DNA of 64,000 nucleotides from Pseudonocardiales bacterium (GTDB lineage Bacteria > Actinomycetota > Actinomycetes > Mycobacteriales > Pseudonocardiaceae). This document shows, one piece after another, positions 1-64,000 of this stretch; position 1 is the first letter of the stretch, and every line of letters begins with the position of its first letter. A model generated the notes under the pieces. That model ran no database searches and was not told the origin of the DNA. It saw nothing but the letters and a program-made list of their open reading frames with translations. The DNA is taken from positions 1 through 64,000 of the forward strand of contig JAFATA010000042.1 of assembly GCA_019244165.1 (NCBI GenBank). The letters are read 5' to 3'. The translations under genes were made by a program, and so were the position numbers.

Positions 1-194
1 ACCAGCCCGACACCTCCACCTACCCAGTGCACCAATCCGGGCCACGCAACCTCTGGGACGAGATCGAGACCGCCTACCACTGGTGGCTCGACGCAGGGCG
101 CCCCAGCCCACAACAATGGCACATCACAATCACCCCCGACGCTCAGCACATCACCTTGACCGAGACCGATACCTCAGCCGACGTGACGCCGTAA
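1..194 (+). CDS. C-terminus of a peptide-maturation type O-methyltransferase (partial)
   Basis: The open frame enters from the left edge (third base onward) and ends at TAA 192-194, giving 63 C-terminal residues. The segment LWDEIETAYHWWLDAGRPSP followed by a WHITITPDAQHITL-type strand looks like the C-terminus of the protein-L-isoaspartate-methyltransferase-like enzymes that accompany ATP-grasp or FxLD ribosomal-peptide maturation in actinomycetes. The catalytic SAM domain lies outside the window, so the assignment rests on this tail alone and comes from memory of the family. No peptide precursor or ATP-grasp gene is visible downstream. Confidence 0.5.
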   Translation, partial: QPDTSTYPVHQSGPRNLWDEIETAYHWWLDAGRPSPQQWHITITPDAQHITLTETDTSADVTP

Positions 195-248
195 TCCCGC
201 CGATAAGCGTTACCCTTGGTCGGTGCGCGATTCTTAAGCCGTGGGACA

Positions 249-338
249 TGGCATGCACCGCAGCGACGACCGCCGGTGACGCGGAATGGCTTTGGCCTAT
301 CTGCGCACCATGCCGGGGATCTCGATACCGTGGGTGGC
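249..338 (+). pseudogene. Degenerate remnant of a small Cys/Trp-rich zinc-ribbon-like protein
   Basis: The plus-strand codons from ATG 249 read MACTAATTAGDAEWLWPICA and then PC. The core GDAEWLWPICAPC matches GDTEWLWPTCPPC of the intact small protein at 2277-2507 on the opposite strand. After the second Cys-x-x-Cys the similarity is lost or shifts frame and runs into the start of the GNAT gene at 339. The N-terminal half is not recognisable, so I call this a decayed copy rather than a gene. Confidence 0.45.
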
Positions 339-893
339 ATGGCAGTGGCTCGGGTGCGCCCCGCGACCCGGGAGGATGCTCCCACGCTGGCCACCCTGCA
401 TCGCGCGACCTGGCAGGCCGCCTACTCCGAGCTGCTGCCGCCCGGCGCCCTCGAGGGGCTGGACACACCGCAGGTACAGCAAGCCTGGGCCGACACCGTG
501 GAGGGTGGGGCCACGGTGCTGATCGCCACCGAAGGCAACGACCCAGTCGGGTTCGTGGTGGCCGGTCCGGCACCCGAGGACGAGGTGGCGGCTGCCGATG
601 GCACGCTGCCCGCTGACGCGGCGCGCACAGTACTGGTGAGCACTCTGCTGGTGGAACCACGGTGGGCTCGCCGAGGCCATGGCGGGCGACTGCTCGCCAC
701 AGTCGCAAGGATGCTGCGCGATGCCGGCGCCAGCCGGGGAATCGTCTGGGTACCCGCCAAGGACCCGGCCTCGCTGAACTTCTACCGGCGCGCCGGCTGG
801 GACCCCGACGGCACCGTACGCACCCTCGACGCCGGCGGGCGGGCGCTGCACGAGGTGCGCCTCACCGGCTCCCTCAGCCTTGTGCTCACCTGA
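339..893 (+). CDS. GNAT family N-acetyltransferase
   Basis: A 184-residue protein, the usual length for a single-domain GCN5-related acetyltransferase that moves the acetyl group of acetyl-CoA to an amine. The N-terminus ARVRPATREDAPTLATLHRA is a typical GNAT beta1-alpha1. The acetyl-CoA-binding segment is V-x-x-x-x-R-R-H-G-G-R-L-L at about residues 110-125 (LLVEPRWARRGHGGRLLA), followed by the conserved late motif DPASLNFYRRAGW. I chose ATG 339 because the upstream in-frame extension does not resemble the family. The substrate cannot be told from sequence. Truncated copies of its 3' part lie at 2210-2283 and 4684-4776. Confidence 0.85.
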   Translation: MAVARVRPATREDAPTLATLHRATWQAAYSELLPPGALEGLDTPQVQQAWADTVEGGATVLIATEGNDPVGFVVAGPAPEDEVAAADGTLPADAARTVLVSTLLVEPRWARRGHGGRLLATVARMLRDAGASRGIVWVPAKDPASLNFYRRAGWDPDGTVRTLDAGGRALHEVRLTGSLSLVLT

Positions 894-938
894 CCCGCTG
901 CTCCAGCAAGATCGGATAGGACTCGCTGGTGCGCCTCC

Positions 939-1009
939 CCACCCGCAGTCACTCTGTCCACCCGCAGTCACTCTGTGTTTGTCTGAGTTTCGTGTTTGTC
1001 TGAGTTTCG
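939..1009. repeat. Two adjoining short tandem duplications
   Basis: CCACCCGCAGTCACTCTGT (19 bp) occurs at 939-957 and exactly again at 958-976. It is followed without a gap by TGTTTGTCTGAGTTTCG (17 bp) at 976-992 and 993-1009. Both pairs are perfect copies in the spacer between the GNAT and SRPBCC genes. They look like recent slippage duplications. I see no dyad symmetry that would suggest an operator. Confidence 0.9.
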
Positions 1010-1148
1010 ATATTCATCGGATCGAATGACCCCTGGCCGCTATCGGGTCCTTTCGGCAACGATTTCGATTTACCCTCGTTACTAAGCTTATAGGCACTAG
1101 AGTAGTCAGAGTGTTGGAGAGTTGCTGACCGACAAGGAGACGAGACAG

Positions 1149-1676
1149 ATGACGGATACGGCGCTCCTCGAACAACAGATAGCCATCAATGCTCCAGTAC
1201 AAAATGTTTTTGCTGTGGTCGCAAATTTAGAGAATTTTCCGCGTTATGGTCATAAAGTGAGCGACGCCACTAAGATCGGCGACGCCATGATGGTAACCTA
1301 TTCACCGAAGGTGCCGGGACTCAACCTTACACTCCCGATTAGCTTCCGATTCAAGGTTAGCTTGGCCGATGTCCAGGAGTCGACAGCTGTCACGATGGAT
1401 ATGGACGGCCTGATCAAAGGTACCGCCCGCTGGAACCTCGAGGATCAGGGGAGCTCCACCCTCCTCAAAGTTTCTATAAATTACCAATTGTCCGTAGACG
1501 CCATCCGCAGCGCTCTTGGCGGCGGCAGCGATAAGGGCGACTTTTCGGGTAAAATCGGCAACGCCGTTGGCGGAATCGCCAACGGCGTTGCTCGAGTGAT
1601 TTCTCCTCTCTTAACCACGAACTCGTCCAACGTGATGCAAGCCCTCGTCAATATCAAAAGGCTGAGCGAGGACTAA
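1149..1676 (+). CDS. SRPBCC (START/polyketide-cyclase-like) family protein
   Basis: A 175-residue protein. The opening EQQIAINAPVQNVFAVVANL is the first strand and helix of SRPBCC folds (I-x-A-P-x-x-x-V-F-x-V-V-x-x-x-E-x-F-P). The following strands TYSPKVPG and TWSL-like RWNLEDQGSSTLLKVSINY continue the fold. Such proteins bind hydrophobic ligands; the ligand here is unknown. ATG 1149 is preceded by AAGGAGA (1134-1140) at good spacing; an in-frame TTG at 1122 is less likely. The gene is clearly more AT-rich than its neighbours, which suggests acquisition from elsewhere. The C-terminal 40 residues are Gly/Asn/Ser-rich and unusual for the family. Confidence 0.7.
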   Translation: MTDTALLEQQIAINAPVQNVFAVVANLENFPRYGHKVSDATKIGDAMMVTYSPKVPGLNLTLPISFRFKVSLADVQESTAVTMDMDGLIKGTARWNLEDQGSSTLLKVSINYQLSVDAIRSALGGGSDKGDFSGKIGNAVGGIANGVARVISPLLTTNSSNVMQALVNIKRLSED

Positions 1677-1793
1677 CTGCGGATCGGCCCCGTTTCCTAC
1701 CCGGCACACGGCAGCGCGGGAAGTGACCTGACCGCGGTGATGCCTCCCTACCGAACCGACTGCGAGGTCATCCAAAATATCTGAAGGGATCCG

Positions 1794-2144
1794 ATGCCAC
1801 CCGCACTGCCGATATCACCCGAGGAACTGGCGCGCACGCTCAGCCGTCCCCTCGCCCCGCGCCGCGACGGGCTTGAGCTGTCCGTAGCCGACCCCACCCT
1901 CGTGGAGACCGGGGACGACCTCAGGCTGCGCCTACAGGTCACCGTCACCACAGCCCGCAGCGAGACGGCCGAGCAGTGGCAGGTGATGATTCCGCTCGAC
2001 CTCGCAGATCTCGACCCTGCTGTTAACCCGACGGCGTTCGCCACCACCCTTCGAGTGAACTTGGAGGAATGGTGGGACATGAAGGATCGTGAACCGCACA
2101 TCGCCGCATGGGGCCGCCGGCTCGGCCCGGAACTTAAGAAATAA
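1794..2144 (+). CDS. Hypothetical protein, 116 aa
   Basis: ATG 1794 is preceded by GAAGGG (1782-1787), and codon use fits the window. The product is acidic to neutral with no signal peptide or membrane segment. The middle looks like beta strands (DLRLRLQVTVTTARSE, QWQVMIPLDLADL) and the C-terminus is helical (RVNLEEWWDMKD). I recognise no family. It sits between the SRPBCC gene and a GNAT remnant in an eroded accessory region. Confidence 0.6.
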   Translation: MPPALPISPEELARTLSRPLAPRRDGLELSVADPTLVETGDDLRLRLQVTVTTARSETAEQWQVMIPLDLADLDPAVNPTAFATTLRVNLEEWWDMKDREPHIAAWGRRLGPELKK

Positions 2145-2209
2145 GAGTGCCCGCAGCTACACCGCGTGCCGCCCGATGGCCGAGATCGTCTGCGGGTCAA
2201 CACGGGCCG

Positions 2210-2283
2210 CACGCCCTCGACACCGGCGGGCGGGCGCTGCGCGAGCTGCGCCTCACCGGCCCTCTGAGCGTCGTGCTCACCTG
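2210..2283 (+). pseudogene. 3' remnant of a GNAT acetyltransferase gene
   Basis: The DNA encodes TLDTGGRALRELRLTGPLSV followed by VLT and a stop. This matches the last 23 residues of the intact GNAT gene (positions 818-893, TLDAGGRALHEVRLTGSLSL) at protein and nucleotide level, including the bases just after the stop codon. Nothing upstream resembles the rest of the acetyltransferase. It is a 5'-deleted copy. Confidence 0.75.
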
Positions 2284-2507
2284 ACCCGGCGCGGGTGGAT
2301 GCCGACGATGATGCAGGCTTGGTCCCAGCAGGGTGGGCAGGTGGGCCAGAGCCATTCTGTGTCACCATCAGGGCCGCGTGGGTGGGTGGCTCCGCAGAGG
2401 CAGCGCATGGGTGCTCCTAGCCGGACAGTGCGGTCTTGCCGTTCGATGGCGTGGCGCTGCCCGGCCAGGGGGTACCAGACAAACGGCCAGTCTGCATACC
2501 AGATCAT
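2277..2507 (-). CDS. Small zinc-ribbon-like protein with CxC...CxxC cysteines
   Basis: A 76-residue protein with WYPLAGQRHAIE near the N-terminus, then a Cys-x-Cys (MRCLCGATH) and a Cys-x-x-Cys inside DTEWLWPTCPPCWDQAC. Spaced Cys pairs with conserved Trp and His suggest a structural zinc site. I recall similar small proteins beside HTH regulators in actinomycete genomes, with no known function. It is convergent with the GNAT remnant, overlapping it by a few bases. An internal ATG at 2408 is an alternative start but would lose the conserved-looking WYP...RHA part. A degenerate copy lies at 249-338. Confidence 0.6.
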   Translation of the reverse strand: MIWYADWPFVWYPLAGQRHAIERQDRTVRLGAPMRCLCGATHPRGPDGDTEWLWPTCPPCWDQACIIVGIHPRRVR

Positions 2508-2807
2508 CGACAGCCGCCGGGTGATCGTCGCCTCGTTATGCCGTGGGGTGCACCTGGGGTCGGGGAGCGCGGGGGTTCACGGGTGTCCCCGTAGCTCACG
2601 CCCGCCCGCGGGGTTGTCGCCTGGTGGGTATCCGCGGTGGCGCACGCCCGCCGTGTCGGTAAGGGGGAGTTATGACGGCGGCCCGACCCCAGGTGCACAG
2701 CAGGGGACTGTGGCCGCTGTGACGGCGGTGACGTCAGGAGTCCCGGTATCCGGGTGGTGGATGTGTCACCCCAAACTTGCTGCTCCTTGCCGCTAAGGTT
2801 AAGCGCC

Positions 2808-4358
2808 GTGACCGGAGATGTGCCGGAGGTGAGGGCCGACGACGGGGACTTGGCGGCTGATCTGGCCAAGGTGGAGACCCTGCGGCGCAACCTGGGTGCC
2901 CAACTGGCCACCTGTCGCATAGCGGCCGGGGTCTCCCAGACCCACTTGGGCCGAGCCCTCGGCAAGACCCGCAGCATGATCTCCAGGGTGGAAAACGGCA
3001 CCCGGGGGCTCCCCGCCGCGTTGTGGCGGATCGCCGATGACCTCTGCCACGCCCAGGGGGTGTTGGTCGCGGAGCACAGCGTGCTGGCCCAAGCCGAGCG
3101 GGACTACCGTGCCCGCCGCCGACACGCACAACGACAGCAGACCGGGACAGCGAAACCGGTCCTGCCAACCTGGCGGGAACTCATCTCGCCTGTTGTGCTG
3201 CTGCGCACAGGCGATGACGCGTGGCCCCGGATCACCGTGGTTACCCTCAGGGGTGGGTGCGGGAAGTTAGCCGAGGAGCTGATGGCAGTGGTTACCAGAA
3301 TCGTGCGGGCACTGGGCCGTCGCGACGCGATCTACCTGGCCGGGTCAGTCCTGGCCGCCGCCGGGCTCGTTGACCTCAACCTCGACGAGTACGCCCGGCT
3401 GGCTCAGGCGGTCCAGACTCCGAGCCGGGTGGACGCGCAGGTCGTGCGGAACCTCGCGGCCATGCTGGGTCACTGCCAACGCCTGGAAGACAAGCTCGGC
3501 CCCTGCCAGGTGTTCGAGATGGTCACAGCCCAGCACAGGCTCCTGCACCTCCTCAAAGGCGGCTGCCCCGAGCAACTACGCAGAGCGCTGAGCGTGGTCG
3601 ACAGCAACATGGCTTCAAGCATCGGTGGCTACCTGCTCAATATGGGTCACCCCGAGGAGAGCAGAAACTACTGTGTGCACGCCCGCAAAGCCGCCCACGA
3701 CGCCGGCAACCCCGGGTTAGCCGCCTATGCGGCATCCAACGCCAGCTTCGCCGCGTTCGTGCGCGGTGACATTCCCGCCGTGCTAGACAGCGCCGCCGCC
3801 GCCCGCAGCCTGGCCGCCCGCACCAATGATCTTCACCTGAAAGCCCTCGTTGAGCAGATGGCCGCTAGCGCGTACGCCCTTGATGGCCAATACGGGCCAT
3901 CGATGACCGCTTATGACCGCGCCCACGACTTCCTCACCACCGCAACCGGGAGCGCTCCGGACTCACCGGCTTATTGGGTGCACCACGGCAGCATCGACAG
4001 CGCGCGTAGCCTTTTACTCGCCCGGCTGGGCAAACCCCAGGAAGCCCTCGACGCCGCCAGCACCGCCCTCGCCCAGTACGACCCCACCTATATCGGCGGA
4101 TACACCAGGTGCCAGGTACGACTCGGCCACGCCCTTATCCTGTCCCAAGACATCACCGAAGCCGCCCGAGTGCTCGGTGACGCCGCCCCCCAGGCTCACC
4201 TGTACCCACGACTGACCGCGGAATTCCATACCGCCCGCGCGTTGATGCAACCCTGGGTGCACACCCAGGCCGTCACCACACTCGACGCCCAACTGGAAGC
4301 CTGCGGCCTCACCCCAGCCACCGTACCGAAGCCAACAGCCAGCACAGATACTCTCTGA
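2808..4358 (+). CDS. HTH (XRE-type) regulator with C-terminal TPR-like repeats
   Basis: A 516-residue protein. Residues about 24-80 form an XRE helix-turn-helix: LGAQLATCRIAAGVSQTHLG then GKTRSMISRVENGTRGLP, with the recognition helix at SMISRVENG. The rest is all-helical with repeated Ala-rich helix pairs and fits TPR-like repeats. Proteins of this build are typical actinomycete regulators that sense a peptide or partner through the repeats. GTG 2808 was chosen because translation upstream of it does not look like protein, and there is no clear Shine-Dalgarno, so the mRNA may be leaderless. The target is unknown; neighbours are the small zinc-ribbon gene and a TIR/GNAT pseudogene. Confidence 0.8.
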   Translation: MTGDVPEVRADDGDLAADLAKVETLRRNLGAQLATCRIAAGVSQTHLGRALGKTRSMISRVENGTRGLPAALWRIADDLCHAQGVLVAEHSVLAQAERDYRARRRHAQRQQTGTAKPVLPTWRELISPVVLLRTGDDAWPRITVVTLRGGCGKLAEELMAVVTRIVRALGRRDAIYLAGSVLAAAGLVDLNLDEYARLAQAVQTPSRVDAQVVRNLAAMLGHCQRLEDKLGPCQVFEMVTAQHRLLHLLKGGCPEQLRRALSVVDSNMASSIGGYLLNMGHPEESRNYCVHARKAAHDAGNPGLAAYAASNASFAAFVRGDIPAVLDSAAAARSLAARTNDLHLKALVEQMAASAYALDGQYGPSMTAYDRAHDFLTTATGSAPDSPAYWVHHGSIDSARSLLLARLGKPQEALDAASTALAQYDPTYIGGYTRCQVRLGHALILSQDITEAARVLGDAAPQAHLYPRLTAEFHTARALMQPWVHTQAVTTLDAQLEACGLTPATVPKPTASTDTL

Positions 4359-4464
4359 GGTCCAGAGTCCTCACCATTCACCTCACCGCTGCTGCCTGAA
4401 TTCCTCAAGTTGTCGGCGGCGGAGTAAGAACACCCGTACGTGGAGCCGCTGGAGGGGCACGCGG

Positions 4465-4776
4465 ATGAACCGAGCGGGTCGTAGTCTGCGCGTTTACCAC
4501 CAGGACGGTGTTGGTGGCGCAACGTCGTGGCTGGTGCTGATGGCCTCGCCCAGGGCGGTCCGCTCCAAGTGGGTCAACTGCGAGGTCGCCTGGTGGCTGG
4601 AGAACAAGTCCCCGCAGCGGTTGCTCGTGGTGCTCACCGAGGGAGAGTTCGTCTACGCCGACGACGCTGCGGACGGCGCCACCCGGGGGATCGTTTGGGT
4701 ACCCGCCCAGGACCCGGCCTCGCTGAACTTCTACCAACGCGCCGGCTGGGACCCCCTCAGCCTCACCCTCACCTGA
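4465..4776 (+). pseudogene. Chimeric pseudogene: TIR-domain fragment joined to GNAT 3' end
   Basis: Residues about 20-70 read SWLVLMASPRAVRSKWVNCE, then VAWWLENKSPQRLLVVLTEG and EFVYAD. This is the middle of an actinomycete TIR domain (strand, SPxAxxSxWVxxEV helix, then LLxVLTxGE). From position 4684 the same frame continues as RGIVWVPAQDPASLNFYQRA, which is the 3' part of the GNAT gene at 339-893. It lacks about 22 codons and ends LSLTLT-stop. Both source genes are truncated and joined in frame over 103 codons. A functional product is unlikely because the TIR lacks its first strands and catalytic region. Confidence 0.7.
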
Positions 4777-4784
4777 CCGGAGCA

Positions 4785-4846
4785 GCCATTCGGAGCCGAA
4801 TGGCGGTTCGCGCACCCCCGGAAAGCGCATTTCGGCTCCGAATGGC
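4785..4846. repeat. Palindromic repeat pair, left side
   Basis: A 20-bp palindrome with 9-bp arms, GCCATTCGG-AG-CCGAATGGC, lies at 4785-4804. A second, slightly imperfect copy in the opposite orientation (centre CT) lies at 4827-4846. The starts are 42 bp apart. The pair sits between the TIR/GNAT pseudogene and the AbiEi/DUF559-like gene. It resembles a REP-type element; the arms would also form RNA hairpins. Confidence 0.85.
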
Positions 4847-4921
4847 GCGAGCTTGTGGATAACTTGGGCTGGCTGTGGATGGACGTTTGAGGGGGAGGGC
4901 GCGTAGCGGCACGGTTACGGT

Positions 4922-5797
4922 ATGGCACGGGAGAACAAGCTCCGGGAGCCGACGCCCGTCTTCAAGGGCACTGATGCGGTGCTAGCCGGCACGCTGACCC
5001 GCGGTCACCTGCGCGGGCCGATGGTGCAGCGGCTGTTCCAGGGCGTTTACGCGCTGCGGGGTGAGCCAATGACGCATGAGCTGCGCTGCGCAGCCGCGGC
5101 ACTCGCGCTGCCACCTGAAACGGTGATCACTGGCAGGTCGGCGGCTGGTCTGTGGGGCGTGCCGTTGGCCCGGGCCCAGGATTGCGTCCAGGTCGCAGTC
5201 CCGGACAGCACCCGCATCGCTCGGCGCGCCGGCCTGGACGTACGGCGGACCTTGGTCCGAGCCGACGAATGCACGCCGTGGTCCGAAGTCGCCGTGGCGA
5301 CTCCACTACGGACTACCCTCGATCTGCTGCTCGGCCAGCCGCTACCGGACGCCGTCGCCGATCTCGATGCCGTGCTGCGAGCCGGTCTCGTGGCATTACC
5401 GCAGGTCGCGACGCTAGTTGCGGAACGCTCGGACAAAGGCATCGTGCTGGCTCGCCGCGCCGTGCAGTTGGCCGACCCGAGGGCGGAATCCCGACCAGAG
5501 TCGCGGGTCCGGGTCTGGCTCGAGTTGGATGGCCTGCACCCCGAGCCGCAGTACTGGATCGAGGACTCGACCGGCCGGCTGGCCCGGCTCGATCTGGCTT
5601 TCCCCGAGCACCAAGTCGCGGTGGAATACGACGGTTCGTGGCGGGACGGCGAACATTGGGCGCTCAACCGGGATCGGGACCGGCTCAATCGGGTGCAGGC
5701 CGCCGGTTGGGAGATCGTGTTCGTGACCGCCCAGCTACTGCACGACCCCGCCCGCATGGTCCACGCAGTTCGCGCTGCCCTCGCCCGACGCAGCTGA
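4922..5797 (+). CDS. AbiEi-like antitoxin-domain protein with DUF559 (Vsr-like nuclease) C-terminus
   Basis: A 291-residue protein. Residues about 15-80 resemble the AbiEi winged-helix region (LTRGHLRGPMVQRLFQGVYA, then ITGRSAAGLWGVPL), which in true systems represses a toxin operon. Residues about 190-285 form a DUF559/Vsr-like PD-(D/E)xK fold: E193, then ARLDLAFPEHQVAVEYDG with D224 and E235, then RDRDRLNRVQAAGWEIVFVT. This combination is common in actinobacteria, usually as an orphan gene with no AbiEii toxin, as here. A role in DNA metabolism or defence is inference. Paired palindromes flank the gene on both sides. Its 3' end converges on dapB. Confidence 0.75.
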   Translation: MARENKLREPTPVFKGTDAVLAGTLTRGHLRGPMVQRLFQGVYALRGEPMTHELRCAAAALALPPETVITGRSAAGLWGVPLARAQDCVQVAVPDSTRIARRAGLDVRRTLVRADECTPWSEVAVATPLRTTLDLLLGQPLPDAVADLDAVLRAGLVALPQVATLVAERSDKGIVLARRAVQLADPRAESRPESRVRVWLELDGLHPEPQYWIEDSTGRLARLDLAFPEHQVAVEYDGSWRDGEHWALNRDRDRLNRVQAAGWEIVFVTAQLLHDPARMVHAVRAALARRS

Positions 5798-5811
5798 TCG
5801 CGTCACAGACC

Positions 5812-5873
5812 GCCATTCGGCTCCGAATGGCAGCCCGAAGGGACCCAAAAACTGCTATTCGGCTCCGAATGGC
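5812..5873. repeat. Palindromic repeat pair, right side
   Basis: GCCATTCGGCTCCGAATGGC lies at 5812-5831, and a copy with one changed base (GCTATTCGG left arm) lies at 5854-5873. Their starts are again 42 bp apart. Both have the CT centre, so they share one orientation. They fill the space between the convergent ends of the AbiEi/DUF559-like gene and dapB, so they may also act as a two-way terminator. Confidence 0.85.
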
Positions 5874-5883
5874 AGGGGACGGG

Positions 5884-7960
<2,077 letters not shown>

Positions 7961-7964
<4 letters not shown>

Positions 7965-10225
7965 GTGCCGGCCGGGACCTCAGCGATGTCCCCGCTGACC
8001 GGCACCAGGCTGATCTTGCCGCGGTTGTCGATGTCGGCCACTTCGACACGCAACTTGTCGCCGACCTTCACCACGTCTTCCACCTTGCCGATCCGCTTGC
8101 CGTTGCCCAGCTTGGAGATGTGCACCAGCCCATCCTTGCCGGGTACCAGCGAGACGAAGGCGCCGAAGGCCGCGGTTTTCACCACCGTGCCCAGGAACCG
8201 CTCGCCAACCTTGGGCATCTGGGGGTTGGCGATGGCGTTGATCCGGTTGATGGCGGCCTCAGCTGACGGGCCGTCGTTGGCGCCGACGTAGATCGTGCCG
8301 TCATCCTCGATCGAGATGTCCGCGCCGGTCTCGTCGGTGATCGAGTTGATCATTTTGCCCTTCGGGCCGATCACTTCGCCGATCTTGTCAATCGGAATCT
8401 TGATAGCGGTGACGCGCGGGGCGTACGGGCTCATCTCGTCTGGCCCGTCGATGGCCTGCGCCATCACCCCGAGGATGGTCAGCCGAGCGTCTCGGGCCTG
8501 GGATAGCGCGCCGACCAGGACGTTTGAGGGAATCCCGGCCAACTTGGTGTCCAGCTGCAATGCGGTCACGAACGTGCTAGTGCCAGCAACCTTGAAGTCC
8601 ATGTCACCAAAGGCATCCTCGGCGCCCAAAATGTCCGTGAGCGCGACAAAAGTGTCCTTGCCGTCAACCTCACCGGACACCAGCCCCATGGCGATCCCCG
8701 CCACGGGCGCCTTGAGCGGAACTCCTGCGTTGAACATGGACATGGTGGACGCGCACACCGAGCCCATCGATGTGGATCCGTTGGAACCCAACGCCTCGGA
8801 GACCTGGCGAATCGCGTAAGGGAACTCCTCGCGGCTAGGCAGCACCGGGATCAGCGCCCGCTCAGCCAGCGCACCGTGACCGATCTCGCGCCGCTTGGGT
8901 GAACCGACCCGGCCGGTCTCGCCGGTGGAAAACGGAGGGAAATTGTAATGGTGCAGGTAACGCTTGGTGGTCTCGGGGCCCAACGAGTCGATCTGCTGCT
9001 CCATGCGCAGCATGTTCAGCGTGGTGACGCCGAGGATCTGCGTCTCGCCGCGTTCGAACAGCGCTGAACCGTGCGCCCGAGGAACCAGATCGACCTCAGC
9101 CGAAAGCGGCCGGATGTCGGTGAGACCGCGGCCGTCAATACGCACCCGCTCCCGCAGAATGCGCTGACGTACCGCTGATTTGGTCACGGCTCGGAACGCG
9201 GCGCCGATCTCTTTCTCCCGACCCTCAAAGCGCTCGGCCAACTGCTCCGCGACACCGGCCTTGAGCTCATCGAGTCGGTTGTCCCGCTCCTGCTTGCCCG
9301 CGATGGCCAGGGCCCGCGCCAGCTCGTCGGCCACCGCCTCGTGGACAGCGTCCAGGACATCGGTCTGGTAAGCGGGGAAGGTGGGAACCCCCAGCTGCGG
9401 GTTGCCGGCCTCCGCGGCCAGCTGCTGCTGGGCCTGGCACAGGACACGGATAAACGGCTTGGCGGCCTCCAGCCCGGCGGCTACCACCTCCTCGGTCGGA
9501 GCCTGAGCGCCCCCGTCGATGAGCTCAAGGGTGGCCTCGGTGGCCTCGGCCTCGACCATCATGATCGCCACATCGCTGGTGGCGCCCTCACCCATCACCC
9601 GGCCCGCGACGACCATGTCGAATACCGCGCGGCCGAGCTGCTCGTACGTCGGGAAGGCGACCCACTGGCTGCCGTCGTCGTGGCGGACCAAGGCCACCCG
9701 GGTAGCTCCGATCGGGCCGGTGAACGGCAGACCGGACAACGCGGTGGACGCTGAGGCGGCATTGATCGCGAGCACGTCGTAGGGGTCAGCCGGGTTGAGG
9801 CTGAGCACGGTGACGACGACCTGGACCTCGTTGCGCAGCCCGTCCACGAAGCAGGGCCGCAGCGGGCGATCGATCAGCCGGCAGGTGAGGATCGCGTCGG
9901 TGGACGGACGGCCCTCACGGCGGAAGAAGGAGCCGGGGATGCGCCCGGCGGCATACATCCGCTCCTCGACGTCGACGGTCAGGGGGAAGAAGTCAAACTG
10001 CTCCTTGGGCTGTTTGGACACCGTGGTAGCGGACAGCAGCATCGTCCCCTCGTCGAGGTGCGCGACGACCGCTCCGGCGGCCTGCCGAGCCAACCGGCCG
10101 GTCTCAAATCGTACGGTCCGGGTACCGAAAATGCCGTTATCCAGCAATGCGACAGCCTCATGGGTCTCATGGGCCGTCTGGGGTGAGGGGTTTGTCGTGG
10201 GGTCGGTCAGCTCTGGGTCGGTCAA
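7961..10225 (-). CDS. pnp: Polyribonucleotide nucleotidyltransferase (PNPase)
   Basis: About 754 residues. PNPase degrades RNA 3'-5' by phosphorolysis, and in actinobacteria it can also add tails. Two RNase PH domains are visible ([20 protein letters not shown] at the start; second-core [11 protein letters not shown] and [14 protein letters not shown]). A KH domain ([20 protein letters not shown]) and a C-terminal S1 domain ([20 protein letters not shown]) follow. I prefer TTG 10225 as start because AGGAGGAG lies just upstream of it; a GTG at 10246 would place that site inside the gene. It is downstream of rpsO with a hairpin between them. Confidence 0.95.
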
Positions 10226-10306
10226 CTCTTCTCCTCCTCGCGACACAGGCCAGGCACTGGCACCATCGACGCGGGAGGAAGGACGACAGGCCGGTCTTCG
10301 ATCGAA

Positions 10307-10338
10307 GCTCCCGGAGCAGGTGATCTGCTCTCGGGAAC
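10307..10338 (-). promoter_or_regulatory. Hairpin in the rpsO-pnp intergenic leader
   Basis: GCTCCCGGAGCAG (10307-10319) pairs with CTGCTCTCGGGAAC (10325-10338) across a 5-base loop, with one bulge. It lies in the pnp leader between rpsO and pnp. In other bacteria the rpsO-pnp leader holds a hairpin cleaved by RNase III for PNPase autocontrol. The position is the same, but function here is inference. The rest of the 200-bp spacer shows no gene. Confidence 0.45.
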
Positions 10339-10432
10339 CACTACCGAGGACCGGCGGACGACGGTCCCGACGACGGTGAGGCGCGGCTCGTGCGGCGATG
10401 TGTGATTGTGTAGCAGTGTGCTGGCTCGCCGG

Positions 10433-10702
10433 TCAGCGACGCAGGCCGAGGCGCTCGATCAGGGATCGGTAGCGCGCGATGTCAACCTTGGCGAGGTAGT
10501 TCAGCAGGTTGCGGCGGCGGCCGACCATGAGAAGCAGACCGCGCCGGGAGTGATGGTCGTGCTTGTGTTGTTTGAGGTGCTCGGTAAGGCCCACGATCCG
10601 CTTGGTCAGCAAGGCCACTTGCGCCTCAGGGGATCCAGTGTCCCCCTCACGCAGCCCATAGGTGGCCAGAATCTCACTTTTCTGAGCGGTGGACAGCGCC
10701 AC
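10433..10702 (-). CDS. rpsO: Ribosomal protein S15
   Basis: An 89-residue protein of standard length that binds 16S rRNA helices 20-22 in the 30S platform. The signature [16 protein letters not shown] and the rRNA-binding [19 protein letters not shown] are complete. GTG 10702 gives the usual N-terminus ([11 protein letters not shown]) and has GGAGAA upstream. A longer in-frame extension to 10780 is not protein-like. The gene is immediately upstream of pnp, as in most bacteria. Confidence 0.96.
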
Positions 10703-10814
10703 GGGTCGATCTTCTCCTGTCATCTCGTGCGGTGCGGACCGCGGAATCACGCGGCAGCCGTGGACGGAGCCGCCCGCCATAGACCGCAGCGGAAACCGTA
10801 GCGAGCCTACCAGC

Positions 10815-11366
10815 TCACTCGGTGCCCTCCGGTATCACCCCGGAGCGATCTTCAGGCCCGGTCTCCTGGTCGCAACCAGCGGCACGCCGAAGCAATTCCG
10901 CGAGCAACGGGAATCCCTCTCCCAGCAGGTGGGCCGCGGCGGCCAGCTCGTGCGGGGGGGCCAACGCACGCAACGCCGGGACGAGCACCTCATCACGGTG
11001 CTCCTCGACCGGCAGTGTCTCCCGAGTCTCCCCACTATCGAGGGGCCGGCTGACGGTGGGTCGGGAGTCGCGGACCTGCTCCAACGCGGCGCGAATCGCG
11101 GCAGGGTCACCAGAGGCGACCTCAGGAGTGAGCACCCGGCGCTCCAGCATCACCATGCGCGCCAGCACCGCGGGATTGCCGATCTTCGCTCGGCGCCCGC
11201 TCATCAGCTGGCTGAGCATCGGCGCGCTCAACCCCAGGACCTCGGCCAACTGTGCCTGAGAGACATCAAAGGCGACCACAAGCCGCCGCACCCGATCGCC
11301 GAGCGGTTCCCCGTACCATTCCCGCTGCAGGGCGACGTTGCGCGCGACGGCGAGTTGCTCGTCCAT
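10815..11366 (-). CDS. Helix-turn-helix DNA-binding protein between ribF and rpsO
   Basis: A 183-residue protein with an HTH at about residues 20-65: [20 protein letters not shown] then [19 protein letters not shown], where [11 protein letters not shown] is the recognition helix. The remainder is Ala/Leu-rich helix. I recall such a protein in this position in several actinomycete genomes, but its target is unknown. ATG 11366 was chosen over the longer frame because homology-like sequence begins at [13 protein letters not shown] and GGGATAGTCC lies just upstream. It follows ribF after 111 bp. Confidence 0.8.
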
Positions 11367-11477
11367 CGGACTATCCCTTCCGTGCCCTGTACTGGCATCC
11401 TGCCAGGACCCCGGACCCGACCCCAGCGACCACCGACGCCGGGAGGGCAGCCGCGACTGCTCACCGTGCTCGATCAC

Positions 11478-12407
11478 CTAGGGCTGGTCGAACAGCGTGC
11501 GGGTGCGCGCCACGTCCTCATCGATCTGAGCCACCAGTTGCTCGGGGGTGTCAAAGCGGCACATGCCGCGCAGTCGCTCGACGAAGTCCAGCGCGACTCG
11601 CTCGCCGTAGAAGTCCTCGTCCAGATCCAGCACGAACGCCTCCACCCGGCGTTCGGATCCGGAAAATGTCGGGTTGGTGCCGATCGAGACCGCCGCCACC
11701 AGTTCCCGGCAGCGGTGCAGGAAGCGGCACGCGTAGACACCGTCGGCGGGGATCGCGGCGTACCGCGGCGTCAACAGGTTCGCCGTCGGGTACCCCAAAC
11801 TGCGGCCACGCTGATCACCGCGGACCACGATCCCTTCCACCCGGTGGGCCCGACCCAACGCGGCGGCCGCCGCTGCCACGTCACCGGCGTCGATGCAGGA
11901 CCGGATGTAGGTGGAGGAGAACGTCAGCTCACCGTGGGAAAGCAGCCCCATGCCCTCGACGGTGAAACCAAACCGCCGGCCCAAGATCCGCAGCAGCTCG
12001 GTGTTTCCCGCCGCTTTGTGCCCGAAGGTGAAGTTCTCCCCCACCACCACCACCGCCACGTGCAGGCGCTCGACGAGCACCTCGTGGACGAACTCGTCGG
12101 CGGGCATCCGGGACAGCTCGACAGTGAAGGGCAGCACCAGAAACACCTCCATTCCCAGCGCTTCGACCAGCTCAGCGCGGCGACGAAGGGTCGTGAGCTG
12201 CGCCGGACGGCTGCCGGGACGGACCACCTCCGAAGGGTGCGGGTCAAAGGTCATCAGCACCCCCGGGAGGCCCATCTCCCGGGCCCGCCGCACGGCCTGG
12301 CCCACCAGCTGGACGTGACCGCGGTGCATCCCGTCGAACACACCGATGGTGACCACGCTGCGGCCCCATCCGTTTGGGATGGCCGCGATCCCACGCCAGC
12401 GCTTCAC
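11478..12407 (-). CDS. ribF: Bifunctional riboflavin kinase / FMN adenylyltransferase
   Basis: A 309-residue enzyme that makes FMN and then FAD. The N-terminal nucleotidylyltransferase has GVFDGMHRGHVQLVGQA (HxGH type) and the FSSTYIRSCI motif near residue 165. The C-terminal flavokinase has RGRSLGYPTANL and RRVEAFVLDLDEDFYGERV. It lies 17 bp after truB in the same operon, the usual arrangement. Confidence 0.95.
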   Translation of the reverse strand: MKRWRGIAAIPNGWGRSVVTIGVFDGMHRGHVQLVGQAVRRAREMGLPGVLMTFDPHPSEVVRPGSRPAQLTTLRRRAELVEALGMEVFLVLPFTVELSRMPADEFVHEVLVERLHVAVVVVGENFTFGHKAAGNTELLRILGRRFGFTVEGMGLLSHGELTFSSTYIRSCIDAGDVAAAAAALGRAHRVEGIVVRGDQRGRSLGYPTANLLTPRYAAIPADGVYACRFLHRCRELVAAVSIGTNPTFSGSERRVEAFVLDLDEDFYGERVALDFVERLRGMCRFDTPEQLVAQIDEDVARTRTLFDQP

Positions 12408-12424
12408 CAGGTGAGGCTAGCTGG

Positions 12425-13306
12425 TCACCTGCCGGCGGGGCGCAGGACCAGGACCGGACAAGCCTGCCCACCGCGCTCAGTGAGCAGTGCGATGGCGTGC
12501 CCCTGCGAGTCGATCGCGGCGTGTGTTCCGACCAGCCCGAGGGCCGGCAACGACCCACCATGCGCCAGGATCCGGACCTGCTGGGGGTCCACGGCGCGGT
12601 GGCGGAACGCGGTAGCCACCACCTCGTCCAGCTCAGCGCACAGCCCGGGGTCACCCGCCAGCTCATCGAGGGTGCGGGCGAGATCCAGGGTGAAGGTGCC
12701 CACCCGGGTGCGGCGGAGCGCGGTGAGGTGCCCCCCGACCCCAAGTACCGCGCCGAGGTCTCTGGCCAGCGCTCGGACGTAGGTGCCGCCGCTACACTCC
12801 ACCTGCACGTCCAGGTCGGTCACGGCGTCGTGGCGACGCAGCGCGAGGAGCTCAAACCGGGACACGATCACCGGGCGGGCGCTCAACAGCACCTGCTCAC
12901 CAGCCCGAGCCAGCGCGTAGGCTCGCCGCCCGGCGACCTTGACCGCGCTCACCGTGCTGGGCACCTGCTCGATGGCGCCGCGCAGGCCCGCGATGGCCGC
13001 GAGGATCTCCTGCTCGTCCAGACCAGACGCGTCGGCGCCGCCGGTAGGCTCACCCCCCGCATCATCGGTGCTGGTAGACACCCCGAGCCGCGCGATGCCC
13101 CGGTAGACTTTGGGCTCCAACGGGAGATATCCGAGCAGCTTGGTGGCGCGTTGCACGCCGCAGACGAGCACGCCGGTAGCCATCGGATCCAAGGTGCCGG
13201 CGTGCCCGACCCGGCGGGCGTGCAGCAGCCGGCGCAGCCGGTCAACCACGTCGTGAGAGGTCATCCCGGCGGGTTTATCCACCACCACCAGACCGCCGGG
13301 CACCAT
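12425..13306 (-). CDS. truB: tRNA pseudouridine(55) synthase
   Basis: About 293 residues. It isomerises U55 in the T-loop of tRNAs. LVVVDKPAGMTSHDVVDRLR and the catalytic-Asp motif VGHAGTLDPMATGVL (Asp at residue 40) are complete. KVYRGIARLGVSTSTDDAGG and the C-terminal PUA-like region follow. ATG 13306 and an adjacent GTG 13309 are both possible starts. It is between nrnA and ribF on one strand. Confidence 0.95.
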   Translation of the reverse strand: MVPGGLVVVDKPAGMTSHDVVDRLRRLLHARRVGHAGTLDPMATGVLVCGVQRATKLLGYLPLEPKVYRGIARLGVSTSTDDAGGEPTGGADASGLDEQEILAAIAGLRGAIEQVPSTVSAVKVAGRRAYALARAGEQVLLSARPVIVSRFELLALRRHDAVTDLDVQVECSGGTYVRALARDLGAVLGVGGHLTALRRTRVGTFTLDLARTLDELAGDPGLCAELDEVVATAFRHRAVDPQQVRILAHGGSLPALGLVGTHAAIDSQGHAIALLTERGGQACPVLVLRPAGR

Positions 13307-13356
13307 CACGGAAGCTGACCTTACCGAACTCCCGCGAGGTGACCTCGCGGGTGCGG

Positions 13357-14343
13357 TCAGATCATGGGTGCCCGGTGCAGGGCGGTGCGCAGGGCGTCCA
13401 GGACGTCATCGGCGCTGCCGTGGGCGGAGAAACCGGCGGCAAGGCGATGGCCGCCACCGCCGAGCTCGGCCGCGGCGGCGGAGACGTCGAGGCGCCGTTT
13501 GGCGCGAAGCGACACCGACCACTGCTGCGGGCCGGTCTCCTTGAGCACTGCAGCGACCTCGGCCTCGGAGGTGGTCCGCACCAGGTCAACCACGCTCTCC
13601 GCCTCCTCGCCGCGCAGGCCCGCCAGATCGGCCAACCACACCGTGGTGTGCACCAGTCCCAGGCCCCGCGCCGACGCTGGCTCCAGTTGCGCGCGAGAAA
13701 GCACCGCCGCCACCATGGCCAACCACCCGAAGGGGTGGGTGTCCAGCAGCTGCCGGGCGGTGGCGTCCGGATCGACTCCTGCGGCCAGCAGCCGCAGAGC
13801 AAGGGCGTGGGTACCCGGGTCGGCCCGGCGAAAGCAGCTGGTATCGGTGAGCAGGCCGGCGTACAGGCAGCGCGCCGTCGGTTCGTCCAGCGGTACCTTC
13901 AGCGCGTCCAGCAGTTCCAGCACGAGCACCGCGGTGGCCTCCGCGCCAGGGTCCACCAGATGGTGAGTGCCGAACCGGTCGTTGGTGATGTGGTGGTCGA
14001 TCACGAGCACGGCACGGGCGGTATCGACCCGGTCGGACAGGCAGCCCAGCCGATCTCGGCTCGCCGTGTCCAGGGCGACGAGCAGCTCCGGCTGGGCAGG
14101 TACCTGATCAGGCGACACGATGAGATCGGCGACATCGAGCCCGCGCAACGATTCCGGAGTCTGGGCCGGCTCGCCGAAGCTCACCCGCACCGTAGCGCCA
14201 CGCCGACGCAGTGCCAGGCCAAGAGCCAGCGCGCTGCCCAGCGCATCGGCATCGGGGTACACGTGGGCAACCAGGGTGACGTCCCCAGCACTGCCGACGA
14301 GCGTCGCGGCGGCCGCCAGGTCCCGGGCGCGGTCAGTCATCAT
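13357..14343 (-). CDS. nrnA: DHH/DHHA1 phosphoesterase (NrnA-like oligoribonuclease / pAp phosphatase)
   Basis: About 328 residues. The DHH domain has [20 protein letters not shown] and the name-giving [12 protein letters not shown]. The DHHA1 domain ends with [12 protein letters not shown]. Relatives hydrolyse nanoRNA, pAp or cyclic dinucleotide products. The first motif is HVYPDAD rather than the common HVNPDGD, which keeps the metal-binding Asp. The start (ATGATG at 14340-14343) overlaps the end of rbfA by about 11 bp, so translation is likely coupled. Confidence 0.88.
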
Positions 14344-14785
14344 CCGCGGTGATGCCGCGGGGTGGACGGTAGGGGTCGGGCTCACCGGCGGGCGACGCTC
14401 CCGCCGCGATGCGGGCGAGGGCGGCATCGGCGTCGTGCACCCGGGCCAACAACTCCTCGATCCGGCGCGCCCCGTCCGGCAGGTCATCGCACTGGAAGGT
14501 CAGAGTGGGGGTGAACCGGACGCCTGTTCCCCGCCCCACGAGGGAACGTAACACGCCGGTCGCACTGGCCAACGCCGCCGCCGCGGCGGCGGTGTCCGGC
14601 GGGGTGTCGACGGTCTCACCCAGCACCGTGTAGTAGACCGTCGCGTCCCGGAGGTCACCGGTGACCCTCGCGTCGGTGATCGTCACCATCGTCAGTCGGG
14701 GATCTTTGACCTCGTGCTCCAGTCCCGACGCGACGATCTGGGCGATCCGTTTGGCGAGCCGGCGGGCCCGTGGGGGGTCGGCCAT
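14333..14785 (-). CDS. rbfA: Ribosome-binding factor A
   Basis: A 150-residue KH-type factor for 16S rRNA maturation and 30S assembly. [20 protein letters not shown] begins the domain, [20 protein letters not shown] gives the central strands, and [20 protein letters not shown] the last ones. ATG 14785 is preferred because GGAGGAG lies about 11 bp upstream; the frame extends 8 codons further. Neighbours (DUF503, nrnA, infB) are those expected. Confidence 0.93.
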
Positions 14786-14801
14786 GGCAGGGTTCTCCTC
14801 C

Positions 14802-15098
14802 CTAGTCATCCTCCGGACCCAGCAACCGGTGCCGGGCAGCTAACAGCTCCACCTCGGGTCGTCCGGCCACCAGCCGCTCACACGCTTGCAGCACGTCGCG
14901 CACGTGGCAAGCGTCAGCGGCCACGGCGGCCACTCCGATCAGCGACCGGCGGTGCAGCTCCGTGTGCCCGGCCTCGGCCACCGCGACCTCGAAACGCCGC
15001 CGAAGCTCCGCGATCACCGGCCGAACCAGCGAGCGCTTCTGCTTCAGGGAGTGGACCTCGCCGAACAGTACATCCAGTTCCACAGCGCCGACGTACAC
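14802..15098 (-). CDS. DUF503 (YlxP-like) protein
   Basis: A 98-residue protein. [20 protein letters not shown] and the following [20 protein letters not shown] are the DUF503 signature. The family is found between infB and rbfA in Gram-positives and is thought to assist ribosome maturation, though its exact role is not settled. The start is GTG 15098, 36 bp after the infB stop. Confidence 0.88.
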
Positions 15099-15134
15099 CG
15101 CTCACCACCGGAGGTTGGAGCTTCGTGAAGAGCA

Positions 15135-18100
15135 TCAGGTGCGGGGCTTTTCACGCAGCTCATATGTCTCGATCTCGTCGCCGACCCGGATGTCCTGGTA
15201 GGACGAGAGGGTGAGGCCGCACTCGAAGCCCTCGCGGACCGACGATGCGTCATCCTTGAACCGGCGCAGTGAGGAGACCGTGAAGTCGGCGCGGACCACC
15301 ACGTTGTCTCGAAGCAGCCGGGCCTTGGCGTTGCGCCGGATCTCCCCCGAGGTGACCATGCAGCCGGCGATGGTGCCCACCTTGGAGGATCGGAACACCT
15401 CGCGGACCTCGGCACGGCCGAGCGTCACCTCTTCGTACTCCGGCTTGAGCATGCCCTTGAGGGCCTGCTCGATGTCATCGATCGCCTGGTAGATCACCGA
15501 GTAATAGCGGATCTCCACACCTTCGCGGTGGGCCAGCGCGGCGGCCTTGCCGTCGGCCCGAACGTTGAACCCGAGCACGATGGTGTTGTCCGCGATGGCC
15601 AGGTTGATATCGCTCTCGGTGATGCCACCGACGCCGCGGGAGATCACCCGCAGCTGCACCTCGTCCCCGACGTCGATCTTCAGCAGGGCGTCCTCCAGCG
15701 CCTCCACGGTGCCGGAGTTGTCGCCCTTGAGGATCAGGTTGAGCTCACTGGTCTCCTTGAGCGCCTGGTCAAGATCCTCCAGGCTGACCCGGCGACGGCG
15801 GGAAGCAAGATCGGCATTACGCTCCCGGGTGCGCCGGCGATCGGCGATCTGACGGGCGATGCGGTCCTCGTCGACGACAAGGAAGTTGTCACCGGCGCCG
15901 GGTACCGACGTGAACCCGATGACCTGCACCGGGCGCGAGGGCAGTGCCTCGACGAGGTCATCGCCGTACTCATCGACCATCCTGCGGACCCGACCGTAGG
16001 CGTCCCCGGCGACCACGGAGTCGCCAATCCGGAGCGTGCCCCGCTGCACCAGCACGGTGGCCACCGGCCCGCGACCGCGATCCAGATGCGCCTCAATCGC
16101 CACCCCCTGGGCGTCCATCTCCGGGTTGGCCCGCAGGTCCAGTGAGGCATCGGCGGTGAGCAGGATCGCCTCCAGCAGCGAGTCGATGTTGGTGCCCTCC
16201 TTGGCGGAGATGTCGACAAACATGGTGTCGCCGCCGTACTCCTCAGCCACCAGCCCGTACTCGGTGAGTTGGGCGCGGATCCGGGTCGGGTCCGCGTTCT
16301 CTTTATCGATCTTGTTCACCGCGACCACGATCGGCACGCCAGCCGCCTTCGCGTGGTTGATCGCCTCCACCGTCTGCGGCATGACGCCGTCATCGGCGGC
16401 CACCACCAGCACCGCGATGTCGGTCGAGCGCGCCCCGCGGGCCCGCATGGCGGTGAACGCCTCGTGACCCGGGGTGTCGATGAAGGTGATCAGCCGCGGC
16501 ACCCCCTCCAGCTCGGTGCTGACCTGGTAAGCGCCGATGTGCTGGGTGATCCCACCGGCCTCACCGCCCATCACGTTGGCTTGGCGGATGGTGTCCAGCA
16601 AGCGGGTCTTGCCGTGGTCGACGTGGCCCATGATGGTGACCACCGGCGGCCGGGACTCCAAGTCCTCCTCGCCACCGGAATCCTCGCCATAGGACAGGTC
16701 GAAGGACTCCAGCAGCTCGCGGTCCTCGTCCTCGGGACTGACAACCTGGATCTTGTAGTTCATCTCCTGACCGAGCAGCTCCAGCACGTCGTCAGAGACG
16801 GACTGGGTTGCCGTCACCATCTCACCCAGCTGGAACAACGCCTGCACCAGCGCCGCCGGATTTGCGTCGATCTTCTCGGCGAAGTCGGTGAGCGAGGAGC
16901 CGCGACGCAACCGGACTGTCTCGCCGGTGCCGCGGGGCAGCCGGATACCGCCGACCGACGGCGCCTGCATGTTGTCGAACTCCTGCCGCTTCTGCCGCTT
17001 GGATTTACGGCCCTTGCGCGCGGGACCACCAGGCCGGCCGAAGGCTCCAGCCGCACTCCCGCCACGGCCACGGCCACCGCTGCCGGGACGCGGCGATCCA
17101 CTTCGGAAGCCACCAGCGCCAGCTGGAGCACCAGCACCGCTTGGAGCACCGGGAGCCGCGCCACCACCACGGAAACCGCCCCCGCGGCTCGCGGTTCCAC
17201 CGCGAGGAGCGCCGGGACCTGTGGGTCCACCGCGACCACCATCACCGGCGCCGGGCCGCCCCGGACGGCTCGGCCCGGTCCCCGGGCTGGGCGGCCGCGG
17301 CGGCATCATGCCAGGATTCGGCCGCGTTCCACCGCTGCTGGACGGGCCGGTACGGCCCGGACTCGGGCGGTTACCCCCGCTCGGCCGGGGTGGCGTGTTA
17401 CTCGGCCCGGCTGGACTCGCGGCCGGGCCAGGCCGCTGCCCCGACGAACGCGGCGGCGCGGAGCCGCCGACGCCGAAGGGGTTGTTGCCGACCCGGGCAG
17501 AGCGCGGACCCGGCTTCGGTGCCCGGGGGGTGGGGTGTCCGGGAGCACCTCCGAGGGCATCGGGAAGGGCAGGAGCCGCACCGCCGTCAGGCCGCCGTCC
17601 CGTGCCCCGCTCGGCTGGCGAAGGGCGGGGAGGTTGGGGAGTCGCCCCGCGCTCCACTGCGGGTGGCTGGGGTACCACCGGGCTCGCGCTCGCGGCTGGG
17701 CGCTCACCGGCGGAGGGGGGCTCCCCCACGGGATGACGAGCCGCCGCCGGCCGGCCCTGCGCTGGTGCTGGACGAGGCGAAAGCGCTGCTGGAGAGGCTC
17801 CCGGAGAGGGGCCACCGGGGGCGGATTCCGCTCGAGGAGGGGGCGAAGGCACCGGGCCGGGCTTGACAGTGGCGCCACCGGGGGCGGGGCGGATCCCGCT
17901 GGAGCCAGCACCGCTCCCGCGGCCGCTGGCCAACGCCCCGTTGGCGGGGGACGGCTTGCCCGCATCGGAGGGCTTACCTATATCGGCGGGAAAGGAGTCA
18001 CGAAGCTTGCGGGCGACCGGTGCCTCCACCGTTGAGGAGGCGGACTTCACATACTCACCGAGATCAGCGAGTTTCTTGAGGACGTCTTTACTGGTGACAC

Positions 18101-18143
18101 CGAGCTCTTTCGCGAGCTCGTGCACGCGGGCCTTGCCTGCCAC
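15135..18143 (-). CDS. infB: Translation initiation factor IF-2
   Basis: About 1002 residues. This GTPase brings initiator tRNA to the 30S subunit. Residues 1-55 are an IF2N domain ([20 protein letters not shown]). About residues 60-390 are very low complexity (Pro, Gly, Ser, Ala, Arg), longer than in many bacteria but normal for actinomycetes. A second IF2N precedes the G domain, which has [22 protein letters not shown] and NKID. The C-terminal domains are complete ([20 protein letters not shown]). GTG 18143 is preferred since GAGGAG lies just before it. Confidence 0.96.
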
Positions 18144-18319
18144 TGCTCTCCTCACTGGTGGAGCCGGCGGCAGTCCCGCTCGACCCCGTTACTAGTGCAT
18201 GTCCATCGCGCTCAGAGCTTCACGACTGCGGGTACATTTCGGAATCGACCTGCTCTCTGCGTTGACCGCGCGTCGGGGCGGTCCCGGGCGTCGGGTGCGT
18301 CCCCGGCGGACCGGGAACC

Positions 18320-18652
18320 TCAAACGTCTCCGGAGAACTCCGCGAGAAAGGCGTGCACCGCAGCGGTGTCGAGCGCACCCGCGCAGCGCAGCGCCCGCGG
18401 GAAGGCCCGGCGCCGCTCGGCCAAACGCAGACATCCGACATCGGGGTGCACCCACGCACCCCGACCGGGATACCGACGCCGCGGGTCCGGGATCACAACC
18501 CCGTCCGCCGCCACCACACGCAGCAATCCGGAAGCCGCCGCCCGGGTCCGGCAACCCACGCAGGTCCGCACTGGCTCGGCGGGCCGCTCGCGGCAGCAGC
18601 GCCGAGCTTCGTTCGGGCAGGCGTAGACCGTCCCCCGACGGTAGGCCTCCAT
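18320..18652 (-). CDS. rnpM: YlxR / RnpM (DUF448) RNA-binding protein
   Basis: About 110 residues. The conserved core RTCVGCRTRAAASGLLRVVA and RRYPGRGAWVHPDVGCL is complete. The family sits between nusA and infB; in Bacillus it modulates RNase P. ATG 18652 starts 4 bp after nusA. A downstream GTG at 18571 (VRTCVGC) is an alternative start that would drop a Cys/Arg-rich N-terminal 27 residues. The 176-bp spacer to infB shows no gene. Confidence 0.85.
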   Translation of the reverse strand: MEAYRRGTVYACPNEARRCCRERPAEPVRTCVGCRTRAAASGLLRVVAADGVVIPDPRRRYPGRGAWVHPDVGCLRLAERRRAFPRALRCAGALDTAAVHAFLAEFSGDV

Positions 18653-18656
18653 AATT

Positions 18657-19772
18657 CTAGCGCGTCGGCGCAGCGGGCGGAGTACCGGCATTGGTCACCG
18701 GTACCCCGGTGCGGGCAGCGCGGGCGGAGGGGGGAGATGGCGCAGAGGGGGGAGATGGCGCAGAGGGGGGAGATGGCGCAGAGGGGGGAGACGACAACGG
18801 GTCGGCGTCGCTTCGAATGTCGATCTTCCATCCGGTCAGCCGGGCGGCGAGCCTGGCGTTTTGCCCCTCCTTGCCGATCGCCAGCGACAGCTGGAAGTCC
18901 GGGACGACGACCCGGGCTGTCTTGGCCCGGGCATCGATCACCTGCACCGAGACGACCTTCGCCGGGGACAGCGCGTTGCCCACGAACGTCGCAGGGTCCT
19001 CGGCGTAGTCGATGATGTCGATCTTCTCGCCACCCAGCTCACTCATCACGTTGCGAACCCGCTGACCCATCGGCCCAATGCAGGCGCCCTTGGCGTTGAC
19101 TCCCGCGAACGTCGACCGGACGGCGATCTTCGAGCGGTGCCCCGCCTCCCGGGCCACCGCGGGGATCTCCACGGTCCCATCGGCAATCTCGGGAACCTCC
19201 AAGGCGAACAGCCGGCGGACCAGGTTGGGGTGCGTGCGGGACAGGGTGATCTGCGGTCCGCGCAGTCCCCGGGCCACTCCCACGACGTAACACTTGATCC
19301 GCTCGCCGTGCCGGTAGGTCTCCCTGGGCACCTGCTCTACCGGCGGGATCACGCCCTCGGTCTCGCCGATCTGCACCACCACCACCCCACGGGCGTTGGC
19401 CCTGGCGTCGCGTTGCACGACCCCGGCGACGATCTCGCCCTCCTTGGCCGAGAACTCACCAAAGGTGCGCTCGTGCTCGGCGTCGCGCAGCCGTTGCAGG
19501 ATGACCTGGCGGGCCGTGGTGGCCGCGATCCGACCGAACCCCTCGGGGGTGTCGTCCCACTCCTGACGGACATTGCCGTCCTCGTCGAGTTCCTGCGCCA
19601 GCACCCGGACCAGACCGGTCTTGCGGTCAACGTCGATACGCACGTTCGATTGATGGCCGTCGGTGTGCTTGTACGCGGTGAGCAGCGCCGTCTCAATGGC
19701 CTCGAGAACCGTCTCGAAGGAGATGTCCTTGTCCCGTTCGATGGCGCGTAGCGCGGCAATATCGACGTTCAC
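18657..19772 (-). CDS. nusA: Transcription termination/antitermination factor NusA
   Basis: A 371-residue RNA-polymerase-binding factor. The N-terminal domain ([20 protein letters not shown]), S1 domain ([20 protein letters not shown]) and KH domains ([20 protein letters not shown], and [20 protein letters not shown]) are all present. It lacks the acidic C-terminal repeats of the E. coli protein, as is usual in actinobacteria. Instead it ends with a Ser-Ala-Pro-Ser-Pro-Pro repeat coded by tandem DNA repeats. It overlaps rimP by 4 bp. Confidence 0.95.
18729..18790. repeat. 18-bp tandem repeat in the nusA 3' end
   Basis: The unit GGGGGGAGATGGCGCAGA is repeated about three and a half times without interruption. 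On the minus strand it encodes repeated SAPSPP in the NusA tail. Copies are identical, so it is probably slippage-prone and variable in copy number between strains. It is 18 bp long, so copy-number change keeps the reading frame. Confidence 0.9.
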
Positions 19773-20293
19773 CGTTCCTCCAAATCCTGCCGTCTCGCGC
19801 CGTCGAGCGCAGCGAGCTCAGAGGCAGGCGGCGGGCGAAACTCCACTTCCACCACCGCCCGGCGCAGCTCCGCGTAGCGCAGGCGGCACAGGGCTCCCGA
19901 CGCCAGCAGCGTGACACCCTCGTCATCGCAGTCGCCGATCCGGCCGACCAGCTCCCCTCCGGATACCAGGGCGGCCCGGACCAGCCGCAGCCGGTTGCGC
20001 CGCCAGTGCCGTGGCTGAGTCAGCGGCCGGTCCACTCCGGGCGAAGTCACCTCCAGGGTGTAGGGGCCAGCAACCAGCTCATCGCGCTGGTCCAGGGCCA
20101 GCGACACCGCGCGGCTCACCGTGGCGATGTCGTCCAGCCCGACGCCAGCGTCCGAATCGATGATCACTCGGATCAGCCAACGCTGGCCTACGCGCACCTG
20201 TTCCAGGCTCTCGAAATCGAACCCGGTGCCGGCCACCGCGTCGCGCACCACCGACTCGGTTGCTGAGCCGGGAAGTGCGGGACGGGCACTCAC
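19769..20293 (-). CDS. rimP: Ribosome maturation factor RimP
   Basis: A 174-residue protein needed for 30S maturation. The core [40 protein letters not shown] and [18 protein letters not shown] are signature RimP sequence. It is the first gene of the nusA operon. The start codon overlaps no other gene; GTG 20293 is used, with AGGAGG a few bases upstream. Divergent to it is the lipoprotein gene at 20504. Confidence 0.93.
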
Positions 20294-20321
20294 CGTGGCC
20301 TCCTGACGAGAAGCGACTGTA

Positions 20322-20353
20322 CTGTCTCTAGCTGTGGCTGTCTCTAGCTGTGG
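20322..20353. repeat. 16-bp tandem duplication in the rimP upstream region
   Basis: CTGTCTCTAGCTGTGG occurs at 20322-20337 and 20338-20353, followed by a degraded third unit (CTGTCTATGCTGTG). It lies in the divergent promoter region between rimP and the lipoprotein gene, so it may alter promoter spacing. Confidence 0.85.
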
Positions 20354-20503
20354 CTGTCTATGCTGTGCCTCCGCGGGCGCCGACCCCGCGCGGCGTGCCC
20401 CCGTCGGGATTACCTAGGGTATCGCGTCGCAGGATCACCCCGCGCCGAGTGGATCACGGTGCTAATCCCCCGACAAACCCCGATCCTGGCAAGATGGCCA
20501 ACC

Positions 20504-21001
20504 GTGTCAGAAGCCGGCCCCACCCGTCGCCGTGTGCTGGCCGCCGCAGCCACGCTGTCGGTGGCCGGGCCGGCGGCGCTGACCGGGTGCACCCTACCGG
20601 TACGCATACCCGAGGTGCCCGATCCGCTGGAGTCACCAGCCCGACGCGCCGAGGCTGACGCGACCCAGGCGAGCACGGTGGCGCAGCTAGCGGCCGGCGC
20701 CGACCCCGCGTTGGCGGCAGCGGCCAGGGCGCTGGCCACGGACCGCAGGACGCATGCGGCGACGCTGCGCGCCGAACTGCGTCGGGTCCGGCCCAGGCCA
20801 GCTCCTCACAGCGCCTCCCCGCCGGCTGCGCCCCAGCCAGCCACTCCCGAGCTGACTAGCGCCCGAGGGGTCCTCGCTCAGGCGGTGCGCGCGGCACACG
20901 ACGAGGCCGCCGGACTGGTCATGACCCTGCCGGGGTACCGCGCGGCGCTGCTGGCGTCGGTAGCTGCCTGCTGCGCGACCCACGCGGCGCTGCTGTCATG
21001 A
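20504..21001 (+). CDS. Predicted Tat-type lipoprotein, helical
   Basis: A 165-residue protein. The N-terminus TRRRVLAAAATLSVAGPAAL then TGC has a twin-Arg-like stretch, a hydrophobic core and a lipobox ending at Cys 27, so it should be exported and lipid-anchored. The mature part is Ala-rich helix with a Pro-rich linker. Its stop overlaps the start of the DUF4439 gene (ATGA), which suggests one functional unit. GTG 20504 was chosen because it places the signal peptide at the start. The function is unknown. Confidence 0.7.
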   Translation: MSEAGPTRRRVLAAAATLSVAGPAALTGCTLPVRIPEVPDPLESPARRAEADATQASTVAQLAAGADPALAAAARALATDRRTHAATLRAELRRVRPRPAPHSASPPAAPQPATPELTSARGVLAQAVRAAHDEAAGLVMTLPGYRAALLASVAACCATHAALLS

Positions 21002-21444
21002 GCCCGAGTCAGGTGCCGGTGGATGCCGTGCAGGGCGCCCTGGCGGCGGAGCATGCCGCGATCTGGGTGTATGGAGTGGTGGAGGCCTTTGCCCCGGGTG
21101 CGTTGAACGGTCAGCTCGAGGAGGCCGCGACCGCGCATCAGGCTCGGCGGGACGCCACGGAACGGGTCTTGACTGACGCGGGCGTGCCGCCGGTGCCACC
21201 CGAACCGGGCTACCTCACCCCAGAACCGGTCACCGATGCCGCCTCGGCCCTGCGATTGGCGATCACCGCGGAGTCCGACGCCGCCGCGGCGTGGCGCTCG
21301 GTGATCGAGCGCAGCCCGGCCCATCTGGGCCTGCGCGCTGCCGCGCTGGACGCGCTCACCGTCGCGGCGCTGTGGGCAACCCGCTGGCGGGCAAGGGCGG
21401 GCACCAGCCCGGTGACCGTGCCGTTTCCCGGAGCACCCGCATGA
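20998..21444 (+). CDS. DUF4439 ferritin-like domain protein
   Basis: A 148-residue helical protein. VQGALAAEHAAIWVYGVVEA and TAHQARRDATERVLTDAG, then SALRLAITAESDAAAAWRSV, follow the four-helix ferritin-like pattern of DUF4439 with Glu/His pairs (AEHAA, AHQARRD). Metal binding is not proven by these residues alone. It overlaps the upstream lipoprotein gene by 4 bp, a pairing I recall from other actinomycetes. Confidence 0.78.
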   Translation: MSPSQVPVDAVQGALAAEHAAIWVYGVVEAFAPGALNGQLEEAATAHQARRDATERVLTDAGVPPVPPEPGYLTPEPVTDAASALRLAITAESDAAAAWRSVIERSPAHLGLRAAALDALTVAALWATRWRARAGTSPVTVPFPGAPA

Positions 21445-21472
21445 GATCCGGACAAGCGATTACCGTGGGACC

Positions 21473-21883
21473 GTGCACACCGAGCAAATTCGCATCCAGA
21501 CCGGCTCGCGGGAACAGGTGTATGACATCACCAAGGACTGTCACGCCTTTCTGCACCGGGCCGCTGCCCGTGACGGCCTGCTGCATGTCTGGGTGCCGCA
21601 CGCCACCGCCGGCCTCGCGATGATCGAGACCGGGTCTGGTAGCGAGACCGACCTGCTCACCGTGCTGCGCGAGCTGTTACCCGCCGACGACCGGTGGCGC
21701 CACCAGCACGGCTCTGCGGGGCATGGCAGGTGCCACCTGCTGCCGGCGCTCCTGCCGCCCTACGCCAGCGTGCCGGTGCTCGGTGGGCAACTCACTCTGG
21801 GCACCTGGCAGTCGATCTGCTTGGTGGATATCAACGTCGACAACCCGGTCCGCACGGTCCGGCTGAGCTTCCTGGCCGGTTGA
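21473..21883 (+). CDS. YjbQ / UPF0047 family protein
   Basis: A 136-residue protein. VWVPHATAGLAMIETGSGSE and the conserved HGSAGHGRCHL (metal-binding His cluster) and LGTWQSICLVDIN are all family signatures. Some members have weak thiamine-phosphate synthase activity, but the main role is unsettled. It begins at GTG 21473 and ends 4 bp before the convergent proS stop. Confidence 0.88.
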   Translation: MHTEQIRIQTGSREQVYDITKDCHAFLHRAAARDGLLHVWVPHATAGLAMIETGSGSETDLLTVLRELLPADDRWRHQHGSAGHGRCHLLPALLPPYASVPVLGGQLTLGTWQSICLVDINVDNPVRTVRLSFLAG

Positions 21884-21887
21884 CACC

Positions 21888-23636
21888 TCACTTGTTACAC
21901 AGTTCCCGCAGGTGCGCCACCACGCTTTCGACCGGTACCTCGGTGCGTTCCCCGCTGAACCGGTCCTTGACCTCCACGACACCCGATGCCAGGCCGCGCC
22001 CCACCACGAGGATGGTCGGCACGCCGATCAGCTCGGCGTCGGCGAATTTCACCCCAGGAGTGGCCAAGCGGTCATCAAGGATCACCCGCAGGCCGGAGGC
22101 GTCCAGCTCAACGGCCAACCGCTCGCCAGTGGCACCGACCGTCTCATCCTTACCCGCGATCACGACATGCACGTCGGCCGGGGCGATCTCCCGCGGCCAG
22201 AGCAGCCCGTACGCGTCATGGCTCTGCTCGGCGATCGCACCGACCAGCCGGGAAACCCCGATGCCGTAGGAACCCATGGTGATCCGGATCGGCGTGCCCT
22301 CCGGACCCAGCGCGTCCAATGCAAAGGCGTCGGTGTACTTGCGGCCGAGTTGGAAGATGTGCCCGATCTCGATACCGCGGGCGATGACGAGGGTGCCGGC
22401 CCCGTCGGGTGAGGGGTCGCCAGCGCACACCTGGGCGGCCTCGATCGTGCCGTTGGGGGTGAAATCGCGCCCACACAGCAGGTCGATCACGTGGTGGTCG
22501 GGGCGGTCGGCGCCGGTGGCCCACGCGGTGCCCCGCGCCACCCGGGGGTCGACGAGGTAGCGCACCCGGTTCGCGGCGAGCGCGCCCGGCCCGATGTAGC
22601 CCTTGACCAGGAACGGGTAGGCGGCGAAGTCCGCGTCGTCCAGCAGCGCCACCTCGGCTGGGGCCAGCGAGGCCGCCAGCCGTTTCATATCGACCTCGCG
22701 GTCGCCGGGGAGCCCGACGCCTAACAGTTCCCACTGCTGCGCGCCGGGTTGCCGAGTCTTGACCATGACGTTCTTCAGGGTGTCCGCAGCGCTGAAGGTC
22801 CGGCCCAGACCTGCCCCGTTGAGGTGTTCCACCAGCGTGTCGATGGTCGGGGTGTCCGGGGTATGCAGTACCTGGGCCGGCGCTCGCCCCGCGATCGGCA
22901 GTTCAGGAGGCGCCGGAGTGGTCACCGCCTCCACATTGGCGGCGTACCCGGACTCGGTGCTGCGCACAAAGGTGTCCTCGCCGGTCTCCGCTTCAGCGAG
23001 GAACTCCTCGCTCTTCGAGCCGCCCATCGCGCCGGAGTGCGCCGACACGATCACGTAGCGCAACCCGAGCCGATCGAAGATCTTGATGTAGGCCTCGCGG
23101 TGCGCCCGGTACGACCGCGCCAGTCCTTCGTCAGAGAGGTCGAAGGAGTAGGAGTCCTTCATCAGGAACTCCCGGCCACGCAAGATCCCGGCGCGGGGGC
23201 GTTCCTCGTCCCGGTACTTGGTCTGCACCTGGTAGAGGATCACCGGATAGTCCTTGTACGAGCTGAGCTCGCCCTTCACCGTGAGCGTGAAAAGCTCCTC
23301 GTGGGTGGGGCCAAGCAGGTAGTCGCCGCCCTTGCGGTCACGCAGCCGGAACAGGTCCGCGCCGTACTCGGTCCAGCGGCCGGTGGCCTGGTAGGGCTCC
23401 CGAGGCAGCAACGCGGGGAACTGGATCTCCTGCCCGCCGATCGCGTCCATCTCCTGACGCACCACGGCCTCGATGTTGCGCAGCACCCGCAGGCCCAGCG
23501 GCAGCCACGAGTAGATCCCCGGGGAGACACGGCGGATGTACCCGGCGCGCACCAGCAGCTTGTGACTCGGCATCTCGGCGTCCGCCGGATCCTCGCGCAG
23601 GGTACGCAAGAACAGCGTCGACAACCTGGTAATCAT
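21888..23636 (-). CDS. proS: Prolyl-tRNA synthetase, bacterial type
   Basis: A 582-residue class II synthetase. [20 protein letters not shown] and the motif 1/2 region ([20 protein letters not shown]) are complete. The editing insertion of bacterial-type ProS is present at about residues 220-380 ([20 protein letters not shown]). Motif 3 ([17 protein letters not shown]) and the anticodon-binding C-terminus follow. The start is ATG 23636. No T-box or tRNA is seen nearby. Confidence 0.96.
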
Positions 23637-23705
23637 ACTTCAGGGACTCCTCGGACGGGTGAGATGGCAGAACTAGCAGTGCCCACAGCCGTGAGCTCGA
23701 CCGCC

Positions 23706-24020
23706 TCAGTCTCGTCCGATCACCTGGGAAACATCGACCACCACCGGGGCACCAGACGCCTCGGCTTCTTCCGAGGCGGCAGTCAAGGCATCGACGAGCC
23801 GCTGGAGATCGTCCCCGCCGAGGACTCGGCTCGCGACCAACTCACCCTCAGGATCCTCCAAGCCCAAGGTGGTGAGCCGGGTCTGCGGATCGGTGTTCAC
23901 GATGATCGTGCACCCGTTCAAGGCGCTGATCCGGACACCAGGACTGACAGGCGGCTCGCTTGACCTTGGCTCAGGGGGGAACTCATTCTCATCGTCCACC
24001 CGCCCATCGTCGCCTACCAC
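23706..24020 (-). CDS. Hypothetical protein, about 104 aa
   Basis: An acidic protein with a disordered N-terminus (DENEFPPEPRSSEPPVSPG) and a short alpha/beta core (VRISALNGCTIIVNTDPQTR, then LVASRVLGGDDLQRLVDAL). I recognise no family. It lies just upstream of proS on the same strand. A GTG eight codons in is an alternative start. Confidence 0.5.
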   Translation of the reverse strand: MVGDDGRVDDENEFPPEPRSSEPPVSPGVRISALNGCTIIVNTDPQTRLTTLGLEDPEGELVASRVLGGDDLQRLVDALTAASEEAEASGAPVVVDVSQVIGRD

Positions 24021-24229
24021 CGCCGCTGGGTCCGTACCGGGTGCCTGATCCCCTCGCTGACGCTCGGACGCTCACAAGTGATCGCCGATTGTGCTGTCGT
24101 TGATCGGGCGTTGCGGGGTGTGTCTGGGAAAGCTCAGCCTCCTGCTCACCCCCGAGCTGATCGGCATTGTGGGTGTGCTCGACTCGAGCGCTTGGTAGCA
24201 GGGTCGCTTGCGGCCAGACGAACACAGCG

Positions 24230-24375
24230 CCTAGGGTGCCAGTGCGCAACGGTGTGAGGAAGCCGGTGAGAGTCCGGCGCGGTCGCGCCACTGTGATCGG
24301 GTGATGTCACCCGGGAGCCAGACCTTCGGCCGTTGCCTTGCCTGGCACGGTAGGGACGCGTCATCCCGAAGGAGT
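24230..24375 (+). ncRNA. Cobalamin riboswitch
   Basis: The conserved core GAAGCCGGTGAGAGTCCGGC begins at about 24259 and is followed by the B12 box GCGCCACTGTGAT at about 24284-24296. GGGAGCCAGACC (about 24313) completes the conserved set. The order and spacing match cobalamin riboswitches. It lies upstream of cbiM and should shut down cobalt uptake when adenosylcobalamin is plentiful. The ends of the element are approximate. Confidence 0.9.
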
Positions 24376-24382
24376 TGCGCCG

Positions 24383-24439
24383 ATGGACATTCCTGTCGTA
24401 CTGCCACTGCGGCGTTGGTGGCGCCGTGCACGTTCCTGA
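24383..24439 (+). CDS. Possible 18-codon leader ORF between riboswitch and cbiM
   Basis: ATG 24383 follows AAGGAG (24370-24375) at 7-bp spacing, the best Shine-Dalgarno in the region. It encodes MDIPVVLPLRRWWRRARS and stops at TGA 24437-24439, overlapping the cbiM start GTG 24426 in another frame. cbiM itself has only a weak ribosome site (GGTGG). The layout suggests translational coupling, perhaps giving the riboswitch control of cbiM translation. No conservation data are available. Confidence 0.45.
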   Translation: MDIPVVLPLRRWWRRARS

Positions 24440-25070
24440 CGGTTTCGTCTCGCCTGAAGTGGTGGTGGCCGGCGCCGTGGTGGCCGTGGTCGGACTGAGC
24501 CTGTGCGTGCACCGCGCCGGACAGCAGGCCACCCCACGGCAGCTTCCGCTGGCAGGACTGGCGGCGGCGCTGTTGTTGGTGCTGCAGACCCCAGTGATCC
24601 CGATTGTGGCGGGCACCGACGCACACCTGCTCGGGGGTACGCTGGCGGTGGCGCTGCTCGGACCTTGGCTGGAATCGGTAGTGATCACCGTGGTCACGGT
24701 GGTGCAGGCCTTGTTTTTCGGCGACGGCGGGCTGTCCACGCTCGGGGTCAACGTGATCAACCTGGCGCTAGTACCGGCCGCGGTGGGCTACCCGCTGATC
24801 CTGGGGCTGCGCCGGCTGCTGGGCCGGGGACATACCGGCACGGCCGTGGCCACCGGAATCGCCGCGAGTGTCTCGGTGGTCAGCGGTGCGGCGCTGTTCA
24901 CCGCCGAGTACGCGGTGGGTGGTGCCGCGGGGGCGTCGCTGCGCACCGTGGCGATCTCGACCCTGGGGGTGTACTCCCTGGTCGCGATTCTCGAGGGGCT
25001 ATTCACCGCCCTGGTGATCCGCGGGCTCTTGGTACTGCGCCCTGATCTGGTGCGAGTCAGCCATGAGTAA
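24426..25070 (+). CDS. cbiM: Cobalt ECF-transporter substrate-binding component CbiM
   Basis: A 214-residue membrane protein. The N-terminus VHVPDGFVSP is the CbiM/NikM signature, where the second residue His helps bind Co2+ at the N-terminus. GTG 24426 therefore is the only sensible start. About six hydrophobic segments follow (AGAVVAVVGLSLCV, LAGLAAALLLVLQT and others), with GTDAHLLGGTLAVALLG and the loop GDGGLSTLGVNVINLALVPA typical of the family. Partner genes cbiQ and cbiO are about 6 kb downstream, so the transporter genes are split. Confidence 0.9.
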   Translation: MHVPDGFVSPEVVVAGAVVAVVGLSLCVHRAGQQATPRQLPLAGLAAALLLVLQTPVIPIVAGTDAHLLGGTLAVALLGPWLESVVITVVTVVQALFFGDGGLSTLGVNVINLALVPAAVGYPLILGLRRLLGRGHTGTAVATGIAASVSVVSGAALFTAEYAVGGAAGASLRTVAISTLGVYSLVAILEGLFTALVIRGLLVLRPDLVRVSHE

Positions 25071-25226
25071 ACCCGCCATCCGAGCCTCAGGTGGCCCGGA
25101 GTGGTTCCCGCCGGGGCTCGGTGATACCGACTAGGGTTATATGAGTGCTACGGCAGTCTGAGTGCTCAGGCAGCGTCGGCGCCAGGGCAGCTGGCTGTGG
25201 CGTACCGATACCGAGGGGAACCTGTG

Positions 25227-25670
25227 ATGGCTGGTGCCTGGCGGTCGGCGTTGCGGTGGGTCGCGATCGCGGCGGCGTTTATCAACCTGGATATCCACCT
25301 GGTGCTGACCAGTGATCACTTGACGGAAAAGCTCTACATCGGGGTGCTGTTTGTCATCGGTTCGGCGTTGCTGGGCCTGGTAGTGATCGGGTTGGCCTCC
25401 GACCGCGACCGGCTGCGCACTGCTGCCTGGATCGGCGGCAGCGTGATCTGTGCCGTTGAGTTCATCTTGTTCGTGCTCAGTCGCAGCACCGGGCTGCCAG
25501 GCGGCTACCTGGAGGACTGGCTCGGCGCGACCGAAGACCTGCTCGGACTTGCCTGCCTGTTCGTCGAACTGGTCTTCCTTGGCTGCGCTGCGGCCTGCCT
25601 GACCACGACCGCAGGCCGCCCCCAGGCAGCGTGGGTGCCCCTACACGACCGCAGCGCCCCCCTGCCCTGA
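25227..25670 (+). CDS. Hypothetical membrane protein with four TM segments
   Basis: About 147 residues with four hydrophobic segments (WVAIAAAFINLDIHLVL, LYIGVLFVIGSALLGLVVIG, TAAWIGGSVICAVEFILFVL, and LLGLACLFVELVFLGCAAAC). No family recognised. ATG 25227 is preceded by GAGGGGAA; a GTG at 25197 would extend it. It lies between cbiM and cysG, but whether it belongs to the cobalt pathway cannot be told. Confidence 0.6.
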   Translation: MAGAWRSALRWVAIAAAFINLDIHLVLTSDHLTEKLYIGVLFVIGSALLGLVVIGLASDRDRLRTAAWIGGSVICAVEFILFVLSRSTGLPGGYLEDWLGATEDLLGLACLFVELVFLGCAAACLTTTAGRPQAAWVPLHDRSAPLP

Positions 25671-25727
25671 GATCGGAAGCCGCTTGCTGGTGGGGTCGTC
25701 TTCGGCGCTGTCGCGGGATGAGCGCGC

Positions 25728-26951
25728 TCACGGGCCACGCAGCGCCACCACTGGTCCGATGACGACAACTGCGGGTGGGCGGATCCTGGCAGCGGCGACA
25801 CTGCCGGCCACGTCGCGCAGCGTGCAGCGCACCACGCGCTGGTCGCTCAGAGTTCCGTTGACGATCACAGCAACCGGGGTGTCCGGCGCTCGACCGTAAG
25901 CGAGCAGGGTATCGGCGAACACGCCGATCCGCTCCACCGCCATGAGCAGCACCAGAGTGCCGCGCAGCCGCCCCAGCGCCGACCAGTCCACCAGCGAGGT
26001 GGGATCGCTCGGCGCCACGTGCCCGGACACGACGACGAACTCCTGGGTCACGCCGCGGTGCGTCACCGGGATTCCCGCCGCCGCCGGTACCGAGATGGCG
26101 CTGGTGATGCCGGGGACTACGGTCACCGGCACCCCCGCTGCCGCGCAGGCCAGCACCTCCTCAAAGCCACGCCCAAAGACGTAGGGGTCTCCGCCTTTGA
26201 GCCGCACCACGAACCGGCCGGCCCGGGCGTGCTCGATCAGCTGCGCGTTGATCTGCTCCTGGGCCATCGCCCGGCCGTAGGGCACCTTCGCCGCGTCGAT
26301 CACTGTGACGTGTGCGCCGAGCTCGTCCAGCAGCTCCCGAGGCGCGAGCCGGTCGGCCAGCACCACGTCGGCCCGGGCCAGTAACCGCCGCCCGCGCACG
26401 GTGATCAGGTCCGGGTCGCCCGGTCCCGCGCCGACCAGCGCCACACCCGGAGTGGTGATGTGCTCATCGGCGTCTGAGTCGGCGTCTGGGGCGTCGTCCA
26501 CCACCCCGGTGCGTAGAGCGTCGAGGAGCGTCTCCCGGACCGCGGCAGCGCGGCGCGGTCGGCGCCCGGCGAGCACGCCGATGAGCAACCCTTCGTGTTC
26601 CCCGGTGGCCGGGGTGAGGGCACTGCCACCGGTCGCGTCGTCGGCCCGCACGCAGAACACCCGCCGCCGCTGCGCCTCAGCGGCTACCGCGGCATTGACC
26701 GCCGGCTCGGAGCTGCAGGCCAGGGCATACCAGGCGCCCTCGAGATCACCCTCGAGGTAGCCCCGGACATCCCAGCGCAGTTCCCCCGCCGTGGCCATCG
26801 CCTCGACGGCGGTGGTGGCCTCGGGGGCGACGAGCAGCACGTCGGCGCCAGCGGCGATCAGTCGCGGCAGCCGCCGTTGCGCGACCGTGCCCGCACCGAC
26901 CACGACGACCCGGCGCCCGGCAAGGTCCAGCCCCGCGAGATAGGGCTTCAC
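25728..26951 (-). CDS. cysG: Siroheme-synthase-like fusion: precorrin-2 dehydrogenase + uroporphyrinogen-III C-methyltransferase
   Basis: A 407-residue fusion. Residues 1-150 are a SirC/Met8-like dehydrogenase (LAGRRVVVVGAGTVAQRRLP). About 165-400 are a SUMT methyltransferase, with VALVGAGPGDPDLITVRGRR, VRLKGGDPYVFGRGFEEVLA and PAAAGIPVTHRGVTQEFVVV. It makes precorrin-2 from uroporphyrinogen III and can oxidise it to sirohydrochlorin. It overlaps cobH by 4 bp. A second, separate SUMT is at 30214. CysG-type ferrochelatase residues were not examined. Confidence 0.9.
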   Translation of the reverse strand: MKPYLAGLDLAGRRVVVVGAGTVAQRRLPRLIAAGADVLLVAPEATTAVEAMATAGELRWDVRGYLEGDLEGAWYALACSSEPAVNAAVAAEAQRRRVFCVRADDATGGSALTPATGEHEGLLIGVLAGRRPRRAAAVRETLLDALRTGVVDDAPDADSDADEHITTPGVALVGAGPGDPDLITVRGRRLLARADVVLADRLAPRELLDELGAHVTVIDAAKVPYGRAMAQEQINAQLIEHARAGRFVVRLKGGDPYVFGRGFEEVLACAAAGVPVTVVPGITSAISVPAAAGIPVTHRGVTQEFVVVSGHVAPSDPTSLVDWSALGRLRGTLVLLMAVERIGVFADTLLAYGRAPDTPVAVIVNGTLSDQRVVRCTLRDVAGSVAAARIRPPAVVVIGPVVALRGP

Positions 26952-27556
26952 AGGACCGGATTCCAGGACAGCAACGCGTTGACCGCGGCCGCGGCGACCG
27001 CGGTGCCCCCTTTGGCGCTGCGGTTGGACAGCGCAGGCAAACCCGAGTCCCGCAGCGCCGCTTTGGCCGGTGCGGCATCAACGAAGCCCACCGGCAGCCC
27101 GATCACCAGGGCTGGGCGCAGCGTGCCCCGCGCGGCGAGGCGGATCAGTTCGCGCAGCGCGCTCGGCGCGTTGCCCACCGCCCACACCGCGCCCTGGGGG
27201 TGCGCGGCAGCGGCCAGCCGGATCCCTGCCGCGCAACGCGTCAGCTCCGGCACCGGCCCTGGTATCAGCGCCACCGCTGGTGCCAGGTCGAGCGCGACCA
27301 CACACCGCCGCGAGGTGATGCCGGCCGCGAGCATCCGCACATCAACCACCAACGGCGCCCCGCCGGCCAGCGCCCGCTGCCCCGCGTGCAGCGCGTCCTC
27401 GTCACAGACCAGGTCAGTGGCGTACTCAAGGTCCGCACTGGCGTGGATTACCCGCTCGGTCACCGCACGGGTACCCGGCAGCAGCCTCGCGGTGTCCACC
27501 TGGGACCGGAGGATCCGATATGACTCGCTCTCGATCGGATGCTGGGCCGGCGGCAC
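26948..27556 (-). CDS. cobH: Precorrin-8X methylmutase
   Basis: About 202 residues. It moves the C11 methyl to C12, converting precorrin-8x to hydrogenobyrinate (CbiC in the anaerobic route). IESESYRILRSQVDTARLLP, VIHASADLEYATDLVCDEDA, and LVVDVRMLAAGI are family hallmarks, and ALVIGLPVGFVDAAPAKAAL is the C-terminal signature. GTG 27556 is chosen for the AAAGGGG just upstream. It runs into cysG and diverges from the 27661 gene. Confidence 0.93.
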   Translation of the reverse strand: MPPAQHPIESESYRILRSQVDTARLLPGTRAVTERVIHASADLEYATDLVCDEDALHAGQRALAGGAPLVVDVRMLAAGITSRRCVVALDLAPAVALIPGPVPELTRCAAGIRLAAAAHPQGAVWAVGNAPSALRELIRLAARGTLRPALVIGLPVGFVDAAPAKAALRDSGLPALSNRSAKGGTAVAAAAVNALLSWNPVL

Positions 27557-27660
27557 CTCGTCCCCTTTCCGCCCCCTCGGCACACGTACAGCTTGCCGCC
27601 ACAATGGTGATCGGTGGTGGGTGCATACGCTGAAAGTGGTGGGGTGAACGGAGACCGCAG

Positions 27661-27909
27661 ATGAGCCCCGAAGATCACGATGACGAGCTGGCCACCCAGT
27701 ATGTGCTCGCCCGGCGGCTGCGCCCGGACCTGGACGGCGAGGAGCTTGCCCGTCTGATCGTCTCCAGACTCAGCGAGGACCAGCTACTGCACCTCGCGGG
27801 AGAGGCACTCACCTGGGCGCCCCAGCCGACCGATCGTCGGGATTTGGCGCTGAGCTACGTGCGGAACTTCGTGCTCGCCATGGAAAGCGACCCTGACGAT
27901 AAGAGATGA
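27661..27909 (+). CDS. Hypothetical protein, 82 aa
   Basis: A small acidic helical protein (DELATQYVLARRLRPDLDGE, ELARLIVSRLSEDQLLHLAG). GGAGA lies upstream of ATG 27661. No family is recognised. It is divergent from cobH and precedes the SOD-like lipoprotein gene by about 45 bp. Confidence 0.55.
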   Translation: MSPEDHDDELATQYVLARRLRPDLDGEELARLIVSRLSEDQLLHLAGEALTWAPQPTDRRDLALSYVRNFVLAMESDPDDKR

Positions 27910-27953
27910 AACGCCGTCTCGCCTAGCACGCGCCAACCGGTTATCATACTCCT

Positions 27954-28607
27954 ATGAGGGGATACTTGTGGGGAGTTAAACGTCACACAGTTCGCCATCT
28001 GATGACCATTGCGGCTGGCGTCGTGCTGGCCGTTACGCCAGCAGGCTGCGCGTATCGAGGGATCAGCATGCCCTCGACCAGTAACCAAAGCCAAGGCCCG
28101 GCGCCCAGGGTCTCTCTGTTTGGCAACGGCACGCTCACGCCACCGGGTGCCACTGCGAAGGCCATCACCTACAACCCCAGCCTGGCGCCGACCGGTGCGG
28201 CTGTGACGGCCATCGTGGTTCCCTCGTCCAATGGGACCACGACAGCGACCTTGGCGGTCTCCAGTCTGCTGCCCAACCGGAGCTACGCGGTGCACGCGCA
28301 CACCGAAGCGTGCGGTGCTACCGGCGAGGCAGCCGGGCCGCATTTCCAGAATCACGAAGATCCCGCAGCGACACCCCAAGCTCCCTCCACCAACCCCGAG
28401 TACGCCAACCCGAAGAACGAGATTTGGCTGGACGTGCACACTGACGCCGCTGGCGCCGGCACGTCGAGCACGACGGTTCCCTTCGTCCTCACCGACAGCC
28501 GGGTGCCCGGGTCGATCGTGATCCACGAAGCGACGCAGACCTCAACGGCGCCGGGACAGGCAGGCGAGGCGGGTGCCCGGATCGCCTGCCTCACCCTTGC
28601 CAAGTAG
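27954..28607 (+). CDS. Cu/Zn superoxide dismutase-like lipoprotein
   Basis: A 217-residue protein. The signal peptide runs to a lipobox (VTPAGC, Cys 32). The rest matches SodC: VHAHTEACG gives His114 and His116 with Cys120, GPHFQNH gives His130 and His134, IVIHEAT gives His191, and AGARIACL gives Cys212, the likely disulfide partner of Cys120. The copper ligands look present. The usual remaining zinc-site His and Asp are not clearly identifiable, so dismutase activity is uncertain. The stop overlaps the start region of cobM by 1 bp (TAG/GTG). Confidence 0.72.
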   Translation: MRGYLWGVKRHTVRHLMTIAAGVVLAVTPAGCAYRGISMPSTSNQSQGPAPRVSLFGNGTLTPPGATAKAITYNPSLAPTGAAVTAIVVPSSNGTTTATLAVSSLLPNRSYAVHAHTEACGATGEAAGPHFQNHEDPAATPQAPSTNPEYANPKNEIWLDVHTDAAGAGTSSTTVPFVLTDSRVPGSIVIHEATQTSTAPGQAGEAGARIACLTLAK

Positions 28608-29434
28608 TGATGCGACGGGCCACGGGGCTGATCTCGTTCGTGGGTGCTGGGCCTGGCGCACCAGACCTGATCACCCTGCGGGGTGCGCACCGGCTCGCGG
28701 CTGCTGACGTGGTGGTGTGGGCATCGTCGCTGGTGAACCCGGCGGTGCTGGAACACTGCCGCAGCGGGGTCGAGCTGCACGACTCGGCGGGCATGACCCT
28801 GGAGGATGTGCTCGCGGTGTACACAGCGCACTCGGACGCCGCGATTGTGCGGCTGCACTCCGGGGACATCGCGCTGTACTCGACGCTGACCGAGCAGATC
28901 AACTGGTGCACGCGGCACGACCGGCTTTTCGAGATCGTGCCCGGGGTCGGCTCGCTCGCCGCCGCAGCCGCCGCCGCCGGGGTGGAGCTCACCGCGCCGG
29001 GGGTGGCGCAAAGTGCCGTTCTCACCCGGTTGGGCGGCGGCCGGACCGCGGCGTCGATACCGGCCGGGGAGAGCGTCGCCGGCTTCGCTCGGCATGGCAC
29101 CACGATGGCCATCTACCTGTCCGCGGCCCGGCCGGCTGCGATGCGCGCGGAGCTGCTGGCCGGCTACCCGCCGCAGACCCCCGCTGTCGTCGTCGCGAAG
29201 GCCAGCTGGCCGGACGAGACGGTGATCACCACCACGGTGGATGGCCTCGCCGATGCGTTGAGCGCCTCGGGGATCCGCACCGCCGCACTGGTGCTGGTGG
29301 GACCGGCGTTGTCCAGCACAGAGACCCGCAGCCGGCTTTATGATCCCACCTACTCGCACGGCCATCGCCGCCGCTCACTGCCGGGCAGCACCACCGGACG
29401 GCCTATCCCCCCCGCCCGGCGCAGGCCTCGGTGA
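28607..29434 (+). CDS. cobM: Precorrin-4 C11-methyltransferase
   Basis: A 275-residue SAM-dependent enzyme (CbiF in the anaerobic pathway) adding the C11 methyl. The tetrapyrrole methylase core is visible: SFVGAGPGAPDLITLRGAHR, WASSLVNPAVLEHC, AAIVRLHSGDIALYSTLTEQ and FEIVPGVGSLAAAAAAAG. GTG 28607 or ATG 28610 are alternative starts. The stop overlaps cobJ by 4 bp. The Arg/Pro-rich last 40 residues are beyond the usual fold. Confidence 0.93.
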   Translation: MMRRATGLISFVGAGPGAPDLITLRGAHRLAAADVVVWASSLVNPAVLEHCRSGVELHDSAGMTLEDVLAVYTAHSDAAIVRLHSGDIALYSTLTEQINWCTRHDRLFEIVPGVGSLAAAAAAAGVELTAPGVAQSAVLTRLGGGRTAASIPAGESVAGFARHGTTMAIYLSAARPAAMRAELLAGYPPQTPAVVVAKASWPDETVITTTVDGLADALSASGIRTAALVLVGPALSSTETRSRLYDPTYSHGHRRRSLPGSTTGRPIPPARRRPR

Positions 29435-30180
29435 CCGGCCTGCTCACCGTCATCGGGCTAGGACCTGGCAGTCCGGCGCATCGCACCCGGGCTGCTGAGG
29501 ACGCCGTCCGTGAGGCGCAGATCGTCTTCGGCTACCACGCTTACCTGGCGGCCTGCGCCGACCTCACTGGCCCGCACCAGCGCGTGGTGCCCAGCGGGAT
29601 CGGCGCCGAGCAGCAGCGCGCCAGGGACGCGGTGCGTGCGGCGGCCGATGGTGCACGCGTGGCGCTGGTGTCCTCTGGTGACGCCGGGATCTACGGGATG
29701 GCCTCGGTGGCACTGACCACCGCCGCCGCGCTGCCGCCGGTGCAGCGCCCGCCGGTGCAGGTGGTGCCCGGCGTTACCGCAGCCATCGCGGCAGCTGCGC
29801 TGCTAGGAGCTCCCCTGGCTCGCGACTTCGCCTGTCTGAGCCTGTCCGATCTGCTCGCCCCCTGGGACGCGGTGGAGACCCGGCTGCGCGCGGTGGCCGG
29901 GGCTGACCTGGTGCTCGCGCTGTACAACCCGCGCTCGCGGGGGCGGCCGTGGCAGCTGCACCGGGCTCGCGAGGTCCTCGCTGAGTACCGGCCCGGTGAC
30001 ACCCCGGTCGGGCTGGTCACCGAGGTGGGGCGGGCCGGCGAGCGCATGGAACTGGCCACGCTGGCCACGCTGGATCCGGGGCGAGCCGGGATGCGCACCG
30101 TGGTGATCGTCGGTGCTGCGGGCACTAGCCGGCTCGGCACCTGGTTGGTGACCGCCCGCTCGCTCGGGGCACGATCGTGA
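29431..30180 (+). CDS. cobJ: Precorrin-3B C17-methyltransferase
   Basis: A 249-residue SAM-dependent enzyme (CbiH type) that methylates C17 and contracts the ring. TVIGLGPGSPAHRTRAAEDA, IVFGYHAYLAA, ALVSSGDAGIYGMASVAL, VVPGVTAAIAAAALLGAP and LVLALYNPRSRGRPWQLHRA are characteristic. The GTG start overlaps cobM by 4 bp. It is fully typical in length. Confidence 0.93.
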   Translation: MTGLLTVIGLGPGSPAHRTRAAEDAVREAQIVFGYHAYLAACADLTGPHQRVVPSGIGAEQQRARDAVRAAADGARVALVSSGDAGIYGMASVALTTAAALPPVQRPPVQVVPGVTAAIAAAALLGAPLARDFACLSLSDLLAPWDAVETRLRAVAGADLVLALYNPRSRGRPWQLHRAREVLAEYRPGDTPVGLVTEVGRAGERMELATLATLDPGRAGMRTVVIVGAAGTSRLGTWLVTARSLGARS

Positions 30181-30213
30181 CCGCTGGTGTACCCCCTAGG
30201 CGGAGGCGGCATT

Positions 30214-30936
30214 GTGACCGTTCATGTGGTGGGCGCCGGGCCCGGTGACCCGCAGCTGATCACCCGGCGGGGCGCCGCACTGCTGGCCCGCGCCAGGCAC
30301 GTCGTCTACGACCGCCCGTCGATGGCCGGCATCCTGGCGCTCGCCCCTACGGCGACCCGGCACTGCGTCGGTAAGCAGGGCGCCACCCCAGCCCCGCCCC
30401 AACACGAGATCAACGCGCTGCTGGTCGAGCTTGGCCGGACCGGGGAGTGCGTGGTGCGACTCAAGGCCGGCGACCCGTTCGTGGTGTCCCGCGGTAGCGA
30501 GGAGGCGCTAGCTCTGGCCCGCGCCGGGGTGGGTGTGGAGATAGTGCCCGGCGTGTCCGCTGCGCTGGCCGCGCCGGCCGCAGCCGGGATCCCGGTGATG
30601 GTCCGCCAGCTGTCCCGCACGCTCACCGTGATCGCCGGCAGCGACGACGTCGAGGAGGTGGACTGGGACGCCCTGGCCCGCCTGGGTGGCACCGTGGTGC
30701 TGCTCACCGGCCGGGCGGTGCTGCACCGGGTCCTCGCCGCGCTGCGTGCGGCCGGGATGCCGCCCGGCACCCCGGTCGCCGCGATCAGCGCCGCAAGCCG
30801 CCCGCAGCACCGCACCGTCCGCGGCACCCTCGCCGACCCGCCGCCCGCGCGGCTACCCGCACCGCTGACCATTGTGATCGGCGACGTAGCGGCCCTGGAC
30901 GTCACGGCAGGCGAGGTGAGCTGTGCACATCCCTGA
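30214..30936 (+). CDS. cobA: Second uroporphyrinogen-III C-methyltransferase (SUMT-like)
   Basis: About 240 residues of tetrapyrrole methylase. VHVVGAGPGDPQLITRRGAA, VRLKAGDPFVVSRGSEEALA, and EIVPGVSAALAAPAAAGIPV match SUMT, with SRGSEE replacing the usual GRGGEE and MVRQ replacing THRG. GTG 30214 has GGAGGCGG upstream. The changed residues suggest a divergent paralogue of the CysG methylase domain, perhaps with specialised use for corrins. Its end overlaps the cbiM remnant. Confidence 0.78.
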   Translation: MTVHVVGAGPGDPQLITRRGAALLARARHVVYDRPSMAGILALAPTATRHCVGKQGATPAPPQHEINALLVELGRTGECVVRLKAGDPFVVSRGSEEALALARAGVGVEIVPGVSAALAAPAAAGIPVMVRQLSRTLTVIAGSDDVEEVDWDALARLGGTVVLLTGRAVLHRVLAALRAAGMPPGTPVAAISAASRPQHRTVRGTLADPPPARLPAPLTIVIGDVAALDVTAGEVSCAHP

Positions 30937-31021
30937 CGGCTTCGTCTCCCCGGTGGTCGCGATCACCGGGGTGCGGGAGTTGCTCGCGCTGCGCGCTGAC
31001 CTGGTTCACGCAGCGTCATGA
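30923..31021 (+). pseudogene. 32-codon in-frame internally deleted cbiM remnant
   Basis: GTG 30923 starts VHIPDGFVSP, matching the N-terminus of cbiM (VHVPDGFVSP) at 24426. The frame then reads VVAITGVREL and ends LALRADLVHAAS-stop, matching the C-terminus of that CbiM (LVLRPDLVRVSHE). About 180 codons between them are missing and the frame is kept. It overlaps the SUMT stop by 14 bp and the cbiQ start by ATGA. So it is either a deletion scar kept for translational coupling or a small peptide with the CbiM metal-binding N-terminus. Confidence 0.7.
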
Positions 31022-31773
31022 GTGCGGCGCATCATCCCCTGCTCGTCCCGGCCGACACCCCGGTGCACCGGCTGGCGCCGCAGTGCAAGGTGGCCGCCAC
31101 TACGTTGTTTGTGCTCGTCGTCGCGGCCACTCCGGCCGGCGCGTACCGGCCCTACCTGTGGTATCTCCTGCTGCTCGCCGGCCTCGCCGCGTTGGCCCGG
31201 CTGCCGCCGCTGACCCTGGTACGCAGGCTGCTGGTGGAGGTCCCGTTTCTGCTGTTCGTGCTGGCGCTACCGGTTCTCGACGGGCCACCACGGTGGACAG
31301 TGCTGGGGGTCGCCCTGTCAGTACCCGGTCTGCACGCTGCGGCGACTATCGCGCTCAAAGCGACCTTCGGGCTGCTCACCACCGGGATCCTGGCCGCGAC
31401 CACGCCGCTGCCGGAGATCATTACGGGGCTGGAGCAGTTACGGGTGCCGCCGGTGTTCACCGCGGTCGCGGGGTTCATGGTGCGCTACACCGAGGTGCTG
31501 GCCGCCGAGCTGGCCAGAATGCGTATCGCCGCGCTGTGCCGGGGCGGCAACCCACGCTGGCTCTGGCAGCTCCGCGACGTGACGACCGGACTCGGCACCC
31601 TGCTGGTGCGCTCCTTCGAGCGTGGCGAGCGGGTGTACCTGGCGATGGCGTCCCGCGGGTACACCGGGGCGCTGCCGAGGGCGCTGAGCGGTGCCGCGGC
31701 GTCCTGGGTCGCGTGGGCTGGCGCGCTGGCCGTGCCGGCGCTGGCCGCGATCGGGACGGTACTGGCGTCATGA
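31018..31773 (+). CDS. cbiQ: Energy-coupling factor transporter transmembrane protein CbiQ
   Basis: A 251-residue membrane protein with about five to six hydrophobic segments (TTLFVLVVAATPAG, LLLLAGLAALARL, LLFVLALPVL and others). The coupling-helix motif is present: LARMRIAALCRGG, and RSFERGERVYLAMASRGY near residues 190-215. It couples the ATPase to CbiM. ATG 31018 overlaps the cbiM remnant and its stop overlaps the CbiX-CbiO fusion start (ATGA), so all are probably translated together. Confidence 0.93.
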   Translation: MSAAHHPLLVPADTPVHRLAPQCKVAATTLFVLVVAATPAGAYRPYLWYLLLLAGLAALARLPPLTLVRRLLVEVPFLLFVLALPVLDGPPRWTVLGVALSVPGLHAAATIALKATFGLLTTGILAATTPLPEIITGLEQLRVPPVFTAVAGFMVRYTEVLAAELARMRIAALCRGGNPRWLWQLRDVTTGLGTLLVRSFERGERVYLAMASRGYTGALPRALSGAAASWVAWAGALAVPALAAIGTVLAS

Positions 31774-33449
31774 CAACCGGGATGCTGGTGATCGGGCACG
31801 GCAGCCGGGACGCCGAAGGGGTGGCGGAGTTCTGGGCACTGGCCAGGGCAATCCGCGCCACCGCGGGTGAGTTGCTGACCGGGTTCGGCTTTATCGAGCT
31901 GGCTTCACCCACCGTCGATGAAGCCATCGACGAGCTGGTCGCCCGCGGCGCCACCGAGATCGTCAGCGTGCCGCTGGTGCTGCTGGGCGCCGGGCATCTG
32001 AAGAACGACGGTCCCGCCGCGCTGGCCCGGGCCCGGGCCCGGCACCCCAAGGTGCACTTCCGGTTGGCTCGCGACCTGGGCATCGAGCCGCACGTCCTGG
32101 AGGTCGCCGCAGATCGGATCCGAGATGCGGCCGGTGACGCCGACCCGGAGAAGCTGGGGGTGGCGCTGATCGGGCGAGGGTGCAGCGACCCCGACGCCTG
32201 CGCGGACTTGTGGAAGGTCAGCCGGCTGCTCGCCGATGGGCGCGGGCTGGGCATCATCGAGGCCGGTTTCGTCTCCATCGCCACCCCCTCGGTCTCCGGG
32301 ACATTAGAGCGGCTGCGGCTGCTGGGTGCCGCGACCCTGGTGGTCGCCCCCTTCTTTCTGTTCCCCGGGGTGCTGCTGAACCGGATCTACGCCGAGGCGG
32401 CGAGCTGGGCGCAGCAGCACCCCAGCCTCGAGGTCCGTCGCGCGGGACCGCTGGGTCCCGACGCACGGCTGACCCGGCTGATCCTGGAACGCTACCGGGA
32501 GGCGCGAGCCGGCGACGTGCGGATGAACTGCGACCTGTGCGTCTACCGGGTCCAGTTGCCGGGTTACGAGTCCAAGGTGGGCCTGCCGATCTCGCTGACC
32601 CCGCACGGCGACGGTCCAGCCGGTGGTTCGCGGCGGGCCCGCCGGGCCGCCCCCGCCCCGGGGGCGGCACCACAGACCCGCCGCGGGCGCTTTACCAGCT
32701 CCAGGCCCGCCAGCGGTGTCGCCGCGATCGAGGTGCGGGATCTGGACTTCGCCTACCCGGACGGTCGCCAGGCGCTGTCTGGGATCTCGATGCGCATCGA
32801 AGCCGGTGAACGCCTCGCCCTGCTCGGCCCGAACGGCGCCGGCAAGACCTCCCTGGTGCTGCAGCTCAATGGAGTGCTCACACCCTCAGCTGGATCGGTG
32901 TTCATCGGCGGTGTGCAGGTCGGGCGGCACACGCTGAGCGAGGTCCGCAGGCGGGTGGGCGTGGTCTTCCAAGATCCCGATGATCAGTTGTTCACGCCGA
33001 CCGTGGGGCGCGACGTGGCATTCGGGCCGGCCCATTTGGGACTGTCCGGCGCTGCCCTGCACGCCCGGGTTACCGAGGCGCTGGACTACGTCGGCTTGTC
33101 GGATGCCGCCGAGCGCCCACCCCACCGGTTATCCCTGGGCGAGCGGCGGCGCGCCGCTGTGGCCACGGTGCTGGCCATGCATCCCGACGTGCTGGTACTC
33201 GACGAGCCGACCGCCAACCTCGACCCGGCGGCCCGGCGAGAGTTCGCGGACCTGATCAAGCGACTCGGGTTGACGACGCTGCTGGTCACTCACGATCTGC
33301 CCTACGCGCTGGAGCTGTGTCCCCGCGCGCTGGTGATCGACCACGGGCAGATCGTCGCTGACGGGCCCACTCGAGAGGTGCTCGCCGACCCCGGCTTCAT
33401 GAGCGCGCACCGGCTCGAGCTCCCCGTGGGCTTCACCCCGCTGCCCTGA
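31770..33449 (+). CDS. Fusion of sirohydrochlorin chelatase (CbiX) and cobalt-transporter ATPase (CbiO)
   Basis: A 559-residue protein in one uninterrupted frame. Residues 1-270 are a long CbiX: His10 (VIGHGSRD) and His76 (GAGHLKND) are the metal-inserting pair, a second half-domain has GRGCSDPDA, and MNCDLCVYR (252-260) is the C-terminal Cys motif. An Arg/Pro-rich linker (about 285-315) leads to a full ABC ATPase: Walker A GPNGAGKT (353-360), Q-loop QDPDDQLF (401-408), signature LSLGERRR (454-461), Walker B VLVLDEP (474-480). It could deliver Co2+ from import straight to sirohydrochlorin. No internal ribosome site is obvious. Confidence 0.88.
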   Translation: MTTGMLVIGHGSRDAEGVAEFWALARAIRATAGELLTGFGFIELASPTVDEAIDELVARGATEIVSVPLVLLGAGHLKNDGPAALARARARHPKVHFRLARDLGIEPHVLEVAADRIRDAAGDADPEKLGVALIGRGCSDPDACADLWKVSRLLADGRGLGIIEAGFVSIATPSVSGTLERLRLLGAATLVVAPFFLFPGVLLNRIYAEAASWAQQHPSLEVRRAGPLGPDARLTRLILERYREARAGDVRMNCDLCVYRVQLPGYESKVGLPISLTPHGDGPAGGSRRARRAAPAPGAAPQTRRGRFTSSRPASGVAAIEVRDLDFAYPDGRQALSGISMRIEAGERLALLGPNGAGKTSLVLQLNGVLTPSAGSVFIGGVQVGRHTLSEVRRRVGVVFQDPDDQLFTPTVGRDVAFGPAHLGLSGAALHARVTEALDYVGLSDAAERPPHRLSLGERRRAAVATVLAMHPDVLVLDEPTANLDPAARREFADLIKRLGLTTLLVTHDLPYALELCPRALVIDHGQIVADGPTREVLADPGFMSAHRLELPVGFTPLP

Positions 33450-33966
33450 CCGCCAGATCCCGACCCTCCTGGGTACGTTCCCGGATCACCTGTTTCAAGA
33501 CCGGTTGGCCCTGGACCGGTTGGAGCCGCCCACCGCGCCCCGCCGGACCCCCCGTCAAGGCCACCCCGTGCCGCGCCACGAACTCCGCCGTGCGCACCAC
33601 CGCAAACTCCGCCCATCCCGAGGCCACCACCCGCGACCCATCGTGGGCACTCACATCCCACCGGCTCACCCGGCCCCGCACGCTCACACACCGCGCCGAC
33701 AACGTCAGCACCGTCCCCTCCAACACCGGCGCCTGGTGCGACAACGACACCCCCATCCCGAAACTGTCCTCATCGTCACCCATCACCTGTCGCAACGCAT
33801 TCATCGCAGGCCACTCACACAACGCCACCAAAATCCCGGTCGCCAACACCGCAGGCTTGCGAGCAAACTCCGGCGCCTCCGGAAACAGCGTGTTCACCAA
33901 ATCACGCGGCTGCACCCGGTACTTCACACTCCGCGCCATCCCAGGAACAAGACCCGCGCTCACCAT
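33433..33966 (-). CDS. Thioesterase-like (hot-dog / FlK-type) protein
   Basis: About 177 residues. SVKYRVQPRDLVNTLFPEAP, then VLATGILVALCEWPAMNALR and LSHQAPVLEGTVLTLSARCV, follow the order of fluoroacetyl-CoA-thioesterase-like hot-dog domains (conserved E near CEWPAM, GxxxxxSHxAP strand). The substrate is unknown. ATG 33966 follows GGAGGG at 6-bp spacing and overlaps a small upstream ORF. The 3' end overlaps the end of the CbiX-CbiO gene by 17 bp, so the two are tightly convergent. The C-terminus is low in family similarity. Confidence 0.65.
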   Translation of the reverse strand: MVSAGLVPGMARSVKYRVQPRDLVNTLFPEAPEFARKPAVLATGILVALCEWPAMNALRQVMGDDEDSFGMGVSLSHQAPVLEGTVLTLSARCVSVRGRVSRWDVSAHDGSRVVASGWAEFAVVRTAEFVARHGVALTGGPAGRGGRLQPVQGQPVLKQVIRERTQEGRDLAVRAAG

Positions 33967-34064
33967 GTCGTGCCCTCCGGAGCGCAGCAGAGGCCCTCGT
34001 GACCCTCCGGCAGCTGGCAGTGCCATTCCCCGTCCTCGGCCAAACCGTTGATGTGACTCAGCAC
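33960..34064 (-). CDS. Possible 34-aa Cys/His peptide, coupled to the thioesterase gene
   Basis: GTG 34064 begins a frame ending WHCQLPEGHEGLCCAPEGTT then W-stop. The H-C-x-L-P-x-G-H-x-G motif is found in small actinomycete proteins and may bind metal. Its stop overlaps the thioesterase ATG, as in coupled genes. A longer in-frame version to 34190 runs through a tandem repeat and is unlikely. The evidence is motif and position only. Confidence 0.4.
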   Translation of the reverse strand: MLSHINGLAEDGEWHCQLPEGHEGLCCAPEGTTW

Positions 34065-34096
34065 ACTGAGGCAACGCTGCACACTGAGGCAACGCT
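34061..34096. repeat. 18-bp tandem duplication
   Basis: GCACACTGAGGCAACGCT occurs at 34061-34078 and exactly at 34079-34096. It lies at the 5' side of the small ORF upstream of the thioesterase gene, and could change its upstream spacing. It resembles the other short duplications in this window. Confidence 0.9.
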
Positions 34097-34294
34097 GAGT
34101 GCTCGCTAGGCGAGGATCTGAGGTCAATGTTGTTGATGTGGATCCTGTGAGTGGCACCGAGATGGGTGCCCTTCGGCTAAGTGTCAACATGGCGCCAAAG
34201 AGTAACGGCTCAATGGCGGACAGTCACAATCATTACTTCACTCGAACGGACCACAGTCGCGGCGCACCACGGCCTCCCTAACTCCCTCAGCACC

Positions 34295-34364
34295 CAGATG
34301 CACGTGCAGAAACACGTGCATCTGCACGCGGACGGCGAGGCGCTCAACGTCCGTGCAGATGCAC
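34295..34364. promoter_or_regulatory. Inverted repeat cluster upstream of ctaA
   Basis: CAGATGCACGTG (34295-34306) and CACGTGCATCTG (34313-34324) are perfect 12-bp inverted arms around a 6-base loop. GTGCATCTGCAC (34316-34327) and GTGCAGATGCAC (34353-34364) repeat the same core in opposite orientations. The region 34097-34492 contains no gene I can support. These sites could bind a repressor controlling ctaA or the thioesterase gene, or form a terminator. Confidence 0.5.
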
Positions 34365-34492
34365 CCGCTTGAGGGACATTTGAGGGCGGTTGAGGGCGGT
34401 TGAGGGGCAGTGACCGAGCTGTCACCTGAGCGCACCCACGACCCGCGCGACCCGGCCCCAGGCCGGTTCGGCGGCTGCCTACCATCGGCACT

Positions 34493-35485
34493 GTGCTTGC
34501 CGCACTCTCTGGACGCCGGGTACCGGCACGCCTGTCCCGAGCTACGGCGATCGCCGCAGTGATCACCCAGGCCGGCATCGCGGTGACCGGCTCGGTGGTG
34601 CGCGTCACCGGTTCGGGACTGGGTTGCCCGACCTGGCCGCAGTGCTTCCCGGGCAGTCTGGTGCCGCAGCCGAATCCCGAAGTGGCCGCACTGCACCAGT
34701 GGATCGAGTTCGGCAACCGTCTGCTCACCGGCCTGGTCGGCCTGGTCGGGCTGGCCTGCCTGGTGGTCGCGCTGCTCGTCCGACCCCGGCGCCGCCGGCT
34801 GGTCCTGCTGGCGGCGACCATGCCGGTCGGTGTCGTGGTGCAGGCCGTCCTGGGCGGTGTCACGGTCCTGACCGGGCTGACGTGGTGGGCCGTCGCCGTG
34901 CACTTCCTCGTCTCGATGGTGCTGGTGTGGCTGGCGGTGCTGCTGGTCGCGGCCTTCGGCGAAGGCGACGCCCCACCGCGCTGGCAGCTGCCTGGGCCGC
35001 TGCGCGGGTTGCTCTACACCGCTACCGCGGTCTTAGCGGCGCTACTGATCGCCGGGACGCTCGTCACCGCGGCGGGACCCCACGCCGGCAATGCCGCCAC
35101 CCCCCGGCTCGCGGCCGGTGTCCCGGCGCTGGTGCACCTGCACGCCGATCTGCTCGTCGGCTTCCTCGGGTTGCTCACCGGCCTGGGATTCGCGCTCCGC
35201 GCGGTGGGTGTGCCCGGCCGCGTCTGGCGGCGCTACCCGGTGCTGATCTGCGTGGTGCTCGCGCAGGGCACGTTAGGCATCGCGCAGTACCTCACGGGGG
35301 TGCCGGACGTCCTCGTGTCGCTGCACGTTCTGGGCGCCACCTCGGTGGTCGTGGCGATGGCCGCACTCTGGACGAGCTGCCGGGTCCGCGACGAGCTGCC
35401 CGCCCTCAGCGTCGGCGCTGCGCGCCCCCTAACCAGCGCGGGCGCGACCCGCTCTCGCACCGGCTTCGTGACCGGCGGCTCCTAG
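34493..35485 (+). CDS. ctaA: Heme A synthase (COX15/CtaA)
   Basis: A 330-residue membrane protein with about eight hydrophobic segments that oxidises heme O to heme A for cytochrome aa3. VTGSVVRVTGSGLGCPTWPQ, with the Cys pair CPTWPQC, and HQWIEFGNRLLTGLVG carry the first His; LVHLHADLLVGFLG and VSLHVLGATSVV carry others. GTG 34493 is chosen for the N-terminus. Neighbouring qor and ctaB agree with the common ctaA-qor-ctaB order. Confidence 0.9.
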   Translation: MLAALSGRRVPARLSRATAIAAVITQAGIAVTGSVVRVTGSGLGCPTWPQCFPGSLVPQPNPEVAALHQWIEFGNRLLTGLVGLVGLACLVVALLVRPRRRRLVLLAATMPVGVVVQAVLGGVTVLTGLTWWAVAVHFLVSMVLVWLAVLLVAAFGEGDAPPRWQLPGPLRGLLYTATAVLAALLIAGTLVTAAGPHAGNAATPRLAAGVPALVHLHADLLVGFLGLLTGLGFALRAVGVPGRVWRRYPVLICVVLAQGTLGIAQYLTGVPDVLVSLHVLGATSVVVAMAALWTSCRVRDELPALSVGAARPLTSAGATRSRTGFVTGGS

Positions 35486-35494
35486 ACTGCCACC

Positions 35495-36496
35495 ATGCGG
35501 GCAATCCAGATCACCGAGACCGGCGGCCCCGACGTCCTGCGGCTCACCGAGCTACCCGATCTAGAGCCTGGGCCCGGCCAGCTCCTCGTCGAGGTCGCTG
35601 CGGCCGGCGTCAACTACGTCGACACCTACCAGCGCAGCGGCGCCTACCCGATGGCGCTGCCGTTCGTTCCTGGTCTGGAGGGCGCCGGTACCGTCACCGT
35701 CCTCGGGCCCCCTGACAGTGCCGATGTTGGAGGGGCCGATGTTGAGGGGTTCACTGTCGGAGACCGGGTGGCGTGGGCGAGTTGCCTCGGCAGCTACGCC
35801 GAGCACGCTGTGGTGCCCGCCGGGCAGGCCGTGCCGGTGCCCCCGGGCATCGACATCCAGACCGCCGCCGGCTGCCTGCTGCAGGGCATGACCGCGCACT
35901 ACCTCACGGTATCCGTGCACGCCGTGCAGCCCGGCGAGAGTGTACTGGTGCATGCCGCGGCGGGCGGCATGGGCCTGCTGCTCACCCAGATGGCCACCGC
36001 CCGCGGCGGCCGGGTGATCGGGACCGTGTCCACCCCCGAGAAGGAACAGCTGGCCCGGCAGGCCGGAGCGGCGGAAGTGATCCGCTACACCGAGATCGAC
36101 GATCTGGCTGGCGAGGTCCGCCGGCTGACCGGCGGGGAGGGCGTGGCCGTCGTCTACGACGGGGTGGGCGCGTCCACCTTCGACGCCAGCCTGGGCTCAC
36201 TGCGCCCGCGCGGGATGCTCGCGCTCTACGGCGCGGCCAGCGGACCGGTGCCACCCGTAGATCCCCAGCGACTGAACACGGCCGGCTCGGTGTTTCTCAC
36301 CCGCCCGGTACTGGCGCACTACGTCGCCAGCCGCGAAGAACTCCTCTGGCGCGCAGGCCAGGTCTTCACCTCAATCCTGGACACCTCGCTGCGGATCACC
36401 CTGGGCGGCCGGTACCCGCTCACCGACGCCACGAGCGCCCATCAGGACCTCCAAAGCCGCCGCAGCACCGGAAAGCTGCTACTACTACCCCACTGA
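35495..36496 (+). CDS. qor: Quinone oxidoreductase (zinc-less MDR family)
   Basis: A 333-residue NADPH-dependent enzyme. GPDVLRLTELPDLEPGPGQL opens the family fold; NADPH-binding sits in HAAAGGMGLLLTQMATARGG. No zinc-binding Cys cluster is seen. A 12-residue insertion (DSADVGGADVEG), coded by an imperfect 15-bp repeat near 35720-35744, lengthens a loop before the VGDRVAW motif. It lies 10 bp after ctaA. Confidence 0.88.
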   Translation: MRAIQITETGGPDVLRLTELPDLEPGPGQLLVEVAAAGVNYVDTYQRSGAYPMALPFVPGLEGAGTVTVLGPPDSADVGGADVEGFTVGDRVAWASCLGSYAEHAVVPAGQAVPVPPGIDIQTAAGCLLQGMTAHYLTVSVHAVQPGESVLVHAAAGGMGLLLTQMATARGGRVIGTVSTPEKEQLARQAGAAEVIRYTEIDDLAGEVRRLTGGEGVAVVYDGVGASTFDASLGSLRPRGMLALYGAASGPVPPVDPQRLNTAGSVFLTRPVLAHYVASREELLWRAGQVFTSILDTSLRITLGGRYPLTDATSAHQDLQSRRSTGKLLLLPH

Positions 36497-36537
36497 CCTG
36501 TGGGAGCCTCATCGTGCGAGAGCGAGGAGACCGCGCC

Positions 36538-37893
36538 TTGGCCGCAGTGAAGAAGGCGAATGATCAGCTCCGGGAGGCGCGGCAGCGCACCGCCTCCTCC
36601 ACTCACCCCCATGAGTGCCTGTCTCGCCAAGAACTCGCCAAACTGATCAACACCTGGATCTGGGACCACCACAACACCATCGCAGTGGCCACGGCAAATT
36701 ACGTGGGCCAGCTCGAACGAGGCACCATCCGCTGGCCCGGCAAACTATGTCGAGAAGCCCTCCGGGCGATCTTGGGTGCCCCCACCGACTCCGTGCTGGG
36801 ATTTCGCAACGCCCGGTCCCGCCGCACGGTGTTGAAGCGGGGTAGCACCCTCGCCCTCGCCGAACCCGTGGCAGCACTGCTGGAAAACAGGGAGCCCACC
36901 CCGATCCCCGCGCGGATCGGCGCCACCGACATCGAGCAGACCCGCCGGGCCACCCAAGTGTTCCGGTCGTGGAGCCGCACCTACGGCGGCGGGGTAGTCT
37001 GGGATGCCGTCATGGGCCAACTGAGCTACTCGGCCGGGCTGCGGGGGGCGAGCTGCCCGGAGTCGCTACGCCCCGAGCTGTTCTCCGCGGTCGGCGATCT
37101 CGCCGATACCGCCGCCTACGTGGCCTTGGACGCCTGCGCCCCTCACGAGGCCAACCGGCTGTACCGCTTCGCGCTGGGCTGCGCCAAGCAGGCCCACGAC
37201 TGGCACCTGCGGGCCAAGGTCCTGTCGAGCATGGCGGCAGAGGCGGTCTTGACCGGGCATCCCGATGAGGGGCTCACGCTGGCCGAGCAGGCCCTGGTCC
37301 GCGCCGATGACCGGCTCACCGCGACCGAGCGTGCAATGCTGCACGGCGACCGGGCTTTCGCTCTGGCCAGGATGCGCCGGGTGCAGGAGGCCCTGAGAGC
37401 GATCGGCACCGCTGATGAGCACTTCGCGCACTCCACCCCGGAGCACGACCCGTTCCTGGCCTTCTACGACGACGCGGGCCACGCCCGATTCATCGGGCAG
37501 CCCCTGTTTGATCTCGCGATGATCGATCACCACCCCGAGCAGGCCACCACCCGACTCACCGCAGCCGCCGCCGGGCACGCCGCCAGCAACGTCCGCGCCC
37601 GGACGATCTGCCTGACCAAACTGGCCAGCCTCACCATGGTCACCGGTGACCCGCTGCAAGCCGTCGCCCTCGGACACCAAGCCCTGGATGCCGCCGACGG
37701 CATCCGCTCTCACCGCGCCGCCGACAACCTGCGCGAACTGTACCGCTATGCCGCCAAGCACCGGAACCTCGAGGAGGTCGCGCACCTGCGGCACCGGATC
37801 GCCATGCTGCTGATCCACACCGACAGCCCGTACTCACCCCCCAATGCGCCCGTAACATTCGCAGTCCCCGCCGCAAAATCCCCCAAACCCTGA
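36538..37893 (+). CDS. HTH regulator with TPR-like repeats
   Basis: About 451 residues. Residues about 20-80 (CLSRQELAKLINTWIWDHHN then TANYVGQLERGTIRWPG) give an HTH with recognition segment YVGQLERG. The rest is all helical with Ala-rich repeats (AEAVLTGHPDEGLTLAEQAL) consistent with TPRs. Similar actinomycete regulators link to signalling or stress genes. TTG 36538 has GAGGAGA upstream; GTG 36514 in the same frame is possible. It precedes the DUF6398-like gene by 36 bp, in the gap between qor and ctaB, so it is an accessory insertion. Confidence 0.75.
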   Translation: MAAVKKANDQLREARQRTASSTHPHECLSRQELAKLINTWIWDHHNTIAVATANYVGQLERGTIRWPGKLCREALRAILGAPTDSVLGFRNARSRRTVLKRGSTLALAEPVAALLENREPTPIPARIGATDIEQTRRATQVFRSWSRTYGGGVVWDAVMGQLSYSAGLRGASCPESLRPELFSAVGDLADTAAYVALDACAPHEANRLYRFALGCAKQAHDWHLRAKVLSSMAAEAVLTGHPDEGLTLAEQALVRADDRLTATERAMLHGDRAFALARMRRVQEALRAIGTADEHFAHSTPEHDPFLAFYDDAGHARFIGQPLFDLAMIDHHPEQATTRLTAAAAGHAASNVRARTICLTKLASLTMVTGDPLQAVALGHQALDAADGIRSHRAADNLRELYRYAAKHRNLEEVAHLRHRIAMLLIHTDSPYSPPNAPVTFAVPAAKSPKP

Positions 37894-37929
37894 TCGCCGA
37901 CGACGCCGCCAAGGGCTAATCTTCCCGGC

Positions 37930-39771
37930 GTGCCCAAGCGAACGCGCGACGAGAAGCGCAGCCCCACGAAGCGACGGTCGGGCCAGGGCAAACTCACTCA
38001 GCGGCCAGCCCAGCCGAAGCAGCCCGACCTGATGGGAGATGTCGCCCTCGCCCTCGCTGACGACCACCCACTCGCATTGATGTCCCTGGTCAGTGCGCTG
38101 ATCGCGGCACTTGAACCGGAGTGGGCCAACCCGTTCACGCGGGTGCTCGACCCCAGCCTGCCGACCCGCGACGAGCTGGCGCGGACCTTCCTCGAGATCA
38201 ACCTGCCCGAGACCTCGGCTCTGCTAGCCGTGATCGCCGAGCTGTCCGGCGACGACATCATGCGATACCGGGTCCGTCGCGAGATCGCCAAACGGGCGCA
38301 CGTCTTGCCGGTATGGCTCGCCGACCTGGGCCAGGCCACGGTAGATGGGGTCGTCGAGATGGTCCACGTGCTCGGCGACGGCGACAACATCGTGATAGGA
38401 ATGAGCCTACCCGGCGGTTCCGCGCTGTCACTCGTGATCTACATCGACCACAACATCGGACCGCTGGTCAAGGATGCCTGCGTCGTCCCCGAACCCCTCG
38501 ACGGGCTCCTGGAGCGCATGCGCATCGCCAGCGGCGAGAACCCGGACATCACCTGGGCCAAGCTCGCCCCCGCCGACGCCCGCGCCCGGATTCGCGGCGC
38601 GATTACGCTGAGCGACATCGCCGTGCTGCCGTTCGAGACCAACACCTGGCCCGCCTGCCGCCCGCTCGTCGAGTGGGCCACCGGCACGCTGCCCGCGGGC
38701 GGCACCGGCTACCAGCGTCCGCAGTGGGACGACGACACGCTGACCGAACTCACCGAGCGCTTCCTCGCCTCCCCGTTCGGGGCTGATCTCGACGACACTG
38801 ATCACCGCGGCTTGCTGGGGTCGGTGCTGTGGTTCAGCACCGCCTACGGATCGGGCGACCCGCTGCGTTGGAGCCCGATGGTGGTGGAAATCCTGCTCGT
38901 CCACTGGGTTCCGCACAAGGTCGATGGCAGCGTGGCCTACCTCGCCAAGGTTCCCGACCTGCTGCGGGCCTTCATCCGCTTCTGCCACCATGAGCGCGGA
39001 ATCCGGGCTGCGCTCACCGCGAAAACCCTTGCCGCGGTCGATAAGCACGAGCCGGAGTACCAGCGGACGATCCGCTCGCCGCAGCCATCGGGCCCGGCCG
39101 CACTGCTGGCCGCGATGCGCGCGTTGCTTCCCGGGGACACCTGGCCGCCGCCCCAGACCCCACGGCCAAGCCTCCGGGAGATCATGCTCGATACCCTGCG
39201 CCGCGCTGTCGGCGGGGAGCAGGCCCTGGACACGCTGGATGCGGCTCCGCTGCCCGACGAGCCCTTCGCCTGGGAGACGATCCCCGCCGACATCCACGAG
39301 CGGGTGGCCGAGGTGCTCAAACTGGTCGACCGGTGCTGCGAGGAGTTGCTCGACGTGGAGTACCGCACGGCCTGTCGCCGGTACCTCAGCCGCGCAGCCG
39401 CGGCGGACCCGGAAATCTTCCGGCGCCGCGGCCGGGCCGAGACCGCCGCCGCGGCGATCTGCTGGGGTATTGGGAAAGCCAATGATCTGTTCAGTGGCAA
39501 AATTCTGGTCAAAGACCTGACAGCCCACTTCGGAATCGGCCAGGGCAGCGTCTCCCAACGCAGCGGGCCCCTGCTGCGCGCTATCGGCGTCGACCCGCAC
39601 TACCCGTATCCCCACCAGCAGTACCGGGAGGTGAACCTGGGCTCACCCGACTACCTCACTTCAGCCCGCCGTGAGCAGATCATCGATCGCCGGGACTACT
39701 ACCGGACTCTGCCCGACGACGAACCCACAGCCTCGCCGTGGCGTCCTGAACGTTGGCCTCCTGAGCGTTAA
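37930..39771 (+). CDS. DUF6398-like protein of unknown function
   Basis: A 613-residue protein without signal peptide or membrane segment. The N-terminal 30 residues are basic and low complexity ([20 protein letters not shown]). The C-terminal part, about residues 445-560 ([20 protein letters not shown], then [13 protein letters not shown] and [18 protein letters not shown]), fits DUF6398, a helical domain; the last motif resembles a DNA-binding helix-turn-helix. The middle is unrecognised. It follows the HTH/TPR gene closely. Its TAA overlaps the ctaB stop by 4 bp on the opposite strand. Confidence 0.6.
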
Positions 39772-40730
39772 AGCGCCCACCCGGATGCCACCGCCAGCGG
39801 CGTCCAGCCCAGCACCGAATCGAGTGCGATCGCCACGAACACCAGCGCCAGGTAGGTGTTGGACAGGTGAAACAGCCGCATCGGGTTGACGGCCACACCG
39901 CGGCGCACCGCGGCGTGCAGCCGGTGCGCCATCGCCACGAACCACCCGCCGGCAACCACCGCTACCGTGGCATAGATCCAGCTCGTGGCCGGCACCAGCA
40001 GCAGGCTGCAGGCCACCATCAGCCAGCTGAAGACCACGATCTGGCGGGTCACCGTGGCCGCGGAGGCGACCGCGGGCAGCATCGGCACGCCAACCCGCCG
40101 GTAGTCCTCCCGGAACTTCATCGCCAGCGCCCAGGTGTGCGGCGGGGTCCAGAAAAAGACTATCCCGAACATCACCAACGCTGGCCAACTCACCGTGCCG
40201 GTGACCGCCGACCAGCCGATCACCACCGGCATGCACCCGGCGGCACCACCCCAGATGATGTTCTGCGCCGTACGGCGCTTGAGCAGCAGCGTGTAAACGA
40301 AGACGTAAAACAAAATCGTCGCCACTACCAACGAAGCGGAGAGCACATTGGTAGTTGCCCACAGCCAGCCGAAAGCGCCCGCCCCCAGGGCGATTCCAAA
40401 AATCAGCGCATGGCGCAGCGGCACCTGGTGGGTGACCAGCGGCCGCGCTCGGGTCCGGTGCATCTCGGCGTCGATGTCGACGTCGGCGACGCAGTTCAGC
40501 GCATTCGCGCTGCCGGCGGCCGCGCTGCCGCCCAGCAGGGTGGCCAGAATCAGCCACAGCGAAGGCACCCCGCGGGCGGCGAGCAACATCGCCGGTATGG
40601 TGGTGACCAGCAGAAGTTCGATCACTCGCGGTTTGGTTAAGGCAAGGTAGCCGCGCAGCACCCCACCTCGGCGCTTGGGTCGCGGTACTGCGGGAGTGTG
40701 GACAGCGTTGCTCACCGCGCTGATGCTCAC
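39768..40730 (-). CDS. ctaB: Protoheme IX farnesyltransferase (heme O synthase)
   Basis: A 320-residue UbiA-type membrane prenyltransferase that makes heme O from heme B. The Asp-rich motif [20 protein letters not shown] and the second motif region [16 protein letters not shown] are complete, with eight or so hydrophobic segments. [20 protein letters not shown] opens the domain. The start is ATG/GTG near 40730; it is divergent from tkt. Confidence 0.92.
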
Positions 40731-41027
40731 CGCACTCCAGGAGACCGTGATCGTGAGGCCTGGGGTACTGAACTCACTCCTCGCCCCTCCTCATGACCAG
40801 TCACGGACAGCAGCCAGAAATGAGCAGCCATCCGGGCGGTTAATGCTTTAGGGAAGAGGGTAGTCGCGTGGCATGCGTCACCCCCGCTGGGGGCAGCGCC
40901 TCTGAGGAGTCCACACCAGCGGTGTCGCCCCGCTAGGGTGAGAGAGCAGAGATCGGCCCGGCCAGGCTCTCCTCATGGGCCATCGACACCCCGGGCCGCC
41001 GCACCGAGCACAGTCAGGAGCACGAGT
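40731..41027. other. ctaB-tkt divergent intergenic region
   Basis: About 297 bp between divergent ctaB and tkt, with no open frame I can support. It should hold both promoters. CCCCCGCTGGGGG near 40889 is a short dyad. The AGGAG site for tkt is at about 41016-41020. Confidence 0.5.
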
Positions 41028-43133
41028 GTGTCCGTCGCCGATGATCTAACCCAACTCACCACTGCCCGGGTGCCCGACGACTGGACCGATCTGGACACCC
41101 GCGCGGTGGATACCATCCGGGTACTCGCCGCTGAGGCCGTGCAACGCGCCGGCAGCGGCCATCCGGGCACCGCGATGAGCCTCGCCCCCCTGGCGTACAC
41201 GCTCTTCCAGCGGGTGTTGCGGCACGACCCCACCGATCCAGCCTGGACCGGGCGGGACCGGTTCGTGCTGTCCGTCGGCCATTCCAGCCTGACGTTGTAC
41301 CTGCAGCTGTTCCTGTCCGGCTACGGGCTTGAGCTCAGCGACATCGAGCAGCTGCGCACCTGGGGCTCCAAGACCCCAGGCCACCCCGAGTACGGGCACA
41401 CCGTCGGCGTGGAGATCACCACCGGTCCCCTGGGACAGGGCCTGGCCGCCGCGGTGGGGATGACCATGGCGGCCCGCCGAGAGCGTGGCCTGTTCGACCC
41501 CGACACCCCGCTGGGCGAGAGCCCCTTTGACCACCACATCTACGTCATCGCTTCCGATGGCGACATCGAAGAGGGAGTCACCTCGGAGGCGTGCTCGCTG
41601 GCCGGCACCCAGGAACTCGGGAACCTGGTGGTGGTCTATGACTCCAACCAGATCTCCATCGAGGACGACACCAAGATCGCACTGTCGGAGGACACCGCCG
41701 CCCGCTACCGCGCCTACGGCTGGCATGTGCAGACCGTCCGTGGCGGTGAGGACGTCGTCGGCATCCTGGACGCGCTGAAGGCAGCCAAGGCCGAGACCGG
41801 TCGCCCCTCGCTGATCGTGCTGCGCACCGTGATCGCCTACCCGGCACCGAACAAGATGAACACCGGCGATGCCCATGGCTCCGCGCTGGGCGCCGAGGAG
41901 GTGGCCACGGTGAAGGAGATCCTGGGCTTCGACCCGCAGCGCTCCTTCGTCGTGGAGCCGGAGGTCCTCGAGCACACCCGGCAGGTGATAGCCCGTGGTC
42001 AGACCGCGCACGCGCAGTGGCAGCGCTCCTTTGACTCCTGGCGGCAGGCCAACCCATCCAGGGCTGCCCTGTTCGACCGGCTGCTTCGCCGCGAGCTGCC
42101 CGCTGGCTGGGCGGAGAAGCTGCCCACTTGGGAGCCCGGCTCGAAAGACATGGCGACTCGCAAGGCCTCCGGGGAGGTGCTCGCGGCCATCGGGGAGGTG
42201 CTCCCGGAACTGTGGGGCGGCTCGGCCGACCTCGGCGGGAGCAACAACACCACGATCAAAGGCGCCGACTCGTTCGGTCCCGAGAAGACCTCCACGAAGA
42301 AGTGGACCGCCCACCCCTATGGGCGCACGCTGCACTTCGGGGTGCGCGAGCATGCCATGGGCGCGATTCTCAACGGGATCGTGCTGCACGGGCCGACCCG
42401 GGCCTACGGCGGCACATTCCTGATCTTCAGCGACTACATGCGTGCCGCGGTGCGGCTCGCCGCGCTGATGGGGGCGCCAACTATCTACGTCTGGACCCAC
42501 GACTCGATCGGACTCGGCGAGGATGGCCCCACCCACCAGCCGGTCGAGCACCTGGCCGCGCTGCGGGCCATCCCTGGGCTGGACATCGTCCGACCCGCGG
42601 ATGCCAACGAGACCGCGGCGGCGTGGAAGGCTCTGCTGGAAAAGGGCACCCGACCTACTGGCCTGTGCCTGTCCCGGCAGGGCGTGCCGGTTCTGGAGGG
42701 TACCGACGCGGCGGGCGTGGCGCGCGGCGGTTACGTGCTCTGTGACACCGCCCTCGACTCCGGCAGCGGGTGGCCCGACGTGCTGCTGATCGCCACCGGT
42801 TCGGAGGTGCAGTTTGCCCTTGCCGCCCAGCAGATTCTGGCGGCTGAGGGAATCGGGAGCCGGGTGGTGTCCATGCCGTGCGTGGAGTGGTTCGACGCTC
42901 AGGAACAGGCCTACCGCGACCAGGTGCTGCCGCCGATGGTGAGGGCCCGGGTGGCCGTCGAGGCTGGCGTCGCGATGCCGTGGCATCGCTTCGTCGGCGA
43001 TCACGGCGAGGTGGTCTCGCTGGAGCATTTCGGCGCCTCGGCCGACTGGAAGACCCTCTACCGGGAGTTCGGCTTCACCGGCGAGGCGGTGGCCGACGCG
43101 GCGCGCCGGAGTCTGGGAAGCATCACGGACTAG
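41028..43133 (+). CDS. tkt: Transketolase
   Basis: A 701-residue thiamine-diphosphate enzyme of the pentose phosphate pathway. GSGHPGTAMSLAPLAYTLFQ, SDGDIEEGVTSEACSLAGTQ (ThDP/Mg binding), and FSDYMRAAVRLAALMGAPTI then THDSIGLGEDGPTHQPVEHL are all present. GTG 41028 has AGGAG seven bases upstream. It begins the tkt-tal-pgi-zwf-opcA-pgl operon. Confidence 0.96.
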   Translation: MSVADDLTQLTTARVPDDWTDLDTRAVDTIRVLAAEAVQRAGSGHPGTAMSLAPLAYTLFQRVLRHDPTDPAWTGRDRFVLSVGHSSLTLYLQLFLSGYGLELSDIEQLRTWGSKTPGHPEYGHTVGVEITTGPLGQGLAAAVGMTMAARRERGLFDPDTPLGESPFDHHIYVIASDGDIEEGVTSEACSLAGTQELGNLVVVYDSNQISIEDDTKIALSEDTAARYRAYGWHVQTVRGGEDVVGILDALKAAKAETGRPSLIVLRTVIAYPAPNKMNTGDAHGSALGAEEVATVKEILGFDPQRSFVVEPEVLEHTRQVIARGQTAHAQWQRSFDSWRQANPSRAALFDRLLRRELPAGWAEKLPTWEPGSKDMATRKASGEVLAAIGEVLPELWGGSADLGGSNNTTIKGADSFGPEKTSTKKWTAHPYGRTLHFGVREHAMGAILNGIVLHGPTRAYGGTFLIFSDYMRAAVRLAALMGAPTIYVWTHDSIGLGEDGPTHQPVEHLAALRAIPGLDIVRPADANETAAAWKALLEKGTRPTGLCLSRQGVPVLEGTDAAGVARGGYVLCDTALDSGSGWPDVLLIATGSEVQFALAAQQILAAEGIGSRVVSMPCVEWFDAQEQAYRDQVLPPMVRARVAVEAGVAMPWHRFVGDHGEVVSLEHFGASADWKTLYREFGFTGEAVADAARRSLGSITD

Positions 43134-43136
43134 CTC

Positions 43137-43167
43137 CTGTTGGTGAAAGGATCTGTTGGTGAAAGGA
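43137..43167. repeat. Duplicated ribosome-binding segment between tkt and tal
   Basis: CTGTTGGTGAAAGGA occurs at 43137-43151 and 43153-43167. The second copy carries the AAAGGAAGG that serves as Shine-Dalgarno for tal GTG 43175. The duplication leaves two Shine-Dalgarno-like sites, with only the second at usable distance. Confidence 0.85.
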
Positions 43168-43174
43168 AGGCCTC

Positions 43175-44302
43175 GTGAGCAGCACCGATACCCTGCAGGC
43201 CCTGGCTGAGCGGGGCGTGTCGATCTGGTTGGACGACCTGTCCCGGCAACGGATCACCTCGGGTAACCTGAACGAGCTGATCACCCGCCGGCACGTGGTC
43301 GGGGTGACCAGCAACCCGACGATCTTTGCCCATGCGGTGGAGCACGCCGAGGACTACGCCGAGCAGGTGTGCGCGCTGGCCGCCCGCAGCGCTTCGGTCG
43401 AGGAGGCCGTGCGCGAGATCACCGTCACCGACGTGCGGCTGGCCTGCGAGGTGTTCCGCGGAACCTGGGAGGCCACCGGCGGGTTGGATGGGCGGGTGTC
43501 GCTGGAGGTGGATCCCCGGCTCTCGCACGACACCGACGCCACCGTCGCCCAGGCCGCGCAGCTGTGGAAACTGGTCGACCGACCCAACTTGATGATCAAG
43601 GTTCCGGCGACAGCGGAAGGCCTGCCAGCCATTACCGGCGCGCTGGCGGGCGGGATCAGCGTCAACGTCACCTTGGTCTTCTCCGTGCAGCGCCACCGCG
43701 AGGTGATGGCGGCCTTCTTCGCTGGGCTGGAGCAAGCCCAGGCCAGCGGGCACGACCTGGCCCCGATCGCCTCCGTCGCGTCGTTCTTCGTCTCCCGGGT
43801 GGACACCGAGGTTGACAAGCGGCTGGAGGCGATCGGCACCGAGGCGGCCCTGGCGCTGCGCGGGCAGGCCGCGGTAGCCAACGCCCGGCTGGCGTACGCG
43901 GCCTACCAGCAGGAGTTCGCCACACAGCGGTGGGCTCGCCTGAAGCAGGCCGGGGCGGCCCCGCAGCGGCCGCTCTGGGCGTCCACCGGGGTGAAAAACC
44001 CGGCCTACCCGGACACCAAGTACGTCACCGAACTGATCGCGCCGGGGGTGGTCAACACAATGCCGGAAAACACCCTGCTTGCCCTGGCCGACCACGGTGA
44101 GATACCCGGGGACCAGGTGTCGGGCACTGCCGAGCAGTCCCAGCGCACTTTCGATGAGCTCACCGAGGTCGGGATTGATTTCGACGACGTCTTCGCCGTC
44201 CTCGAGCGCGAGGGTGTGGAGAAGTTCGACGCATCCTGGGCCCACCTCAGTGAGACGGTAGCCGCCCAGCTCGACAAGGCCGCCCCGGCCTCGAGGAGCT
44301 GA
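43175..44302 (+). CDS. tal: Transaldolase
   Basis: A 375-residue enzyme of the non-oxidative pentose phosphate pathway. [20 protein letters not shown], the catalytic-Lys segment [15 protein letters not shown], and [19 protein letters not shown] identify it, as does the actinobacterial C-terminal extension. GTG 43175 follows AAAGGAAGG. It lies 41 bp after tkt. Confidence 0.95.
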
Positions 44303-44309
44303 GGCATCG

Positions 44310-45929
44310 ATGTCGCAGCTCACCGTCGAAGTCCGCACTGCTGGTGGGGCGGGCGAGGGCCAGATGTGGGTGCAGTCCCTGGTGGACAAGCTCGTCGAGG
44401 ATCGGGTGGCCTCGGCGCTGGCTAACCAGGATCCGACGCTGTGGGGTCCGCGCGCGCAGCCCGAGGCCGCCCGGCGACTGGCCTGGGTGGCGCTGCCCAA
44501 GACCTCCCGGCCCCTGCTGGCCAGTATCGAAGCGCTGCGGACCCAGCTGCGCTCCGACGGGATCGACCGCGTGGTCCTGGCCGGGATGGGTGGCTCCTCG
44601 CTCGCCCCCGAGGTGATCTGCGCCACCGCGGGGGTGCCGCTCACCGTGCTGGATACCACCGATCCCGGTCAGGTGGCCAGCGCGCTGGCCGGGGATCTGG
44701 CGCGCACCGTGCTTGTGGTGTCCTCCAAGTCGGGCTCCACGGTGGAGACCGACAGCCACCGGCGGATATTCGCCGCCGCGGGGCTGGACCCGGCGGCGCA
44801 CCTGGTGGCCGTGACCGATCCGGGATCGCCGCTGCAGCAGATCGCCGAGGCGGACGGCTACCGAGCACTGATCCTCGCCGAGCCGAACGTGGGCGGGCGC
44901 TACTCGGCCCTGTCGGCCTTCGGCCTGGTCCCCTCCGGCCTGGCCGGGGCGGATATCGCACTCCTGCTGGATGACGCGGCGCAGCAGTGCGCGCTGCTGG
45001 CCGCTGACGATCCGGCGAACCCGGCGCTGCGGCTGGCCGCCGTGCTCGCTGCCGGGCACGCCGCCGGTGCCGAGAAGGTCGTCCTCGCCGACACCGGGTC
45101 GGGGATCCTCGGCTTCGCCGACTGGGCCGAGCAGCTCATCGCCGAGTCCACCGGCAAGGAGGGCACCGGCCTGCTGCCGGTGGTGGTGCCCAACCCGGGC
45201 GCGCCGGGCTTCGCCGATGCCGGAGCGGACGCTACCCTCGTCGCGATCGGCCCGAGTGTGCCCAGCAGTCCGGCGCAGACGGCTTCGGTGGCGACCAGCG
45301 GCACCCTGGGGGGGCAGTTCCTGCTCTGGGAATACGCCGTTGCGGTGGTCGGTCGGCTGCTGGGGATCAACCCTTTTGACCAGCCAGACGTGGAAGCCGC
45401 GAAGGTCGCCGCCCGCACCCAGCTCACCGGTGCCGCCACGCCGGCACCGGCGTTCGTGGACGGTGAGGTCGCCGTGCACCCCGTCGGGAACTGGCTGCCG
45501 GCCGGCGTGAGCACGCTCAGCGACGCGCTGTGGGCACTGGTCAGCGCTGCCCCGCCACAGGGCTACCTCGCGGTGCAGGCGTATCTGGATCGCGTCGCTG
45601 ACGCCTCCGCCGCGGTGCTTCGTACCGAGCTGGCCCGCCGCACCTGGCTGCAGACCACGTTCGGATGGGGGCCCCGCTATCTGCACTCCACCGGGCAGTA
45701 CCACAAGGGCGGCCATCAAAACGGGGTATTCCTGCAGCTCACCGGGGCACTGGAGGGGGATATCCCGGTGCCGGGGACCGACTTCACCCTGGGTGAGCTG
45801 CAGCAGGCCCAGGCCGTGGGTGATGCGCAGGTGCTCGCCGCGCACGGCCGTCCCGTGCTGCGACTGCACCTGCTCGACCGAGCGGCCGGGCTGGTTGCGC
45901 TGGTGCACGCACTGCAGGAGCAGCGGTGA
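44310..45929 (+). CDS. pgi: Glucose-6-phosphate isomerase
   Basis: A 539-residue enzyme. LAGMGGSSLAPEVICATAGV and VVSSKSGSTVETDSHRRIFA, the phosphate-binding loops, are present, as are the late TFGWGPRYLHSTGQYHKGGH segments with the catalytic His. It is somewhat unlike E. coli Pgi and belongs to the long tal-linked type. It starts 7 bp after tal and overlaps zwf by 4 bp. Confidence 0.9.
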   Translation: MSQLTVEVRTAGGAGEGQMWVQSLVDKLVEDRVASALANQDPTLWGPRAQPEAARRLAWVALPKTSRPLLASIEALRTQLRSDGIDRVVLAGMGGSSLAPEVICATAGVPLTVLDTTDPGQVASALAGDLARTVLVVSSKSGSTVETDSHRRIFAAAGLDPAAHLVAVTDPGSPLQQIAEADGYRALILAEPNVGGRYSALSAFGLVPSGLAGADIALLLDDAAQQCALLAADDPANPALRLAAVLAAGHAAGAEKVVLADTGSGILGFADWAEQLIAESTGKEGTGLLPVVVPNPGAPGFADAGADATLVAIGPSVPSSPAQTASVATSGTLGGQFLLWEYAVAVVGRLLGINPFDQPDVEAAKVAARTQLTGAATPAPAFVDGEVAVHPVGNWLPAGVSTLSDALWALVSAAPPQGYLAVQAYLDRVADASAAVLRTELARRTWLQTTFGWGPRYLHSTGQYHKGGHQNGVFLQLTGALEGDIPVPGTDFTLGELQQAQAVGDAQVLAAHGRPVLRLHLLDRAAGLVALVHALQEQR

Positions 45930-47458
45930 GCGCACCCCACCGGGCCAACCCGTTACTGGACAGTCGGGACAAGCGGCTACCCCGGATCGCCGGACCGTGC
46001 GGTGTCGTCGTCTTCGGCGTGACCGGGGATCTGTCCCGCAAGAAACTCATGCCGGCGATCTATGACTTGGCCAACCGCGGGCTGCTGCCGCCCGGTTTCG
46101 CCTTGGTGGGGTTCGCCCGCCGGGACTGGGCCGATGAAAACTTCGCCGAGCTGGTGCACGACGCGGTCCGGGAGCATGCCCGCACTCCGTTCCGGGAGGA
46201 GGTCTGGACCCGGCTGTCCGAGGGAATCCGCTTCGTGCCGGGCAGCTTCGATGACGACGGGGCCTTCGACGACCTCGCCTCCGTGATCTCAGAACTCGAC
46301 CAGGAACAGGGTACCGGCGGCAACCACGCCTTCTATCTCTCCATCCCCCCCGCGATGTTCCCCGTGGTGCTCAAGCAACTGGCCCGCACGGGGCTGGCGA
46401 CGCACGACGGCGACCAGTGGCGCCGGGTGGTTATCGAGAAGCCGTTCGGGCACGACCTGCGCAGCGCCCGGGAACTCAACGACATCGTCAGCAGCGTCTT
46501 CGACGAGGAATCCGTCTTCCGCATCGACCACTACCTCGGTAAGGAGACCGTCCAGAACATTCTCGCGCTGCGCTTTGCCAACCAGCTCTACGAGCCGATC
46601 TGGAACAGCAACTACGTGGACCACGTGCAGATCACCATGGCGGAGGACATCGGGCTGGCCGGCCGTGCCGGCTACTACGACGGCATCGGGGCAGCCCGAG
46701 ACGTGATCCAGAACCACCTGCTCCAACTGCTCGCCCTCACCGCGATGGAGGAGCCGCTGTCCTTCTCCCCCGAGTCACTGCGCGGTGAGAAGATCAAGGT
46801 GCTGTCCGCCACCAAGCTCGTCGAGCCGTTGGATGAGACCACCGCACGCGGCCAGTACACGGCCGGCTGGCAGGGCGGCACCAAAGTCGTGGGGGTACTC
46901 CAGGAATCCGGCTTCCGCCAGGACTCCCCCACCGAGACCTTCGCCGCGATCACCTTGAGCGTGGACAACCGGCGATGGGCTGGGGTGCCGTTCTTCCTGC
47001 GCACCGGCAAGCGGCTGGGTCGGCGGGTCACCGAGGTCGCGGTGATCTTCAAGCGGGCTCCACACCTGCCTTTCGAGAAGACCACGACTGCGGAACTGGG
47101 GCAGAATGCCCTGGTCATCCGGATCCAACCCGACGAGGGCGTCACGATCCGGTTCGGCTCCAAGGTGCCCGGCACCGCGATGGAGGTCCGTGACGTCACC
47201 ATGGACTTCCGTTATGGCATGGCGTTCACCGAGTCTTCGCCGGAAGCCTACGAGCGCCTGCTGCTGGACGTCCTGCTCGGAGAGCCGTCGCTGTTCCCGG
47301 TCAATGCCGAAGTGGAACTGTCCTGGGGGATTCTGGACCCGGTGCTCGAACACTGGGCCAAGCAGAACGGGCCCGAGCCCTACCCGGCGGGTACCTGGGG
47401 GCCGCCATCCGCGGACCGGATGATCGCCAAGACCGGACGGGTTTGGAGACGGCCTTAA
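45926..47458 (+). CDS. zwf: Glucose-6-phosphate 1-dehydrogenase
   Basis: A 510-residue enzyme that opens the oxidative pentose phosphate pathway and yields NADPH. VVFGVTGDLSRKKLMPAIYD is the coenzyme loop. RIDHYLGKETVQNILALRFA is the catalytic region; the two preceding residues plus EKPFGHD also match. GTG 45926 overlaps pgi. It ends at TAA 47456-47458, whose last A begins opcA. Confidence 0.96.
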   Translation: MSAPHRANPLLDSRDKRLPRIAGPCGVVVFGVTGDLSRKKLMPAIYDLANRGLLPPGFALVGFARRDWADENFAELVHDAVREHARTPFREEVWTRLSEGIRFVPGSFDDDGAFDDLASVISELDQEQGTGGNHAFYLSIPPAMFPVVLKQLARTGLATHDGDQWRRVVIEKPFGHDLRSARELNDIVSSVFDEESVFRIDHYLGKETVQNILALRFANQLYEPIWNSNYVDHVQITMAEDIGLAGRAGYYDGIGAARDVIQNHLLQLLALTAMEEPLSFSPESLRGEKIKVLSATKLVEPLDETTARGQYTAGWQGGTKVVGVLQESGFRQDSPTETFAAITLSVDNRRWAGVPFFLRTGKRLGRRVTEVAVIFKRAPHLPFEKTTTAELGQNALVIRIQPDEGVTIRFGSKVPGTAMEVRDVTMDFRYGMAFTESSPEAYERLLLDVLLGEPSLFPVNAEVELSWGILDPVLEHWAKQNGPEPYPAGTWGPPSADRMIAKTGRVWRRP

Positions 47459-48429
47459 TGATTGTCGACCTACCTTCCACCACCACGTCGGCGGTGAACC
47501 ACGCGCTGATCGACATCCGGGAGCGCGGCGGCGCGGTGGCGCTGGGCCGAGTGCTCACGTTGGTCATCATCACCGATGACTCCGCGCAGGTGGAGCACTC
47601 GATCGAGGCTGCCAACGAAGCGAGCAAGGAGCATCCCTGCCGGGTGCTCGTGGTGGCCCGAGGCCTCAAGCGGGCCGGGACCCGGCTGGACGCCCAGATC
47701 CGCGTCGGTGGTGACGCCGGCGCCTCCGAGGTGCTCGTGCTGCGGCTGTACGGCCCGCTGGCCGACCACGGAGACAGCGTGGTGGTACCGCTGCTGCTCC
47801 CGGACTGCCCGGTTGTCGCGTGGTGGCCGGGAGTGGCTCCCCCGATCCCCGCGCAAGACCCCCTTGGGAAGCTGGCGCAGCGCCGGATCACCGACGCCGC
47901 CGCGGCCCCACATCCGATCAGGGCCCTCGAGAGCCGCCGCGTCTCCTACGCCGACGGGGACACCGACCTGGCGTGGTCCCGGCTCACCCCATGGCGCGCG
48001 CTGCTGGCCACTGCCCTGGATCTACCGCCGTATGAGGATGTCGACACGGTCACCGTCACCGGGGCCGCAGACAACCCCTCTGCCGACCTGCTCGCCGGCT
48101 GGCTGCGGTCTCGCCTGCACGTCCCGGTCCGGCGCCGCACCAGCCCTCCCGGCGGCGGGATCAGCTCGGCGAGCCTGGAGCGTCGCGGTGGGGCAGTGGA
48201 GCTGGTCCGGCCCGACGGGAAAGTCGGCACCCTGCGCCAGCCCGGCCAACCGGAGCGCCGGGTGCCGTTGAGACGGCGCCCCGTGCGCGAGTGTCTCGCC
48301 GAGGAGCTGCGCAGGCTGGAGCCTGACGAGATCTACCAGGCCGCGTTGCAGGCAATGACCGAGGTGAATGGCCGGCGCAGTGGCGCGGCCAAGAGCATCC
48401 GATCCGATGAGCGCCAGGGCGCGCCGTGA
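47458..48429 (+). CDS. opcA: Glucose-6-phosphate dehydrogenase assembly protein OpcA
   Basis: About 323 residues. IVDLPSTTTSAVNHALIDIR, VLTLVIITDDSAQVEHSIEA and LLLPDCPVVAWWPGVAPP are family signatures. OpcA helps assemble and redox-activate the Zwf enzyme in actinobacteria and cyanobacteria. ATG 47458 is shared with the zwf stop (TAATG). It overlaps pgl by 4 bp. Confidence 0.93.
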   Translation: MIVDLPSTTTSAVNHALIDIRERGGAVALGRVLTLVIITDDSAQVEHSIEAANEASKEHPCRVLVVARGLKRAGTRLDAQIRVGGDAGASEVLVLRLYGPLADHGDSVVVPLLLPDCPVVAWWPGVAPPIPAQDPLGKLAQRRITDAAAAPHPIRALESRRVSYADGDTDLAWSRLTPWRALLATALDLPPYEDVDTVTVTGAADNPSADLLAGWLRSRLHVPVRRRTSPPGGGISSASLERRGGAVELVRPDGKVGTLRQPGQPERRVPLRRRPVRECLAEELRRLEPDEIYQAALQAMTEVNGRRSGAAKSIRSDERQGAP

Positions 48430-49199
48430 GCCGCCCTGATGTGGTGGTGCATGCCACCGCGAAGGTGCTCGCCGCGGGCGTGGCCGCCCGCCTGGTGACC
48501 CGGATCGTGGACATCCAGACCGCGGCAGGGTCCGCATCGCTGGTGCTGACCGGGGGAGGCATAGGGATCGCGGTACTGCGTGAACTGGCGAGTACCCCGG
48601 CAGCGACGGCGGTAGACTGGCGAAGGCTGGATATCTACTGGGGCGACGAGCGCTTCCTGCCCGGTGGACACCCGGAGCGCAACGAGGCCCAGGCCCGCGA
48701 GGCGCTCCTGGACCACGTCGAGGTGGATCCCGCCCGGGTCTACCCGATGGGGGCCTCGGACGGCCCCTGGGGGGACGATCCGGATACCGCCGCCCAGGCT
48801 TACGAAGACCTGTTGCTGAGCCAGCGGCGACCGGAGGACCACGGCCCGGCACCGTCGTTTGATGTCTGCTGTCTGGGCGTCGGTGAGGAGGGCCACGTTG
48901 CCTCGGTGTTTCCCGGCTCCCCCGCCGTCTACGAGACCGAGCGCGCGGTGACCGCGGTCCGGGGCAGTCCCAAACCGCCACCCACCCGACTCACCCTGAC
49001 CCTGCCGGCCATCCGGTGTGCCACCGAGGTGTGGTTGATCGTCTCGGGGTCGAGAAAGGCCGCAGCGGTGACGATGGCCCTCAGCGGCGCGGGAGAAGTA
49101 CAGTTGCCTGCCGCAGGCGCCACAGGCCGCCGCCGCACACTGTGGTTGCTGGACCGGACCGCCGCCGAGAAACTGCCCCCAGAGCTGCTCACCCGCTGA
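48426..49199 (+). CDS. pgl: 6-phosphogluconolactonase
   Basis: A 257-residue enzyme that hydrolyses 6-phosphogluconolactone after Zwf. SLVLTGGGIGIAVLRELAS, DIYWGDERFLPGGHPERNEA and CCLGVGEEGHVASVFPGSPA are signature motifs. GTG 48426 overlaps opcA. It is the last gene of the pentose-phosphate operon before the accessory island begins. Confidence 0.95.
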   Translation: MSRPDVVVHATAKVLAAGVAARLVTRIVDIQTAAGSASLVLTGGGIGIAVLRELASTPAATAVDWRRLDIYWGDERFLPGGHPERNEAQAREALLDHVEVDPARVYPMGASDGPWGDDPDTAAQAYEDLLLSQRRPEDHGPAPSFDVCCLGVGEEGHVASVFPGSPAVYETERAVTAVRGSPKPPPTRLTLTLPAIRCATEVWLIVSGSRKAAAVTMALSGAGEVQLPAAGATGRRRTLWLLDRTAAEKLPPELLTR

Positions 49200-49854
49200 G
49201 GTCTGCCAGCAATAAATCGTGGAGCCGCAGACTGACCGCAGAGGAAATAATGGGCTTTCCCTCGACGAGCCACCGCTGATATAAGGCGCGATAGTGTCTC
49301 TCGCGGCGCGGGATGCTGCGATCGCTACCAAAGACGGCGCCTATGGCGCCGTCCTGTACCAGATACCCCGCGACGGCCGTGTGATCCATAACCAGTTCGG
49401 CACCGGAGCACCGAGACTGTCCGCCCTGGTCCGCGCCGCTTCCACGGCCCAGGACACTTCAGGGGAAAAGGACATGTGATACGCCACCTCGACAGGCTGC
49501 TGATGGCCGATCTCGCCCAGCACGCGCCGCGCATCGGTAAGGTTGGCGGCCGCGGGCTTTTCCACCAGAACGCGGGCAGACGGAAAGACCTCCGCGACGT
49601 GACCACAGACCGCGGCATGAGTCGGCGTCGGTGTCGCAACGACGACCACATCAGGATGGTGATCGGCACGGGCGTCCTGCACCGTGGGGTAAACGGGAAT
49701 ACCGCGTCCCCGGAACGTCACCATAGACACCACCCCCCCGAGGGTCTACCCCAGCGACCACGTCGACGTCGCGGATCTGCTCCAGCACCGCGAGATGTGT
49801 CTGGGCTACTTCTCCCAGCCCGATGACGACGATCTCACGTGACGGCACCGGCAA
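49189..49854 (-). pseudogene. Gfo/Idh/MocA-type oxidoreductase, frameshifted and shortened
   Basis: ATG 49854 opens REIVVIGLGEVAQTHLAVLE (NAD-binding loop). The frame breaks at a run of seven C (minus-strand G) at 49733-49739. With six G it would run on as VDPRGVVSMVTFRGRGIPVY into PDVVVVATPTPTHAAVCGHV, EVFPSARVLVEKPAAANLTD and on to 49341. A second frame change near 49400 leads to a C-terminal piece (RHYRALYQRWLVEGKPIISS) ending at 49189. The total is about 222 codons, against 300-350 for the family, so there is also an internal loss. It starts 15 bp after the STAND gene, as in an operon. Confidence 0.75.
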
Positions 49855-49868
49855 CCCGGCCTCAACGC

Positions 49869-52517
49869 TCAGGAACGCTCACTCGCGAGACGGACAGCTA
49901 GCCATCGCGCCCTGGCAGCGTCCCGCCCCTCGAGCCATTCCGTGTGGCTATCGTGTTCATTTCTCTCAACACCAACCCACCAGTCCACGATTTCACTCCA
50001 GAAGCGATTTCCTCCTAAATCGGCAACGATCTCCGCAACGCGCGCCGCCGCGTCACGGCCTCCGTCTGCGCCAGAGCGCTTGATCTCGGTAGGTTTGATC
50101 TCAGTGAAGGCACGAGCGACCCAGCACCACACCAACCCGCCGGGATACCCACACTCATCGGTAAGAGACAGGCCACGCTCGATTTCGGCGTGGGCTTCCT
50201 CGAGATGACCCAAGCGTGTCAGCGCCACCGCCATCGCCGCGCGGAGCTTCACGATCTCCACCAGGTTACGCACGGCCTCGTTGGTTTCTCGGGCCCGCCC
50301 CGTCATGTCCAACGCAGCTGCGGGCCGGCACCAGGCCAACGTCTGGACGAGGTCGGTGAGCGCCTTCCCCTCGGCGTTGAGATTTCCGGTCTCACGCGCC
50401 AGGTCAAGAGCCTCCCGATAGCTCCCCTCCGCCCGATCAAATAAGGCATTGACACGATACACGTGGCCCCGCAGCCGCAGTATTTCGCCCCGCAGTTCCA
50501 CCGCCCCGCCCGGCAGCCGACCCAAGTCAGCCAACGCCTCCGCGAACTTGCCCTGAAGAAAATTGTAGTCAGCGAGCCAATACCCGGCGTCTGACATGAA
50601 ATCCCCGCGAGTTTCCCACAGCACCCGGTAGTCCCACCCGGCGTCGGCGTATCGTCCAGCAACGCGAAGCGCGTGCGCCCGATGCAGGAGCAAGAAGCGA
50701 TGCAGCTTCGGAGGTAGACCTGGCCGACCAAGGGCGGCGCTCATCAGAGCAATGGAGTTACCCAAACGACCAGAGCGCCGTTCTTTTGCCCCCCGGACCC
50801 CGATGAGGAGTGCGGAGATTAGGCCGTATTCCTTGCTCGGCAGGTCGGCGAGCAAGCCCCAGCCTCCCGAGGCGAGAAGCCGCTGCACCTCATCGACCAG
50901 CCAGCCAAAGAACTGATCAGTGAGCAGACACAGCGCAATCGCCTGCCGTACCGCGGCCGCGTGAGTGCCGCGGTCTCCCGATGCCGCCGCCGACGTTGCC
51001 ATCGTCTGGAGATATTCCCCGACTCGGGCGGCAACGTCAGCGCGCTCTCTTTCCGACCATGAGTCGCGTAGATCAGTGTCGGCGTGGCGAATCGCGTCAC
51101 GAAGAATCGTGTGCAGTGAGTAGCGCCATGTCCGGTCTGGATCGAGCTCAAGGAACGGCCGTTCCTTGAACCGCCGGACCGCGGAGTCAGGAACGCGCGG
51201 ACAAGCAACCCTGAGCGTTTCGAGATCAAAGGACTCAAGTAATGCCGCCGCCCGCAAGAGATCACGCTCATCCCCCTCAAGGTCGCGAAGTAACTGCGCC
51301 GCCACAGCCGGCAGCGGCTGACCAAAGTTATCTTCGGTCGGCACCCCTCCCCGCGCCAGGATATCGAGGTAGATGGTGACCGCCAGGTCGAGGTACAGCG
51401 GGAGGCCCGCCGCCGCCGCCACAATCCGTTGGCGGATTCCCTGGGAGATCGCCGGCTGCTCGCCCTGGGTCAACGCCGCCGCCAGGTAGCCGTCCGCGTC
51501 TTTGGGGGAAAGGTAACCAACAAGGTGCTGACGCGGCTCGTCGCCGAGGTAGCCCGCCGTCAAGTTGGGCCACCGCTGCGTGCCGACAAAATCGAGCTCA
51601 TCGGTCCGGACGAGATCCGCCCAGTCGACCCGGTTTCTCCCGGTAACCACAAAGAGGACGTTCGGCATCAGAAAAACCGAGCGCTGGAGCCATCGCTCGA
51701 GATCCCGAGTGTTCCGCGAGGAAACTTCTTCAAAAGTGTCCCACAGCACTATTGCCCTGACCCGCGGCGGCGGAAGCCTCTCCAGCTCCCAGGCCAGCAG
51801 GTAAGGGAAATACGACAGCGTCTCGACATCAGCGTCAGCGTCGGCGTCGAGGAGATCACCGAGAAGCTCACACTTGCTCAGGACCCGGTGCCGCTCTACA
51901 GCTTTTTTGGCCTGACCGTACAACAGGTCGCCGATGACTTGAGTCACTTTAGCAGCACCCGGAAGCGCTACGCCAGCGATGTCAACGAGCGTTTCAGAGA
52001 TCTGCTCAGAAAGCCCTACAGAACGAGCCACCCGCCGCAAGACCGAGTCTTGGTTGATGAACTCACGCAACGGCTCCCCCGGATGAGCGCGCTCCCAGTA
52101 GACACCGAACGCTAGATCGAAAGCCGGCCAGCTTCTGGCTAAGCCCCCCAGACCCGCGCGCAGCCGGAGAACGTATGACTCGATATCGAACGCCGCAGCT
52201 TCGGCGAAGTCAAAACGGATGGCCGCGCGCGTCCGGTTCGTTGCGCTCTGACCGTGACCGATAAACCGGTTTTCGAGTTCTTGAGAGAGCGTTGTCTTGC
52301 CGATCCCGCCAACACCGAAATACACCAAAACGTTCGTGCGCGGTATGCTTCTGTCGATGACCGGCGATAGCTCGGCGACCGACAGGGAACGCTGCAACGA
52401 CTCTACAGAAGCGTCAAACGCCGCGATCTCGGTCACCCGATCCGTGAAAACCTGCTGAGCCGCGAGCGTCGATTGCAGCCCGAGTGTGAAGGCTGCGCGC
52501 AGGGAGAGCTTCGACAT
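49869..52517 (-). CDS. STAND (NB-ARC-like) ATPase with C-terminal TPR-like repeats
   Basis: About 882 residues. A P-loop NTPase of the STAND type: Walker A GVGGIGKT (68-75), Walker B RAIVLWDTFEEV (about 254-265), a sensor-like FVVTGRNRVDW (about 290-300), and GLPLYLDLAVTIY (about 370) matching the GLPL motif of NB-ARC proteins. The C-terminal 400 residues are helical repeats with TPR-like character (AEALADLGRLPGG, YREALDLARETGNLNAEGKA). STAND proteins oligomerise on binding a trigger; several are bacterial anti-phage or cell-death switches. No obvious effector domain is fused. ATG 52517 is chosen; GTG 52523 is close upstream. It is divergent from the HTH/TPR gene by 55 bp. Confidence 0.85.
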   Translation of the reverse strand: MSKLSLRAAFTLGLQSTLAAQQVFTDRVTEIAAFDASVESLQRSLSVAELSPVIDRSIPRTNVLVYFGVGGIGKTTLSQELENRFIGHGQSATNRTRAAIRFDFAEAAAFDIESYVLRLRAGLGGLARSWPAFDLAFGVYWERAHPGEPLREFINQDSVLRRVARSVGLSEQISETLVDIAGVALPGAAKVTQVIGDLLYGQAKKAVERHRVLSKCELLGDLLDADADADVETLSYFPYLLAWELERLPPPRVRAIVLWDTFEEVSSRNTRDLERWLQRSVFLMPNVLFVVTGRNRVDWADLVRTDELDFVGTQRWPNLTAGYLGDEPRQHLVGYLSPKDADGYLAAALTQGEQPAISQGIRQRIVAAAAGLPLYLDLAVTIYLDILARGGVPTEDNFGQPLPAVAAQLLRDLEGDERDLLRAAALLESFDLETLRVACPRVPDSAVRRFKERPFLELDPDRTWRYSLHTILRDAIRHADTDLRDSWSERERADVAARVGEYLQTMATSAAASGDRGTHAAAVRQAIALCLLTDQFFGWLVDEVQRLLASGGWGLLADLPSKEYGLISALLIGVRGAKERRSGRLGNSIALMSAALGRPGLPPKLHRFLLLHRAHALRVAGRYADAGWDYRVLWETRGDFMSDAGYWLADYNFLQGKFAEALADLGRLPGGAVELRGEILRLRGHVYRVNALFDRAEGSYREALDLARETGNLNAEGKALTDLVQTLAWCRPAAALDMTGRARETNEAVRNLVEIVKLRAAMAVALTRLGHLEEAHAEIERGLSLTDECGYPGGLVWCWVARAFTEIKPTEIKRSGADGGRDAAARVAEIVADLGGNRFWSEIVDWWVGVERNEHDSHTEWLEGRDAARARWLAVRLASERS

Positions 52518-52572
52518 GGACACAAGGTATCGTGATCAGGTCCACTCCAGTAACCGGCGAGGAGAGGCCTCG

Positions 52573-53802
52573 ATGGGCGTTGACGAGGGGCGGTCGATCG
52601 GCGCGCGAGCTCGGATGATCCGCCGTCGCCGCGGGCTGAGCCTGGAGGTGGTGGGCGGGCTGGCCGGCATCACCAAGCAGTATTTGTCCCAGATGGAACG
52701 CGGCTTGCGCGGGTTCAACCGGCGCGGACTGATCGAAAATCTGGCCGAGGCACTGGGCTGCTCAGTGGCGGACCTCACCGGCCAGCCCTACCTGCCGCCG
52801 GACCGGGCGACGGCGGACGCGTTGGCGGTCATCGCTGAGATCACCCCGCTGCTGTATGACATCAGCTTGGACCACGTGCCGGATGTCCCCACGCGCCCCG
52901 TGGACCAGCTCGCCGCCTGGGCAGCGCAAGCCAACGCGCACTGCGAGCAGGCCCGCTATGCGTTGGCCGGTCGAGACCTCGACGCGCTACTGACCGAGCT
53001 CTACGTCCACGCCGCAACGGGAACCCCTGCGGTCCGCAGGACCGCCCTGACAGCGCTGGTGGAGGCATGCGTGGTCGCCTTCGGCATCGCCCACGCGCTG
53101 GGCAACCCCCAGTTGGCGGTGCAGGCGATGGATCGGGGACTCGCCGCTGCGGTGCGCCTCGGTGACCCCGCGCTGGCCGGGTTCGCCGGTCTAGCCCGAG
53201 CGGGTGGGTTCAGCTGCCTGGGCGCCCGCCGTACTGCCTCGGCTGTCCTTGCCGAGGTGCGAGCGATCGTTGAGCCGGAAGCCGATCCCACCGGGGAAGA
53301 TGTCCGCGCGGCGGAAGCACTTGGACTGACCCACGTACTGGCCGCGCGACTCGCCATCGGTGACGGGCGCCCCGGTGATGCCGAAACTCACCTAGCCGAG
53401 GCGGCAGATCTGGCGCACGCCACCGGGGAGCGCAATACCCTGCAATGGCACTTCGGCCCGGCCAACGTGGCCGCGTGGTCGCTGACGATCGCCGTGGAAC
53501 AAGGCAATGGCCCCAGCCACGCCGAGCGACTCGAGGTCCACCCCATCACGCCGATGTCCGCGGGACGGGGTGGCCGGTTGCACCTGGACCTCGCCCGCGG
53601 CTACGCCCAGTCCGAAGGCGCCCGGGACGCCGAAGCGATCCGGCACCTGGACACCGCCGACCGGATCGCGCCCACCAGGATTCGCAACGACCCGCTCGCC
53701 CGGGATTTGCTCCTCACCCTAGAGCGGCGGGCCCGGCGGCGGGCGTGGGAACTGGACAGCCTGCGCAACCGCTTCGGTGTTTCCCGGAGTGCGAAAACCT
53801 AA
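52573..53802 (+). CDS. HTH (XRE-type) regulator with TPR-like repeats, divergent to the STAND gene
   Basis: About 409 residues. RSIGARARMIRRRRGLSLEV then GITKQYLSQMERGLRGFN form an XRE HTH at residues 8-55, with YLSQMERG the recognition helix. The remainder is Ala-rich helical repeats. ATG 52573 follows GGAGAGG at 6-bp spacing; upstream frame is not protein-like. With only 55 bp between it and the STAND gene, the two share a promoter region and it may control the STAND gene. The target is unproven. Confidence 0.8.
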   Translation: MGVDEGRSIGARARMIRRRRGLSLEVVGGLAGITKQYLSQMERGLRGFNRRGLIENLAEALGCSVADLTGQPYLPPDRATADALAVIAEITPLLYDISLDHVPDVPTRPVDQLAAWAAQANAHCEQARYALAGRDLDALLTELYVHAATGTPAVRRTALTALVEACVVAFGIAHALGNPQLAVQAMDRGLAAAVRLGDPALAGFAGLARAGGFSCLGARRTASAVLAEVRAIVEPEADPTGEDVRAAEALGLTHVLAARLAIGDGRPGDAETHLAEAADLAHATGERNTLQWHFGPANVAAWSLTIAVEQGNGPSHAERLEVHPITPMSAGRGGRLHLDLARGYAQSEGARDAEAIRHLDTADRIAPTRIRNDPLARDLLLTLERRARRRAWELDSLRNRFGVSRSAKT

Positions 53803-53806
53803 AATG

Positions 53807-55153
53807 CTACTGGCTCTCCAGAGCAGCAATTACCGCCTTGATCGCGTCCTCCTGCCCAGGTGTGAGACCACCAGTTTGGAGCAGATCGCGTAGCGGCGGA
53901 ATGGCCGAGTCGGAGTACGATTTCTTTGCCGCGTCCGGCGTAGACTGCCACAGGCGACGCACTTCAGCTACCGCCTCGTCCTTGTCGGCGAGAACCGCTA
54001 AAGTTCCGGACAGATTGAGACGCCTCCAGCCGTCACCGGGCGTCTCGAGAACCTCCCAACGGCACAAGTGCTCGAGCTTCCTGAAGCGCTCGATGGCGGC
54101 GTGATCGTCTCGCTTCTCATGTAGCGTCAGCGTCAAGTCCAAGAGAGCAGCGTTGAACTGCGCATAGCCGTCGTTCGGTTTATGAGCTACAGCCTTCTCG
54201 TAGGCTTCGAGGCTTTTCTGCAGTTCACCCCAATCAGCGATCCACCCGCCTCGTCGTGATTTGCGCCGTCGAACACCACCGAGGTTAGACCATGTTTCAT
54301 AGTGCCCCGAGTCAAGATTAAGCGACTCCTCCAGTGCCGCCGCCGCCTCGTCCAGTTTCCCGTCTTTACTGTATGCTACCCCCAGCTCCTGCCACGCCTG
54401 CGAGGACAAAGGATCAAGCCGGGTAGCCTTCTCGAGCACTTCGGCGGCTTCTGCGTATCGACCCGATTTCGTCAGATGAGCGCCGAGCTGAAAGTGGGCT
54501 ATAAAACTGACCGGATTCCTGTCTACGGCGCTTCTCAGCACGTTGACCGCTTCTTCCAGGTCAAGCTTGACCGCCATGTCAACCAGGTCTTCGGCCTGCT
54601 CCGCCTTAAGGCGTTCAATCTGAGCTTTCAGGTCTTCGAGCTCGTCGCGGGAAATCTCTACCAAGGGAAGGCCATCGCGCACCGGACTATCACAAAGAGT
54701 GTGGTCCTCAAATCCATCAACAGCAGCCTTGGTAACGCTTTCGATCGCCCCACGAAGGACAGCCGGACCCTTGTCATAAAGAATCACCCGCGCGGATGAC
54801 GTATTGAATTTTATATCACCCGCCCTTTGGCATATTAGAATAGTTACCCCATCTCGCAGTGCCCACCTGACGCCCAACTCTAAGTAAACATTAGCGTTCG
54901 CGCCAGTGAGATCTGCGATGTATATGTCCGCGCCAATCGCTTCCAAGAACATCGACCTGTGAAAGTTCCCAGTCGACGTCTCCTCGTCTTCGATGACGAG
55001 TTCGAAGGACGAGCCAAGCCGCTTACCAATCTCTTGCGATATTGGTCCCAGGAACTCCCGACGAATTTCGTCGACGTCACTCCACGGAGCGTGCTCACCC
55101 ATGGTGCTGAAAGGCATGGCAACGAAGATTCGAACTGATCTGTCACCAACCAT
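53807..55153 (-). CDS. Nucleoside-deoxyribosyltransferase/TIR-like N-terminus with TPR repeats
   Basis: A 448-residue protein. Residues 8-105 (VRIFVAMPFS, ELVIEDEETSTGNFHRSMFL, ADIYIADLTGANANVYLELG) follow the NDT/TIR-like nucleotide-hydrolase pattern, in which the Glu of LELG (92) is the usual catalytic candidate. Residues about 205-345 hold three or four TPRs (FIAHFQLGAHLTKSGRYAEA, WQELGVAYSKDGKLDEAAAA). I recall similar N-termini in bacterial proteins annotated with TRAFs-binding/DUF4071-type domains. The DNA is less GC-rich than its surroundings. It ends 5 bp from the HTH/TPR stop (convergent). It is on the same strand as the TrpB2 gene, 33 bp after it. Confidence 0.72.
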   Translation of the reverse strand: MVGDRSVRIFVAMPFSTMGEHAPWSDVDEIRREFLGPISQEIGKRLGSSFELVIEDEETSTGNFHRSMFLEAIGADIYIADLTGANANVYLELGVRWALRDGVTILICQRAGDIKFNTSSARVILYDKGPAVLRGAIESVTKAAVDGFEDHTLCDSPVRDGLPLVEISRDELEDLKAQIERLKAEQAEDLVDMAVKLDLEEAVNVLRSAVDRNPVSFIAHFQLGAHLTKSGRYAEAAEVLEKATRLDPLSSQAWQELGVAYSKDGKLDEAAAALEESLNLDSGHYETWSNLGGVRRRKSRRGGWIADWGELQKSLEAYEKAVAHKPNDGYAQFNAALLDLTLTLHEKRDDHAAIERFRKLEHLCRWEVLETPGDGWRRLNLSGTLAVLADKDEAVAEVRRLWQSTPDAAKKSYSDSAIPPLRDLLQTGGLTPGQEDAIKAVIAALESQ

Positions 55154-55186
55154 ATCCGCTCCAGGCTAGACCCAGGTACCAGCGGC

Positions 55187-56446
55187 TCAACCTTGTTCGT
55201 CAGGCAGTCTGCCATGCAGGTAGTCGTCATAGGCGGACAGGTCAAGGAAGCCGTGGCCGCAGTAGTTGAACAGGATGACCTTTTCCTCGCCGGTCTCCTT
55301 GGCGGCAAGCGCCTCGTCGATGACGGCACGAACGGCATGAGCGGCCTCGGGGGCCGCCACCTTGCCCTCAACTCGGGCGAACTGCACGGCGGCCTCAAAG
55401 ACTTTGCCCTGCGGGTAGGCCACTGCCTCGATCCGCCCATCCCGAACGAGCGCCGAGATCAGCGGGCTGTCGCCGTGGTAGCGCAGCCCCCCGGCGTGGA
55501 TGCTCGGGGGCACGAAGTCGTGACCCAGCGTGTACATCGGCAGCAGCGGGGTGAACCCCGCGGAGTCCCCGAAGTCGTAGTCGAAGCGGCCTTGGGTCAG
55601 GGTGGGGCAGGACAGCGGCTCGACGGCGAGCAGCCGCACCCCGGTCTCGGGCACAAACGGGAAAGCGATACCGCCCAGGTTGGACCCGCCACCGCAGGGC
55701 GCGATCACCACGTCGGGCAGCCGTTCTCCGGCCAGCGTGAGTTGCTCCCGAGCCTCAAGCCCGATCACCGTCTGGTGCAGCAGCACGTGGTTGAGCACGG
55801 AACCGAGCGAGTAGTGGGTGTCCCGGCGGCCGATGGCCTCCCGCACCGCGTCGGAGATCGCAGTACCCAGTGAGCCGGGGTGGTCGGGCTGGTCCACCGG
55901 GGAAGGCAGCACCGAGCCACCCCAGGTCTCCATGATCACCCTCCGGTAGGGCTTCTGCTCGAAGCTGGCGCGGACCATGTACACCTGGCACTCCAGGCCA
56001 AACTGGGCACACGCGAACGCGAGAGCGGTTCCCCACTGGCCAGCACCGGTCTCGGTGGTCAGCCTGCGCAGGCCCTCCCGGGCGTTGTAGAACGCCTGCG
56101 CTACGGCGGTGTTCGGCTTGTGGCTGCCCGCCGGAGAGCCCGACTCGTCTTTGAAGTAGATCCTGGCCGGGGTGCCCAGCGCCCGCTCCAGGCGGATCGC
56201 CCGCACCAGTGGGGTGGGCCGCCACAGCCGCAGAATGTCGAGTACCTCACCGGGTACGTCGATCCAGGGGGCAGCCGTCAGCTCCTGCTCGATGAGCGCG
56301 GTCGGAAACAGCGGCGCCAAGTCACCTGGACCTACCGGCTCCCGGGTCGCGGGGTGCAGCGGCGGGGCCAGCGGAGCCGGCAGGCACGGAGCGACATTGA
56401 ACCAGGCCGACGGGATTTTTCCGGGCGGCAGCGTCCAGCGGGTCAT
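55187..56446 (-). CDS. TrpB2-type tryptophan synthase beta-like protein
   Basis: About 419 residues. This PLP enzyme joins indole and serine. The PLP lysine is Lys110 in [20 protein letters not shown], and the phosphate-binding glycine loop is [13 protein letters not shown]. The N-terminal extension ([20 protein letters not shown]) and length mark the TrpB2 subfamily, which often stands alone without TrpA. ATG 56446 has AAGGAGG at 8-bp spacing; the GTG at 56452 is too close to it. No trpA is seen here. Confidence 0.92.
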
Positions 56447-56495
56447 CCTCACGCCCTCCTTGTCACATATCGTAACCTAACAGACATCTATCTTC

Positions 56496-56507
56496 ACTCT
56501 TAAGAGT
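56496..56507. promoter_or_regulatory. Perfect 12-bp palindrome in the divergent trpB2/small-membrane-protein promoter region
   Basis: ACTCTTAAGAGT is a perfect palindrome, flanked by TT and AA so the dyad extends to 18 bp with one mismatched pair. The surrounding 56447-56616 stretch is AT-rich against the background. TACAAT at 56528-56533 could be a -10 for the plus-strand gene. A repressor operator is possible. Confidence 0.4.
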
Positions 56508-56616
56508 AAATATCACCTCGATCGGGCTACAATAGCTACGGAAGGTACGAGTAATCTCGCCAGGTGACGGCCGCCGCAGGCTGTCGCCAGGCGAGCCCGT
56601 ACGAGAGGCACACCAC

Positions 56617-56808
56617 ATGGAAGCGATAATCCAGACACTGACGCTAGCGACCATCCTGCTTATCATCGGATCGGTCTGTCTCGTTATCGGGATTGCTGGC
56701 CTCATGTGGGTCGCCAGACGCGACCAGCGACGGGTAGAAAAAAGCAGTGACCTCGCAGAGCGCGTCGGGCACCACGAGGCCACGCCGGAAAAATCACTCA
56801 ATTCCTGA
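56617..56808 (+). CDS. Small single-TM membrane protein
   Basis: A 63-residue protein: one hydrophobic segment (ATILLIIGSVCLVIGIAGLMWV) then a basic/acidic tail (ARRDQRRVEKSSDLAERVGH). ATG 56617 is preceded by GAGAGG. Function is unknown. It is convergent with rbpA and separated from it by 3 bp. Confidence 0.6.
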   Translation: MEAIIQTLTLATILLIIGSVCLVIGIAGLMWVARRDQRRVEKSSDLAERVGHHEATPEKSLNS

Positions 56809-56811
56809 ACA

Positions 56812-57153
56812 TCAGGGCTCGCGGGACTCCTTGAGCCTGGCCAGGGCCTCCTGGAGGATAGCCTCGCCGTCGGCGTCGGAACGGCGCTCCTTCACGTAGG
56901 CGAGGTGCGTTTTGTAGGGCTCGTTGCGTGGCGCGTTGGGTGGACGCTGCTCGTTGCGCCCGGCCGGAAAACCACACCGTGGGCAGTCCCATACGTCGGG
57001 TTCCTCGGCTTCGACCGCAAACGAGGGCCGTGACTCGTGTCCGTTCGCGCACCAGTACGACACCCGACGGCGAGGTGCGGTTTCGCCCCGCTCGGACTCG
57101 CCCATGGGACCCGCTCCGACCCGCGTGCCGCGGATCGCGTTGCCACTAGACAT
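56812..57153 (-). CDS. rbpA: RNA polymerase-binding protein RbpA
   Basis: A 113-residue actinobacterial sigma-factor partner. MSSGNAIRGTRVGAGPMGES, with the RVGAGPMGE basic-linker segment, and VSYWCANGHESRPSFAVEAE and WDCPRCGFPAG (zinc-like Cys pairs) are signature parts; the C-terminal sigma-interaction helix (HLAYVKERRSDADGEAILQE) is complete. It stabilises the open complex for housekeeping sigma factors. Start ATG 57153. Confidence 0.94.
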   Translation of the reverse strand: MSSGNAIRGTRVGAGPMGESERGETAPRRRVSYWCANGHESRPSFAVEAEEPDVWDCPRCGFPAGRNEQRPPNAPRNEPYKTHLAYVKERRSDADGEAILQEALARLKESREP

Positions 57154-57202
57154 TAATCGCCCTCACCTCGCGGAACGGCCCGGGGGCACCACCCGGGGCT
57201 GC

Positions 57203-57436
57203 TCAGCCGATCTTGATCAGAAGTCCGACCCCGACGATGGAGATCACCCACATCGAGCTGACGAACAGCGTCAGCCGGTCCAGGTTCTTCTCCACGACAC
57301 TGGAGCCGGATAGGCTTGATTGAACGCCACCGCCGAATAAACTAGACAGCCCTCCGCCGCGGCTTCGATGCAGCAAGATCAGCAGAATCAGCGCGATGCT
57401 GGTGATCAGAAGCAGAATCTGCAGGAAGAGCTTCAT
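57203..57436 (-). CDS. secG: Preprotein translocase subunit SecG
   Basis: A 77-residue protein with two membrane segments (LFLQILLLITSIALILLILL and LTLFVSSMWVISIVGVGLLI) joined by the conserved HRSRGGGLSSLFGGG loop. ATG 57436 starts the usual N-terminus. It is downstream of tpiA in the glycolytic cluster, as in most actinobacteria. Confidence 0.93.
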   Translation of the reverse strand: MKLFLQILLLITSIALILLILLHRSRGGGLSSLFGGGVQSSLSGSSVVEKNLDRLTLFVSSMWVISIVGVGLLIKIG

Positions 57437-57518
57437 CACATCCTCGTCGGACGACGACTGCTTCGCAAGATTACTCCGTCCCGAAGCCGGCGGCGGGCCA
57501 GCCTCGATGGCCTCCCCG

Positions 57519-58304
57519 TCACGGTAGGGGGCCACCCGCGGCCAGCGCACAGAGCTTCGCGAACTCCTCGGCGTCTAGGCTAGCACCGCCCACCAGGGCA
57601 CCGTCGATGTCCGGCTCGGCGACCAAGTCAGCGACGTTACTCGATTTGACAGACCCGCCGTAGAGCACCCGGACATCATTGGCGATCGAGGCACCGTACT
57701 TGCTCGCCAACGCCTCCCGCAGCGCGCCACAGACCTCCTGCGCATCGTTCGGTGTAGCGACCCGCCCGGTCCCGATCGCCCAGATCGGTTCGTAGGCCAC
57801 CACCACGGTACGGACCTGCTCGGCGCTCAGCCCCTTGAGCGCGGCACGCAGTTGCTCCGTGCTGTGCGCCAGGTGCCTGCCGGCCTCGCGGATCTCCAAA
57901 CCCTCACCCACGCACAGGATCGGAACCAGCCCGTGGCGAAACGCGGCCCGCACCTTACTGCCCACGACCCCATCATTCTCGCCGTGGTGCTCGCGCCGCT
58001 CGGAATGCCCGACAATGACGTAGGAGCAGTCCAACTTGGCCAGCATCAGCCCGGACACGTCACCGGTGTAGGCCCCGGAGTCGTGGGGGGATAAATCCTG
58101 CGCACCATAGCGCATGGGCAGCTTATCCCCCTCCACGAGAGTCTGCACACTGCGCAACGCGGTGAAGGGCACCAGCACCGCCACCTCGACCTTGGCAAAA
58201 TACTTTTCGGGCAGCGCGAAGGCAAGCTTTTGAACCAGAGCGATGGCCTCGAGGTGGTGGAGGTTCATCTTCCAGTTGCCGGCGATCAACAGTTGGCGGG
58301 CCAC
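57519..58304 (-). CDS. tpiA: Triose-phosphate isomerase
   Basis: A 261-residue glycolytic enzyme. [40 protein letters not shown] (catalytic His) and [15 protein letters not shown] (catalytic Glu) are complete. ATG 58304 lies 3 bp after the pgk stop, so the cluster gap-pgk-tpiA is a tight operon. Confidence 0.96.
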
Positions 58305-58307
58305 CGG

Positions 58308-60547
<2,240 letters not shown>

Positions 60548-60609
60548 CTAGCGGCCGATACTCACCGTGCCGTCCCCTGGTAGGGGGTGTCGCAGGGGTG
60601 TTCGCGACG

Positions 60610-61590
60610 TTACGCATCCAGCATGTCGGGGGTGACCGCGGACTCGGTGTCCGGCACGCCGAGTTCCTCGGCCTTGCGGTCGGCCATGGCCAGCAGCCGA
60701 CGGATCCGGCCCGCGACCGCGTCCTTGGTCAGCGGCGGGTCAGCGAGCTGGCCCAGCTCCTCCAGCGACGCCTGCCGATGTTCCAGGCGCAGCCGGCCCG
60801 CGGTGAGCAGATGTCCTGGGATGTCCCCGCCGAGCACCTCCAGGGCCCGGCTGACTCGCGCCGCCGAGGCCACCGCCGCGCGCGCGGATCGGCGCAGGTT
60901 GGCGTCGTCGAAATTGGCCAGCCGATTGGCAGTGGCGCGCACCTCGCGGCGGACTCGGCGTTCTTCCCAGGCCAGCACGGAGTCGTGCGCGCCGAGCCGG
61001 GTGAGCAACGCCCCGATGGCGTCCCCATCCCTGATCACCACCCGATCGGCGCCTCGGACCTCGCGGGCCTTGGCCACGATACCCAACCGGCGAGCCGCTC
61101 CGACCAGGGCCAGCGCCGCCTCCGGGCCGGGACAGGTCACCTCCAGCGCGGCCGAGCGGCCCGGCTCGGTGAGCGACCCGTGCGCGAGGAACGCCCCACG
61201 CCAGGAGGCCTCAGCATCGCAGAGACCACCCGAGACGACCTGAGGGGGCAACCCGCGCACCGGGCGGCCGCGCAGGTCCAGTAACCCGGTCTGGCGGGCC
61301 AGCCCCTCCCCGTCACGCACCACCCGCACCACATAGCAGGTACCTTTGCGCAGGCCACCAGCCGTGATCAAGTGCACATCGGAGTTGTGCCCGTAGAGTT
61401 CGTGCACCTCCCGGCGCAGCCGGCGGGCGGTGGCGCCGGTGTCCAGCTCGGCCTCCACCACGACGCGCCCCGCGATGATGTGCAGTCCCCCGGCAAAGCG
61501 CAGCAACGAGGACACCTCGGCCCGGCGGCAGCACGTCTTGGTCACCCGCAGCCGACTCAGCTCGTCCTTGACGGCGGAGGTCATGGCCAC
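60610..61590 (-). CDS. whiA: DNA-binding protein WhiA
   Basis: A 326-residue sporulation/cell-division regulator. [40 protein letters not shown] and the C-terminal HTH ([20 protein letters not shown]) match WhiA, a LAGLIDADG-like domain joined to an HTH. GTG 61590 has GGGGAGGAG upstream. It is next to yvcK as in all actinobacteria. Confidence 0.95.
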
Positions 61591-61654
61591 GGCGCTTCTC
61601 CTCCCCTTTCAGGTTGACCATTGATCTCGGTCGCACCATCTGATCTCGATCGCA

Positions 61655-62629
61655 TCAGCACGGCCGTCGATCCCGGTTACCACGCTCGTCTACCAGTATC
61701 CGACGCAGCGCCGCGGCCAGTGCTACCGGATCGTGGCGATCGGTGGATCCGTCCTCGGCGACCCGGTCAAGGTACGCGTGCCCGCCCAGCGCCGCTGCGC
61801 ACCGGTGCAACCGGGCCGGCACCGGGACAGTATCGATATCGGCAAGGACCGCGTGCACGGTGAATCCCGGTGGTGCGTGTTCGCCCAGCGCAGTGATGTG
61901 CTGCTCTGGGGAGAACCCGGCGGTCTCCCCCGGCTGCGGGGCCAGGTTGAGCACCAGGATCCGGCGGGCCGCGGTGGTGGCCAGCGCGGTGGCCAGGTCG
62001 GGGACCAGTAAGTGCGGGAGCACGCTGGTGAACCACGAGCCCGGCCCGAGCACCACGAGATCGGCCTCGCCGACCGCGAGTAGCGCCTCGGTGCAGGCCT
62101 GCGGCCGCTCGGGCTGCAGCCACACCCGGCGCACCCGGCCCGGGGTGGTGGCCACCGCCACCTGGCCCCGGATCCGCCGCAGGGTGTCCGCCTCACCGTC
62201 CAGGTCCGCCACCTCAGCCTCGATGTCGAGCGGCTCAGCGGTCATGGGCAGTACCCTCCCGGTCACCCCGAGCAGTCCGCACACCTCGTCCAGCATCGCT
62301 ACCGGATCACCGAGTACCTCCAGCAGCCCCGCCATCACCAGGTTGCCCACGGCGTGCCCGGCCAGCGCACCGGTACCGCCAAAGCGGTGCTGGAACAGCT
62401 GCCGCCAGCGCGCCGGGCGACCCTCCTGCGCCGCGAGTGCGGTCAGCGCCATCCGCAGGTCCCCTGGCGGGAGCACCCCCAGCTCACGGCGCAGCCGCCC
62501 GGACGAGCCGCCGTCATCGGCCACCGTGACCACCGCGGTGACGTCCTCGGTGAGAGTCCGCAGCGCCAGCAGCGTGGCATACAGACCGTGGCCGCCGCCC
62601 AGCGCGACAGCTTTGAGAACGCGGGTCAC
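61655..62629 (-). CDS. yvcK: Gluconeogenesis factor YvcK / CofD-like
   Basis: A 324-residue protein of the CofD/YvcK family, involved in carbon metabolism and cell-wall control. VALGGGHGLYATLLALRTLT, VTVADDGGSSGRLRRELGVL and PPGDLRMALTALA are characteristic. GTG/ATG near 62629 overlaps rapZ by 4 bp. It is between whiA and rapZ. Confidence 0.94.
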   Translation of the reverse strand: MTRVLKAVALGGGHGLYATLLALRTLTEDVTAVVTVADDGGSSGRLRRELGVLPPGDLRMALTALAAQEGRPARWRQLFQHRFGGTGALAGHAVGNLVMAGLLEVLGDPVAMLDEVCGLLGVTGRVLPMTAEPLDIEAEVADLDGEADTLRRIRGQVAVATTPGRVRRVWLQPERPQACTEALLAVGEADLVVLGPGSWFTSVLPHLLVPDLATALATTAARRILVLNLAPQPGETAGFSPEQHITALGEHAPPGFTVHAVLADIDTVPVPARLHRCAAALGGHAYLDRVAEDGSTDRHDPVALAAALRRILVDERGNRDRRPC

Positions 62630-63504
62630 TCGCGACCCACGTCCCGGTGCATAACCTTGACAGTGATCCCATCTTCTTGGCCCAGCCGGGTGGCCAGTGC
62701 CTCGGAAACGACCACGCTGCGGTGTTTACCACCGGTGCATCCCACCGCGATGGTCAGGTAGCGCTTAGCCTCCCGCCGGTAACCACCGCTGATCAATCGC
62801 AGCAGCTCAAGGTAGCGGTCCAGGAACTCCTCGGCCCCCTCCTGGGAGAGCACGTAGTTGCGGACCTCAGCGTCCAAGCCGGTGAAATCACGCAGTTCCG
62901 GGATCCAGAACGGGTTGGGCAAAAACCGTACGTCGATCACCAGGTCGGAGTCCATCGGCAGCCCGTACTTGTAGCCGAAGGACACCACGGTGATCCGGGT
63001 GCGGGTGCTGGATTCGCCACCGAACGCGTGTTCGATCTTGGTCCGGAGCTGATGCACGGAGAGCCCGGTGGTGTCCAGCACCAGGTCGGCCTCGTCGCGC
63101 AGCGGGACGAGCAGCGCCCGCTCCGCGGCGATCCCGTCGACCAGCCGGCCATCGCCCTGCAGCGGGTGGCTACGCCGAACCTGATCGAAGCGACGGATCA
63201 GCATCGCGTCGGTGGCTTCCAGGTACAGCACCTTGGGCCGGTAGCCACGGGCATCCAGATCTCTGATCACCGCGGCGAGATCGTCGGTGAACGCCCGGCT
63301 GCGCACGTCCATGACCACCGCGACCCGGGTTACCACACCTTGAGAGCGAGCGCCGAGCTCGACCATGGTGGCGATCAGCTCGGGCGGCAGGTTGTCGACC
63401 ACGAACCACCCCAGGTCCTCCAGCACCTTGGCGGCCGTGCTGCGACCGGCTCCGGACAGCCCGGAGACCACGGCGACCTCAATACCGCCCTGATACTCGC
63501 TCAC
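62626..63504 (-). CDS. rapZ: RNase adapter RapZ / nucleotide-binding protein
   Basis: A 292-residue P-loop protein. The loop is [19 protein letters not shown], followed by [20 protein letters not shown] and the C-terminal [20 protein letters not shown]. In E. coli it binds RNA; in actinobacteria its exact role is not settled. It overlaps uvrC and yvcK by 4 bp each. Confidence 0.94.
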
Positions 63505-64000
63505 AGCGCGGCTTCGTTGCTCTCATCGGCGTGCTCTTCTGCGCTCTCTTCTGCGCTCTCTTCTGGGGCCGGGTCACCGGTGCTGCCCAGGGCGGCGAGC
63601 ACCGCCCGCGCGGTGCTCGGGCCGACCCCGGGGACCTCGGTGAGCTCCTGCACGCTGGCCTGCCGGATACGGCGCAGCGAGCCGAAGTGCTTGAGCAGTG
63701 CGGTGCGCCGGGCCTGCCCGAGGCCGACGACGTTGTCCAACGCCGAGCTGGTCATCCGCGCCGACCGCTTCTGCCGGTGGTAGCTGATCGCGAACCGGTG
63801 CGCCTCGTCGCGCACCCGCTGCAGCAGGTAGAGGCCCTCGCTGGTGCGCGGCAGGATCACCGGGTCGGCCTCGCCGGGTAACCAGATCTCCTCCAGCCGC
63901 TTGGCCAGCCCGGCGATCGCGACGTCGCTCACGCCCAGTTCGAACAGCACCCTGGCCGCCGCGGCCACCTGCGCCGGGCCGCCGTCGAGGACAAGCAGGT
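63501..64000 (-). CDS. uvrC: UvrABC nuclease subunit C, C-terminal part (partial)
   Basis: The last 166 codons; the rest lies right of the window. [20 protein letters not shown] closes the RNase H-like domain and [20 protein letters not shown] then [16 protein letters not shown] is the helix-hairpin-helix pair. The tail ([20 protein letters not shown]) is acidic and coded by a 12-bp repeat (TGCGCTCTCTTC twice, 63540-63563). Confidence 0.95.

Follow-up and report, generated by a model that had tools for sequence, protein, structure and literature searches.

The window, i.e., the whole stretch of 64,000 nucleotides of Pseudonocardiales DNA that was analysed, contains a gene at 4922–5797 on the plus strand, which encodes a protein of 291 aa and has a twin-palindrome element on each side. 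The upstream element (4781–4850) consists of an exact palindrome at 4785–4804 with the centre AG, and a second one at 4827–4846, which reads GCATTTCGGCTCCGAATGGC, has two mismatches in the left arm and the centre CT. The downstream element (5808–5877) includes an exact palindrome at 5812–5831 and a copy with one mismatch at 5854–5873 (GCTATTCGGCTCCGAATGGC), both centred on CT, and sits between the stop of the bracketed gene and the stop of the convergent dapB (5884–6678, minus strand), the anchor gene for the between-species comparison of this locus. The other neighbour of the bracketed gene is a short TIR/GNAT-like gene remnant. The short ORF at 4465–4776 looks chimeric, with a weakly TIR-like N-terminal part (under the cut-off) and a C-terminus that resembles the last part of a GNAT-like ORF at 216–893, as if, possibly, the GNAT 3′ end had been duplicated or the gene had been interrupted between 893 and 4640.

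The upstream element, when folding as a single strand, gives one long hairpin (DNA, z −5.7), and the hairpin of the downstream element has a z of −4.9. With up to three mismatches allowed, the chance expectation for the window is 0.06 palindrome matches against the four observed, and none of 100 shuffles of the window gave four. The sequence-only reading had claimed that GCCATTCGG occurs four times, which held partly: the four positions were right, but two of the four copies are imperfect. Its second claim, an exact 42-bp start-to-start period in both pairs with 22-bp spacers of unlike sequence, was confirmed in full.

The structure predicted for the bracketed protein (mean pLDDT 88.9) comprises an AbiEi-type DNA-binding/antitoxin-fold half (approximately residues 3–185) and a Vsr/I-Bth0305I-type nuclease half (approximately residues 190–291). 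In this predicted structure, residues 190–291 matched the catalytic domain of the homing endonuclease I-Bth0305I (3r3p) with a Z of 12.9, NGO0050 with a Z of 11.7 and Vsr (1cw0) with a Z of 10.4, and residues 3–185 matched the AbiEi antitoxin 6y8q with a Z of 8.1 over 176 residues. The profile match of the protein to 3r3p had an E-value of 0.008 and its match to the PADLOC AbiEi models an E-value of 1.7e-9; the family models concur (MTES_1575/DUF559 and AbiEi). Moreover, the acidic residues E193, D224, D237 and D251 are invariant among 15 family members. The C-terminal half is, thus, predicted to have the fold of an EDxHD/Vsr-type nuclease catalytic domain and the N-terminal half an AbiEi-type fold, whereby both the catalytic activity of the former and the DNA binding of the latter are inferred. 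For AbiEi, binding to a pair of 23-bp inverted repeats with bending of the DNA is reported (PMC7319586), and this repeat length is near the arm length of the window elements. The same genome has a second homologue (L219, G000:C76:23789–24548), present as two overlapping pieces in different frames and probably broken; no matching elements were found on its flanks.

The palindrome is dispersed in the genome of the window (G000, 3.7 Mb), where 13 exact copies of its 14-bp core were found and none of the reversed control. With mismatches allowed, it was paired at nine of ten places, every pair at exactly 42 bp (contigs C2, C6, C7, C25, C26, C57 and C61 plus the two pairs in the window), the lone unpaired palindrome being on C55. 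The genus, known as far as seen here solely from metagenome-assembled genomes, was sampled with 11 genomes, of which the named ones are Pseudonocardiales MAGs. Across this sample, 57 of the 61 distinct neighbour pairs were spaced at 41–42 bp, some forming triples, in a search that permitted 27–57 bp. Exact elements numbered 13, 45 and 34 in the genomes with the cognate gene and 0–7 in the other genomes of the genus. In a relative (G008), all 16 sites in 784 kb were intergenic at a coding fraction of 0.78, with the genes called by a simple codon model. The spacers vary, yet subfamilies with related spacers occur, e.g., GGTCACAGGACCCTCGCC in several G000 copies. A spacer of this type was also present in one Streptosporangiaceae MAG contig (L072:3478–3533), whose element is near-identical to the G000 subfamily, spacer included, which might mean that the element was transferred from one family to another or that the contig was misbinned.

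In the ATTCGG family, the variable positions flanking the core showed no covariation, either within the palindrome or between the two palindromes (59 pairs), a pattern more in keeping with the recognition of half-sites in duplex DNA than with base pairing that is conserved. Selection on an RNA hairpin was rejected for this family, since these positions covary neither locally nor across the long hairpin. A viral origin was rejected as well, because no paired palindromes were found in viral contigs and the protein has no phage match, and so was a plasmid origin, with a single weak plasmid match, to a homologue. Matches to the paired pattern in Prevotella and Hydrogenedentota proved to be tandem arrays of 19–21 bp and, hence, unrelated. 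One Prevotella MAG (L058, L060, L077, L085 and L094) has several arrays, each made up of three ATTCGGTACCGAAT-like palindromes at a 21-bp period, which have no relation to the system.

The orthologues in G008 and G010 are flanked on both sides by the same element type as the window gene. Other homologues are bracketed by GCAGTCTGNNNNCAGACTGC pairs, unlike the window element, in G007, by CCGATATGNNNNCATATCGG pairs in G008 and G009, and by still other arm types in G001, G003, G004, G006, G008 and G010. A family profile recovered approximately 95 homologues in 198 Actinomycetota genomes. For the bracketing score, the 350 bp before each gene were compared with the 350 bp after it, and the threshold was the 99th percentile of a null in which the two flanks came from different genomes. 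This threshold was exceeded, with matching elements on both sides, by 63 of the 93 testable family genes across Actinomycetota, and in most of the 63 the match was an inverted-repeat element of approximately 60 bp. Matching flanks were absent in about a third of the distant homologues (93 testable). In an unbiased scan of the 546 predicted genes of G008, four exceeded the threshold, and ranks 1, 2 and 3 were taken by the three family members, the chance of which is 1 in 2.7e7. Bracketing is, therefore, a general property of the gene family and no coincidence. Among 32 bracketed genes of the order-level group, more similar proteins have more similar elements (Mantel r 0.36, p 2e-4), and cognate specificity between gene lineages and arm types is thereby shown as an association.

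The gene flanks also predicted dispersed copies. A CAGTCTG palindrome read off them occurs in 129 copies in G007 and 82 in G004 and is missing from G000 (reversed control 0), and a CCGATATG family obtained in the same way has 22–30 copies in each of G004, G005 and G008; both element families tested within the genus, thus, turned out to be dispersed. These two unrelated palindromes likewise pair at 42 bp, so that the spacing is a feature of the system as a whole, independent of any one sequence. Outside the genus, the element GAGCAGACGC...GCGTCTGCTC, taken from the flanks of one gene, had 55 copies in one complete genome from a different family within the same order, and 49 of the 50 listed copies were exactly 56 bp long (45–70 bp allowed). 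The interiors of this family vary but remain self-complementary, i.e., covariation is present, unlike in the ATTCGG family, and whether there is a common mode of recognition (duplex dyad or hairpin) is, consequently, unsettled. In the 56-bp elements of G189 (e.g., L316, L320 and L323), the outer 10 bp are constant and the inner arms change compensatorily. In a genome of a third family of the same class, a single copy of the predicted element was present in addition to the two brackets. G004, a 98% complete assembly with its 82 CAGTCTG copies (e.g., L122), yielded no cognate gene; either a recent loss or an assembly gap at the repeat could account for this.

The history of the locus could be followed downstream of dapB, which is present in all 11 genomes of the genus. 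The element-gene-element arrangement occurs in G000, G008 and G010. G001 and G005 each have one solo element, G009 has a half element and G002 an element remnant; G004 and G007 are empty at this place, G006 has an element of a different family, and in G003 the region is cut off by the contig end. Element and gene, thus, vary in presence and absence and decay between species. The lower element numbers in the absence of the gene resemble the decay of REPINs after RAYT loss. No target-site duplication was seen, where only one dispersed copy was compared in detail with a clean counterpart lacking the element; the ambiguous alignments L122, L146 and L148 were left out of the orthologous-flank comparison.

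Our best reading, in which we have moderate confidence, is a REPIN/RAYT-like system with an AbiEi-Vsr nuclease fusion as the cognate protein. The element family, its dispersion, the fixed geometry and the association between gene and element are shown, while protein binding, DNA bending, cutting and the copying mechanism are inferred, no binding, cleavage or transposition having been observed. The four palindromes are two copies of a dispersed extragenic repeat bracketing the gene for what would be its own cognate protein. Each element is made of two inverted arms with centres 42 bp apart and, in the family of the window, each arm is itself a 26-bp dyad. Two protein units may occupy the two arms in a cooperative manner, on the same DNA face and separated by four helical turns, as modelled on AbiEi with its bent DNA; the nuclease domains would thereby come to sit on the element or close to it. 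The element would be nicked or cut there, probably while extruded or single-stranded, and the subsequent repair would copy elements into new intergenic sites; recombination between the two flanking elements would let gene-plus-element units be gained or lost. With an arm sequence of its own for each gene lineage, several such systems might coexist without cross-talk. The sequence-only reading had suggested either a REP-type mobile pair or paired protein sites, and both suggestions are supported by the tests; its proposal that the enclosed protein could recognise the palindromes also fits them, with the actual binding still an inference. Its refuting outcome, random spacing without a link to the gene family, was checked and the opposite was seen, namely a fixed spacing and bracketing throughout the family. 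The RAYT-like transposase it had recommended looking for is absent from the genus, and the bracketed gene takes that place.

The main rival, unlikely but not excluded, is a genome-wide regulator or chromosome organiser, in which the enclosed protein binds its palindrome pairs at dozens of places between genes and regulates its own expression, with nothing being mobile. The fixed 42-bp spacing and the dyads lacking covariation resemble duplex protein sites, and AbiEi proteins autoregulate on paired inverted repeats (PMC7319586). However, the copy number ranges from 0 to 45 or 129 inside one genus, a single locus shows the gain, decay and loss of sites (solo and empty states), the elements flank the gene on both sides instead of only at the promoter, and the nuclease half is conserved. 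A later regulatory use of the elements remains possible, being compatible with this evidence. It is also improbable that the gene is a free-standing homing-type selfish gene, whose nuclease spreads the gene together with its flanks, the solo elements being scars or targets that are not copied independently. The closest relative of the nuclease half is indeed the homing endonuclease I-Bth0305I, and solo and element-gene-element states exist at one locus. Against it, each family has dozens to 129 solo elements per one cognate gene, the spacer subfamilies among the solo copies of one genome suggest direct duplication of elements, and the protein lacks a phage match and has almost no plasmid match.

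The reading of the elements as transcription terminators or insulating hairpins flanking the bracketed and other genes is very unlikely. Their intergenic position and strong hairpin potential speak for it; nevertheless, neither window element has a U-tract terminator signal, the exact arm sequence is common to the left and right of one gene and different between genes, element length and spacing are fixed, and, among the 546 genes, matched brackets single out one gene family. Classical REPINs moved by a RAYT (Y1 HUH) transposase, with the nuclease gene as a bystander, would explain why inverted palindromes form REPIN-like doublets between genes. This explanation is virtually excluded: no match to Y1_Tnp (PF01797) was found in the 11 genus genomes, whereas control genomes were positive, and the brackets go with the nuclease family.

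The preferred system has much in common with REPIN/RAYT (REPtrons) and the TIR-flanked TIRYT genes (PMC3116915, PMC3733652), which likewise have short intergenic doublets of inverted palindromes with near-constant spacing, copy numbers from tens to hundreds, several independent types within one genome and a cognate gene flanked by the same elements. In contrast to REPIN/RAYT, the protein has an AbiEi-type DNA-binder and a Vsr/EDxHD-type nuclease instead of an HUH tyrosine transposase, and the GTAG tag was not seen on the arms; as the defining Y1 transposase is absent, the system is not a REPIN/RAYT member. The AbiEi antitoxins (AbiE type IV toxin-antitoxin; Rv2827c) have the same N-terminal fold and bind paired inverted repeats of approximately 23 bp (PMC7319586), a likeness to the paired arms, but the window protein is fused to a nuclease half, and its elements flank the gene at either end and are also dispersed. 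The EDxHD homing endonuclease I-Bth0305I and Vsr have the same C-terminal nuclease fold, whereas the window gene is not intronic, is bracketed by inverted-repeat elements and adds the AbiEi-type half. MITEs are also short, non-coding inverted-repeat elements scattered between genes; here, however, no transposase with matching ends was found, and the arms correspond to the elements that bracket a nuclease-like gene.

The partnership of this enzyme and element family matched no described kind that we found, although a broad kind of palindromic repeats with a dedicated enzyme would include it. No report of such a partnership was found in the open-access literature searched, and an earlier description elsewhere is possible. 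A bolder reading, which we regard as slightly more likely than not, is a phylum-wide class in Actinomycetota, in which AbiEi-Vsr fusions unrelated to HUH transposases make and maintain lineage-specific extragenic palindromes. Many actinobacteria have several 'AbiEi/DUF559 domain' proteins of unknown function, for which there is now a role that can be tested, along with a set of DNA sites at hand, and the naturally matched protein-site pairs are usable for specificity studies. Overall, the system would explain families of intergenic palindromes in actinobacterial genomes and, as an independent case of the REPIN/RAYT logic on a different enzyme, would offer a second system for asking why bacteria retain element-enzyme pairs.
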